A DNA stretch of 64,000 bases from Membranipora membranacea (Eukaryota > Bryozoa > Gymnolaemata > Cheilostomatida > Membraniporidae), in assembly GCA_914767715.1 (NCBI GenBank), contig OU612068.1, positions 27,092,001 to 27,156,000 of the forward strand, in the 5' to 3' direction. Positions 1 to 64,000 of this stretch are shown one piece after another. The first letter of the stretch is position 1, and each line of letters begins with the position of its first letter. Both the position numbers and the translations under genes were made by a program. The notes under the pieces were generated by a model. That model was not told the origin of the DNA. It did not search any database and saw nothing but the letters and a program-made list of their open reading frames with translations.

Positions 1-902
1 AACATAATTAGTATTTAATGTTACAGATATTATAGAAAATATTACAAAATGTCTTATAATTTTTCTTTAGTTTTTGATGTGCAAGCATCGATCACTAGTG
101 ATTGGTTATATGCACACAAGAAGCCCTATTTAAATTATTGAATCATTTTTTATAGCGTGTTCCTGTACCTACCTGTACATTGCAATCATAACGATCTAGT
201 GACATGCAGCAGAGGCGTAAGGTATTATTTTATGACCCAATTTACTTGCTGATGTTTTGAGAAGTTTTTTGGTGTAGCTCTTTTTAAGCCTCAAATTCAT
301 TTTATAATGGACTTCATCAAATTCATGTTTCACAGTCTATTTCACTCAATAAAATCCAACACACCAAATTAAGTATTAATAATTTGTGGCTATTGTACAA
401 GATGAATAATTTTATATCAACCAAATGAAAACTAGATGGACGTAACAATTCTTCATATATACTGGCAACAGACAGTCTAGAAGAAGAATATGAGACTTTT
501 CTTCAACAAAACCTATTTATCTGCATCTTGTATCAGCCTCACTCATTGCATACAGCAAACAGGCTATGTATTTCTTCCTTGTAATTTTTTTCCTATTGAT
601 AGAGGTAGGACTACCCCTATTTACATAAATTGTCACAGGAATTTTATTGACTGGATGGTAATTAAATATCTGTGAAGTTCTGTTCTGATGCTTTTCATGT
701 GAAAAAACAAAGAAAGGATTTTCAATCCAACCAAGTGGAAGTTTTTTGCATTTAGATCAGAACCGAATCTCAAGTACGACCCGTAATCATGTCAGAATGC
801 AGGTCTTCACTGTAAAGGATCTTTGTGCCAGATTTCTCTGCTATCTTCCCTGATTAGAAGAATTTCATTACACAAATTTTAACGGTGGTTGCCGTATAGC
901 TA
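1..902. other. AT-rich intergenic DNA, no gene recognised
   Basis: No reading frame with splice context, RNA gene or clear repeat was seen. The 61-codon frame at 490-675 has no recognisable domain. Confidence 0.5.
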
Positions 903-918
903 GTAAACTAGCCATTAT
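903..918. repeat. Target-site duplication of the RTE-like LINE (left copy)
   Basis: The 16-mer gtaaactagccattat here is repeated exactly at 3994-4009, immediately outside the other end of the LINE. This fixes both element ends. Confidence 0.85.
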
Positions 919-3900
919 TCTCACCTTTCTCACCTAGTCCGCCGTGTTCCGGGATGGGTGGCGGTCCTGCAGGGCACCAAGTTCTATCAGAGAATGCCAT
1001 CTGATTCTATCATCAACATCTTCATCTGAGAGGCCCCATCTCAGCATCTCATCTTTCGCTGTATCCATCCATCTTTTCTTTGGCCTCCCTCTCTTTCTCT
1101 TTCCCTGTATTCTCATCTCAGCCACCATTCTAATATCTTCCTCCCTATCTCTCCTGCGCACATGTCCATACCATTGAAGACGTCTCCTCCTCATATCTAT
1201 TGCAATCGCTTCTATTTTGGCCTCCTCCCTTATACTCTTGTTTTATGCTCTTTCCAGTCTATATTATAAATGTGTCGGAGCATCCTCACCTCAGTTGCAC
1301 TTATCTTGTCTTTGAGTCAGTGGTTAGATCTCATTTCCATATATCAGTGTAGGTTTTATTGGGGTCTTGTACAACAGAACCTTGAGCTTGGTGGGAATTT
1401 TCTTATCGCAAAGCACTCCTGTCAGCTCTCTCCGTCTATTCCATGTCTTCTCTATCCGCTTTGCAATTTCTATTCCGCATCCTCCCTCTTGATCTATTGT
1501 GGTTCCCAGGTATTTGAATGTTGATACCTGCGGCAGATCAGTTGAACCTTCTCCATCATACTTCTTCATTTCTATCCTTTGTAAGTTGCCTGCTGGCGGT
1601 AGATGTTCTGTCTTTGGCCTACTTACTTTTAATCCTGCATCTTCTAAACACCCCCTCCAGTTCTCCAGTCTCTCTTCCATCCTCTCCCTAGCTTCATCGC
1701 AAAGAACAAGGTCTTCAGCAAACAGCATTGCCCACGGCGTGTCCTCCTGAATCTCCTCGGTGATGACATCCAAGGTCAATATGAAAAGGAAAGGGCTAAG
1801 TGCAGATCCTTGATGTAAACCTACTTCTATCTCAATCTCATCTGTTTCACCTACACTTGTCACAACTGATGTTTTGCAGTCCTTGTACATGTCTTTGATT
1901 GCACTCACATATGTCTCAGGAACTCCACGCTTCCTCAGACAGTACCAGATTAGGTCTCTAGGTACTGTATCATAAGCCTTCTCTAGGTCGACAAAAACCA
2001 TATGTAAGTCCTTTTGATGTTCCCTCATCTTTTCCTGGAGTACTCTCAAGCAAAACATGGGCTGTGTTGTTGACTTCCCTTTCTGGAAGCCATACTGCTT
2101 GCCACTGATCTTACTCATTTCTCTTATCCTCGCCTCTATCACTCGCTCCCAGAGCTTTAGACAGTGACAGGAGTTTTATCCCTCTATAGTTTGAACAGTT
2201 TAGAGGATCTCCCTTTTGCTTATACAAAGGTGTGATTTTGCTTCTTCTCCATTCTGGTGGTTTCCCATTTTCCTGTACATCTTGTAGTACAGCTGTCATC
2301 CAGGTCAAACTGTCTGCCCAAGACTCTTCACTACCTCTATTGGGAATTCATCTGGTCCAGTTGCCTTTCTATTTTTCATCTTCTCTAACTGTATTTTGAC
2401 TTCGGATTTGCTTATCAGTCTTTCCTTTGATTTTTGGTGTTGAGCAACTTGTCAAAATATTCTCTCCATCTCATCTTAATATCATCATCTCCACACAAGA
2501 TTTTGCCCTCTCTATCCTTCACAAAGATCATCCTGTCTATGTCTTGAGACCTCCTTTTTCTGGTTTTGGCAAGCTTATAGAGATTCTTTGGTCCATTTTC
2601 TTTGAGATCTTCATACGGTTTTATATACCCCTTTTCTTTTGCTATTGCCACTTTCTCCTTTGTTGGTTTATTCTTTTCTCTATAGTCTCTTTCTTTGGCT
2701 TCAGCCTCCTCTGGATCCATCTCCAATCTTTCCTTCGCTCTCTGCCACTCCTTAAAAGCATCACGTTTCTGTCCTACTGCTTCCTGTACCTCTGAATTCC
2801 AAAACCAAGACTCTTTCTCTATGTATTTCCCTCCGGATGTTTCACCGAGTTCCTCTTTTGCTAGTTCAACTGCCTTCTGGTACGTATTTCCCCATGTCCA
2901 TTCCCTTGTCTCCTTACTCTCGATGTATTCAGTTAATTTTTCTATATACTCCTGCCCTTCTTCCTTTAGCTTCCACCACTTAGTCCTAGCCTTTTTTTTC
3001 CTTCGCCACTCTCGCTTTCTCTTCACTGTAAGGTCCGCTATGAGAAGCCTATGCTGTGGTGCTATAGACTCTCCTGGCACTACCTCGCAGTTCGACACTA
3101 CTCCTAGGTGGTGTCTTCTAATCGCTATATAGTCTATGACTGACCTATTTCCTCCACTCTTGAATGTTATCAGATGCTCTTCCTTCTTTTCAAGGAAAGT
3201 GTTTATGAGTGCCAAGTCGTATGTTTGTGCCATCTCCAACACTCTCTCTCCCTCCTCATTTCTCCTTCCTATCGTCCATCCTCCATGCCATCTCTCTACT
3301 CACTCTCTATCCCTTCCAACATGTCCATTCAAGTCTCCCGCCACTATCAACTCTTCTCCTTCTGGGATTCCAGCCAAGATGCCAAATCTTTCTCCTCCTG
3401 ACAGCATCCTTGCTGGGGGGCATACACTGATATGATGTTGATGCTCATTCCAGGTATTACCAATTTCATATATACTATGCGATCTGGCTTCCTTTCTACT
3501 GCTATTACTTAATCCTGCCAATATTCACTGAGACAAGTCCCAACTCCATTTCTTGCTTTCTTCCCTCCGCAATAGTATAACTTGTAGCCATCACCAAGAG
3601 CCCTGGCTTTTCCGCCAGATTGACCCTCAGTCCATCTAAATTCCTGTAGGCATAGTATGTCGATCTTCCTGGCTAACATAACCGCAGCAGCTTCTCTGCT
3701 TTTTCTAGTAAGAGTACCAATATTTATCGTGGCCATTCTGAGTTTACAGTATCGCCCCTCTCGTTTTCTAATCACAGCGTCGGGGCGATGGTGGTTCCGC
3801 TGCGAAGTGCCACATAAGGGTGGCGTCCTAGCATCGGTTGAAAACGTTGATTGTCCCTGCATGTTTTCTGTGAAGCGGGGGGGATTTCACCAACCGGATG

Positions 3901-3993
3901 CCCTTCCTGACGTTGAACCCTCTGTCTTTACCCGGGCTTGGGACCGGCTGTCAGAATCACTGGCTTGTGAAACCTCCAGGCGACTATGATTGC
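919..3993 (-). mobile_element. RTE-like non-LTR retrotransposon (LINE), degenerate but near full length
   Basis: A LINE of about 3.07 kb lies on the minus strand between two copies of a 16-bp target-site duplication. Reading right to left: an AP-type endonuclease N-terminus (3509-3862, with motifs NIGTLTRKS and DILCLQEFRWT), more endonuclease (3300-3521, then 2415-3242 with RSVIDYIAIRR), reverse transcriptase (2111-2308 with NYRGIKLLS; 1324-2142 with DLEKAYDTVPRDLI and LHQGSALSPFLF), and a basic C-terminal tail (934-1194, with QWYGHVRRR and KRGRPKKRW). At least four frameshifts separate these pieces. The catalytic FADD box reads FAED (1711-1722), so the enzyme should be dead. The 3' end at about 919-935 is a short ggtgagaaa-type repeat rather than poly(A), which fits the RTE clade. 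The length suits an RTE element; the exact clade is inferred. Confidence 0.85.
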
Positions 3994-4009
3994 GTAAACT
4001 AGCCATTAT
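3994..4009. repeat. Target-site duplication of the RTE-like LINE (right copy)
   Basis: Exact copy of the 16-mer at 903-918, next to the LINE 5' end. Confidence 0.85.
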
Positions 4010-4958
4010 GATAGTCACATATTCAGCCATGATATTATATTCAGTGACAACAAACATGGTAGCTAGATAGCTGCACATTTAGCTTGACAGGCAAGGGATT
4101 TACCCCAATCTTGGAAACTGTGTACAGCACTGACAGGGGTTCGTGATTTATCTCACACTTCAAGGCATTTTACAGATCTTGTCACAGTGAGGTTCTTTAT
4201 CATTGCTCAATTCACCTATAATGATGATGGTGATGATGTACATTTGTACATACCTCAACAAAGAAAAATATCAGCCTATAACATCTTTTATTTTGATAAA
4301 TGTGAACCTTGACCATAATCATAAATTTTGCAAGGCAAACCATCAATGCCACTAGAAAAGTGGCTCCTGCTCAAACCTATTTTTAATTTTTTGATTTTTA
4401 ATTTAATTTTTTAATATAAAGTTTGAAATGCATGCCCACACCCACTGGTCTCGCCCCACATCATGACTCATATCCTTAGAAGGAGAGACAGTCATTCAAG
4501 ATTATCAAATCGGTGAGTGTGATCATCCAATTCAAACGAAAAGCTGATCCCTTTCCGAGTTAAATAGAAAAATATGTAGATATAAAAATAATATTTGGAC
4601 AGGGATATCAGGTAGTCAGGATCCTTTATCAACTACATGAGAATCACCTAGGCAGACATACCCCTCAAGCCCTGACCTTATAAAATGAAAAACGAAAAAT
4701 AACAGGATAGCATTATCGAGGCTGCCCCATTTTTGTCTATTTTAAACAAAAAGAACAAAATGGGCCCACTGAGATAAGGCAAGTCTAGTATAGAATTCAA
4801 TACAACTATGACTATGCTAAAAATAAAACTTTATGAGAATCATCACTACTTAATTTTGGCAGATAAATGAGGTATAACATGTCTTAAAATACTGATAAAA
4901 GCTAAATATCTGGTATAAAAATTCACTACAAAAATAAAATCTGAAGGAAATTAAACAC
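4010..4958. other. Probable 3' UTR and downstream DNA of the minus-strand gene
   Basis: No open frame or repeat was recognised. It follows the stop codon of the minus-strand gene ending at 4959, so part is presumably its 3' untranslated region. No polyadenylation site could be chosen with confidence. Confidence 0.35.
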
Positions 4959-5151
4959 CTAGTGTCTGGGGACGTCATAGATTCCTTCGCCATCAGTCAG
5001 AGAGGCATCAGCCATCAATGGGGGCGGTGGCAGGGGACTCTCCGTTTGGGGTGCGCACATATTCAACGGACTCGGCATGTCGTAGGTATTGCTCATATTT
5101 GCAGAATTAGGGGTGTCATATGTACTACTCATGTCACTAGCTGGTCGAGCT
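4959..5151 (-). CDS. Terminal exon: tyrosine-motif cytoplasmic tail (YDTP, YDMP, YDVP)
   Basis: Last coding exon of a minus-strand gene. An acceptor (tttctttcag, AG at 5152-5153) opens an exon reading ARPASDMSSTYDTPNS, then SNTYDMPSP, a proline run and a final IYDVPRH followed by the stop. The exon starts one base into a codon, and the donor of the exon at 5529-5640 supplies the two missing bases, so the frame joins cleanly as ..FDG-ARPAS... Y-D-x-P repeats are typical SH2 or PTB docking sites in tails of receptors and adaptors such as Dok or MEGF10-like proteins. The protein cannot be named from the tail alone. The upstream exons were not found in the window. Confidence 0.65.
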
Positions 5152-5528
5152 CTGAAAGAATTGAAAATTGGGTAATAACAACAACAAAAATAACGGCGAT
5201 GCAACTTAGAGTGTAATTCCCAAATGAGACCAGGTAACTGATGTTATCATGGGTCTCATATACATTTGTAAAGGACAAAATATTGAATGAATTCTTTAGC
5301 TACGCAATACTACTAGCCAATGTGCTGGCTATGATTGATTGGCCGTTGGGTAGGACCAACCACCAGCCGATCAGATCAGAGCGAACAGATTGGCTACAAT
5401 CACACACAATTATGTATCCTATGAGTGACATTTTCTATAGTATCTAAATGCTGCTAACTTCCGGGCATCAATAGCCTCAAGCAATATCTGAAGCAACATG
5501 GCTCTCTAATTTAGAAATATTTACTTAC

Positions 5529-5640
5529 CCATCAAAGTTAGCGTAGAGGTACTGATTAGATGTGTGATCGGACTTCATAACAGGGGGCAGCGTGCCTCTC
5601 TCAGCAGGGAGAGGGACATCATAATCCTCAACTGGGCCAC
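5529..5640 (-). CDS. Penultimate exon of the tyrosine-motif gene (EDYDVP)
   Basis: 112-base exon with an acceptor (aattgaag) at its right edge and a good donor (gtaagt) at its left edge. It encodes a segment with EDYDVPLPAERG and ending QYLYANFDG. The YDVP motif matches the repeats in the next exon, and the splice phase fits that exon exactly. Further 5' exons should lie at higher coordinates, but 5650-9000 is mostly LINE and SINE sequence and no candidate was seen there. The gene may have very long introns or may be a remnant. Its 5' side faces the 5' side of gene 1. Confidence 0.6.
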
Positions 5641-5839
5641 CTTCAATTAAAGAGAGATCAAAATAAACAGGAATCAAATTGAGTAATGCTTGAATATTCC
5701 AAATAAATTCAACTTTAAAAGTGTTGAGGTCAGTTTGTTCAGATACTTTAGTCAAAAGTCCAAAGGTTCAGTCTGAGCTAAAAACTTTAATCGATGCTTG
5801 TGGCTTGAATGGGAATCCTCAAGCTACCTTTTCGATTTA

Positions 5840-6480
5840 ATTTTTGGAAGCAGAATTAGAGAAACACCATCATTTCAATCAATCCTCAAGATTATTGCCT
5901 ATGTAATTAGGGATAATCTTGATTGTAATGTGATATTGGCACCAGTTTAAACTCAAAGTTATCATTCATTTTTTTGGATTATGAGTCAGTTACGTTGTTC
6001 TGAAAGCAATCCTAGAACCATCTCTTTTGGGAAGAGTATGAGGTGGCTCAGTTGATTAGAGCACCGGACTTCAGCATGCACATGTTGAAGGTCTAGGGTA
6101 CGAATCCCACTGCGGTCCATCACCTACTCGTGCATTGGTTGGCCCCTAGATGTGCTTCGACCTGCCTGGACACAGAGAGCCTCGCCGATAAGGCACTAAA
6201 ACTTCGCCGCCCATGCTTTGGGATTTGGCAAGTGATAAGACATGATTTGAATCATCCTTTTTTTATCAAGACTTAGTTAGGCTTGCCTACAAATCCGTGG
6301 AATGTTTGTTATGTTTGAATTCTGCGCTGTGTATCAGTGTTCCCATACAGAAACACCATTAGAATATAAATAACAACAGGGAATCACAATAAAATCAAAT
6401 ATTTCATCATATTTTTGATATTCTGTAATTTCAAAGCAGCTTCCATTCAATTACGAAAAAGGCATAATTAAATGCCTCTA
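5840..6480. repeat. LINE-derived dispersed repeat, copy A (split by a SINE)
   Basis: Matches copy B (6620-7230) in the same orientation and copy C (7840-8390) inverted. Shared landmarks are caccagtttaaactc and aacagggaatcacaat. A tRNA-derived SINE at 6040-6270 interrupts it, so the SINE is younger. Confidence 0.7.
6040..6270 (+). mobile_element. tRNA-derived SINE (family 1), copy 1
   Basis: The head has a pol III A-box (gtggctcagttgattagag) and a B-box (ggtacgaatcccactg), like a tRNA that has lost its fold. The body contains cgacctgcctg and ataaggcacta. Four relatives are at about 9622-9874, 27225-27412 (minus), 45767-46008 and 50671-50890. Inserted in LINE-derived repeat copy A. Confidence 0.8.
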
Positions 6481-6619
6481 CCAGCATCTTGCACCGTTTG
6501 AGCACTTAAACTAGGCATACCCATGTTACCTCAATGGCAAGGAATCGCAACACAACATGCGATGTGAATTTTTATTTTAATGCTGTATCATGCATGCAAA
6601 TTTAGGTATGTAATGTTAT

Positions 6620-7230
6620 GAGAATGGCAGCGTAATCCGAATAACAGAGTGCTGGATCCGCTCTAGTCTTGTTTTACAATGTCCGATAGCAGGTTGTACC
6701 ATGCAAGGCGGGCGTGGGCGATTACAGACGTAATATTGGCTACATACAAGGGTTTCAGGCCATCGCTGGAGGCTTGATATGAGATTTTTTAAGTTGGCGA
6801 GGAATCAAAAAGCTACCTTTTCTACTGACAATAGATTTTTGGAAGCTGAATTACAAAAACATCATCATTTCAATCCATCGTCAAGATTATCGCCTATATA
6901 ATATGGGATAATGTTGATAGGAATGTGATATTGGCACCAGTTTAAACTCAAGCGTATCATTCATGTCTTTGGATTATGAGCTAGTCACATCGTTCCGAAA
7001 GCAATCCTAGACTAATCTGTTTGTCAAATAGTAATTTGGGAGTAAATAGCTAGATTTGCTTTCAAATCCATGCAAAGGATCCTATGTGTGCAATTTGCAC
7101 TGTATATCAGCGTTCCTGATACAGAAACAGCATAAGAATATAAATCACAACAGGGAATCACAATCAAATAAAAATTTCCATCATATTTTGGATATTCTGT
7201 AATTTTAAAACAGCTTTCAGATAATCACGA
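6620..7230. repeat. LINE-derived dispersed repeat, copy B
   Basis: Left arm of a large imperfect inverted repeat; the right arm is 7840-8390. The part around 6650-6790, read on the minus strand, corresponds to the reverse-transcriptase C-terminal segment that is better preserved at 8290-8620. Confidence 0.7.
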
Positions 7231-7839
7231 ACATGTATGACGGGCATCTGTGTCACCTCAATAGCAGGGGATCGCGACACAATATGTGATGTGAATGAAG
7301 TGACAGCAACTGGTCACGGACAACAAAGGGCACATAAGAATTATAATGCTAGGGCTTTATGCATTTCTGGGCCTTGTACCAACTCAAGAGTAGTGCAGCT
7401 TTTCAAAACACCATTCTTTATCACCCAAAATCACCTACAAAAACTCATGAACTTCAACAGTTGTGTGCTTATTAGCTACACCACCCTACCCCTGCCCGCC
7501 CTCAGAATTCAGTTTTCAATGTTGTATGGTAGAGAAAAAGGTTGCAATAGCAACACTATTCTCCCACTTCATTATATTGTACAAGAAAGCAAATACTTTT
7601 GATTCAAAATTCTACTGACAGGTATCAAGTTACACCCAATAGTTGAAGCCAGTTGAGATAAATATCCTGCCCTGATCCCGACTGTTCTTAACAGCTTTTT
7701 TAATTTACTGGTCTTTTATCACACCATAAAGTGATATATTCCCGCAATTTTGATCAAATTCTATTATTAAATTTCAGTTTCAAAGTTACAGATTTTTGTA
7801 ACTTAATGCTTGCAAGGCGAATTTTTGGGCAAAATGTTG
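7231..7839. other. Spacer between inverted repeat arms, no gene recognised
   Basis: The 121-codon frame at 7237-7602 has no recognisable domain, and no splice structure supports it. Confidence 0.4.
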
Positions 7840-8640
7840 CAATTACAGGAGAAAATGTATTCAGAAATGATTTTTTTGATCATAATTCCCTGTTGACATT
7901 AATATTCTAATGGTTTTTCTGTATTGGGAACACTGATATACAGTGCAGATTGCATGGATTTTAAGGCAAATCTGGCAATGTCTTCTCAAATTAATATTTG
8001 ACAAACGGATAAGTCTAGGATTTCTTTCAGAACAATGTGACTAGCTCATAATCCAAAGAAATGAATGTTACCTTTGAGTTGAAACTGGCGCCAATATCAC
8101 ATTCCAATCGACATTATTCCTAATTATATAGGCAATAATCTTGAGGATTGATCAAAATGAAGATGTTTTTGTAATTCTGCTTCCAAAAACTTGTTTGTGA
8201 GTGGATTCCTAGCCAAATCGGAAAATCCTATATAAAGCCTCCAACGGTGGCCTGAAAGCCTTCTAAGTAGCTAATATTAAGTCTTTAATCACCTACGCCC
8301 GCCCTGCATGGTACAGTCTGCTATCAGACACTGACAAAACAAAATGTGAGCGGATCCAGCGCTCTGTTAGTCAGATTTTGATGCCTTTCACTGACAACTA
8401 TGAACAGAGGCTTGGCAATGTAGCACTGCAAATCATCTCAACTTTCCTGCATGCCTCTTGCAGCTAAAACTTCACCAATATTGCTGAAGACAATCATCAC
8501 CACCTGAACTCTCGTATTAAAATAAATGCAAAGAAAAAGTCTGCTCGTAGAGCAAAAATAGATAAATACAGGCCATCCATGTGTAGAACCACGAAGAGAC
8601 AAATAACCTTTTCACTCTAGCTGGTTTGCGATTTGTCACC
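7840..8640 (+). mobile_element. CR1/L2-like LINE 3' fragment, repeat copy C
   Basis: From about 8290 the plus strand reads ITYARPAWYSLLSDTDK, then CERIQRSVSQILMPF, NYEQRLGNVAL and, after a break, MCRTTKRQ. This is the usual C-terminal end of CR1/L2-like LINE reverse transcriptases. Stops and frame changes show it is dead. The upstream part (7840-8280) is the inverted counterpart of copies A and B. Confidence 0.65.
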
Positions 8641-9072
8641 AAATAAATATTACAGGAGTGTATAATATAAATTGACAGGAATATTAACAGATTAATGTTG
8701 ATCTTGTGTCGGTCTTGAGTAGTCCCAATTCATGAACATTAAGGCAATATGGACACCTTGGCAAGATGGCTGAAAGGGATAATATTGCACAATTAACGAT
8801 GAGAGTGTTGATTGTTAACATTTGGTACTATTATCTTAAATTATTGGTACAGCTGTATTCACCTTAACAGTCAATGTAATGAATTTTATAGCAATTTGGA
8901 AAGATAACTCTTACAAACAAAACCTTGTTCGTCACGAACACAATCTGTAGTGTAGGTCACTCTAGCTCCATTGTAACCTCTATTTGTGTGACAGCTCTCT
9001 TAACAAATTATAGTCTCTGTTTGATCATAGTGAGGTATTTGTTATGTTGAGATCTCTACTTCCTACTTGTAG

Positions 9073-10765
9073 ATCAACCCATTGGAAAACCTGGAAAGTA
9101 TACCATCAAAGGAAAGACTCTTACAATTCTACAGAAGGTGAACCTTGAAATAGTGTCCGGAGACATCACAAACCGCCAGGTAACTTTAACCTAAGCAAAT
9201 TTTTTTTTTTTTGTATTATCAAAGGAAGGACATGTAACCTAACATTGTTTTTGACTGAGACATTAATGGTTTCTGGTGGATAGTGGCTACTCTCGTTCTA
9301 ATTGCCTATTGACTTTTCTGTTGTAGGAGGATACACTTGTCAACTCAGTAGGGAAAGATATGAACCTGTCTAATGGTAAGGTGGCTCCTTTGATTCTGAG
9401 CAAAGCTGGACCTCAGTTACAGGCGAACTGCACCAACTTAGGTCCAATACAGCCTGGTGAAGTCAAAGGTACAGACGGGTATCAGATGCCATGTAAGAGA
9501 ATATTACATTGCTGCCTACCAGATTGGAGTGGTCCAGCTAGTTTACAGGTAGATGTATGCACTGCCTTTTGCCTGGCAATATTATTTTTTGCGCCCTGTT
9601 TACTACCCATCAAACTAAAAGGAGTAGAAAGTGGCTCAGTTGGTTAGAGTGCCCTACCTTTTGCATGCAATGTTGAAGATTGTGGGTCTGAAACGCTTGC
9701 ATTCCTTTGACTACTAATGTTTGGTTGACCCCCAGGTGTGCTCCAATTTACCTGCAAACAGAGAGTAACCTGGCACAGATATTGCGGCCGCGTCCCTAAG
9801 GCAACTAATATTTGGCACCCATGCTTGGGGTTTGGGATGTGGTGTGTGATAAGACAACTTGATTTTTATCAACCACCTGATAAAAGCACAAGAAAAGGTT
9901 TGTGTCAACCATTCATTTGTGATCATACACCGGTACTTTTATGGTTAGTTGGCACGTTTAATCGATTGAAAAAATGGTTAAATCAGCTTATTTTCAAAAT
10001 GATACTGACTTGTCTATTTTTAGGCTCTACAGAAAATAGTCAATGAATGCCTCACACAGGCAGCAACTCAGGAGCACACAACTATAGCATTTCCTGCACT
10101 TGGAACTGGTAACCTAAGATACCCAGAGCAGAATGTGGCGAAATGTATGATAGATACTGTAGTCGATTATACTGAGAAAAATCCCCGCAGTAGTATAAGA
10201 GATGTCAAGATTGTCATTTACCACCTGGATAAGCGCACTCAGCTGGTAATCATATTATGAATTCATATCAGTTGAAATGACATAAGAAAGCTAGTTCTAC
10301 AATGTTGGGCCTCTCACTAATAACTAAATAGTGGATAAATTTGTGTCTCTCTGAACACATCAGGCGTGAATAAAGACTCACATCCCTGTAGCCCCAATAA
10401 GACTAAGAGTTTTTAATATTTTGCACTGCTTATCCTGTAGTTGAATTTTGGCTGTAAATGTATTTATTATTTCAACGGAATGAATGACTAGGAGTCGTCT
10501 TGCCAATGTGCCAAATAATACAACACTGCCGCTCATTGGCAATCAGTCCTTTTGATACTGGCGATTTTATCAAGTAGATATTCATTGTATCCACCCATAA
10601 AAATATAAAAAAACAATTAATTTGTTTATGATTCAATACTACGATATCTTAACTTTGATCAGGGTTTCGATGCTGTGCTCTCAAAGGTGGAAAGTGCTGG
10701 ACCCACTTCCAGTCAGATGGATATGAACTTAGCACCAAAACAGAGCAAAGGTTCTGCAAGATCAG
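9073..10765 (+). CDS. Gene 1: macro domain equivalent to PARP14 macro2
   Basis: Four exons (9073-9179, 9327-9548, 10024-10245, 10663-10765). Macro signatures seen: NLEIVSGDIT, DTLVNSVGKDMNLSNGKVAP, CKRILHCCLPDW and IAFPALGTGNLRYPE. The fourth exon (GFDAVLSKVESAG) is a short linker. Macro domains of this class bind ADP-ribose. The phases between exons (1, 0, 0, 0, 1) are the same as in gene 2. Confidence 0.85.
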
Positions 10766-13700
10766 GTATTTACATGTAAAAATTTCAATGTTGGTTCTGC
10801 TGAAAGCTGTCCTCTGCCCAACAGCTCCCAGGCTGGGGGACCTCTCAAAGCTTGTCCAGGGGCCATGTGCCAAGGTACCTATCAATGACGGCGTTCAATG
10901 AACTCATACATTAATCCTACCCATCCTTCCCACAGACCCTTCGTAGTAACATTACAAATCACTTATTGTAATGGTCATTATTGTAGGTGGTGACACAGGA
11001 CAAAGCATGGCCGACGCAAATGTGGTTGGGGGTATTCGAGTCAACGAGACATTCCTACGTATTGTCAAAGGAAGCATTACTGAGCACAATGCTGACATCA
11101 TTGTCAACAGTACCGATGACCAACTATCTATGGGAGGTGAGTTGATCAGACATGATGTGAGATACTATATATGTCAATCATTTACGTTTTCTGTTCGAAA
11201 CAAATCATGCCAGTCCATCTAGAAGTACTAGTGACGGAATTATCACTTTTAATGTCTATGTTTTTATCTGTTTCTTCATCATGGTAGTACAGAGTCTGAG
11301 CCCAAGGAAGAGGCATTGAAAAAATTGTTTAATCCCAGTCGTGAGATGGTCGAATTCTTCTTGAGAAAATACCAATCATGGATCTGGTAATTACTGATGG
11401 CATTACCTAATATATACCTTTTCATAATACAGAGTGTCCATACCTTTTTGCCTTTTTATCCAGGAATGGTTGCAAGAGCTTTATTAAATAAAGGCGGCCA
11501 TGAAGTTCAAGCGGAGATACAAAACCTTATAGGCAGTGAGGGTACGTTAAAACTAAAATATTTCCCGTTAATAAAACTTGATATTGAGACCAATGCCAGC
11601 TTCACCTTGGTTGAGATTGGCAAACTTGATTCTTTCTGGGTAGTGGGGTTAATTTGTCTCAAAAAATATATCCCTTAAATTTAGATGGCCCATGAGATCC
11701 ATAAGCTGAAAATCAATCATTATAAAAGTACCTTCGATGATATTGACACTGTATATAATCAGTGCATGAAATCACGCCTCCTCCGTATGTTCGCAACAGG
11801 AACTGACAACCCCCTCTTCCAGTAAGACCGCCTACCATCAGGCCGATAAAGAACATTGCGAACTAGAGTGAGCCTTTGTAGCAACTGCTATCCAGCAAAG
11901 GCTATAAAGTTTATGAACTCTGTGTTATGAGTAATATTATTTGTTATATTTTTATTTATATCTATGTTACCTCAGCAATTTTACATTGACTCAACTTTTA
12001 GCTCTGTCGAAACACAATATTTCTCTTTTCAGAGACTGTAATAAACTCTATCCCTATCCCTACACCATGTTATCAAGAGGAAGGAAAAGCCTTTTTTAGT
12101 ACCTGACCTGCCAAACTATAATGAAACACAGGGAATTTGAGAACACAGGAATTGTGTTCTTGGTCTGGAATTGTAATTGCGAATAGCCTTGAATTCAGGC
12201 TAACAACGGGGCCTTGTCTGTATTATATGTTGTGATGGGTATTGCTTCTGTAGTATTATCTAATCATGTATCACTATCATGCATTTCTGAATAGACCCAT
12301 GTGCTTGTGTTTTGGTTTGATTTACTGATGGATCTTGGTTTGTTGTCGTGTTGAGTTGCCTGAGTAGATAACTTTAAATTGTTGGACTGAATCCCAGTCT
12401 AAGTTGTGACTAAAACTAGGAAACAAGAGATCAAATATATAGTCAACCGAATGCGGATAAAAAATGGGTTTTCATGCAGGTTTATCTATCATCCTAGTTC
12501 ATTCCACCATATCATGCCTACATATTTACAGCATCATCAGTAAATGGCATATGGGTGACATCTGCTGGAGATATGAATGCAAAACACATCATACATCTTG
12601 ATTCAACAAGACCTGGTAAAAGTAGCAAGAAATGGACAGATTCTATCGTGGAGTGTTTGTGTGAATCTGACAGGAGAGAGGCAACTTCCATTGCTTTCCC
12701 TGCTTTGGGAACAGGTAAGGAAGTATTTACACCCGAAGGTGTGAGAGGCTGGAAAAATCAACCAATGAGACTCAAATCCAGTAGTCCTGTGGCACGAATT
12801 GCCTTACAGGTGTTAGCAAGCGACCTAACCTATTGGACCATAACGCCACCCCTCCAAGAGATTGGGCGGAGGGATTTTATCGGCGATCCTCCTATCAAAT
12901 ATTTGGGCGTTGTGCACTCATATCCTGCTAGGCTCGTACCATTCCTCCACTGCCATCCTGTCTAACCCAACGTTGGAAAAGTCCAAATGCGAAGAGGAAA
13001 TCACAATAAATTATGAAAGCTGCTGTTAAATTTATTGTTTGTTGATAATAATAATATGTTATAGAAACCAACTTGACAATTTCTACATTTAGATAACAAA
13101 TTCAAACTTCATGCTCGCCTCCAATTTCAATCCTCATTGTCACCCTTTGATGAAAAACTAAAGATTATTCACTGTTGTGACCTTCTCTTTTTGGTAACAG
13201 GCATCTTGAAAATTCCTCCTAAGGAAATGTCTAAATACATTCTGGAAGCTGTGGGCTCATATCTCAGCAAAAATCAGAATACAAATCTAAGGCAGATAGA
13301 CATAGTTATATTCCAACAGAACATGGTTCAGGACTTTGTCAAGTCCATGCAGTCAGCAGTACAAGAAAATAAGAAAAGCTTCTTTGCTCGGATATCAGGA
13401 TGGCTTAGCTCCGGATTCAGCTTTGTGTTTGGAGGTAAGTGTTTATGTATATATCATATCATATCTACATACTCATAGAGCTTCCAAAGCCGATGCTCAA
13501 CTAATTTACTATAATTGATTTGGTTTGAGTCAATCCATCAATTTGAGGGCTTTTAATCACCTATGAAACCTCAGTATGAGTATAGAGAATACTTATTGTA
13601 AAGGTTTTGCTATTAAGCTATATTAACCCATTTCTTGTCTGATCCAAAGATCACATTTTAATCTATCCCCTGTATCATCAAACGATGCTCATTTAGTTAA

Positions 13701-16700
13701 ATAATTCTTCTCAATTGTTTTTAGATGGTAAAAGCGGATATAAAGCTGAAGGAGCCAGCAGAGGTGCTCATGGTCTCTCTCCCTCAGGGGCAGCCAGCCC
13801 AATAAGAGAAGACATAGTGAAGCTGGATATATATGCTGAGAAAAACTCTGACATTGAGAAATGTAAAAGGGAGCTAGAGCAGAAACTAGAGAAGGCTATG
13901 ATAACATCAATGTGGAACGAAAAGGCGACTTATCAAGATGATAAAGAACTTATCAGAAAACTCAGACCGGAACAGGTAAGTACATCTGCTCTGCTGAATA
14001 TTCTAGAACTTCATGTTGGTCTATTTGTTTGTACCCTGCAGGTAATTTCATAGATTTTGATAAAATTTAAAGGGTTAGTGCGTTTTTACGTCCCGTTTCA
14101 CCCATCGAATTAAGGTACAGAAAATATCGTCGGACAGCTCGAATCAGATGACATCCATGGCAAAAGCTTTCAATCTGTCAGAATCTGCCATTTAGGCTGA
14201 AAAGGCAATTGCAAAGTATAACTTTTTAGGTAATTTTAGCCCTTTTAGGATTTATCCAGTCATTTGGCCATACTTAACCTTTCCCGTATCCTCTTCCTGT
14301 CTTGGTGTCAGCATTCTCCCTACTGTCAGTATCGGATGACTATTTGTTGCAGTGGCAAGAGGCAAATATTGGTTTCAGATTTGTGGTATTTTCTCATGCA
14401 TATGAAAATGAATAGGTCTCAAATATAAAAACTCTTCTAGGTATACTATGATGTTTAACATAGTATCTAACTTTCCATATCATAAATTTGTCAGATATCG
14501 GCACTGGACAGAGAAGCCAGCAGATTGCATGTATTGTTGGATATAAACCCAAGGCTGGCTAATATTAAAGTCAGCGGGCTGCCGAAAGATGTATCCAGCA
14601 TGTCTGATCTTATCACTAAGGAGCTCAAGGATATCGATAAAGGGATCTCGGAGAGAAAGGAAGAGGAACTATTGGCTAGAGCTGTGCAGTGGAAGTACAC
14701 AGACAGAGAGGGAAAACCTAAGAATTTTGATACATCGATTAACAAGGTGAACAAATTCTCATCATGATCTCACGTATGTTAGTTTTAAGAGAGTGAATTG
14801 ATTAATCAAGTTCAACTACGTGAACATAGTGACTTTCACCTACCTAAACTATGATGAATTCAACCAATGAATAGAAACCTGTATTAATAACTGGTTGGTT
14901 ATCTTTGATGACAAGCTTAACATAGAAAGTAAGGTTAGATTTCGATTGTATGAATTCTAATTTATAATTATTCCTCTGAAGCTAATACTTACATCAAGCA
15001 AAATTATTTGCATCATCTTGAAAATTTTTAGATACCTTAGTTCATCAACAAAAATCAGAGAAACCTGGGCTACTGTGACAACAATCGCGTTGAAAAACGA
15101 TCTGCACATCGAAAAATATCCAACTTCTAATAAATTTTAAGGGGGGGGGAGGAAAGTATCAATATAGAATAATAAATATAATCTATAATAAATTCATTTT
15201 TCTCTATCTTTATATCAGCTACTAGAGGAGACATTTGCCAAAAATCCCAGTGCTGTGTTCAAATATGAAACTGATGACAACTCTCAAGCTGTTATTGACA
15301 TGAACTCTATGACTGGAAGTTACAAAGGGAATCAGTTTGAAGTTATCAGAGATGACCTCAGCAAACCTAAAGGTAACGGGAAGAAGGCAGCACCTATTAA
15401 AGTGATACGTACATTTGGAAATGAATTGTAAGAAATCACGCGTCAAATTTGACCTTGATTTTTGGCCACTTTGATAGAAGACATGGTTCTTAGTTGACCA
15501 GACTAATTCTTACTTTTACAGTTCTTGTGGCAGACATGCCGAAAACTTGGGTTCAGCCACATGATACCTATCAGGAGCTTGTTGTCACCCCAGGCTCACA
15601 AGAGTTCAATGAAGTTGAAGCTAATTTTAATAGAACTATAGGAGCTGCCCAAACACAAATACTAGAGGTATGTAAACCAGCTGACTGTTTTCAACACAGC
15701 TCCATTAGCTTGAATTGATAAATTCTTGTGACTACTTGAAGCGCAAGTCATAGTTGGTTGCCTAGAGCATGACATTTTGTGTGTTTCAACTGATTGAAGA
15801 CACAAGACTGCATAATTATTATGAATGCCAATTGACTGAGCAAAAGTCCTAATATATAATGATGTGAGGACTGAGTTATAAAACAGCGTAAAAGCCTTTA
15901 GTCTAAGATTAAGAGCTTACCAGTTGAGCGTTCAAGTTTGGATGTGATGTGCAATCTAAGCTCTCTCATGTCCTATTTCAACTGAGTGTGTTTGTTCTCT
16001 AGATAAGACGGGTACAGAACCCAACTCTATATCAGCAGTACCTCCTCTTGAGAAAAGATGTCGCCAAGAAGCTGAGTAAGAAGGAGGATCAGGTGGACAC
16101 TGTGCCGCTGTGGCATGGTACAGATCAGGACACTGTGTCAAAAATAACAGCGGGAAAGTTTGACAGAGGGCTCGCAGGAAAAAATGGTCAGTGGAATGTG
16201 TTATAGTAAAAACGGATTCCGATATAAAAATGCTACATTAAAATGTTTGTCATTAGCTGCTGAAGATAGATAATATTCAAAAAGTGTGTTCATCATCTAG
16301 TTATGCTAAAATGGAATGAAAAAACTTCTAGATAAAAAATTGGAGAATAGGCCATCACGTTCTATTAATTCACACATGGAAACCTTTTTGTTGCCTTTCA
16401 TTTGACCCAATTTAGGAGGATGGTCCCATCCTACGGCAACTGCTGTCAACCACAGGCTTGATCATTGTGTAGGGCTTAAAGCCCCTCCCTTATCGAAAAC
16501 AGCAACATTATTGAAGACTTCGGTCTACAATCTGTTTTTCATTTGTAATTTTTAATAAACTTTTGCCTTATTAACAGCTGTGGTGTATGGAGTTGGATCC
16601 TATTTTGCTCGTGATTCAAGCTACTCCTACAACTATGCCAAACCAAACGCTAGTAATGAAAGGTATATCATACAAACCAGAGTTATAACTGGTGATTGGA

Positions 16701-16849
16701 TAAAGGGAGCACAAGGAATGAAGGCGGCACCATACAAGAATCCTGTTCTTCAGTATGACTCTGTAGTGGATAATGTGCAAACTCCAGGAATCTATGTCGT
16801 ATTTCATGATGTCGCTGCATACCCTGAGTACATCATCAAGTTTAGATAG
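9073..16849 (+). CDS. PARP14-like mono-ADP-ribosyltransferase, gene 1 (5'-incomplete)
   Basis: Fourteen coding exons: 9073-9179, 9327-9548, 10024-10245, 10663-10765, 10987-11136, 11464-11541, 12532-12714, 13201-13434, 13725-13975, 14495-14746, 15219-15372, 15522-15667, 16003-16186, 16578-16849. All have GT/AG borders and phases that join without a break, giving about 852 residues to the TAG at 16847. Domain order is macro2, macro3, KH-like segment, WWE, ART. Each exon matches one in gene 2 (39626-48811), and eight have exactly the same length. The first exon starts in phase 1 and has no start codon, and the macro1 and RRM/KH exons of gene 2 have no counterpart upstream. Either the duplicate lost its 5' part or it uses a first exon I cannot see. 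No stop or frameshift appears in these exons, so it looks functional. The role, mono-ADP-ribosylation with ADP-ribose reading, is inferred from the family. Confidence 0.85.
9622..9874 (+). mobile_element. tRNA-derived SINE (family 1), copy 2
   Basis: A-box region agtggctcagttggttagag and body motifs gtgtgctccaatttacctgc and ttgcggccgcgtcc match the other copies. The B-box is degenerate. Lies in an intron of gene 1. Confidence 0.75.
10987..13434 (+). CDS. Gene 1: macro domain equivalent to PARP14 macro3
   Basis: Exons 10987-11136, 11464-11541, 12532-12714 and 13201-13434. Signatures: FLRIVKGSITEHNADIIVNS, GMVARALLNKGG, GIWVTSAGDMNAKHIIHLDS, SIAFPALGTG, then GILKIPPKEMSKYI. The order matches a macro fold (GD-like loop, NS loop, G-rich loop, PALGTG). 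All introns are phase 1. Confidence 0.85.
13725..15372 (+). CDS. Gene 1: KH-like segment and WWE domain
   Basis: Exons 13725-13975, 14495-14746 and 15219-15372. The first two encode a helical, charged segment (VKLDIYAEKNSDIEKCKREL) like the KH-type module before WWE in PARP14. WWE begins at ARAVQWKY and continues through KYETDDNSQAVIDMNSMTGS to FEVIRDD. WWE domains bind ADP-ribose units. Confidence 0.8.
15522..16849 (+). CDS. Gene 1: PARP-type ART catalytic domain (H-Y-I)
   Basis: Exons 15522-15667, 16003-16186 and 16578-16849. Catalytic features: LWHGT (triad His), VVYGVGSYFARDSSYS (triad Tyr) and GIYVVFHDVAAYPEYIIKFR at the C-terminus. The residue that aligns with the polymer-forming glutamate of PARP1 is Ile, so the triad is H-Y-I, as in mono-ADP-ribosylating PARPs. 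Stop at 16847-16849. A possible AATAAA lies at 17172-17177. Confidence 0.88.
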
Positions 16850-18999
16850 ATTCTGTTTGTTACTCACATACGTTTTAAGTCTTTCTTAATTCTACTAGTA
16901 GAATTTCTCTCATTGAGGAATTTTGAAGGAGTTTGGCATCAGGGTGGAAGCTGATCTTTCCTCTGCACAGTGCTGTCACTGACTACTGATGGACATAGTT
17001 TGTGCTCTGTCTAGATAAGGAATGTGTTATCAATTATAGCTTGATATCAGTTTTTAGTATTTGAAATGTAAAGAGTAAATGCATGCCAACAAGTCTCTAG
17101 TACATACACCACCCTAGACTATCAAGACAATCACATCACATATATATTCATCTGGCGGTTTTTCCTATAAAAATAAATCAGGACCTGTATTATTGCCACT
17201 CATTAATATTTATTCTACCTTGACATTAAATGCCAATGACTAATCTTTTCTGGAATTCCAGTTTGATATATAAAGTTTTCACCAAGGACATTAGATAACA
17301 TTCGACTGCTTATCATTGTTTAATCATGTATGTGGAGGAGTCAGTTTCATTTTATTCTAACTGATTAACAGTAACAGGCAGAGTTGAGTGGATAAAATTT
17401 CGTAACGCTGTGTGTATCAAAACGTGACTTGATATCTGTGATAAAAATAGATCAATGATTGTCCCGTTCTCTCACCTCAATGAGGGGTTTTGAATAACAT
17501 TGGTGCACTAAATTCCAATTGAGCATTTGAGCCTCATTTGTAACAGCTACCAACACTTGTTGTTTAGAAGTAAACCCATCTGGACAGCACATCTTCATCC
17601 TGGCGAGTTGTAAAACTTTTTTAACGGGAGTTGCCTTTTCATTTCAGAGTGCGAATAAATCTCGATCAAGCAATCATATTAATTCTGACTTTCAACCGTC
17701 CAATTGTTACAATTTCAGAGATATCAGCGAATCCATGTTACATCAATTTAAAATCACATGCAAAACCAGAGCTAATATATCGATGTAGGCCTCTCATAAG
17801 ACTAGACGTGGTATTCCTTACATTGGACATTGAGTTGGAAGCCAAAGCCGACTAGGAAATGTGATGGGCCTATGAGTCAACTGCCATTGCCTTACAGGTT
17901 AGATTATGTTTTGGATTGCTGAGAAGCTAGTACAAGCACTTTGTAATGTATGTAAGTAATCAGAAATATATATATATATGTAATGTATATAGTAGTTTGC
18001 CAATGTATGTCCATTGGCGAGCATGGGCTCCTGTAGCATGTCTTATTGAACTAGTCAAGACAGGTATCTATATACCTAAGGCTAAATGCTCTTAGCAAGG
18101 CAGAAACCTTCTACATCCCCACTCAGCCAGTACCTCTTACTCCCTCTCCCACAGGCCTTCTGGGTAATTTTAGAAAATAAATAATTTAACTATATGATCT
18201 TATTATTGAACTTGGAAAGAGACAGTTAATAATATCCCTGATATATCCTTCCCTGAGAAGGATATAAAACCTCTATTTAACTTCTTGAAGAGGTTGCAAA
18301 GAATCCCATTTTGGCAACCTCCTCCATCGGTCCATATGGCATACAATTGGCAACAGTGTTCAGCCTCTTACGGTAACCTCTTTCCAACTCAGTTTAGACA
18401 ACTATTTGCCCGCTGGGAGCCTAGGGCCCCTCGGAAAGACATACCTTTACTTGGAAATTGATAAAGTAACATTACAAAATAAAGTACAGTTGTGAAATAC
18501 CCTTTACCAGTGGTTCCTACATATCGTAGCAGCGGGTGGATTGTCTATACCCACAAATGAGTGTAGCAAAAGTAGGGAGCTGAGCCTAGCATACACGCGC
18601 CCCAGCATGCAATCACATGAATCCAACATGCATTCAGACAAGCACACTTTGCCTGCCATTGTACTCCTTTGTTCACCAAACAAAAGGCCTTTTGTTACAC
18701 AACTCTCATAGGTGCATTGAGGCATGTCTCCCTGACATCGGCCCCCAGGGCCTATCCAACAGGGTCTTTTAGAACTGTACTTTATTTTGTAATGAATAGC
18801 ATATAAGTTCCAATGTGGCAAGGGAAGGTAAACACATACTTACTATCCTACCAGGTAAGCCTATTCTCTAGCCCAGCAAGCATATATGATGCATTCACCA
18901 GTGTCTTTCGAGAGGGTTGGGTTTGGGAGATTGTTTTACTACTTTGCAGTTGGGTGATCATTTAGAAGGAGATAAAACTACTCCCCCTCCTTCAGCCTG
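16850..18999. other. Intergenic DNA downstream of gene 1
   Basis: Probable 3' UTR followed by non-coding DNA. A 105-codon minus frame at 18504-18821 has no recognised domain or splice support. A short TA-rich run occurs near 17970. Confidence 0.4.
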
Positions 19000-19610
19000 A
19001 CATGCATCATCAGCAAACTGCTAGAGCACGTCATCACTAGCCACATTATGAAGGTCGTTGAAGGAGACCGGACAGTCACCCTTCAAGGAACCTCTTCTGA
19101 GACTTGTGCAGTGACCTTGGGCGTGTCCCATGGCTCCGTACTCGGACCTGCCCTCTTCCTGTTGTACATCAACAACCTGCCATCTGTAGTCAAGTCCCGT
19201 GTGAGATCGTTCGCTGATTATACCATCATCTACACCACTGCAGATCGATCAACTCAGCTCATCAAGGACTTGAAGAACCTGGAGGCATGAGAATAAGAAG
19301 CTAGGATGGAGTTCCACCCAGCCAAATGTGAGATGTAAGATTCAGCCGAAAGAGAAACAGGACAACTCTACCGCCATACAGGGTGCATAACCAGATTATC
19401 CCAGTGACCAAGACCATCAAATACCTGGGTGTGCATATCCAGGATGACCTCAAATGACGGACACTACAGACTACATAACCAATAAAGCATCAACTACGGC
19501 TTCGTCAGGAGAAGCATTCCCCCTCAATCTACACAGCTCAGACGTAGGGCCTACAGACAACTAATACGCCCGTGCTAGAGTATGCCTTGTGCTCCTGGAT
19601 ATGTTATATT
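19000..19610 (+). mobile_element. LINE reverse-transcriptase fragment, degenerate
   Basis: The plus strand reads SKLLEHVITSHI, then VTLGVSHGSVLGPALFLLYI and RSFADYTIIYTT (catalytic FADD changed to FADY). After a frame change it continues with KTIKYLGVHIQDDLK. This is the palm and thumb of a Jockey/CR1-type LINE, with stops and frameshifts. Confidence 0.75.
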
Positions 19611-19671
19611 GCGAGGCACCTTTTACTAGCTTGTGTGAACACATTTCTAAATAATGTGTTAATTTTGACAG

Positions 19672-19791
19672 GCTTCGGAACGGTATCAGATTAAATCTTG
19701 TGTACTAACAACTGATTCTGAAGCTGCAGGATTGGGAGAGAGTCAGCCTGCACCAGATCTTACTGATGAAGATGGAAACAACCGACAATAT
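19672..19791 (+). CDS. Possible orphan exon
   Basis: 120 bases between a good acceptor (aattttgacag) and donor (gtaagt). Only phase 0 is open, giving 40 codons: ASERYQIKSCVLTTDSEAAG, then GESQPAPDLTDEDGNNRQY. The composition looks coding, but the neighbouring 5' exons of gene 2 are phase 1, so it cannot splice directly to them in frame. It could belong to an upstream part of gene 2 or be chance. Confidence 0.25.
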
Positions 19792-21402
19792 GTAAGTAGC
19801 CTGAATAATTGCTGAGTATATTCTCATTACGGTGACACAGTGATGTTAAAAATTTCCAGGTGGTGGGTTAGCCAAATCATTCATTGTACTGATAGAAGTA
19901 AATTAAATGTTGATAAGACAAGATGAGCAACCTGGTAGATGGCTCGTTGGTCCCAACCACACTCAAAACTACCCAATCTGCTGTAATCACAACTCCAACT
20001 CGCGTGCTTTGTAAAACAGTACTGAATGTCTAACTGTCTCTGGGTACAATGCGCCTGAATCAGCATCACTCCTTACCTCTCCCATTCACTTGATAGCAAC
20101 AGTCACTAAATGTGGGCTCAGAGTAGCCTTTCACTGTAATCCAACAAAAATATTGCAAAATATTATGGCATTATGGAGGGAAATTCAGTGCTATAAAAGT
20201 TACTAAGCCTTAGTGATTTCTAAATTACAGATAAATCATATGAAATTCCTCACATGTGAAATCAGACACTTGCAGTCATCTTAACACATTGTAATATGGA
20301 AAGTGTTGAAAAAGTATTGTAAATTACAAATTTTACAAAATTACAATTATTACAAATTTACAATAGTATTTTATGATTTCACCAGCAACTGACAAGCATT
20401 CTTATTCAAATATTAATATCAGTAAGTACCTGAGATATGAGCTGGTACCACCTTACACTTGTCTCTATCAGTATTTCATAGCCAAACAACCTGGTGAATG
20501 ATTTAAACAGTTATTCAAACATTGTTATCTTTCTATTACAAAGACCTATCTCATTCTTATAACCATTCTGCCTACAGGATTGTCTTCTGAAGTAGACTAT
20601 CTCTGCAGCTTAAGCATTTGCTGACATTCCGCCAGCGTAAGTCTTGCCGATGCAATGCTTCGCCAATCACAACTTGCCAATCATTGCAATCAGCATCCCT
20701 TGAGGTGTCCGTTACGAATGCTACTATGGCACTACAAAATGAACATGATTGGATATTTCTCCATTTTCATGAGAAATATTAAATTTTTCACATATTACAA
20801 ATCCTATTCACTATTTCAATCTGTTCCAGAAAGACAACTATCTGAACGGTCGCTCAGACTTACAAAACCTCACTGTCATAGGGATCCTCGGCAAAGTTCG
20901 CTCCAGATGTCTGATGCTATTGAATGAGAAATCCTTGGCTGAGTTGAAGTGGGCATAACATATGGCATAACACATAGACTTATAGAGATTTCTCTATAGG
21001 TCTATGGCATAATATAATTAACCATTATTTAAACAACACTAGTTGAAGATGACTATAAAAAGTGAGTGAATTTCAATGAGTCTGCAAACTTTGCTGAAAA
21101 AAAGATAAGAACATTTCGCTACTCAACGCAGGCGCCCCAGCTAGTGACACCAATTCAATTTGGACACTAGATTACAAACACTTCAAGCAAACCACCAGTG
21201 TGTTGAGAAACTAAAAAATTAAATAATGAATTTGAATAAATTATATCGGATAATTGATTGATTGATGATTGACGAGTACTTTACTATCAATCTAAATACA
21301 TTGAAAAATGTATATTACTGATCTGATTTACAATAAAAATAATATTACAGCATAAAAAGTATTTAATAAAATTCACAAAGAGGGAGATCATCACAATCAG
21401 CA
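19792..21402. other. Intergenic DNA, no gene recognised
   Basis: AT-rich sequence with short aaattacaa-type repeats near 20320-20370. No supported exon. Confidence 0.4.
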
Positions 21403-21690
21403 TTAGGCATCAGTTTCATACCATATTCCCATATTGATGAAGAGACATCTGCTGGCTAGTGCAGTGTTATGGGGTATGGTTCTTGTTCTGCGAGGTCTGC
21501 ATGGCTCAGGAAGCAGGTGTTTAAGCATGTCTTGTTTCTTCTGGCAGTATATGACACATATCATCTGGTGTTGGTCGCATAGTTTTTCAATGTCAGTAGT
21601 CTTACACGTTTTGTCATAGCTTTCACAGCATGGGTAGATGATTTTGAGCGCGAACCCAGGGCCACTCGTTGGGCAGCCAGTAAGGCCACA
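21403..21690 (-). pseudogene. Cysteine-rich frame, possibly a decayed phospholipase A2-like exon
   Basis: An open stretch of about 96 codons without a start reads GCPTSGPGF, IIYPCCESYDKTCK, EKLCDQHQMICVIYCQ. The spacing CC-x2-(H/Y)D-x-C, then K-x-CD and C-x3-C, recalls the core of secreted phospholipase A2 of the group XII type. The catalytic His-Asp pair would read Tyr-Asp, so it would be inactive. No clear splice sites were fixed. Weak call. Confidence 0.25.
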
Positions 21691-21944
21691 TCATATCCCA
21701 ATTGTACCTTGTACCGATGAGATGCTCGCTGAAACACTCCTATCAATTTCATTGAGTCTAAAACCTTCTCAATATCAACACCTATGATTAATTCGGTTAT
21801 ATAATCCTGTATATTATACTATGCTCTGAATCATCAATATTCTGTCATCTGTGTGGAGACTGGTTCTCATGTTGGTTTGGCCCACAAATACTGACTGTCT
21901 ACTGACTGTTCTTTCTGCCTCATTTATAGGTGTTGGGATGATGC

Positions 21945-22165
21945 AATCAAGATGGTGCAATTGGTTAGCGTGCAGAAGTTGTGGGATCAAGTCCCACTGG
22001 TGGAGCTTTCAAGATTGAGTGTTCCAGCCCCAGCGCCCTTGGGTGGATCTCTCTCCTCCAAGCAAGAATGCAATCGAGTGGGTCTTGTGTGTAGGTATTC
22101 CATTGTATTTAATGTCGTTGTATCTAATCCCATCCTTTCTTTCCTTGAATGTCTTATGACATAGG
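21945..22165 (+). mobile_element. tRNA-derived SINE, second family (fragment)
   Basis: Contains an A-box-like gatggtgcaattggttagcg and a B-box-like gggatcaagtcccactgg. It differs in body sequence from family 1. Confidence 0.5.
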
Positions 22166-22557
22166 CTGCTGTTATTTTTCCAGAATTTTTCATAGACTGT
22201 TTTGGATAACTTTATATTTTAGGGTCTTAGTGACAATACCATGGTTAGGCGTTAATAACTTAGATCTCAGATCTGATTTGAGTTTGTGCTGCTGAGATCT
22301 AGTATGTTCTTATGACATGAGTGAATGAGTGAATTCAAGTGAGTTAAAAATATGATGTTATTATCCGATCCCTCAAAATGTAAAAAAGGCACGAAAAAGA
22401 AAATGCTCAGTGGTGATGCATGTTTTTTGCAGCTCAATAAGTCAGGTGATTATGCCCAAATATTTATTACTTCTCTCCCCCTCTTGCTAACATCCATTTT
22501 ATCGTCAATAAAAAGTACATATTTTAATTTTGTATGTCGCTTGTCAAATTATTGCAG

Positions 22558-25500
22558 AGATAGAAGTTGATGAGTTTCCTGCAGATATTTTGGTATCTGA
22601 GCTGTTTGATTACTTCACTGAAGAATATGAGCGCAGTGCATGTCAACTGAGGAGGAAGTCCGGGAGGGCTTTCAAGCCGAAAAATTCTTTACACTTGAGT
22701 TTAAGATGTCAGGTAAGCTCTATCTATGTCGTATGTAATATACATAGTGCGTCAGAAGCCAAATATAATCGGTACTTGGCTATAAACCTCCATTATCGAA
22801 AGGTCTATGCCAAATATTGTTACTGCCTTCACTTTAGATTTAATTGTTTTCTTTCTCAGATTCTGAGAAAATGTTGGAGAAGCCAGATCAGTACCTTGAG
22901 GATGGCGATGAGGACTCCTTAATCAGACTGAGACCCGCTATAGTCAAGCAGATACGAGCTGTTCTCTTCCACAGTGATGTGGGTATGAACTCACGTACGC
23001 TCAAAAAATCTCTGAAAGAATATAAGATTGAATCATGTGACAAGTTTGGAGATGGCAAATCAGATTTTGTGGTCGTCTTTGAGAATGCTGAAGGTGATTA
23101 TTACTTGGTTCCCTCCAAAGGCAGATTATTGGCTTTCATATAGTGACTAAATAATTGATAGTCGGTTGCACAGTGCTGACACTAGACAATGTGTTGGTTC
23201 TGATTATACTGACACTACACTACACTGCAATTGAATTTTGTAAATCTAATGATAAACTTTTCCAAAATTGAAATTTCTTTCCACAATTTTCATTACATAT
23301 CTATGATCATTGGGTTCACCTTGAGTGGTCACCACACAGCTCGCCCTAGAAAAGAAGGGCTGCTGCATCAATATATGATATGAAGTAAAGCGTCACCTGA
23401 TGATAGCGTCATCAGCTGATAGATTGAGTTTTGTCTTTGTTTGAAAGATGCTAAGCTTATTGTTGAAAATGGACCGCACGATGTAACAGCAAGTGTTAGA
23501 GCTAAACAAGCTTCTATGAGGAATCACCAGATCATGATGATGACAATAAAGAAGAAGGTATGGCTATGTTCCTTCATTGTCGAGTTTCCATCGTGTATAA
23601 AACATGTTTCGTTTTTCTGTTGTTTTATGAAGCTACAAGGATGTTTCAATGCAAAGAACAAGCTCTATTTCCTATCACAACAATGTTTGCCTTTGTTGTA
23701 GTTTACACATTGTTTTCTGGGATTCGAGTATCCATGGTTTACTCACTGCATAAGTGTTTTATAACTTCAGCCTAAGAAAGTTGAAATGGTACATACATAT
23801 TTTAAATTTGGGAGTTGTCTTCTTATTATGTAAGAGGGGGGTAACTCAGACCTGTGGGAACAAGCATTATTATACCCTTTGTACTGTTTTTTTATCACAA
23901 AATTGACGCAGAACAATGTCCATGGTAATTCTGCTTGTGATGTGTAGAGAGTTATGCCTCAATGCTTATGGGAAAATAAAGATCCCTACTAGGGTGCTAG
24001 TGAGATTATAATAGTGCTCCACAAAATAGTCCAATTCAATGGATTATCCTCATAGAAATGTTGGTAGCATGAAGTGAATTACAATTTGTAAATATTTATA
24101 GACAAAATGAGTGCTGTTGACTCAACTTTTGAGACGGAGATGTTCACTACAGAGATTCCAGACTTCTTGTCTCGAGATTATTCTGTAAACAACTTTTCAG
24201 ATTTTCAGACAAGTCCTCGATCTTCAACCCCTCAATCTGAACAAGAGCAACTTTTAAGGACCAACCAATGCTGTAAGCTTCTGATGATAAAATCAGAAAA
24301 AAATGTGCATCACAATTAGAACTGGCAGCTTTCAGCTCAGTCTCAGTACAGTCCAATTTTTAATTTTGAGTTCAGAATGACTTGATTTTTTCACCAGCTG
24401 TTGAATCAGATAGCATAAGCATCAAGGATCCAATTCATGAACAAAGTTGATAGCCTACTCTTCTCCTACTTTGGGCCTAACTTACTTTTTATATTTGACT
24501 CAATTAACAATCAGCCACATGCAGATTTCTAACATTTTCCCCACAGTTATTGTGTCATGAACATAGCATAGCAGCGAGAGAGCCTAAGGCTTATGTAACA
24601 TTGCTGATGTTTTAGCGTACATAGAGATAGAGAAAAGTATTGACGAAGAACCGGAAGATGGATATGAGATTCTGAAACTACATTTCAAGAAGTTACTCGG
24701 GGGTAATGAGGAACATACCAGATATCACCACTGCTATGACAAACGGGCAAATGTTTACAGATTCAAGATGAATCAAGCAGGTAAGACAACATTCATTATA
24801 CATCTAAACTCATATGTTTAGAAAAATGAGCTCTATGTGACATGTCTTTGACCTTGGCACATGTTTGAACCTTGGCTCCTCTTTTTTTGCAATTACAATT
24901 ACCAATGCTTTTTGTGAATCGTTCAAGTATGGTGAACCAAGGAGTTAACTTCTTGGGTGAATATTGTAACACCGGTAACATTGTAACATCAGTATATAAA
25001 AAATTAACTAATTATGCAGTTATTTTTGAGTTTCCTCTGAGATTACACACTCCACTATGAAACATTCTGGAATACTTGATGATGGAATGCCCTGAACTCG
25101 CACTCAAAGCCATTTGAACACTCAAACTTCCTTCATATTTTTAAGCAGTGTTTTTTTTTCTATGTACTAGATCTTATTTGACCGCCCTATTTAACGGGCC
25201 CCCTTAAGCTCGGGTGGCTTGTGTAGGGTAGTACACTTGCCCGCTGTTGCCGGCTACTCTTTTTTCGAATAGGCAGAGGGGGATCTTTATACTGTATGCA
25301 AGCACACAGTTGACCTCCTGTATGTATGGTCCTGCTCCAAACAGCAGTGTCAGGATAAAAATCTCTGAACAAGGAATGTCATCAACCTAAGATAAAAAAA
25401 CTTTGGTTTAAGGCAATACCCAGTTAAAAAGAAATCCTACAATCAATGTGTCGATCAGTGTTCTGACATAGCTGCATAATGTCTTTGAAGATATACAGAA

Positions 25501-28500
25501 GCTCATGAAAACACCACCTCACTATTTTGATGATGATGATTCTGACACTGAAATGAAGATGACGCAGCGTACAAACGGTAGGTATCTTTATTAATCAATT
25601 TCCCTGTCTTTGAAAAAATGCGGCTTAAAAATGTCCTCCCCCTCAAACATATTGAGAGCTGTCTGCGCTAACCATTTTTGCCTTCATAATTCCCCTAATC
25701 GATAACCGTGCTAGATATCAATCACTTGGAAAGAGTAATCAAATTAAAAATTATGGGTAAGAATCAACAGTGTATGCAATTAAGCCACCAAACTTTGGCA
25801 CCAGGCAAAACAGCCATTGGGATGTCTCAATATCTTGGTTTGTATATATTGTTTGTTTTTACATATTTATTCTATCACATGGATGTGATTATTGTGATGT
25901 ATTGTTGGATGCTAAAGGTTTAGATAAAATACTCTGTATATGTTATTCATCATTGTGTTATTCATCATATTCATGTTCATATTCATATTCATATTCATAT
26001 TCATGTTATTCATCATATTGTGTTATTCATCATTGTGTATGTGTTATTCATCATTCAGCAAGTGCCGCACATTTTACTTCCAGTTTATCTATTGTCACCT
26101 TATATATGGCATCCATATCATTGGCAACTTGTCCTGCAATAATGCCCTCAATTTTGCAACAAAAATGCCCGTTTTTGCAACAAAAATAATCTATTATAGA
26201 TTATTTTTGTTGCAAAAACGGGCTTTACGCATTATCGCCAATGTGCATTACATCCCGTATTATCTCATTTCAACCGAATCCATGACACAATCATTACAAC
26301 TCCTACCTCTTCCTAAGCTTGTTTGTTATTTCACTTCACTTTTTGCGCATAAGATAAACAATTTTTTAACACCTCCATTTATATATAGAGGATTTAAAAA
26401 CACTACCAAGTTCAATTTTCGTGATAAACATTTACTTTTATATCATACCGACAATCTAAGATACAAAGTTTCTGCTACATACAATTCTTTACCGTTACAT
26501 TTGAGATCTAAAGAGAAGTTCAGTTCATTCAAAACTTTACTTTTCAACCATATATTATCGACTTGACCGACATCATTGATGATATTATTTCCCTTCTGTT
26601 TCTCTTTTTTTTGTTTTAAAAAAAAATTTTTCTGGCACTGAGTGGAAAACATTTCAAATGAGATGACTTTGGATGCCAATAAAAAGTATATATCATAAGT
26701 TGTTGCTTCCAGGGCCTTCTATTGTGGTAAAGATAGTCAATAATCAAGGAGAACAGGCGTTGTGTGAAGAAGACCTGATGTCCAAGTTTGGTTTTCAAAG
26801 TAGATACATGAGCGAGCTGAAGATACTGGAATTTGATGAATTCGCTGGGGCAACAATACAAATGGAAAATCCACAAGGTACTTTTTCTATCTGGATCGTG
26901 TTGCAGATTGAAGTTTCTTCTTGTTGGCTGGTACCAGCTCTGATATCAAACTGGACATTGAGACTATGCAACTAGTTTTGCAAAACAAAGAATTTCAGCC
27001 TTTTCCTAATATTGCAAAACAACAACAGTTATAACAACTCTTGACTGATATTTAAAGAAGGAAGTCAACGCTCAAGAATCCTCTGTTTAGTATTTGAACG
27101 GCTTCTAGTTAGTTGGGTGTAATGCATTACGCCTTCCTTGTTTCATTCCTCGCTAGGATTTAGCCATATTTGTGGGTTAAAATGTGGGTTAAAATTGCTA
27201 GTGTTGTCTCTGTCCGAGGACTGAGAAATATCAGTGCCTTAAGGGCGCGGCCGCTGTATTCGGCGCCAAGTTGCTCTCAGTTTGCAGGCAGGTCGGAGCA
27301 CACCTGGGGCGTCATGCGTCATGAGCCCAGTAGTCAGTAGACCGCAGCGGGATTCGAACCCAGGACCTCCAGTGTTAGAGGGCAGGCGCTCTAACCAACT
27401 GAGCTACCTCCTTCTTCTAAATGTAGATAAACTGAACAATATATTGTATATCATGTAATCAACACATTCGATCTTACCTTTAGTGGCAGCTCTGGTTGTA
27501 TCCAACGGCAAACACAAACTTCCTAATAAAATGATTCTGCAAGCTACTTTTGAGAAGATAGTGTGTCCAGGGGAAGTAAAGGAAACAGATGCAGCTTTGA
27601 ATGATAGGAGAGGTATGTGCTTTTCCTTTGGCTATAAAAGACAGTTTTTAAAATAAGTCAAATTATTTAAAAGGCGGCAAATGGTAGATTCATTTAAAGT
27701 TGGTGACCATGGTCAAAATTTGAGTTAGCATTCAAAATTTCTTTTCCTACTAAGGATCTTTAGTGACACTATATCTGTCATCATGAATGAAGGAGCAGCC
27801 GTTGTGCAATGGGTAAGGCATAGGTCTTTCAATCGAGAGGTCCCGAGTTCATTTCCCGGCTGATCACGGTGGTGCCAGGAAGAGCATCCGACCTCAAATG
27901 CTCCTGGGCCCCATCAAAATCCAGTCTGTAGGCCCGTACTAATACAGGGACAAAAAATAAAAACCACGTAACATCATGGTTTCTCACACGGTATCACACG
28001 GTATCACACGGTATCACACGGTATCACACGGTATCACAGGGTATCGAGACTATAAATGACGAGACACAATTTAGTACCATATAGGAGTAAATAGTAGCCC
28101 TTGTTTGGTTTTGCTACTAGCAAGAGGAAAAATAAAGAAAAAAGTTTTGTTTCACTATAATTAAATCCCTTAACTTCTGCTCCTCAACTCTGATTGGGAA
28201 TTTTACAATCACAATAATTTTCATTATTTAGCTGTCATCATCACCATGGAATAGGATTTGGCTGAAGTTCGCTTGAAAAAGTACACGGAGTCAGTCAAAG
28301 GGACTTATGAGCTTACAGATAAGAAGAACATCATCATAATCAAATTTGAGAGCGCAGAAGGTAAGCACAAAAAAATCAATTGGCTTCTATATTACAACTC
28401 TCTCTGAATTGGTTTATCTATACCGATTCAAGATCATTCTCAATTTTGGCTATAGGCAAGGTTAGAAACATTGCGTTCTACCTACACATTGTGGTAGGGC

Positions 28501-31500
28501 CTACTGGTGCAGTGCTGTTTATAACTGAATTAAATCTAATGTCCGCAGTTCTGTGATGTAAATGTTACCTTTCACCTGTAGATGCTGCTAGATTGGTTGA
28601 GGAGGAGAAGGTGAAGATCAGAGGGAAGGAAGGCACAGCTGCCTATCATGTCCCGGCACAAGATAAATCTATATAATCAAAAGACGACTCAAGTAGTAAG
28701 CATTCTCACAAAACTTCTTACTAAACTAATTCAGACCCATTTCAGATATAACTTGAAGCGGATCAATCATTTGTAGCACAGGCCTTCTGTAGTTGGTGCA
28801 AGTCCAGAGATCGAGTGCCCCAGCGGTCACAGCATTGATCACTGGGGCACTCGACCACCAACTACAGAAGGCCTGTGATTTGTAGACTGTTTTTTACCTT
28901 GTTATTGCTCCTATTCCAGCTCATGTGGAGGATCCTAAAGAGGTATACGATCTTATTGAGGAGCTTTTATCCGAAAATTTGAACGGATGGACTGCAACCA
29001 AGTTCGAACAATCGTATGATCAAATCAAGAATCTTTTCAGATTTGATATGAAACCCCAAGGTAATGACAATTATGATTGATCCCCTCATTAAACAATGAG
29101 ATGAATGAAACACGCTTTACACACACATGTAATAGAATTATATATATATATATAAAAAATATGTAAGTTATACTCTTCATGTCCATTTAAGTAGCTTGCT
29201 GCCTAAAATATATACTCTACTGCAGCAACTGAGTTACGATGAGAGTTTGTTTAATCAATATTTTTTTAGAGATCAGCCTAATCAAGAGTAAAAAGCAACA
29301 GCTTCTTGAGGGTGATCCAGAAAGTGAGCTTCACATTACCCCAAAGAGCACAGGTCAGTCAGTTAGATTAATTAGGATAGAGACAAGGGGGGAGTTTGAA
29401 ATATTGATTTTCTTTACATCTGAAATGACTTGCAACTTTGAAGACATGTAACTTGTAAAGTTGTCTAAGAAATATAGTGCTAATTGATAAGTGTTCTCTG
29501 AACGACCCACAGCCAGCCCTTCAAAGCGTTCGGGATGGCGATCGCGGCCGTAGGCGGTCGTTAAGGGGATGGGTGGGAAGCTAGGAAACTCCATTTTTCG
29601 CAATTGATCACTTTTATAACTTTAGCACCTATTTACAGCACTTTTGCCTCATTTCACAGAGTTCGAACCCTGTTTTTCAGATTCCTCATACCTTAAAACA
29701 TATATCTATGTTGTTACAACAATAAAATAACATAAATGTGCAGACAAATTAATGGTTGTCTTCTCCCATGTCTGAAATTCTCAGACACGGCACTTTTCGG
29801 AGACTTGAAAATGATTTATGTCAATTGAGGCTCGCTAGAAGTAGACCTAAGGCTATGTTCTATGTCGCGACAGAGATTGTCTTCTCTTTTCCCCCATCCC
29901 GAACGCTTTTAAGGGCTGGCTGTGAACGGACCATGACCTGTGATAGTATTTACAACATATGACAGAAGTGGCCTTCTGTGTTGTAATTGTGCACTGTTAT
30001 TAATGAAAGTGTTGTAGCCGGTGGTGTAACCTTTTGAAAATATTTATGTGGATTGAAATATTTTCAAATGGGCATAAAACTAGTTTATCACAAGAAAATG
30101 TGTAGCAACCCATTTATCTTTCCTCAGTTGTTATTAGCGATATTAATCATTAAAATGACCCATTCACCTTTTCATAGAGAGCTTGCTCCATCTCAGAGTT
30201 ATTTTCTCCTGTGACGTATAGATGCCGCTACTATTTTGGGTTTATTTGGTTGTTGTACCAATTAAATTCAGAATGTAATGTTTTCCTATTTCAGGTTCTG
30301 CACAGTTTTTTTAACCAGACTATAATGGCTGAAATAACTCTGTATTTTTTATTAAACCTGCTTGCTATGAACTATTTCAGGAGTACCATTGGAATCAGCC
30401 AACAGTCAGGCGGAAAATCTCGTCTTAGCAAGACCCAGCTCAAAGCATATCTCGGACCTAATAGCGAGAAGAAATCTGAATATAAGATTGTGACATACTG
30501 TGACCACTACGCAGTTGTAGAGCTAGAAACTTGCTCAGGTCAGGTGTCCACTATAAATATTAATGTTTGATGATAAATTTTCAGTTTCCTATAGCTGCTA
30601 TATGATAAGAACAGTTGTCCAATCACAATACAAATAGACGACCTGCTTATGAACCTAGCATGTTATATTGTAGCTGAAGACATAGCCTTCTGTGTTGAGT
30701 TTCCTAATTTTTCGTTGAGGTAATAGTATTCATGTTTAGGATTAATTGCTATGGTTATAAACAGAGCAAATGGAAGGTGTCTAGTTGAAGCTCATTAGAC
30801 ATGCAAATGTAAATTACATTGTATTATATTGCATATTCACTCTTAACTCTGCATTTAGTCGCCAGTCTGTTAGTGTCAATAAAGAATCATGAGCTGAAAA
30901 ATGGACAGCATGTGAAAATATCCTTTCCTCGCAATAATGAAAACTCAGACTCAGACTCGGAGGCTAGCGAAGGGGATGAAAGTGTGCCTGAGTCACCACC
31001 AGGTGAGGCTCTTTATAAATCACATATAATGTCAGTTCAAATGCTCAGAAGATCACTCTGCTATATTAAAATGACAATAGTGAGGACCCTGTCAATGGAA
31101 ATTGTAATAGTAACGGCTTAAAATATTAATTGTCTTTCAAACTTTTCAGTTCTTCGGTACATCAATGACTAAAATACACTGTTTTATATGTTACAACATT
31201 TGTATGTGTTACAACTGTTGTATGTGTAGTCTTCACCGTACTTATTTTGCAATCCATTCATAGACATTGAGTGGTAAGACTAAAGGTTACGCATGACAAA
31301 AATTATTACACTTTTATAGTCACCCGTAAAAAAACTCATTCTGCTGGACCATCAAAGGGAAAAATGAGAAAGTACTCAGAGCATGATGATAAGCTAGCAA
31401 GTCGGGACACCGTTGACAGCGACCTATCAGTAGATGACAGTAGCCCATCTAAGGAAGAGTCAAACAATGTTACATTGGTTATACACAACCTGGATGATGT

Positions 31501-34500
31501 TGATGAAGAAATGCTGAAGAACTGGATGAAAACTGTCACAGGGTTCTGGCCTCTCAGTATTCACATGTCCGAGAATGAAGATAAAGCGATTGTGAAAGTT
31601 GTCGCCGACGGAGAAAGTTTTAGTGAGTTAATCCTATCTAGATTGAATTGCAGTCCCACTCTAATCAATTACCAACACAAAAACACAGCTTCTGCTATTG
31701 TTTGCTAACTTTAATATTAGGGAAGCTTTCAATCCCAAAAAGAAAATTCGCTTGTAAGATTAAAACTTAGGTAAACCATTAAACATGTGCCATGAGACAA
31801 GATTTTCTCAATGAAATTTACAATGCCGCATGTCATTGAGGTAAAAATGAAATCCATTATTACAAGAAACTGAGAATATTTCTTAAATTTTCCTCCTGAC
31901 TGAGTTTCTATTTTTTTTCATCTTTCTTCTTTCTGTGCAGTTTGTTATTGCTGATTTAATCTCTATAATATATTGATAATGACTTGACACCTAGTGTATA
32001 ATATTATTGCCCTAAGTTTTTGACAGGAGTCATTTTATATTGTCAAACAATGATTGTTATTCCCAATCTGTGTATCTTCAGATGTGAAAGACATTAAGAG
32101 AAGGGCAGTTCTGAAAGAACACCGCTTACACGGAGAAACTCTAAAGATTGAGACTGCGCAACCCTCAACTTCCTTACTAGTAATGGTGTCTTCTAAATGT
32201 GAAAACAATCCAATACATCAAGAAATGCTGGAGGGATATTTTGGTAACCCCAAGCTCACCGGTGTCAGTGCTTCAGGGAGCTTGACTGTGGAGCCATATC
32301 ATAACAAACAGGATATGTTCATTGTGACATTCACCTCAGACGCAGGTTAGAGTTTGTTATCACAATAAATTTAAGGTAAAAAGGTAGTAAATCCCAACAA
32401 AGAATGGCAAGCTTCCACAGCCCCCACAACTGTGTCTGTGAATAAAAAGTGCCTCATCAGAAACAAAAGTCGGGCGCTAGGAATAACGCTGGGTCATTTT
32501 CAAAACACAAGAATTTCCCTGTGAACCCACAGTCAACCTGGAAATTCTGAATAGACTTTATTGATTGACATTGCTGTTTGAAAGCTTTTTTGTAAAGTTG
32601 AAAGTTTGAAAGTTCTTTTGGAACCATGATTCTAAAGTCTCAAACAAATTTATTTTCCTTTTTATGATATCTGTGTGGGCTTTGGGCTGGGTAAACAAAA
32701 GTTATATTTTTTGTTTGAAATTTGAACAATTACCAATTAATTCAAAGATGTGTTGCTTTGTGTCTGAAAGTGGATGATTGCCTACAAAATAACATGTCCT
32801 GCATTACTTTCAGATACCTGTGAAATAGACATTAAGACTTCCTTATCTGTGACCAATGTACCAACCAAGGATGTTAGTACACTAAAGCTGAAAATGGCCG
32901 ACAAGAAACGGGTCCACGGCAATGAGATTGCTAACTACACTCACAAACCATGTCGAGGCTCAGGAGGGATCTCAAAAGTAACCATTGTCTACAAGGAAGA
33001 GAAAGGTGAGGCTAAGGCTAATTCTTCTGTTACTAGTCTAAATATCTGAAAATATAGGAAAGATTTGTAGCTTTACAGGGTGTTCCTGGCTGGTATTGGG
33101 AATCTGGAAGAAATTTTTAACGCAAAATCATTAAAAAAATCCTGCTATTTATCTACCATAGCAATATAGGGTACTAAATTCTAGCCTGCTGCAATTTTTT
33201 GTATCAAAATCTGATTTGTCAAGGTGGCTGGAGGCTGCAAAAATCAACCTTTTAATCCTCCCCTCCTCCCAAGTGGAACTCAAACCCAAATCTCCTGTAC
33301 CACCAAGCGCCAGCCAAAAGATAGCAGTTGCACTAAGCCAATGTATGTCTTATAATTCTAAAGGTAGACCATCCCCCCCCCCCCCATATTAAAGCCAATA
33401 ATACAAGTTAAAACGAAATCAGCTGATTTCATCACATGCTTTTCATACCTATAGAAATCATAGGTTACATGATTTGACAGCTTTCACACAACAGGTTAGC
33501 ACTAATTTGTTCACTGTTGACAATGAAAATAGGAGTTGAATCCGTAGCACAACCATTAGACAATTGTCTTGACATGCCTTGAAATTTGATCCAACCTAAT
33601 TTTCTTTTTTAGTGGCAGAGAGAGTGTATAAGATGCATCGAAAGCGTCCAATCGTGGTAAACCAGACAGAACTCGACATCGAGTTGGTGTCCCCTACTCT
33701 CTTAGATTGTCATGATAATCAATCTGTGAGAATATCAGAGATAACTCCTGACCTTGACCCAGAGAAGCTCAGGTTCTATCTATCTGCTGTTGCTTGTCAA
33801 TCTGTATTAGATCTGCAGTTTGATGAAACCCGAACCAAAGCTGTAGCTCAGTTCAAAGATATTATAGGTTTGTCTATATAAATGTTTTCTTGATGATGGA
33901 TTTAATTTGCTTCACATATTGCTTTGATAAACTTGGATAATAGTATGGATTATGAATTTGTGAATCTAACATACCATGATGGAGGCATTTTTAGAAATAG
34001 TCTCATGCAGTTTTCCCCTTGATGCAGGAATATAGCCTTGTCACATGGCCACTTGTTTCTGTATTCCTTAGTTTTGTCATGTGGCTACAGAAAAAAGTGG
34101 CCACGTGACAAGTTTAAGGAATATATACATTAAAGGGTGATAGGGACGGGAAAAATCCATCAAAAAACGGGACTTCAGGATACTGCGGTACTTATTGACA
34201 TGCCTGCGGTGCAATTGCATTTCATACAAGCTGCATCTTTCTATCACTGTTGTTGAGAATGTGTACATAGGGTGTCAAAATTTGTGGCAAAGGTAGAATC
34301 TTATGCGCTGTTAATGATTCTTTAGAAGGTGATAAACGAAGCACGGTTACAGCTCATAAGGCTCTTTATTTAACAAAAAATAATACATATATCTAAATCA
34401 GATAGTTGAGTTGAGGTTGGGTCAACTATAGATTGTCAATGCATGAGATGTATTTACCTATAACCATGTACCATTTTAGATTTTGGGGTTTTGCTCTCTC

Positions 34501-37500
34501 TCCACTACACTCACAGTCTCGAAGACTGCCCAGAAATCAAAATCCATCAAGAATACAAGCCAGGATTTGTGTTAGCTGAGGGGGATTTCGATCAAGATGA
34601 CATTGAACTACAGCTTGAAAATCTACTGAAAGAAATGGTTCAAGATACTGATTTGACAGTGTCAGCTGAGAAAGTAGATGAGACCACCAACAGATGGAAA
34701 ATTGATGTTGGTTACAAAGGTTAGTTCCAATTAACTGTTTTTGCATCTTGATGGCTTCTGCCAATACAGAATGCAAGAAATGAAATATTATATATGATCC
34801 GCATTTTTAAATGTTAAAGACTCTGCAAGAACCACAGCAATATATAGTCTGACAGCTAGATCCGCAGTAGTGACGCAATATCTTTACACTGTGAAAATTC
34901 AGAGCACTTCTAGGTAAAAATTATGTATAGTGTTAGAAATTGTCCTCCCTTCTCATCTATGTGCTATGAGCATTGAATTCCATATCTGGAATAGCATCAT
35001 AAGCTTTCTTTTGCAAAACAAAGGGCTTGCAAAAATAGCCAGTCCCTAGTAGCAATCTAGAAATGCCCTAATCATCGACGCTGTAGGGGTATAATTACTG
35101 TTTGCAATTTTGTAAACAAGACAATTTCTCAGGCTAATTATTCATGCTACTAGGGACAGCCAATCAGATAACAGTCAGATGGGTCCCTGTGTTTAGTGTC
35201 CTAACCGTATAACGCTATGATACTATTTCCATTCTAAGAGAAGAATCTAATTCAGTGGCTATGAGGTATCCATGGGGCCTAGTGCTGTACCAGCCCAATA
35301 TACTATCACTTCTATCTACTTGATCGAACTGTATTAATTAATAAATGAAGTTATCTACTATTGTTAAAAGTCTCCTCCCAATGGAACTATATTTATTTTG
35401 AATTTATGTGGAAAAGAATGGTAATTAAAAGTCTTTTGAAGTGGTATTTGGTTGGCACAGCACTAGGCCCCATGAGTACCTCATAGCTTATAGATGAGAA
35501 CAGGGAGCAATGAGTGCTCCGAATTTTTTTGATGTGGAAATATTGTATCCCACGCTTCACCCAAAGCAGGGTTCACCATACAGGACAAATCATTAACACC
35601 ATGTCATGTGATAGAGTATTTTACATATCTGTACTAATTTTCATTGCATTTGAACAATTATGGGCCCCTTTGTAGCTTCTCAAATACTCCAGACAGCATT
35701 GTAGCAAACTCAAAAACATGCCTCAGCTAATGATTACACCAGGGTTCCCAACATTTAAAAGTTAAAAAGTCTGAATTTGTGACACTGTGCCGCGGAGCGG
35801 CGCCTCGAGGGTTTTTGAGCCTGCAGCTAGACATTGATATATTTGTGAAGCTACCAAGGGGCCCCTAATTGTTCAAATGCAATGAAAATTGGAACAGACA
35901 TGTTAAAGACTCTAGACATGCTAAAGACTCTAGCGCACGACATGGGGGTGATGATTTGTCCTAAATAGTGAACCCTGCTCGGGGAGCTAAAGCGTAGTTG
36001 AAAAAAATCAAGCTTGTAAATTTTATGGCGGCATCTTTTTAATAAGCCTTTTTGCTAAGCCTATTCCATGATGTTGAAAAATGTATGGTCTGTAGTGTAC
36101 CATGCTGTTTGTCGGAGGACTTGAAAAATGTGGTGTCAACAGGATATTTAACTGTTATAAAACTGTTCAATTATTACCTGTTTTAGCTCTCTGTGAGGTT
36201 AAAGTTGGGGACTTGCAGCAGAGGCTAGAGGGATGTACCAAGATTGCAGTGTTCTCGGAGCACCTTGGTCTAAATGTGACAACCGGAGAGTACAGGAAGA
36301 TCAGACAACTATCAGAAATTGTGGCAGATCCGAGAAAGCTATCATATCTGAAGAACAAGAAAATGTCTGCAAACAAAAATCTGATACAATATCTGCAAGG
36401 CTTTGGGTTCACAATGACAGCAGAGGGATCCATAACCACAACGCCTAAGACTCATACACAATCTAACAGGTATTTGCTAACTGCCAGTCATTGTTCCCAT
36501 GTTTCTATGTGAATTTTTAGGTTACCTGATGCTATTTTCAGGGCTTTTCGAGCCATGGAAATGACCCCCAGGTCGCACTGAGTCCCAAAGATAAGTGCAC
36601 TAAGCTGCTCACGTTAGGGTTAGCTGACGTGGCTGAGCGGTTAGCCTCTTTGATTATAGTGTGGTAGGCCCGAGTTTAAATTCTGGTGCCGGCAGATTTT
36701 TTTTCTCAGCTCTATCCATGGAAATGGATGCATATTTTGAGGTCGCGCCAAGAGGTGACAACTCAGCTCAATCTAGGTTGACCTCAAAATCCACATGGAA
36801 AGATGGTTATTCGCAAACAGCGACCATATTTTCAAAAATATAATCCCGGTTAGCACAAATTTTAGAATAAGTCTATCAAACATATCGGTTTAATGCAGAA
36901 GCGAATTAACTTATCGAACAATTTTGGTAGAGCTACGACCAGGGGAATTTTGTAACAAAAAGATGATAGAAAATTGAAAAGACATCTGCAGTGCACTTCC
37001 CTGAAAATTATTGCAAAAAATTCAACCTATAAATTAAAAAAAAAGTATTCACAAATATGGTGCATTATATTTTTTGGATTCTTATTGATTTTGTGAATTC
37101 ACTCAAAACCTTACAATCACTGTGAATCACAATCGCAGCACAGTATTTGATTTTCTTTTTACAGAATCTGACACAATGATCTTGTAATTTATAGGGATGG
37201 TGTTGCTAAATGGAGCGCCGTGAACGAGTGCATAGACAACTTTGTTGCTACACATTGCCTTGAATTTGAGACCGAAACTCTAACTGAGCAAGTATACAGT
37301 CATTTGCGAGATAAGTTGATAGGACTTATTAGGGGTCTCGAAATTGTGAGTAATGTTGATGCTGACTGCGAAAGCAACCAGCATGGGCTCAACAAAATAT
37401 TCGTTCTTGGAGATAAATCAGTTGTTGAAAATCTCAAACCAAAGATTTTGCAGCAGATCAAAGAAAAGGAAAAGGAAATCCAAGATGAACACAATACCAA

Positions 37501-40500
37501 GTCACGTACAATCCCTAATGTCACAGAGTACCAAATCAGTTACCTTGAGAGGATAGATTTCTTCAATGCAATGAAATCTAAATACAAACTTCTGTCCTTC
37601 GCGCCTGTCAAAGCAAAGCAACTGGTGGAAATAACAGGTCTTCCATCCGCTATTGAGGAGGTTCAGAAAAAGATGCTCGAAATATTACCCGCAGTTACCC
37701 AATCCCGGTGTTCTGACACAAAGAAACCGCTCTTTCTTAAAGTGTTTAGCACATCTCTCGCTCAAGAGTCGCTAAAAAAAGAACTCCTGACTCGAAACAT
37801 AGTTGCGGTTTGGTTTGTAGAAGGGAAAACAATCACCATGTATTCGGAAAACAAAGGAAAGGCCAAACTCGCGTTAGACTGTGTGAATGATTTGGTCTGG
37901 GAAGCTCAGTACCCTTCCGGGAGACCATTTGATGGTTTGGAACGAGAGCTGTTGATGACTCAGGCGTGGCGTGACAAAAAGTCTGAGTTAGAGCGTATTG
38001 GGGATCCTCTTCAGATAGTGCAGTTAGGTGACAAACCTGCCCTTAGCATGGTTGGCCTCAAGTACCAGAAAGGCCAGATATTAGAGGAAGTTCCATCTTT
38101 TTTTGAGCAAAATGTCCGGCGTACGGACAAATTTGTTGGTCAAGGAAAGAAAGTATCCTTCTTGGATAAATTCTACCCGTCCCAAATAAATGAGCTGGCT
38201 CAAAAGTTTGCTGTGGAGATAAAACATGGGGAAGGTGCTGAAGAATTGAGTGTTGACGGCACACGCAATGACATTGCAAACTGTATGAGGGAACTCAGTA
38301 AGCTTCATGACAGTGTAAATAAAGACATATATGAAGTTGACAGTCCTGCAATGGTGCAACACATCATGGAAGACAAAGAGTTACTCACAAATGTCGGTCT
38401 AAGAAGCAACTGTTTAGTAGCAATCCACCAGGATGATGCCAAGCTTGCACCTTCTTCAAACAAGACGAGCACAGGCAGTCATGAATCTGACGCAAACTAC
38501 TATAGCACCGAGCTTCCATTCGGCGTAACATGCGTTGTGATGAAGGGAGACATCACTAAACAAACATGCGGTGCCATCGTTAATCCTGCAAATGAGAATC
38601 TCCTACATGCCGGTGGTCTTGCCCAGGCGATTGTGCGTGCAGGTGGGTCTAGATTAAAAATAATTTTCCAGTGCTACTGGAGTTGTTCTGTTTCCTCAAA
38701 TGAGATAGTTATACCGACCATACTATTTGCTATTTGCTCCTTAATTCTATAGTTTGAAATCTTTCAAAGGTGGAGATGCTATACAGCAGACATGTCAAGA
38801 TTACATACGAAGGAACTCATCACTTATGGTTAGTGAGGTATATACGTCGCATCCTGGACGTCTGCCTTGCAAAAAGATCATTCATGCAGTTGGGCCTCGT
38901 TGGGAGGATGGCCACTCCGACGAAGAGTGGTATCTGCGTACCTGTATAGAGAACTGCTTTGAGGAGCTGGCATCACTCAAACTTGCCAGCATTGCTATAC
39001 CACCTATCAGCACTGGGATTTTTGGCTTTCCAATCCCAAGGGCTGTGAAAGTTATTGTGGAAACCATCTTCGATCTATCCAAAGTGGGAAAGCTAGTTCT
39101 CATTGACAACAAAGATGACAGCTTGTCGTTATTCAAGGATGAAATCAGTGCTAGAGTGGCTAAACCTATGACAGACGAGAGCCTTGCAGGCCAGAACGGT
39201 AAAATCTAGATTTATTTCTATTGAAATATCTCCAAGTGAATTACAGTTTTTTAGTACTTACTATCTCAAAGAATCCCAGATGATGTATGGGGTATTGATA
39301 AACACCCCTTGTGAGTGACACCTTAAAAAGCAGTTTTTTTGTGAATAGCGTAACAGAATAGAAAGCATTGATAATTATACTTTCGTAAAATAAGTCAGCC
39401 ATTGCCATGTTCCCATGTTTTTTTCCAATATGCGGTATTGCCTCATTATTCTATTTGACCTATTATCACTATATGTTTACTTTTCTCAACAGCCTAACAA
39501 TGTTGTCAAGCACTCTCCACCGCAGAAAAAAGGAACAAATCATCTTACCCCTAATTATCAGGGAGTCAGATATCACTATTCGACAAAGAGCAGGAAAGTT
39601 AATCATATTTTTTTCATTGTTACAGATCCTCTACCTACCAAGACTCGGAATTTTACGATCAGTGGCCAGGTGACAACTGTTCATGGCAAGTTGAAAATAG
39701 AAATTATAGCAGGAGATATCACCCCACAAAAGGTATCATTATAAGCAGGTTATGTAATGTTATGTAATCCGATGTTAGTTATATCTGTCATTTTTCTCAC
39801 TGATTAATTGTTCCGTTCTGTAAGGCTTAGAGCTATGGGTAAATACTAGCTAGGGACAAACTAGTCAGTTACAAATTCGGGAAAGAAAGGCAAAACGAGC
39901 CTATATATTACCTCTGTGCTTGACACAGCTCTTGCATTTGACAGGAAGAGGAGTAAGAGCGTGTCACAAATGTTTTCGCATACATTTCTCAGTGATCGGC
40001 AAAAATTTACAATTTCGTTCACACCTTGTGACTGCCTAATGCAAAACATACACTCAATAACATCTTGATTAGCTGTAGATGTCAACCTCATTTAGTCAGT
40101 TAAGTCGGCCAAGTGGGTTTAAAGCCCATCAAGTGTCAGCGCTCTGGATCGACCTGTATTGCTCAGTGCACAATCGCAAGTGTCGATCATCAGTACCCAT
40201 GCAACTCATAGTGTAATGTCGGTGTGAGTTCTAATGGCCAAATAGAACTCAAAAAATTTGATCTACTTTTTTCCAACATATTTACCTTGAGCCTATTTCA
40301 TCACAGGAAGAGGCACTGGTTAATTCTGTTGGTACAGACATGAACCTAGCTAATGGTACAGTTGCACCAGTCATAGCCAAAATTGCCGGACCTGACTTGC
40401 AAAAGGAATGCACTAGCATCGCTCCTATTCAACCTGGCGAAGTGAAAGTCACAGATGGATACAAAATGTGCAAGAGAATCCTACACTGCTGCTTACCCGA

Positions 40501-43500
40501 CTATAAGGGGCCTCAGAATACAGCGGTAATTATCAACAGACATAAAACATCATATTGTATTGAACTTGATGGCTGTAGATTAGAATGTTTCCAGTAACAT
40601 CATTGTTATTAATAAGGGTGTGATGTCAGGGACTGAGTATACCTTTGGCAATAGAAATTTCATTGTTCACTAACTGCTTACACGCTGTGGTCCTACATTG
40701 TAGATACTGAAAAACATAGTTGACAACTGCCTTGTGAAAGCCACGCTTGAGGAGCTTTCAACAATAGCGTTTCCTGCCCTTGGCACCGGGAACCTGAATT
40801 ATCCCGAGGAGGACGTGGCTAGATGTATGATAGAAGCAGTGATCGAGCACACTGAGAAGAATCCTACTGGTAGTCTACAAGAAGTGAAAATAGTCATCTT
40901 CCATAAAGATGACAAAACGAAAAAGGTAACGCTTTTGATTTTAGTAGAATCTGATTTGAGTGTTCATCGAAACAGGCCGAGCTGAGTTGATGATTAACTC
41001 CATGGAAACACTCATAGCATCGTGCTCACTGTGAAGGCTGAGCTCGCACTTATGAAATTACAAACTGATAAATTGTCAGCGATCAGCCTGGATGGTTGTG
41101 CGGTATGATCCAAGGAGATTCAACCATGAGATCCTAGTACAAGTTTGACTGGTAGCTGGTTTTTAAGTTTTCATCTCGATCCCTCACCTTGATTTTAGAT
41201 GCAAATATCTAAGACAAACCGAGAGGTAACAATTCAGATTGATCTAAATCTAGATCACACATAAAATGCCCAAGGAAATGAAGTGAAGGTTATATTTCCT
41301 TCAATGTTTTGTTTTTCTTGCCATTGCTGTTTTTGGGCGTAAGCTAGGATGAATGGCCAACAGAGGTGGCCCCTTACAATTTCATTTGACGGTGTTCAAT
41401 TTATTTTTTAAGAGGTGGAGCGCTGTCATGACCTAGGTAATTTTGTGTAACTGTGTTGCAGCTGAGGCCATTTGTGTTTCAAATGAGAAAAGATATAAAG
41501 ATAGCTAACACATGTTGTTTAGTGAACTCTCTTCTCTGAATACAGGGTTTTGACGCTGTTCTTGCTCACATGCTCAATCCCAATCCAACCCCAAAAGCCA
41601 AAGTCAACACAAGAAAAAAACTCAACTTAACCTCACGAGCAACAAAAGGTAATGAAAGTGCCATTTTATAATGATCAAAACCTGGATGATATATATGGCT
41701 CTTAAAGCTTACCTTACCATTTGTCTTGAATTGGCCAAAAGTTAAGCAGGATGGGATTTCTCTAACGAATGAGACATTTTTAACTAGTGCCTCAGCTCAA
41801 CTCTGAGTTATCTTGTTGAGACAGAATGACACGATGGATTTGCAAAGCATTAATAACAGGACCAAATGTTACCAGAACAGAAAGGTTTCATGACTGGATT
41901 TTGCTATAAATGTGGCGTCTGTGGGTTGAAAAAAAAACCCATGCAAAAGTGGCAGTGGGTTTCGTGTTACTTCTCACAACAGTCAAGTTTTTTAACAAAG
42001 CTTTATAGATTGCTCTGCTTGGCCAAGGTAGAGATTGGAAACATTTAGACTAATTTTTCTAATCTTTTTAGGTTTCAAGTAAATAAAGGTCTTTAAAGAG
42101 TTGTAGGCCTGTTGGTACATCCCAAAAGATTTTCCCACAAGTTTTTGGCTCCTTGCATGTATGAAATGTCCAATTTATCATATTTTTTTAACAACCGTAG
42201 ATATCGAACCTTAAGATAAGATAGACATATTCATTCATGGTGTGACCCTCACAAGAACTGCCCATATGAAATTTCAAATAAATTAAATCAATTGAAAGTC
42301 AATTGAAATGAGTCTTTTCAAAAATCTGATTACATATCAACATACATTTTGATATGGTGCATCAGGTTCTAACCTTCAAAATTTTTGTAGGTGACGAGAG
42401 TTTAACGAGAAAGTCAACTGCCAATGTTGCCGGACATGTCATGGTCAAGGACACAGTTTTGCGAGTCGTGAAAGGAAGCTTGGCTGAACACGATGATTCT
42501 GAAGTCATTGTCAATAGTACAGATCAAAAGCTGAATATGGGAGGTAAGTAACCAAACTAACATTTGACTGCTTAATTTCTCAATTATGTACTCTGCATTA
42601 TGGGTGGAGTGGGTGATTGAGGGGTGGGGTAAAGTGGATGGAAACTCTCCTAGTTGATGACTAGAACCCATAGCAATATTAACACATCAATTGCGAAACC
42701 TTCCATCCAATGAAGTTCAGAAATATGGCTGTCCTATGCTTAGGTAAGTTTCACCAGCTTGAAGTTTCACGGTAACCAATCTAGGATCGGATGGTTTTTG
42801 AAATCAGCTATTGCTGTTGTAAGTATCTGATTCATATTTTCTTATCTTTCGCAGTGGAAACGAGCTAGCTCCCATCATTATTTTTTCCCAGTGAAATGTT
42901 ACGATTGCAATTTAACATGCAAACAATCCTTATTTGATGCAAACAAGCTCTCTTTACTCTCCGTACTTGACTTAGTTTTTGCCGACCAGATTCACAGGGA
43001 CATCAACTACATACTTACTATACTCCAAACCACAGTGTAACTATCACTCGAGTGTAACTTCTGAATATCCTTCCCCTGTCATGACTTGATGCACAATATT
43101 CCCAATATGTTTTGACAAATTAAAATTACAAATTTGAAGTCTTACAAATTATTCATTAAAGGAACGAAATTAAAATTACAAATTAAAATTACAAAATCTT
43201 CTTAAAAAATTACTCAATATCGAGAAACATACTCACATAACTCTACACCCTTGTAATGAACCTGCATTTGTATTCAGGGCAGGTTGCAAAAGCCCTACTG
43301 GAAAAAGGTGGACCAACAGTGAGAGAGGAAGTCCTAAAACAATCTCGAAGTAAGTAACTAGGAGAACCAAGTGCTCGATTCAATATGTCAGCAGAAAACT
43401 TGCTGCTATATATTTATTGTTTTATTGCATCAAAATACTTTACCTGGTCCTCTGATGAAACAAATATTAATTAGCCACTATGTGATGGCTACTTCGGTCT

Positions 43501-46500
43501 AAATGTCCGATTTTGCTCAGATTGCAGTAACCAATATTACTCCATATAATATGCCTGAGTGATAATTTTGTGCCCTAAATGTACATTCTTCACATAATTT
43601 AAATTTGTAATTTTTGGTGCAAGCGTAGACCGAATAATCCTTTACACATTGGAACAAAATGTAGTGACTTTGCTGTAATATTTCTGTTGGTCGTACCCTT
43701 AATAATTCTTTGACATGATTTGTAGCCCCATCTAAACAAGGCATTTGGGTAACTGCTGCTGGAAACCTGAATGCCAAGCATATCATTCATCTGGACTCTA
43801 AATCACTGAGTAGCTCCGTCCCAAAATGGACAAAGGCTATTGCTGGATGCCTGGCTGAGTGCGACAGAAGGAAGGCTTCCTCTATTGCATTCCCAGCTTT
43901 GGGAACAGGTGATTGAATCTACAACTTTACTGGGTCTTAGTTTTTATTTCTCAGAATGATCATCTGCAGCCAATATACCACGTTTTCTAAAAAGCTGTGC
44001 ATATCAGGTTTTTTTTTAGTTTTTGCGCTGCCCGATCTTATCTGTATATCATATAAACACCGCAGCTACCTTCACATCGTAATGAAGGTTCAAGGTAAAA
44101 CCTATAGCATCTTATGTGTAAACAATGCAGTCATATATAGGGAGAGTAAGCCATACTTAATATATAGACCGGGGAATAGTCCAAATTCGCATCACACCTA
44201 TTTTGGTGACATTGCAGTGAATTGCAGTTTGCCTGCTCAATAGTACATTTACTGGCCCCTAATGCAAATATTCTTGTTGCTTGTTTCAGGAGTTCTGAAG
44301 ATACCTCCTAGTGTAATGTCCAAATGCATTCTTGAGGCATTTGGCTCATACTTGAATAAGAATCCCAACACAACCCTGCATCTGATCGACATTGTTATAT
44401 ACGATGACAAGATGGTCCAGGACTTTGAGTCAGCTATGAAATCAACTCTCAGAGATAAAGGAAAGAGTATTTTCTCTACTATGTCTGGTTGGGTGTCCGG
44501 CGCTGTCAACATTGTCAGATACGCTTTGACAGGTGAGATTGGCAATTCAAGGTAATTTGAGCATCCCAGATCAAAGATGTGACTACAATTTTTTAATGTC
44601 TTGCCTCTTCGCCCCATTTAATATCTGTCGTGTATTTAAGTTACATGTATTCTTGGTAAAGTGGCTTAGTCTCCTAAGTTCTCTATCTTATATCTTTTAC
44701 TAGTTCTCCTCCATCTCCAGAGTATTCTAATGAGTTCCCTCTCCGCTCATCCAGATAAAGTCCGAGTCTCTATCCCTTGCTAATCCTTGTCACCTGCTGT
44801 CTGGAAACCTTATGCCAATATCCGGTTCCACCACAATATATGCTAAGATAAATTCATTTATGCTTATCAAGATATGGATGGCTATGACATGTCGTACCCA
44901 TCCCAGAATAGAACGTTAGGCTTGATTAACGCCCAAGTATAAAACATCTAATTCAGGTAACTTGCGTTATAAAAGTCATAACAAGTGGCCAGATGCAGCT
45001 TTACTGAACCGATCAATAGTAGTAAAATATTGTTACAACAATTATAGATAGTAAGCTAGATAGAAAGATAGAAATCCCCTCATACATGAATCTATTTCAG
45101 TGGATGTTGTTTTACACTTTGAGCAAAGCCTGAATTATGATATTGAATGGAATTCTGGCTTTTGGATGCTCCATTTTTTTACATAGCTAATTTCGCAAAA
45201 AAACTACAATCATCCATTTTATTTATCTCAAGAATTGATGGTTCACTAAATACTACTTATTCATTCTGTTTTCAGGAGGTCAAAGTAGGGCAGCTCGTTC
45301 AGGTAGTAGTGCGGCAGACACATCTTCAGCATTGGAGATCTTCAACCAAGGGCTTGTCATACTAGATATTTATGGTGTGTCTAAGTCCGATATTGCTGAG
45401 TGCAAGAGAATGCTAGAGAAAAATCTTACCAAGGCTATGGTAACCATACAATGGAAAGACAAGCCTTCCTATGATAGTGAAAAGGACCTCATAAAAAAAC
45501 TGGGCAAGGACAGGGTGAGTTGAGCTGAAAACATCAACAACAAACATATTGATGTAATAAGATTAAAAGGACAATAATGGTATTGTTTTGAAACTCTCTC
45601 AATATAGCAAAGCAACCTTTTGGTACTTGGGTACTTCATTGTGTAGAAGAAAGTTGGGAAACATAATGTAGATCTTTTTGGTTCATTTTTGCCCAAGCAT
45701 AAACCAACATTATGATAAATTTTCAAGGAACTAGCTGCTGGTTGTCTTATTTAAATGGCAACCAAAGAGGTGGCTCAGTTGGTTAGAGCGCCGGACTTCA
45801 ACACGCAAGTGTTGAAGGTCGTGGGTTCAAATCCCACTGCAGTCCATCTTCTACTGGGGATCGGTTGGCCCTCAGGTGTGCTCCGACCTGCCTGAAAACA
45901 GAGAGCAAATTGGCGCAGATATTGCGGCCTCGCCAATAAGGCACTAATATTTCGCCACCCATGCCTCGGGATGGGCAAGTGACAAGACATCCGATTTTTT
46001 AATCAACCAGACTGCATCTTATGCATCTTCAAAAAATTTATACATATAATGTCTATTAGCTGGAAAGTATGGCATCAGCCATAAAATGTAGTATAACTGC
46101 TCTCTTAATTTGATCATAAACTGACAATTATTCAGTGAGGTATTTTAAATAACATTGCACAAATCAGCTAAATGCTGCTCAAACTCAGCAAAAAAGGCTC
46201 TCTGTTTCCTTTAGATTTTCTCCTATTCTCTCTCATTAATTATGCATTGTTATTGAGCTTTCCTGACACTGAAAACTAGTCTTGTTTTGTCTGAAACCCT
46301 GGTTGTCATTTAAGCTGACAGTTTATTAGGAAGCTTTGTATGTCAAACTTACTAAAAACAGGAATGGTCCACTATGACATATCTCTGTAGAGAGCTTGCG
46401 TATCACCATGCGCTATCATTTAGTAGAACAAATTCAATCCCTCTAAACTGATTTTCAAGGATGTAAGTCTGGTTTTTTCCCCAAATATAAAAGGGGCAGT

Positions 46501-48811
46501 TTTAAAAACCATCCTTTGATTTCAATTATATAGAAAAAAGCTGTTGTTGCTGTATTTGTATTGATGAGGGTTTGTTAACCTTTAGATCACTCTCCTGAGA
46601 GAAGAAGCTAAGATGCTCCATGTCAATTTGGAAATAATACCTATACAACAGAACATAAAGATTACTGGACGACCAACTGATGCCTCTCGCATGTCGGACC
46701 TCATAGCAAAAGAGCTCAAAGATATTAGTCAAGGCCTTTTCCAAGAAAAAGAGGAACAGCTTCTGGCTCGCGCCGTCCAATGGAGATATTCATTTGAAGA
46801 GGACGTATATGAAGAGTTTGACCGTGCCACAAACAAAGTATGTGAATCTGTGCTTGCAATATAATTTGTATTTTTGCAGAATCGCATTGTTACTCAAAGC
46901 AATTGATGAGTTATCTCCTCTTGACTGTGACTGCCAAGTAAAGGAACAGTTTTCTGCATGTTAAGCACCTTTTTTATTGATTTCTTTTTGTACCTAAACA
47001 GCAACTTGAAGAGCAATACTCTATAAATCCCAAAGCAATATATAAGTTCACATCTGAGGATGGAAATACAGTGATAGACATGAATACGATGACTGGAGAC
47101 TGCGAGGGAGATCAGTTCTCAGTTATCAGGGATGATCATACCAAGCCAAAGGGTGAGCTGAAAAAAGAATGTGATGCTGCTGCTGCTAAAGTCGCCTCTG
47201 TTATATTTTATATTTTAAAAGCTGTTTTTCCATGTAAAAATTAGATTTGGTAGGGAAGGAGCATGAAATGTCTAGAAGCTTCCAATATAAACTTTCATAA
47301 TTTATGGTTAAACCTATCAAACAACGTTGGAATGAAGCCTGAAAATATGTATAAGAAATGTTGTTACCTACTCCGACCTGCAAAGCAGTTGTGCCTGCCA
47401 ATGCTCCTACTAGATGCCACATTCTATTCAGTTTATAATCTTGAAGTTAGTGATGAAAATTCTGTTTGCAGTGGTTGGTGTAGACTTTCCGAAGACTTGG
47501 ACTGCTCCTCTAGATACGTACCAAGAAGTTATAGTGACTCCAGGTTCGCCAGAGTTCAAGGAAGTTGAAAGCAATTTCATGAAAACAATCGGGGCCAATA
47601 AAACTAATTTGCTAGAGGTGAGGTTTGAGGTATTGGTCAGAAGTGATTTTATTGACTCACATGTTGTTCGGAAGATTCACATTTTGAACTAGATATAATA
47701 GCTAAATTTTAGTGATATATGTAGTGGAATCTTATTGTTTTGGCGTGGTAGATTTCACTGATTTATATTGAAGAATGAAGCCTAGAAGCTCTGCTTTTAA
47801 TCATCATATTGGGGCACCTGATATGACACTGTTATGCACATGCAAGGTGCTAGGTGAGGTGGTAGTGTGTACTCAGGGGGACTTTCAATAATAATGAGCG
47901 ATGCTTTGCTATAAAGCATTGCTCATTCTTTTTGCATCACTATCACATGGCTCAAAATCATCACTCACTTGGACTTTCAATTGGAGGAAATCACTACCGA
48001 ATCGCTCACTCAGAATGTATACAGTTCCATCAATGACTGACCGATTTGAAAGCAAGAGCCTAGCAGATATTGCTCACGTATCGCTCACTCACTGAGTGAG
48101 CGATCAGATTGTAATTTTGGCTGTTTCTAATTGAATGGCAGTTTCCTACAGCTGGGCTTAACACTATTACATACATTTCTATTATTTAGGTACAGAGAGT
48201 CCAAAATCCTACACTATACCAACAGTACGCAATATTGAGAAAAGCTGTGGCAAAGAAGTTGAACAGAACAGAAGCCAATGTCGAAACAGTTCCGTTATGG
48301 CATGGTACTCCCAGTGATGCTGTCACAAAGATCACAAAAGGAAAATTTGACAGAGCGTTGGCAGGGAAAAATGGTACGGACTTAGATAATGCCAAGGAAG
48401 GTTTTGCTCATGTTAACAGGCTGATTGCTAATATTCACAGTTGTTTACCATGTGTCAGTGAAAAGAGAAAATCCAGAGACGGTATTGATTAACACCAATT
48501 CAGATGCCTTTGTTTTCATTAGTTGCTGTTTTTTTTCAGCCACAGTGTATGGAGTGGGATCATACTTTGCTGTCCATAGCAGCTACTCTTACAACTATTC
48601 ACAGCCAAATGGCAGTGGAGACAGATATATGATGCAGACCAGAGTTGTAACTGGGGATTGGACTAAAGGTGATCATAAAATGAAAGCTGCCCCTCCGAAA
48701 AATGCTTCAGAAAACTATGACTCTGTGGTTAATGATGTTGCAAATCCGACCATCTATGTTGTGTTCCACGATGTTGCTGCCTACCCAGATTATATCATTA
48801 AGTACAGATAG
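22558..48811 (+). CDS. PARP14-like protein, gene 2 (RRM/KH repeats, three macro domains, WWE, ART)
   Basis: A long gene of about 38 recognisable exons. The 5' start is not resolved: the first recognisable exon (22558) already begins inside a codon. From 28920 to the stop at 48809-48811 the exons join in consistent phase, with one doubtful exon (30381-30538), and encode about 2,160 residues, a little longer than vertebrate PARP14. Order: RRM/KH-like repeats (to 38500), macro1 (38510-39198), macro2 (39626-41648), macro3 (42391-44532), KH-like plus WWE (45276-47152), ART (47472-48811). The exons upstream of 28700 contain two in-frame stops and two exons of length 3n+2, so the 5' module is decayed, misassembled, or not part of the functional transcript. 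The last 14 exons duplicate gene 1. Confidence 0.8.
26167..26570 (+). mobile_element. 5'-truncated LINE 3' fragment (CR1-like) with inverted 5' junction
   Basis: The frame after 26196 reads RLFLLQKRALRIIANVHYIP, LVCYFTSLFAHKINN and KVSATYNSLPLHLRS, the usual C-terminus of CR1-like LINE reverse transcriptases. Its left edge is a perfect 57-base palindrome (26167-26223). Lies in an intron of gene 2. Confidence 0.7.
27225..27412 (-). mobile_element. tRNA-derived SINE (family 1), copy 3, inverted
   Basis: On the minus strand it begins gaggtagctcagttggttag and has a good B-box (gggttcgaatcccgctg). Body motifs match the other family 1 copies. In an intron of gene 2. Confidence 0.8.
27785..27960 (+). 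mobile_element. tRNA-derived SINE, third family
   Basis: A-box-like gttgtgcaatgggtaaggca and B-box-like cgagttcatttcccggctg, followed by an unrelated body. Confidence 0.6.
27983..28045. repeat. 10-bp tandem repeat (tatcacacgg)
   Basis: About six near-perfect head-to-tail copies in an intron of gene 2. Confidence 0.85.
28777..28877. repeat. Short foldback element
   Basis: The arm cacaggccttctgtagttgg at 28777 returns inverted at 28858-28877. A second paired block (gagtgccccag) lies inside, with an asymmetric bulge. Could fold as an RNA hairpin or be a small MITE. Confidence 0.75.
28920..36469 (+). CDS. Gene 2: RRM/KH-like repeat exons
   Basis: Ten exons: 28920-29060, 29270-29353, 30381-30538, 30859-31002, 31320-31622, 32082-32345, 32814-33005, 33613-33867, 34480-34719, 36187-36469. 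All but the last begin and end in phase 1; the last ends in phase 2, which the large exon at 37195 continues. Lengths are multiples of three except 30381-30538 (3n+2), where sense passes from VPLESANSQAE to SKTQLKAYLGPNSE in another frame; an alternative acceptor after 30409 would restore it. Segments such as NNVTLVIHNLDDVDEEMLKN and NQSVRISEITPDLDPEKLRF have the beta-strand then helix pattern of RRM or KH modules seen in PARP10/14. Acidic linkers (SDSDSEASEGDESVPESPP) separate them. Confidence 0.7.
29508..29924. mobile_element. MITE with 31-bp terminal inverted repeats
   Basis: The left end cacagccagcccttcaaagc and the right end (inverted cacagccagcccttaaaagc) match over about 31 bases with one or two mismatches. 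The flanks gaacgacc and aacggacc suggest an imperfect 8-bp duplication, which would fit a hAT-type element. In a gene 2 intron. Confidence 0.7.
34037..34112. repeat. Imperfect hairpin in a gene 2 intron
   Basis: The arm cttgtcacatggccactt returns inverted at the right edge as aagtggccacgtgacaag, with an 18-base loop-side spacer holding a further partial copy. Confidence 0.65.
34970..35257. repeat. Dispersed repeat R, uninterrupted copy
   Basis: The reverse complement of this segment is the two flanks of the LTR retroelement (53147-53210 plus 63003-63226) joined together. It therefore shows the pre-insertion state of that site. Confidence 0.85.
35258..35487. mobile_element. Small MITE-like element
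   Basis: Terminal inverted repeats of about 33 bases (ctatgaggtatccatggggc at the left, its near inverse at 35455-35487) enclose about 160 bases. Confidence 0.55.
35545..35995. repeat. Foldback element with ~150-bp inverted arms
   Basis: The left arm (35545-35690, with attgcatttgaacaatta) returns inverted at about 35842-35995. A GC-rich stretch (gccgcggagcggcgcctcga) lies in the middle. Confidence 0.7.
36612..36700 (+). mobile_element. tRNA-like SINE head, fragment
   Basis: Contains an A-box-like gtggctgagcggttagcc and a worn B-box (gagtttaaattctgg). No intact cloverleaf, so not a tRNA gene. Confidence 0.4.
37195..38642 (+). CDS. Gene 2: large exon, KH-like repeats and start of macro1
   Basis: A 1,448-base exon, far larger than its neighbours. 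It encodes tandem KH-like modules (for example LVEITGLPSAIEEVQKKMLE and LSVDGTRNDIANCMRELS), then a short linker and the start of macro1: GVTCVVMKGDITKQTCGAIV, NPANENLLHAGGLAQAIV. The GDIT and NPAN loops are the ADP-ribose-binding elements of an active-type macro domain. The donor splits the following RAGG motif in phase 1. Confidence 0.85.
38770..39198 (+). CDS. Gene 2: second half of macro1
   Basis: Separated from the large exon by an intron of only 127 bases. Encodes GGDAIQQTCQDYIRR, CKKIIHAVGPRWEDG and IAIPPISTGIFGFP, completing the macro fold. This macro1 has no counterpart in the visible part of gene 1. Confidence 0.87.
39626..41648 (+). CDS. Gene 2: macro2
   Basis: Exons 39626-39732, 40307-40525, 40704-40925, 41546-41648. 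Signatures LKIEIIAGDIT, EALVNSVGTDMNLANG, CKRILHCCLPDYKG and IAFPALGTGNLNYPEE. Three of the four exons have the same length as in gene 1. Confidence 0.87.
42391..44532 (+). CDS. Gene 2: macro3
   Basis: Exons 42391-42543, 43278-43349, 43726-43908, 44290-44532. Signatures LRVVKGSLAEHDDSEVIVNS, VAKALLEKGG, GIWVTAAGNLNAKHIIHLDS, IAFPALGTG and GVLKIPPSVMSK. Confidence 0.86.
45276..47152 (+). CDS. Gene 2: KH-like segment and WWE domain
   Basis: Exons 45276-45514, 46586-46837, 47002-47152. KH-like segment: LVILDIYGVSKSDIAECKRM. WWE: ARAVQWRYSFEEDVYEEFD, then FTSEDGNTVIDMNTMTGD and FSVIRDD. A SINE (45767-46008) sits in the intron between the first two exons. Confidence 0.82.
45767..46008 (+). mobile_element. 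tRNA-derived SINE (family 1), copy 4 (best preserved)
   Basis: A-box gtggctcagttggttagagc, B-box gggttcaaatcccactg, then a body shared with the other copies (gctccgacctgcctg, aaattggcgcagatattgcg). Confidence 0.85.
47472..48811 (+). CDS. Gene 2: PARP-type ART catalytic domain (H-Y-I)
   Basis: Exons 47472-47617, 48190-48373 and 48540-48811, the same three lengths as in gene 1. Catalytic features: VPLWHGT, TVYGVGSYFAVHSSYSYNY and TIYVVFHDVAAYPDYIIKYR. The third triad position is Ile, so mono-ADP-ribosylation is expected. Stop TAG at 48809-48811. Confidence 0.88.
47868..48150. repeat. Dispersed repeat S, copy 1
   Basis: Intron sequence with an internal palindrome (gagcgatgctttgctataaa/gcattgctc). 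A diverged relative in the same orientation lies at 52640-52880. Confidence 0.55.
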
Positions 48812-51800
48812 ATTGTTGCTACATGCCAACCTGCTCTATTGAGTTCATCTTTTCATTTGACATCAAGGTCATGGAGAGAAGGTGGGGGAGGGTTTTCTGT
48901 TGAAATATGAAAATATCTTCAGTTAATACAAGAGGAATACGATTAAAAATTTCCAGCTTTAGTTGAAATTCATTGCCAATATATAAAGCAAGAGTCACAG
49001 TGACTCTTTTGGCACACCTTGATGACTAATATGGTCGAGATATTCTGTCTCCTCCGGTTCAGGGGCGGATGAAAGTGAGATGGTATGGCATGTAGATAAA
49101 TTTTTGGTTAAATTTACTCATTTTGAATTTGAATTATAGACCTAATAATAATGGACTATTGTTGAGTCTATAAAAAATTGAACCACTAATTATGTGGGAC
49201 TGAGAGAGTGATGACGGTGACACTGCCTGTTAGATCAGGTTGATTGGCGCTCGAACTCTTGGCTTGAAAGCTTCCAAAACAGGCTACAGCAACGTGTGAA
49301 GATTTATAAATTAGGAAGATTGTTTCTGCCCTCACCTCCCAAGTTTCCCCTCTGGTTTCTATTTTCAATCTGACTATTAATTTCTTCATCACACACTATT
49401 CGAAACAAAAATTTGTATTTACACGATTATATTTTACCTAGCTTAGTTACAACTGCTTTGCTATCCAAATTTATGTCAAACCCATCGCCATACTGATTGT
49501 AAAAAGAAATTTATGTATGTGTATCTTGTTTTTGACGTACAGTGGATGTTTTAGAAATAACTGCAAGAGCACTAACGAATTACCTTAAGCACAAACTCCG
49601 CCATTAGATGATGAATGCTTTTGTTGTATGGTATTTGGCAAACATGTGAGGGAGAAAAGATGTTGGTAATTCATTTTGTGATGGACTGATAATGTAGAGG
49701 GACCAAATATTCTGATAGATCAGTCATCAGCATTTCTGATGCCATAGGTTTACAAAAAATTGAGTTGCTTTTTCACCCTGCTGTTTAAATGCTTTCTATT
49801 TTAGTTTAGTAATAAATATGTAATCAAAATCCAATTACTTATCTCATAATTTTCTTTGCTTTATAAATTCAAGGAAACAAGGATTTCACACCCGCGCCAC
49901 CAAGGCTAGGCCCCCACAAAAGCGTTGTTGATATCAAACCGTAAACATATTGATACTAAATATTATGATTACTGGTCAATCAAACGGTAACAGAGATATC
50001 AACTGTGTGGACCTGATTTAGCAGCTTTGCTTTTCTAAATGAGTGAGGAGCTTTCAATTATTTTGAACAAACCGTCACATAACAGTAAATAGACTAATTT
50101 CTTACAATATGGGGAGCTTACATTTCACTGCGGAAATGCAATTGTTTGTGCCTTCCTAGGTGCAATATGAGTCAAGGAAAATGGTTAAAAGACAATTAAG
50201 AAGCACAATTAGCGCAGCTGTCACTTATTTTTATGAATGCACTATCAACAACAACAATGACAGATTTACATTTAACAATATTTCTCAATATATAGTAATG
50301 TTTGTTGTAAATCTTTGTTGTGACACATTCCTGAGCTATAATTGACAGTGCTTAGGGATGATCATAAGCTAAATTTTTCTTTAAAATAATAAATATAATA
50401 AAAGACTGTGCTGGGGTTGGGGGAGGACACTGATGGATGATATATCATCATGCTGTCCGGTCAAAATATTATGCTTGTTGAGAATAGAATTACCTGCATT
50501 GTTTGCACTCATCTTCACAAGGTGTGATAAATCCTGGATATCCAATCTTGTTGTGTTATGTAGTTAAGAGTTCTGTACCCTTTCATGTTACTGAGACAAC
50601 TCCTTAGACACGTATTGGGCACTCATCTTAGCCAAGTCAGATGATGGCCAGTTATGGATAAGACAATACAGTGGTTAGAGCGCCAGTCCTTCAGCACGCA
50701 AGTGTTGAAGGTCGCGGGATCGAATCCCACTGCAGTCTACTAACTACTGGGAGTTGTTGGACCCCCAGGTGAGCTCCAACCCTGCCTAAAAACTGAGAGC
50801 AAATTGGCGCAGACATTGCAGCAGCCTGGCACACACAATTTCGCTGTCACAATGTGGTGAGTGACTAACCATTGGGATTTTAACCAACATTTAAAAGTAT
50901 GAGTCTTGTCCATAAGCTGTAGCTGCAAGGTTGAAAAGAGGAACTATTTTAGAACAATTTGGGTGAACAGAACATACTTTGAGCCAGATGGCAAACCCTA
51001 GAAACATCTTGTTTTTTTGCGAGCCTGAGTTGTATTACAGATAGAACTCAAGCCCTCCATAAAACAAATAGCTTTTCAAAATCGCAGCAAGTAAGGGAAT
51101 AAACAATCATTGTTTTGGTATTAGAAAGTGCCCTATTTCAAATTATACATCTCTCATTGCTCTAATCTTATAATTGCTCCAAATACAGCTTATAATAACC
51201 AACCACTCACTTGCATCACAATAGATTTAAACACTCAGATCGTTATAACATTTTGACAAACACCAGTGTCATTTTGAGTTGCCACCCAGACACATCGCTG
51301 AACAAAGAATAAAACTTTAACTTTATACCTATACTTCTCCTATTCTATTTTATGGAGTTCGCACTATTTAATACTGTGTAAAATATAACAGCTACTCAAT
51401 GACAACTCGATGGCAACACAACATAATACTGTGGCCTTAAGGTAGAGACACGGGGGGGGGGGGTCAGCAAATATCAACTTTCTATACACCGTTAGAAAGC
51501 TGTCCAGCTACCTGATCGCTAACAGCTCATCAACAATGTGATTTGATGGCGTTGCGTCATTCTATCGAGGAAATCAGGCCAAAAAGGCTGTTTTTAGCAA
51601 AGTGGATGGCCGAGCTAATTTGATGGCAAGGAATCTCAAAACAGGTTATATTAATACTTTGAGATAATAGTTCATCCTACTTTTTGGTTGAAAACAATAT
51701 ATGATGAGCCAAAGTGGCTTTTTACATCACGCCATAACGTGTGAATTTTTAAATTTGATGATATAACGTGAAACTTTAAGCAACGATTTGAGATAGATTG

Positions 51801-52389
51801 AGCAAGTAAGAGCCAAATTTTTTGCTATTTTCCACGGAAGTGCCGTTTACACACACCCCAATTTTCAGCAGCTCAAAAAATTTATCAAGATCAGCACAGA
51901 CCATCAATGGTTGGCTGTTGGGAGGGAGAGACCAACCAGCCAATCAGAGCCAAAGCATTGGCTTATCTCAAATTGTCCATATTCAACTCAGGATGTACAA
52001 ACTGCGCGATGAGCCGCCATACGCAATGCTGGCAATCTTCAAACTCATAATTCCATCGAAATTGATTGAGTTACGAGCAAAAAATCTATGAAATGACTAT
52101 GAAATTCAAATCAATGTTAGAACCATTGCTTCAACCTAATTCAATGGTCTTACACCAAAGTAGAGTGTCTCAATAAAACTGTATGGTCTGTGGTTAGTCT
52201 TTATATAGAAATTATCATGAACTGTGGCCACTTTCAATGGCTCGATCATAGACAAAACACATGGCTCCGATCCTCAAATGGGTTATTGATTTAAACACTG
52301 CTTCCAATGCTCTTGCTGCATACCAAAAACAATCTTTTCACAAGGATGATGTTCCAACTAATATATATATATGGAAGTGCCAGACTCAC
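48812..52389. other. Intergenic DNA downstream of gene 2
   Basis: Probable 3' UTR, then AT-rich DNA with a SINE (50671-50890). The segment 51900-51990 loosely resembles 5330-5400 (ttggc-gttggg, gaccaacca). No gene recognised. Confidence 0.4.
50671..50890 (+). mobile_element. tRNA-derived SINE (family 1), copy 5, truncated head
   Basis: Starts inside the A-box (gtggttagagcgcc), keeps the B-box (cgggatcgaatcccactg) and the family body (gagagcaaattggcgcagac). Confidence 0.75.
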
Positions 52390-52567
52390 CATTCCTCCCA
52401 GCTAAACATCTGTCAAAGTTTCCAGCAGTTATCTTTGACACCGTGTCTCAATTTGTTCCATGCCACGCTGGAAACTTCTCTACCTCATTCTCCCATTTAT
52501 TTTTCCACTTCTTAGCAACATCAGTTCTCCAATTAACATACTGCTGGTACTATCTCGGGTTCTGAAC
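52390..52567 (-). pseudogene. Dead copy of a PARP14-like ART exon
   Basis: Read on the minus strand it matches the exon at 48190-48373: YQQY, TDVAKKW, AWHGT, DTVSKITAGNFDRCLAGRN, with the phase-1 donor (gtgagt) kept. Two in-frame stops interrupt it (TAG after QNPR, TGA after HGTN). No neighbouring exons of this copy were found, so it is an isolated fragment inverted relative to genes 1 and 2. Confidence 0.8.
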
Positions 52568-52639
52568 TCGGAAAAATTATCAAATTGCAAACACCCGTCA
52601 TAAACTTATGACTGCATTTTGTATTGAAGGATTGTGCTA

Positions 52640-52880
52640 TCCAGGGGGTTATTTTATTGGGATGAGCCATGCTTTTTAAAGCAAATTATCACAATCACTT
52701 GGTTCGAAATCACTGCTCATTTGGTCTTTCAAAATGGCAAATTAGTTCCCAAATCACACATGCAGTTCATTTAATCAGCGAGTGATTTGGGAACAAGAAC
52801 TATAGCAGTTTGCGCTCACTCAGTTAGTAGGGATCAGATAGTGATTTTGGCAGTTTTTATTTGGAAGTGTTCCCAGATAA
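52640..52880. repeat. Dispersed repeat S, copy 2
   Basis: Resembles the intron repeat at 47868-48150 (for example gggatcagatagtgattttg against gcgatcagattgtaattttg). Confidence 0.5.
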
Positions 52881-53146
52881 AAAGACCCCTGGAACCAGTG
52901 GGCGGTGCTCATTAGCGCAAGAAATCGACATATAAACTAATGATAACTAAATGATTACTTGTAATTATTGCATAAATACCTCACATTTCTGAGACACCCA
53001 CTGTAAGATAATATGATGTCATCTAAAGAACCACAAAAGGAATCCCTGAAGCACAAACTGCCATACAAACCTCAAGTAGACCATTCTGCAGCTGTATTGG
53101 TCCAAAAGATAATTTCTACTTTTTACCTCAGCTTATCCAGGAGCAC

Positions 53147-53210
53147 TGAATCAGATTCTTCTCTTAGAATGGAAATAGTATCATAGCGTTATACGGTTAG
53201 GATACTAAAC
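53147..53210. repeat. Dispersed repeat R, left part of interrupted copy
   Basis: Reverse complement of the right end of the copy at 34970-35257. Continues at 63003 on the other side of the LTR retroelement. Confidence 0.8.
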
Positions 53211-53536
53211 TGTAAGGGTCTGCTGTCCTTACAAGTTGTGGTGGGTATTTGTGATCATTTAGAAGTACTACGCTACTTCGTTGCAACTTATTAACTGGTT
53301 TATTTGATAGTAAAACTTATATATATATATGAGACATAAAATATCTAAACCAATAGTAATACAGCAGTTCATATGATGGTAACAAAATGTAATCAGGATA
53401 CAGCGAGCAAATGAATATTCAATCAATTAATTTCGATGACAGCACAATCAGTCATGAATCTTGGCACATTCTTAACATGATGACATTAATGATGATGATA
53501 TGAATTTGTCTATTCACATCTGATGTCATCCTTACA
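53211..53536 (-). repeat. 3' LTR of the retroelement
   Basis: Starts tgtaagg and ends ccttaca. Identical by eye to 62677-63002. Confidence 0.93.
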
Positions 53537-53550
53537 CCTCCCCTCTCAGG
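53537..53550 (-). promoter_or_regulatory. Polypurine tract
   Basis: On the minus strand a purine run (gagaggggagg) directly precedes the 3' LTR, as needed to prime plus-strand DNA synthesis. Confidence 0.8.
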
Positions 53551-55372
53551 CGAAGCCGATAGAGTTTGTTGTATCTTGTCGTAATGTTAGCTTCTGGAAT
53601 TTGTTGAGTAGTTGGTAGTCGATGATGTAGTTGGTGAAGATCTATTGTGGTCAGGTAAGGGGGGGGGGAGTTTTGGTTCTTGTAGGTTTATCTCTCAGCT
53701 TAGATTGTTCTTTGTTGTTGTTTGGTGTTGTTGGGGATTTCTTGGTATGTTGGTTGTTGATGAGGCTGCTGTTTGTTGATGTGGTGTTGTTGATTCTTAA
53801 TCAGCCTTCAGTGTTCATCTCTGGTGCATTCTGTTGATGTATCAGGAGTTGTCCTCTTTTACTGTAGGAGAACATGACTTGTCTTAGTTGTGTAATGAAG
53901 GTTATTAGGTTGGGTAGACTTCATTGTTTGTGCCATACTTCACTAAAATTGTACTGCCTTTTCAACTCAGGGTTTAACGCTTCCGCTGTGTATACTGGAT
54001 TACTTTCGGTTACCATCATAGGGATCAGTCGCACTAGTATGGTTTTACTCAAGAAAGTCCGAAGGACTATTCTGTCTCTGAAAGTAATAAAATGTATTCA
54101 TTAAAAATATTAATCAGCTAATCTACATGTAAATGTTCAATGTAAAGAATATTATGTTATGCATTGGTTGTATCCGATATAAAGATATTAAAATTTTATA
54201 GATCATTTAATTATGAAGGTGATTCACGCCACTAAATACATGAGGAATGCAATTTCTTTTTGTTTTTATGGTTGTCTATCAATAGAATGTATCCCTCCCC
54301 TCTCAAGTTTCAATGTCAATATGTCATATCTTTAAACTTAACTTAAGGGTTATTATTCCACTCCATCTCTTCTCCGATCCAGTCATACTAGAGGGTTTCA
54401 TCACTCAGACCATCCATTACAATGTCCTTCACATTCCACTACCATGCCGATTCATCCTTCACTCCATCGGAAATCCAGGTGCTGAATGCACACAGGTACA
54501 GCCCATCTTGACAATCAAGAGCTGTGACACACACCAGAGATGGAAGTCTTCGGCAGACCAGTAGTAGGAGGCGCCAAACTCCTCTGGCTTCTTTATCCTA
54601 TATACGACCATCTCTTTGAACTCGGTGAGGTCAGAAGAAAGATTCCAGATCCTAGCAGCACTGTTTTCCATGTCCACAGTGTGCGATGTCTCCATCCAAG
54701 CAATTTTCCAGTCCAGGTCCCGCCATACCACTCGTCCATAGAGTGTGAAGATTCCAAATCCAGGCAGCACTGTTTTCCATGTCCACAGTGTGCGATGTCT
54801 CCATCCAAGCAATTTTCCAGTCCAGGTCCCGCCATACCACTCGTCCATAGAGTGTGAAGATTCCAAATCCAGGCAGCACTGTTTTCCATGTCCACAGTGT
54901 GCAATGTTTCCATCCAAGCAACTTTCCAGTCCAGGATACGCCATACCACTCCTCCATAGAGCATCAAGACTCCAGATCCACAGAAGAGAGACTGCTCAAT
55001 CCAAGTGGCCAGCCAAAAGAGTGCACAACAACTCAAAACGCACTCAAAATATTCAGGTGGGACCAATTTCGTCTTAGATACCAATTCTCTTTTCCTTTAT
55101 TTTTATTTATTTTTTTTTTTTTGTAATAAGCACATGTGATAATTTTGGATATTAATTGTGGGTAATAATTTTTTTTTTTTTTTTTTTTTTTTTTTTGCAC
55201 AATTAGATGTCAATTGAATAACACATCGTTCAGCCAGACATCACCAATGTTATTGTATATGCCCATGCCATAGCAATGAAGCAGTTAGTTTATAGCGTTT
55301 ATTATTAAGTTAGATACATTTATAAATTGAATAATAATTGCATAAGCTGTCATAAGTGTATGTGCGAAGGGA
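53551..55372 (-). other. Long 3' segment between pol and polypurine tract
   Basis: About 1.8 kb without a recognised gene, in the place where other retroelements keep env. It holds a 109-bp tandem repeat (54641-54980), an A-tract on the minus strand (55163-55196) and overlapping open frames of 161-163 codons (54459-54944, 54593-55084). Because 109 is not a multiple of three, successive repeats are read in rotating frames, which argues against one coherent protein. A captured host fragment is possible. Confidence 0.6.
54641..54980. repeat. 109-bp tandem repeat, about three copies
   Basis: Units begin at 54655, 54764 and 54873 (gcagcactgttttccatgtc). The first two are identical; the third differs at several positions. 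Confidence 0.9.
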
Positions 55373-58300
55373 TTAGTTATTCCTAGCTCGTAGATTATAG
55401 CCATGGGAACTTGTCTTAGTAGAGTCATCCTGAGCTGGTGTAGCGGAGTTAGAAGCCGGAACGGCCACAGCAGGATTAGTTGCTGGTTTCCTCTTTACAG
55501 ATACATAGCTGGCAGGAGTAAAGTCGGATGTCAAAGGTGCCTTAGCTTTCTTCAAACGTACCAGGTGGGTAGTGAACTGAGTTCCCACTGGCAAACCAGT
55601 TGTGCCTAGTGCCCTAACATCAGCATTTAACCCATTCAACATAACAATCAGATAAGGCCCTTGATATGAAGAAGAAAATTTCTTCACATTGCCAACTGCC
55701 ACATGGGGAACCTTGACGTAAACCACATCCCCAACCTTATATTGATGTCCGTTAGTATTAAGATCATGGTAGTATTTATAGTTAGTTTGCGCACATTCCA
55801 AGTTATCCCTTGCCAATGCCCATGCAACCTTCAAGGAATCATGCATTTCCTCAACGGGGTTTTTGTTTTCATTATAGCACACACGATCTACAACAGGTAC
55901 AGCCAGCTCGAAGGGAATAGTTATTTCCCTTCCGCAACTCAGATACGTTGGTGTAAAGCCTGTTGAAGCATTCTCAGTGTTATTGTAGCTATGAGCAACA
56001 TATTTGGAAAGCATATCCCAATTAGTCTGCGCCTTATCAATCATTGTAGCCATCAGATTGGAGAAACTCTGAAAAGAGCGCTCCACCTGCCCGTTAGTGC
56101 TTGCCATATAGGGAGTGCAGGTGCGCTTGTCGATGTTTAAAGTCTCTGCCAGTTTGTTCATTAGACCAGAAACAAATTCAGCCGCATTGTCCGAGACCAA
56201 TATATTTGGACATCCATGAGGAAGTATCAAATACTCGATCATGCAATCAGCCACAGTCTCCATTTTGTGATCAGAAATTGGCCTCATGATTACAAATTTG
56301 GAAAAAGAGCACTGTAATCCTAAAATATACTTACTCCCTCTCTCTGTTAAAGGCAACGGACCAAGTATGTCAAAATGTACCCTGGCGAATGGTTTGTCCT
56401 CCGTTTCTAATGGTTGTAGAGGAAAGATAGGGTTGAAAGGGCCCCTTTTCCTCTGATTGCACTGGATACAAGCAGCTATATATTCCGCAACATCCTTACT
56501 CATCCCAAGCCAATAATATTTCCTACTTAGTCTTTTGTATAAACGATTTCTCCCCACATGGCACCCAAATAATGAATTATGATACACATTCAACAAGTCA
56601 AATTTCATTATTTCAGGGACACATAGTAAGGGTCTGAGAGCATCCAGCGGATTATAATATAATACGCCATCTTGCCTAACGTAATAGCGTTTCTGAGCTA
56701 AGATATGCCTGTGCTCTACTGGAGAAAGATTGATTGGATTTGCACCGTCTGTCAGCAACTCAATAATCTGTTTGAGGAATGGATCTGTAATTTGCTGTTC
56801 ACGAAATTGCAGCAAATCATCCTTACTACTAGCTAAGCACTCAGCAGTTAGCCCTATGACACATGAATCAGCTACTTCTATTCTAGAGAGAGCATCAGCC
56901 ACATAATTTTCCTTGCCAGGTTTGTAAATCACTCTCAAATTATACTCCTGAAGTTTTAATGAAAACTTGGCCAGTCTCGAGTTCTTGTGGTCGCATGTTA
57001 ACAACCAACGCAGAGGTGAATGATCAGTTGTGACAATGGTTTCGTGTCCTAATATAAAATGCCTGAAGTGCTTGCAAGCTGCAACCACCGCCAACCCTTC
57101 TTTTTCATAAGTAGAATAATTTTTCTCACTTTTGTTCAATACACGACTGTAATAACCGATTGGATGTAAGCCATCCTCAAATATCTGACATAGCTGTGCA
57201 CCGATAGCAAAGTTCGATGCATCAGTGTGGATGTGAAAAGGTCTATCAAAAATCGGATAGCGTAAAACAGGATATGTTGAGAGTTTATCTTTCAAAACTC
57301 TGAAACTTTCAGAACAAGATCGCGTCCAGTCAAATGTAGCGTCACTCTTAGTCAATTCCAACAATGGTTTTGCCAAATCTGAGAATTTGTGAATATATGT
57401 CCGATAATAGGACATAGCTCCTAGGGCGCGCTTGAGTTGGGTTATATCAGTTGGTTCTGGATAACGGTTGATTTTGTCAACCAGACCGGGTGCAGGCTTG
57501 CACCCAAATTCATTGTACACATTTCCCAAATATTGCACCTCAGATCTAGCCCATTTTGATTTTGCAGGATTGATCTTTACGCCATGTTTGATCAGCCTAT
57601 CAAGAACTTGCCCAACTCTATGCATGTGGTTGTCTAAATTCCTATCACTAAATATTACAATGTCATCAAGAAAACATTGACAGGTCACCCACTGAAGGTT
57701 TGATAAAATCACGGACATTGCTCTCTGAAAAATAATACTGGAATTACAAAAGCCAAAAGGTACTCTCAAATAACGATACGTACCTTTATGAGTGACAAAT
57801 GTCGATCGCTCCCTATCCTCAGGATTTTCCATTTTCAAATTCCAAAATGCCTTAATGAGATCAATAGTGGTAAACAATCCACTCTGACCGGCTAACATCT
57901 CCTTGATACTATCTGGGTGAGGTAATGGGAATGACAGGGTATGTGTTACGGCATTGACCTTTCTATAATCTTGCACAATTCTCAAATCAGTAGTCCCAGC
58001 CTTTTTAACAAGCAAACAAGGCGATGCCCAAACACTGGAATTAGGTGCCTTTTCAATGATATTATGTTTCAGCATTTTGTCAATTTCCTTATTCAGAGCA
58101 TCTTTATAAGCTACAGGCACTCTATAAGGTTGGGATCTAACAGGTCTAGCATCACCAGTATCACAAACCCGTCCAGTCAATCCTTTCACCTCACCAACAT
58201 CATACTTGTGAAAGGCGAACACAGACTTTTTAGTACCTAGAAAAGAAAGAAAACGCTTGCGTTCATGTGTGTTCAACGGTGATTTAGCTAAATCAATTCT

Positions 58301-61300
58301 AGAAATTGGATCCGCAGTCTCTGATTTATTGTCTTCTTTGACTTTGCCATCCAATGTTTCATTCAGATTACTATCCTTTATTTGTACAGATTGCTGTTGA
58401 GTAACTGTGCCGAGTGGTGTGCCTTGATACACTTTGATATAATTGTCGGACACATTTATTACTCTACATCTGATCATTCCATCAGCTGGATTCATAGTTT
58501 TGGCAAACATAAGACCACCATGTACAAAGGTAGGTTCATACATAAGCTGTACTTTAGACTGCGGTCCTTTAAAACAAATCTTATTATCAGACTTTGGAGG
58601 GAATATAACATCCCTGTCCGCAAACACATTGCAGTACTCACGGTTTTCCACAGCATCCATTGATAAATCATCACCAGAAGTGACCTGTCCAGACTTCCTT
58701 TCCTCACCATTGAATGGCGTGAGGTGTAACTTACCAGTGCTATAATCTAGCACAAGCTTCCCACAGTGGCGCAAATTATCAGCACCAAGTATAATAGGAT
58801 ATTTACATTCCCCAATCACTAAAAATCTGGCCCTGATTGGGCTCAACCCTGGATATGAAACAATCAAATACACCTCCCCAATTCCTTTAACCACACTACC
58901 CGAAACTGATCTTATGGATCTCATGGTACTTGTTATCCTGCACTGAATCATTAAGACTTTGCACATTTTCATTGTGATTGTCGATAGTTGTGCACCAGTG
59001 TCAAACAAGCATTGGTACAAGCCGTTGTCAATATTTAATTGAATGATCGATTCATGACGTATCCGTTGAAAATTGCATAACATTTCACCAACTGATACTT
59101 TCCTAGCTGCCCTGGCTTTCGCCCGCCGTACAGCTGCCAATGTGACTCTAGTGTTTGTCAAGGTTTTAGGTCTTGCCCTAGGTCTTACTCTACCACTGGC
59201 AGATGAAATTTCATTTAAAACAACAACAGTTGGCTTGGGTTCTGTAATTTCTGGTTGCTCATGGGAGGGTCCAGGTTGGGGATTAGTTTGCTGTGTAACA
59301 TTGACATTGATGTTAGACTGCTCCGGTTTGTTATCTTTTCCATGATAATTTCCAAAGAAATAACGATTCAAATTATCCTTAGGATCCCCTACAAATTGTC
59401 TTGCGCCAGTACACATTCTAACTAATGTCCAACAAAGCCTGAATGTTACTAGTAAACAGCAAAAGAAAATCCATATCTGCTTCCAATCAACAACATCCAA
59501 TCCAGAAAGGAATGAAAATAAACCGTCTTTGACCACATTATGTGAAAAGACTTGTGATTGCCCACCCTGATATTCGTCATTAGTATTGTCTGTAATGCCT
59601 ATCAAATTCCCAAGTATCTTATGTTGATATTGCATGGCACCTGTCAAGTCATTCAATGTAAATTTTTCTCTAAATAAATGCCAATCATATAATAGTAGTT
59701 TATGTATGACAGGTTGACCAATATCGTTTCCCAAATCAGAAAAATCAAGTGCTATCGTATTCAGCTTGTCAATGCCACTGGCCCTCCTGACAGTCCCATC
59801 AACATGTGCATAGAAGAATAATTCTCCATCAATTACCATTGGAATCTCCTGATTTAATGCGCAATCAATGAGGCTTGGAGTGTCATGTAGAATGTTGTTA
59901 TGAGGGTTTAACCACATAGTCCTGTTGGTGACACCTAATGAAACAGCCATTGGAATTCTTTTCGTGCATTGTTCTGGTGAAGAGATCATCTCATAGTGGT
60001 CTACTGGCTGACAAGGATAGATGGTTATGAAATCATGTAGTTTCTGTGCATAAATGTATGAATTATTCAACAGATGTCTCGCAGCCAGAATAGGATGTTC
60101 ATCAAGTGATACAAGTAAAAGATCAGCCATCTTCATCATATTTTGACAAGTTAGCCTAAATGTCGTGTGAAACATCTGGTTAAAATTCTGTGAAACATGT
60201 ATTTCAATTGCCTGTAGTCTAGAATTCAATTCAGTCGCTAAAACAGTCCCCTCTATCTGTCGTTTCTCCCTTGTCTTAGTCAGGTCACCAACTTTAACTG
60301 CAACACCCTGGTCAGTTATGTCTACAAACCCGCCACAGTCCTCGTTTTGCTGAATACGCTTTGGGTTTGCAAAAGTCAAGGCCAATTCCCCGTCATTTGA
60401 TAGCCAAGTCCTGTCCTGTAGCTTTCCTTGATAGAATATATGCGGTAAGTAGAGACATTTTTCTTTTTCATTTTGTGTCCACAACAGTCCTGATTCATCA
60501 AACAAATTACAAAAACCTGAATGGTAGTCACAGTGAGCTGTGCTACCCACAGGACTCTGCATGTCCTCATCTTTACCATGTCTGATAAATACCACAGATT
60601 CATAGAGAAAAGCATTCTTTGATGAAAATTCATAATCAGTGCAGCACTTAAATCCTGTGTGATACTCAAAATCAGTTGTAATTTGAGTTTGGTATATTCC
60701 ACCTATTTCAGTCATGTCACCAAAAGGTGCCCTTTTAAATTGTACCATGTTTCTGCAAGTTTCCATTGTCACAAGTTCATTTGTGTGTGTAGTTGTCCTA
60801 TTTCTATTCTCACCAAAAAATCCTGCATGTGTTGTGATGTCAGTTCTGATTATTTTACAGTGATGTGCCTTGGATTTATATTGAATCAGATTTGGTTTGA
60901 ACAAAGTCACATCCTGGTCTATTGGTGCATGCAAGTCCATGTGGCCACGTTTGAGATCACAACCTGATAGTTTTGGCAGTCTGAATTTAGCAACCGGATG
61001 ATCAGTTTTGCATATCATTGGTGTTGTTGTATCCACATTACCGAAAAAACCTAAGAGGGTCATACAAATAGCTAAGCTGACAAAACCCAGTCCAGATGTT
61101 TGTCTCGATTTGGAAATTTTTGTTCCAGTCCTTGTTTTCTTTGACACACCCTGTGGCGTGTCACTTGAAATTTCAGTGGTCACATTACTGTCGTTATGGT
61201 CCGTGTCATCAATCATATCAATAGCACATGTGTCAAATAAACAGTTGTCAAACTCGTCATAATGCATGTTGTCTGTATTTTCAGATGGTTGATTAATATC

Positions 61301-62644
61301 TGGATCTGGAGGCTCCTGAGGGACCTGAGAATTGGCCATAGTGTGAGCACCACGACCTCCTCTGCCTCTGCCTCTACCACGTGCGCGTCCCCTAGACTGA
61401 TTATAACCTCTATTATTATTATTATGTTGACTCTGTTGATAGTATGTCTTGGGACATTCCCTTGCATAGTGGTCAGGCGCATTGCAAACAAAGCAGCGCC
61501 TTTGTCCTTGTTTGTTTTGACTAGTGTTACCGTTATACCCTCCCCGGTAATTTTGATTAGGGTTACTGTTGAATCCTCTGTTATAACTATCAAATGCATT
61601 TACGTTCAGCTGTGAAGCTTTTAGACCAGTTTCTGCCCCGCTGGCAGCCTGGTACAACTCAGTTAGAGTTTTATTGGTCAATGGCATAACTGCCTCCTTG
61701 ATGCCCATTTTTAATCCCATTCTGAAATACAGCAAAATGAATGGAGATGTCTCATCTAAATCACTTTGAGCAACAGTTTTACGAAAGCGCTCAAAATAGG
61801 TTCCCACGCTTTCATTTGACTGTTGCTGCATGTTTGCCAGTTCCATGGCAGCCTGCTCGCCCCCTTTACCAGCTCTGACCTTTGAGCTGAATAGCTTTCT
61901 GATTAAACTGTAACTACCTGAGGCATTCTCCCTCACTACTTCTCTTAAATAGGTAGCTGCAAGATCTTTAACATACAAGCCTAGTAACATAACATGGTGC
62001 TCCGTAGGCACGTCATTCAGCAAGCAGCATGTTTCAAATTGGGTCAGGAAAGATTCTACATCTTCATCTGACTTTGCAGTAAATTTGAGACCAAACTTTA
62101 CCCAATCTTTCTTTCCTGAGTTATTTGAATTACTGCTTGCTGAAGGATAACTCTTACCTGGGGTTGGTGTTTGTTTAACGATCAGCCGTGGCTGTGTCCT
62201 CAGGGGTGTATTGATAACTGGTGTTGTAGCCATCCGTTGCATTGCTGTCCTTGATCTTTCATTTGCCATTTTTGTCATCATCTGTTTTCCCATCTCATCC
62301 ATTTGCTTTGTCATCTGCTCAGTGAGCTGTTTCATTAGCTGTTTTTGTTGAGCAGCAAATGTTAGTGTTAACTGCACAAGCTCCTCCTTCCTCGCTTCCT
62401 CCTGGGCCTGCATATCCTGCCTGATAACTTCCATGTCATCATACATTTGTTGAAGAGCCTCGTCTACTGGCTCCTCTTCCTCCTCCTCGAGGTTGCGGTC
62501 GGCCTCCTCGCCACCGTCATATTCATTGCGGTCGACCTCCTCGCCACCGTCATTTTCGTTGCGGTCGACCTCCTCGCCACCGTCATATTCGTTGCGGTCG
62601 ACCTCCTCGCCACCGTCATTTTCGTTGAGATTTCCAGGATCCAT
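55373..62644 (-). CDS. Gag-Env-Pol polyprotein of the LTR retroelement
   Basis: One open frame of about 2,423 codons from the ATG at 62642-62644 (MDPGNLNEND). The frame stays open upstream through the primer-binding site into the LTR, but this ATG is the first outside both. Order with approximate residue numbers counted from the frame's first Met at 62752: acidic repeats 44-86, coiled coil 100-165, capsid-like 215-380, CCHC 420-433, basic RG region 453-470, glycoprotein-like 554-1115, aspartic protease 1235-1335, reverse transcriptase 1540-1720, RNase H 1835-1955, integrase 2050-2300, GPY-like tail 2363-2372. No stop or frameshift separates gag from pol. Processing by the protease and by a host furin is inferred. 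Confidence 0.9.
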   Translation of the reverse strand: MDPGNLNENDGGEEVDRNEYDGGEEVDRNENDGGEEVDRNEYDGGEEADRNLEEEEEEPVDEALQQMYDDMEVIRQDMQAQEEARKEELVQLTLTFAAQQKQLMKQLTEQMTKQMDEMGKQMMTKMANERSRTAMQRMATTPVINTPLRTQPRLIVKQTPTPGKSYPSASSNSNNSGKKDWVKFGLKFTAKSDEDVESFLTQFETCCLLNDVPTEHHVMLLGLYVKDLAATYLREVVRENASGSYSLIRKLFSSKVRAGKGGEQAAMELANMQQQSNESVGTYFERFRKTVAQSDLDETSPFILLYFRMGLKMGIKEAVMPLTNKTLTELYQAASGAETGLKASQLNVNAFDSYNRGFNSNPNQNYRGGYNGNTSQNKQGQRRCFVCNAPDHYARECPKTYYQQSQHNNNNRGYNQSRGRARGRGRGRGGRGAHTMANSQVPQEPPDPDINQPSENTDNMHYDEFDNCLFDTCAIDMIDDTDHNDSNVTTEISSDTPQGVSKKTRTGTKISKSRQTSGLGFVSLAICMTLLGFFGNVDTTTPMICKTDHPVAKFRLPKLSGCDLKRGHMDLHAPIDQDVTLFKPNLIQYKSKAHHCKIIRTDITTHAGFFGENRNRTTTHTNELVTMETCRNMVQFKRAPFGDMTEIGGIYQTQITTDFEYHTGFKCCTDYEFSSKNAFLYESVVFIRHGKDEDMQSPVGSTAHCDYHSGFCNLFDESGLLWTQNEKEKCLYLPHIFYQGKLQDRTWLSNDGELALTFANPKRIQQNEDCGGFVDITDQGVAVKVGDLTKTREKRQIEGTVLATELNSRLQAIEIHVSQNFNQMFHTTFRLTCQNMMKMADLLLVSLDEHPILAARHLLNNSYIYAQKLHDFITIYPCQPVDHYEMISSPEQCTKRIPMAVSLGVTNRTMWLNPHNNILHDTPSLIDCALNQEIPMVIDGELFFYAHVDGTVRRASGIDKLNTIALDFSDLGNDIGQPVIHKLLLYDWHLFREKFTLNDLTGAMQYQHKILGNLIGITDNTNDEYQGGQSQVFSHNVVKDGLFSFLSGLDVVDWKQIWIFFCCLLVTFRLCWTLVRMCTGARQFVGDPKDNLNRYFFGNYHGKDNKPEQSNINVNVTQQTNPQPGPSHEQPEITEPKPTVVVLNEISSASGRVRPRARPKTLTNTRVTLAAVRRAKARAARKVSVGEMLCNFQRIRHESIIQLNIDNGLYQCLFDTGAQLSTITMKMCKVLMIQCRITSTMRSIRSVSGSVVKGIGEVYLIVSYPGLSPIRARFLVIGECKYPIILGADNLRHCGKLVLDYSTGKLHLTPFNGEERKSGQVTSGDDLSMDAVENREYCNVFADRDVIFPPKSDNKICFKGPQSKVQLMYEPTFVHGGLMFAKTMNPADGMIRCRVINVSDNYIKVYQGTPLGTVTQQQSVQIKDSNLNETLDGKVKEDNKSETADPISRIDLAKSPLNTHERKRFLSFLGTKKSVFAFHKYDVGEVKGLTGRVCDTGDARPVRSQPYRVPVAYKDALNKEIDKMLKHNIIEKAPNSSVWASPCLLVKKAGTTDLRIVQDYRKVNAVTHTLSFPLPHPDSIKEMLAGQSGLFTTIDLIKAFWNLKMENPEDRERSTFVTHKGTYRYLRVPFGFCNSSIIFQRAMSVILSNLQWVTCQCFLDDIVIFSDRNLDNHMHRVGQVLDRLIKHGVKINPAKSKWARSEVQYLGNVYNEFGCKPAPGLVDKINRYPEPTDITQLKRALGAMSYYRTYIHKFSDLAKPLLELTKSDATFDWTRSCSESFRVLKDKLSTYPVLRYPIFDRPFHIHTDASNFAIGAQLCQIFEDGLHPIGYYSRVLNKSEKNYSTYEKEGLAVVAACKHFRHFILGHETIVTTDHSPLRWLLTCDHKNSRLAKFSLKLQEYNLRVIYKPGKENYVADALSRIEVADSCVIGLTAECLASSKDDLLQFREQQITDPFLKQIIELLTDGANPINLSPVEHRHILAQKRYYVRQDGVLYYNPLDALRPLLCVPEIMKFDLLNVYHNSLFGCHVGRNRLYKRLSRKYYWLGMSKDVAEYIAACIQCNQRKRGPFNPIFPLQPLETEDKPFARVHFDILGPLPLTERGSKYILGLQCSFSKFVIMRPISDHKMETVADCMIEYLILPHGCPNILVSDNAAEFVSGLMNKLAETLNIDKRTCTPYMASTNGQVERSFQSFSNLMATMIDKAQTNWDMLSKYVAHSYNNTENASTGFTPTYLSCGREITIPFELAVPVVDRVCYNENKNPVEEMHDSLKVAWALARDNLECAQTNYKYYHDLNTNGHQYKVGDVVYVKVPHVAVGNVKKFSSSYQGPYLIVMLNGLNADVRALGTTGLPVGTQFTTHLVRLKKAKAPLTSDFTPASYVSVKRKPATNPAVAVPASNSATPAQDDSTKTSSHGYNLRARNN
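55853..56605 (-). CDS. Integrase domain
   Basis: HHCC zinc finger (H2058, H2065, C2095, C2098) and a D-D-35-E core: D2128 (VHFDILGPL), D2188 (LVSDNAAEF), E2224 (NGQVERSF). Followed by a GPY/F-like segment near 2363. All catalytic residues are present. Confidence 0.9.
56888..57250 (-). CDS. RNase H domain
   Basis: Motifs IHTDASNFAIGAQL (D1844), YEKEGLAVV (E1885) and TTDHSPLRWLL (D1910), as in Ty3/Gypsy-type RNase H. Confidence 0.88.
57593..58135 (-). CDS. Reverse transcriptase domain
   Basis: Motifs LRIVQDYRKVN, TTIDLIKAFWN (D1631), LRVPFGFCNS and the catalytic FLDD (1694-1697). All Ty3/Gypsy type and intact. Confidence 0.92.
58748..59050 (-). CDS. Aspartic protease domain
   Basis: Active-site CLFDTGAQLSTI (DTGA 1251-1254) and the downstream YPIILGADNL (1318-1327). 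It follows the Env-like segment rather than the nucleocapsid. Confidence 0.88.
59408..61093 (-). CDS. Envelope glycoprotein-like segment between gag and protease
   Basis: Residues 554-1115 look like a type I viral-type glycoprotein. A hydrophobic stretch (556-571) would act as signal or anchor. An ectodomain follows with cysteines at 581, 598, 632, 666, 703, 704, 741, 748, 766, 806, 869, 914, 929 and 964. N-glycosylation sequons lie near 651, 896 and 943, a furin-type REKR site at 828-831, and a transmembrane stretch at about 1092-1108. A basic, proline-rich tail leads to the protease. The family was not identified; an origin from a negative-strand RNA virus glycoprotein is one possibility. 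No break was seen in the frame. Confidence 0.75.
61100..62644 (-). CDS. Gag region
   Basis: Acidic repeats, a glutamine- and methionine-rich coiled coil, a capsid-like helical domain (WVKFGLKFTAKSDEDVESFL, then NESVGTYFERFRK), one CCHC knuckle (C420, C423, H428, C433; CX2CX4HX4C) and an RG-rich basic stretch. Assembles particles and packages RNA, by analogy with Ty3/Gypsy Gag. Confidence 0.85.
62495..62623 (-). repeat. 33-bp coding tandem repeat in gag
   Basis: Four copies of an 11-residue unit (NDGGEEVDRNE and variants alternating NEND/NEYD) at the Gag N-terminus. Confidence 0.88.
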
Positions 62645-62656
62645 CTCAACTTTCAA

Positions 62657-62674
62657 ATCCCACTTCTGACACCA
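62657..62674 (-). promoter_or_regulatory. Primer-binding site, tRNA-Leu type
   Basis: Two bases inside the 5' LTR the minus strand reads tggtgtcagaagtgggat. This is complementary to the 3' end of animal tRNA-Leu (CAA) including its CCA, as I recall that tRNA. The tRNA identity needs a database check. Confidence 0.75.
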
Positions 62675-62676
62675 GA

Positions 62677-63002
62677 TGTAAGGGTCTGCTGTCCTTACAA
62701 GTTGTGGTGGGTATTTGTGATCATTTAGAAGTACTACGCTACTTCGTTGCAACTTATTAACTGGTTTATTTGATAGTAAAACTTATATATATATATGAGA
62801 CATAAAATATCTAAACCAATAGTAATACAGCAGTTCATATGATGGTAACAAAATGTAATCAGGATACAGCGAGCAAATGAATATTCAATCAATTAATTTC
62901 GATGACAGCACAATCAGTCATGAATCTTGGCACATTCTTAACATGATGACATTAATGATGATGATATGAATTTGTCTATTCACATCTGATGTCATCCTTA
63001 CA
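62677..63002 (-). repeat. 5' LTR of the retroelement
   Basis: 326 bases, same sequence by eye as 53211-53536, with 7-bp inverted ends (tgtaagg/ccttaca). Confidence 0.93.
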
Positions 63003-63226
63003 AAACACAGGGACCCATCTGACTGTTCTCTGATTGGCTGTCCCTAGTAGCATGAATAATTAGCCTGAGAAATTGTCTTGTTTACAAAATTGCAAACAGT
63101 AATTATACCCCATACAGTGTCGATGATTAGGGCATTTCTAGATTGCTACTAGGGACTGGCTATTTTTGCAAGCCCTTTGTTTTGCAAAAGAAAGCTAATG
63201 ATGCTATTCCAGATATGGAATTCAAT
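63003..63226. repeat. Dispersed repeat R, right part of interrupted copy
   Basis: Continues the repeat broken by the retroelement at 53210. Matches the inverse of 34970-35200. Confidence 0.85.
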
Positions 63227-64000
63227 GTCCAGGAGTAATAACCACCTCTTTGGTAAATGTCAACTGACAGTTATGAACACAAAAGGATATTGTGAGTATT
63301 GCCGACCGTTCATGGTCTGTAGAGGTTTGAAATAATAAAAATAAAGTATATCACATGGGTGTGCCCAGACGATCAACATAGCATCATCAACAGGAAGCTT
63401 CACGTTCCTGAGGAGAGCATTGTCATGTTCACACATTCGTGATATGCCCTCGATAGCTGATCATGTGCTTGTGTACATGAACATGTGTGTGCCTGTATAT
63501 GTGCTTGTGTACATGAACATGTGTGTGCCTGTGTACCTACTCGAAACATATTGCAACAACTACTCACATCTTATGTTCATAGGAACACAACTTTGCAATA
63601 AAAATGCAAAAAATATATGTGTGAAAACAGTGATGCAGTTAGATGAGTCACCTCTTAGAATAAGACGTTTTCCATGGAGAACACATTCTTACCTCCTCCC
63701 ACAATCCTTATATTTCCCTTCCTAAGATTGACATCTAGGTTGACTCCCAGTTCACAAGCCTTTATCTTCATATATTCAATCTGATGTTTGATGTGTTACA
63801 ACATGATTAACCTTCTATCACAATCAACACAGCATTGGGCCCCATTACATGTTTGTGCTTGTGGACATCTTTGTTTTGATATTAAAAAAATAAGCAAGAA
63901 TGATGCTTTTGGAATAGTTCAGGTGTGCACATAACCTAGGCTTATTCACAAGAATCATCGCAAACTATAGTATCATATCTTTCGTTCCCGTCTTCTTTAC
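63227..64000. other. Intergenic DNA with a short tandem duplication
   Basis: A unit of about 39 bases (gtgcttgtgtacatgaacat...) occurs twice at 63465-63535. No gene recognised. Confidence 0.45.

What the first reader, a model, noticed from the sequence alone, without database searches (positions are those of the whole stretch)
55373..62644. LTR retroelement with envelope-like protein between Gag and protease in one reading frame
Known retroviruses and errantiviruses are ordered gag-pol-env, with env made from a spliced or separate message. Here the frame runs Gag, CCHC knuckle, a glycoprotein-like segment (signal-like stretch, 14 cysteines, sequons, furin-type site, membrane anchor), then DTGA protease, RT, RNase H and D-D-35-E integrase, with no stop or frameshift over about 2,420 codons. 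Made as a fusion, Env would have to enter the ER from the middle of a Gag-Pol precursor, or be released by splicing or internal initiation. Either would be an unusual expression strategy.
Basis: partly seen in the sequence, partly recalled or inferred. Interest (0 to 1): 0.88.

Follow-up and report, generated by a model that had tools for sequence, protein, structure and literature searches.

The report
Retroelement with envelope inside Gag-Pol frame
This genome holds a recently active virus-like jumping element whose cell-entry glycoprotein is built into the middle of the capsid-polymerase protein instead of following it, and related elements share that order, which points to an unusual way of making an envelope.

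Summary
Confirmed, and not a single odd locus. On the minus strand lies a complete Ty3/gypsy LTR element (53211-63002; identical 326-bp LTRs; 4-bp duplication AAAC). One open frame runs Gag, CCHC, signal, glycoprotein, anchor, protease, RT, RNase H, integrase. The middle segment matches Pfam Monjiviricetes_fusion (36.3 bits, cut-off 27). Four insertions with different 4-bp duplications carry an identical Env in the same 2469-codon frame. Of 19 distant relatives fetched from this genome (of 22 matched), 12 have Env upstream of RT, none downstream, 7 no RT in the stretch. L013 is open from Gag to integrase; L022 from Gag into RT. In two other families a single in-frame TGA in a readthrough-like context separates Env from Pol. 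A database relative with 36% pol identity has the same Env-Pol fusion. Most likely Env is made inside the polyprotein: internal signal, lumenal ectodomain, anchor, cytosolic Pol. Splicing or internal initiation is not excluded. Single-frame Gag-Pol-Env is known (Atlas virus), so the new points are the order and Env type. The most relevant paper, eLife 108449, could not be read.

The parts
53211..53536 (-). 3' LTR (326 bp, TG...CA)
   Evidence: 326/326 identical to the 5' LTR
62677..63002 (-). 5' LTR; TATATA near 62795, AATAAA at 62770
53207..53210 (.). target-site duplication AAAC, 3' side
63003..63006 (.). target-site duplication AAAC, 5' side
62657..62674 (-). primer-binding-site-like TGGTGTCAGAAGTGGGAT just inside the 5' LTR (tRNA-Leu type from memory, not tested)
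53537..53547 (-). polypurine tract GAGAGGGGAGG before the 3' LTR
55373..62644 (-). single open frame Gag-Env-PR-RT-RH-IN, Met to TAA
61709..61972 (-). Gag capsid region, PF03732 (26.4 bits, cut-off 24.1)
61448..61498 (-). CCHC zinc knuckle, PF00098 (22.4 bits, cut-off 20.8)
61034..61090 (-). signal-like hydrophobic stretch LGFVSLAICMTLLGFFGNV
   Evidence: a counterpart precedes P(M/V/L)(I/V)C in 7 of 8 distant pieces
59486..61021 (-). Env ectodomain with 14 cysteines; PF24664 on env residues 64-416
60260..60271 (-). furin-type site REKR
59408..59485 (-). membrane anchor with basic residues at its end
58769..59041 (-). aspartic protease, LFDTGA (PF13975 23.4 bits, below its cut-off of 28.2)
57524..58009 (-). 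reverse transcriptase PF00078; nearest solved structure Ty3 RT (E 1.2e-33)
56942..57328 (-). RNase H
56108..56620 (-). integrase (H2C2 plus rve)
53537..55372 (-). 1.8-kb 3' region; longest minus-strand ORFs 161 and 163 aa, no Pfam match; 109-bp unit repeated 3.1 times at 54639-54980

Best explanation
This is a recently mobile, envelope-carrying Ty3/gypsy element with the order gag-env-PR-RT-RH-IN. Shown: one open frame; homology of the middle segment to viral fusion glycoproteins; four independent, nearly identical insertions; the same order in diverged relatives. Inferred: the unspliced RNA is translated into one polyprotein. Gag is cytosolic. The internal signal opens the ER channel, signal peptidase may cut before PMIC, the cysteine-rich ectodomain is lumenal and furin cuts REKR. 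The C-terminal anchor then returns the chain so that PR-RT-IN is again cytosolic, where the protease separates the parts. This topology is like an alphavirus or flavivirus polyprotein (from general knowledge). In two related families a leaky-looking TGA after Env would lower Pol relative to Gag-Env.
For: PF24664 above cut-off; 5 of 8 env-set members match it at E<=0.01. Exactly two hydrophobic segments, at the two ends of Env; 7 of 8 distant env pieces also have both (L013 and L019 with a third between), and the eighth, L010, is cut inside the signal. Junctions stay in frame in relatives: P0011 (Gag tail to Env), P0005 (Env to PR), P0009 (Env end to PR to RT), P0016 (Env end to PR to IN). Four copies share the 2469-codon frame and Env protein, with duplications AAAC, TAAA, CTTC, TCAC. 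Env dN/dS against 8 short-family copies is 0.28-0.41. L013 is open over all 2933 codons fetched, through integrase (3338); L022 over 2192 codons into RT (2800). In L006 and L008 gag-env and pol are in one frame around a single TGA.
Against: No RNA or protein data. A donor-like site at 62157 and acceptor-like sites at 61315 and 58236 score well on rough, recalled matrices. The AlphaFold model failed (mean pLDDT 34), so the class III fold is untested; single-sequence and profile searches found no convincing solved relative. No excess RNA structure follows the TGAs. RTs of these elements do not form one clade (AU p 0.0006), so one origin of the order is not shown. L022's frame stops after RT, with no integrase hit in the stretch. 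A fixed Gag:Env:Pol ratio would be unusual.
Confidence: 0.6

Rival explanations
1. Env (or Env-Pol) is expressed from a spliced subgenomic RNA as in insect errantiviruses, and the in-frame position is a by-product.
For: Insect elements splice env (PMC12992720, passages). Rough matrices give a good donor at 62157 and acceptors at 61315 and 58236. An intron 58734-58237 would keep the frame (arithmetic).
Against: Joining donor 62157 to acceptor 61315 breaks the frame (arithmetic), although a new start in the second exon could serve. The short family's joints lie at microhomology, not at GT-AG sites, so they are not spliced copies. After such splicing Env would still run into Pol, because no stop follows it. 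Conserved frames at both junctions have no purpose under this model.
Confidence: 0.25
2. Internal initiation at the Met of MANSQVPQ (61339) gives an Env-Pol precursor apart from Gag.
For: This Met has A at -3 and G at +4 (read) and is kept in P0005 and P0011; P0005 as predicted starts there.
Against: It lies 435 codons inside the frame, with other ATGs before it. P0011 stays open upstream of it. A gene caller chose P0005's start.
Confidence: 0.1
3. Chance insertion of a viral glycoprotein gene into one dead element; no function.
For: Captured viral glycoproteins in retroelements are known (PMC7642597, passages).
Against: Four insertions, constraint on Env and repeated order.
Confidence: 0.02

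Closest known systems
Atlas virus and relatives (hookworm, Belpaoviridae)
   Same: [quoted passage not shown] Env related to a glycoprotein of RNA viruses (PMC9094657, passages)
   Different: BEL/Pao, not Ty3/gypsy; Env at the C-terminus after Pol; phlebovirus-like class II Env
Errantiviruses and metazoan envelope-carrying gypsy elements
   Same: Ty3/gypsy Pol with an envelope
   Different: In insects Env-F is made from a spliced message (PMC12992720, passages). The survey eLife 108449 reports wide metazoan distribution, seen only through citing papers (passages) and not held, so I could not check env position or types there
Anakin (mosquito BEL/Pao) and gypsy-associated Jingchuvirales glycoproteins in insects
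   Same: Captured glycoprotein of the chuvirus kind, plausibly the same Pfam family (not tested)
   Different: Anakin is BEL/Pao; the position of its glycoprotein was not stated in what I read (PMC7642597, passages and one section; PMC10084718 abstract and Results)
Bdelloid TelKA
   Same: Retroelement with a fusion glycoprotein from a non-segmented negative-strand RNA virus
   Different: Paramyxovirus-like class I Env as ORF3 (PMC5408684, abstract and passages)

Membership tests
Ty3/gypsy (Metaviridae) | RT nearest to Ty3 RT rather than retroviral RT | tested here: met
   Ty3 entries E 1.2e-33 and 8.7e-33; then 8r0s 1.9e-24 and Pr125Pol 9.6e-17; integrase-side piece also nearest to Ty3
Ty3/gypsy (Metaviridae) | PR-RT-RH-IN order, TG...CA LTRs, 4-6 bp duplication | tested here: met
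Errantivirus (definition from memory) | env downstream of pol | tested here: not met
   Env lies between CCHC and PR; the two longest minus-strand ORFs after IN (161, 163 aa) have no Pfam match
Errantivirus (definition from memory) | env from a spliced subgenomic RNA | not testable with these tools
   no RNA data; only site scores
Errantivirus (definition from memory) | F-type envelope | tested here: not met
   the only Pfam match of Env at E<=1 is PF24664
Retroviridae | gag-pol-env order and retroviral RT | tested here: not met
Belpaoviridae (Atlas, Anakin) | BEL/Pao Pol | tested here: inconclusive
   RT nearest to Ty3 and among gypsy-type proteins, but no BEL/Pao reference was in that tree
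Monjiviricetes fusion glycoprotein (PF24664) | score above curated cut-off | tested here: met
   36.3 against 27 bits; of 9 distant pieces 5 above, 3 below, 1 no match
Class III fusion proteins | gB/VSV-G-like fold | tested here: inconclusive
   AlphaFold mean pLDDT 34; no solved relative by profile

The most novel reading that the evidence does not exclude
A deep group of Ty3/gypsy elements replicates through a Gag-Env-Pol polyprotein that threads the ER membrane twice, with capsid and polymerase cytosolic and the fusion glycoprotein lumenal. The families differ in Pol control: fully open frame, leaky TGA after Env, or loss of Pol with helper-dependent gag-env-PR elements.
Probability: 0.45. 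Interest if true: 0.87.

Novelty: new variant of a known kind. Interest (0 to 1): 0.76.

Why it matters
If Env is made within Gag-Env-Pol, envelope acquisition need not follow the retroviral gag-pol-env plan with a spliced env message, and a retroelement would share the polyprotein logic of flaviviruses and alphaviruses. It makes a concrete question testable: how a reverse-transcribing element keeps Gag, Env and Pol in useful ratios and on the right sides of a membrane from one frame. Leaky-looking stops and Pol-less derivatives in related families are natural variants for comparison.

Tried and rejected
Structure: AlphaFold with 8 sequences gave mean pLDDT 34; no fold search was run on it. 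Loci from the fetch from genomes are not among the sources that tool lists, so I did not send them.

Spliced-copy idea: 5.2-kb elements (7 read: L001-L004, L033-L035) looked like possible copies of spliced RNA. Their joints are the same in all seven, the Env/IN joint lies at microhomology, and no GT-AG is seen, so they are a single-origin deletion family.

Single origin of the order: rejected for RT alone (AU p 0.0006). That tree held 10 of the 12 RT-bearing loci plus the window, P0014-P0016 and 45 of the other 77 pol hits. The comparison rows were picked by similarity to this RT, which biases the test.

Viral contigs: no match. PHROGs: none. LTRs of L008: none found (contig end). A whole-genome census of gypsy elements with and without env could not be made: the PR-RT search did not complete.

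Literature: 'gag-env-pol' with 'retrotransposon' found 0 papers. The listings of the other searches showed none that I recognised as describing this order. I read only passages or sections of some papers, and eLife 108449 is not held, so this does not show that the order is unpublished.

The 3' ORFs were then searched against Pfam. The Belpaoviridae row was set to inconclusive.

Full report
WHAT IS THERE. The element lies on the minus strand of the window, 53211-63002. Its LTRs are 326 bp and identical (326/326), TG...CA, flanked by a 4-bp duplication AAAC. A TGG-type primer site and a purine tract sit where a Ty3/gypsy element has them. One frame is open from 62752 to the TAA at 55373-55375, with a Met at 62644. 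Read in pieces, Pfam gives Retrotrans_gag (26.4 bits, cut-off 24.1), zf-CCHC (22.4, 20.8), Monjiviricetes_fusion PF24664 (36.3, 27), gag-asp_proteas (23.4, below its cut-off of 28.2), RVT_1, two RNase H models, Integrase_H2C2 and rve, in this order. RT is closest to Ty3 among solved structures (1.2e-33 and 8.7e-33); then come 8r0s (1.9e-24; a pararetrovirus, from memory) and Pr125Pol (9.6e-17; foamy virus, from memory). So this is a Ty3/gypsy element.

THE MIDDLE SEGMENT. Env (61105-59297) has one hydrophobic stretch at its start and one near its end; the Gag, PR-RT and RH-IN pieces have none above the same threshold. Between them are 14 cysteines. P0005, the one relative covering all 14, keeps them all. 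P0006-P0008 keep those they cover, apart from a misaligned start of P0006, and the partial copy P0011 lacks one. In the wider alignment of 15 rows seven of the 14 (C154, C155, C192, C199, C217, C320, C365) are listed as nearly invariant (90% or more); the other seven are not. REKR has counterparts RSTR, RNRR and RGKR in P0005-P0007. The mature start PMIC is conserved while the hydrophobic stretch before it varies, which is typical of signal-peptide cleavage.

COPIES IN THE SAME GENOME. The host is an unnamed 339-Mb assembly; that it is an animal is inference. A search with Env gave 79 matches, which are pieces rather than copies and a lower bound. Four have 100% identical Env in a 2469-codon open frame: this window, and one each on C5, C7 and C8. 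Their duplications are AAAC, TAAA, CTTC and TCAC, so they are separate insertions. In 3001-base pieces the other three differ from the window by 3, 2 and 7 bases; their six LTRs show 0-1 mismatches and 0-2 gap positions against the window LTR. The family has moved very recently. A second, 5.2-kb family keeps the N-terminal part of Gag, Env up to residue about 510 and the 3' end, but lacks the rest of Gag, the anchor and nearly all of Pol. All 7 copies read share both joints. Four of the 7 (L001, L003, L033, L034) keep open frames of 1018-1071 codons. Env dN/dS between the window and 8 copies (those 7 and L036, assigned only by its Env ending at residue 510) is 0.28-0.41. Among these copies the 21 pairs without L004 give 0.65-1.57, and the 7 pairs with L004 (222-294 codons) give 0.31-0.68. 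I read this as constraint in the autonomous lineage and little in the deleted one; the L004 pairs do not fit this cleanly.

DISTANT RELATIVES. Of the 22 matches under 40% identity I fetched 19 (L005-L023); three on C7, each with stops, were left out. In 12 of 19 Env lies upstream of RT on the same strand; in none is it downstream; 7 have no RT hit in the stretch. A CCHC knuckle lies upstream of Env in the same open frame in 12 of 19 (L005, L006, L008-L010, L013, L015, L018-L022); four more have it in another frame (L007, L014, L017, L023) and three have no such motif (L011, L012, L016). A DTGA or DTGS protease motif is in the open frame of Env in 7 of 19 (L005, L013, L015, L017-L019, L022); in L005 a TGA breaks Env itself. 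L013 is open throughout the 2933 codons fetched, Gag to integrase (3338). It has 2643-bp identical terminal repeats and a GAGG duplication, although the aligned repeat does not end in CA. L022 is open for 2192 fetched codons and ends after RT (2800); no integrase was hit there. Gag pieces of 9 loci score mostly below Pfam's cut-offs: Retrotrans_gag passes only in L008, zf-CCHC in L006 and L010. Of 9 env pieces PF24664 passes in 5 (L008, L015, L018, L019, L022), is below in 3 (L010, L013, the second half of L005's broken Env) and absent in L006. Protease by Pfam: L008, L022 and L005 pass, L018 is at its cut-off, L013 is weak, L006 has none.

LEAKY-LOOKING STOPS. In L006, and in L007, L008 and L009, env and pol are in the same frame with one TGA between them: CAA TGA CTA in L006, CAA TGA CAA TCA in the others. 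L007-L009 are one family, with L007 and L008 nearly identical in RT, so this is two observations. Gag is in the Env frame in L006, L008 and L009, not in L007; L009 breaks frame again in RT. From memory, UGA-CUA and CARYYA contexts are known readthrough signals, the latter mostly with UAG. No stronger-than-expected structure follows either TGA (z 1.12 and -0.06). This suggests, but does not show, Pol made by readthrough after a Gag-Env product.

POL-LESS ELEMENTS. L016-L021 (6 of 6) carry gag, env and PR in this order, but no RT in the fetched stretch even with RT queries from their relatives L015 and L022. They may depend on helpers.

OUTSIDE THIS GENOME. Five env relatives came from the protein database with Env alone and two more with a profile. 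P0005, P0009 and P0011 keep junctions in frame. The pol search listed 80 hits at E<=1e-30 from the 7995 candidates scored. P0016 (1499 aa) begins with the Env end, found by BLASTP at E 1e-15, and continues into PR-RT-RH-IN. An Env profile that included P0016's own segment found Env in no other of the 80. Full Gag-Env-Pol proteins of about 2420 aa exceed the length limit for candidates (1.75 times 1307), so absence in the other 79 is weak evidence.

TREES. RTs of these elements fall in three places among 59 rows; one clade is rejected (AU p 0.0006). Comparison rows were picked by similarity to this RT. The Env tree of 14 rows shows the same clusters except for L006. Either the order is ancient and often lost, or gag-env modules move between gypsy lineages, or it arose more than once.

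MECHANISM. I favour direct translation as one polyprotein with an internal signal and a return anchor. It explains the conserved in-frame junctions, the placement of exactly two hydrophobic segments, and the basic residues before the signal and after the anchor (sequence). Each step beyond the sequence is inference. Splicing (0.25) and internal initiation (0.1) remain.

NOVELTY. Gag-Pol-Env in one frame is published for Atlas virus (PMC9094657, passages). What I found no description of, within nine searches and partial reading, is Env between Gag and protease, here with a Monjiviricetes-type glycoprotein, in Ty3/gypsy. The most relevant paper (eLife 108449) could not be read, so novelty is provisional.

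Noticed in passing
protein P0044: A 2145-aa database protein with Gag zinc knuckle, Pol and a C-terminal Baculo_F-type envelope (PF12259) in one reading frame: a gypsy-type Gag-Pol-Env fusion.
   Followed up: partly
L001-L004, L033-L035: A 5.2-kb multi-copy derivative keeps the Gag N-terminus and an anchorless Env ectodomain, in frame in four of seven copies; it could give a secreted Env.
   Followed up: yes
L016-L021: Gag-Env-PR elements without RT in the stretch, six loci, apparently non-autonomous relatives of L015 and L022.
   Followed up: partly
L013; flanks L040, L041, L043: A different gag-env-pol family with unusually long (2643 bp) identical terminal repeats, hence a very recent insertion.
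   Followed up: partly
window 62492-62627: 33-bp unit repeated 4.1 times at the start of gag, giving an acidic repeat; the short copies seem to hold more units.
   Followed up: no
window 2001-4000: Strong strand skew (GC skew -0.27, AT skew -0.31), pyrimidine-rich; no tandem repeat above score 200 was found in 1-53000.
   Followed up: no
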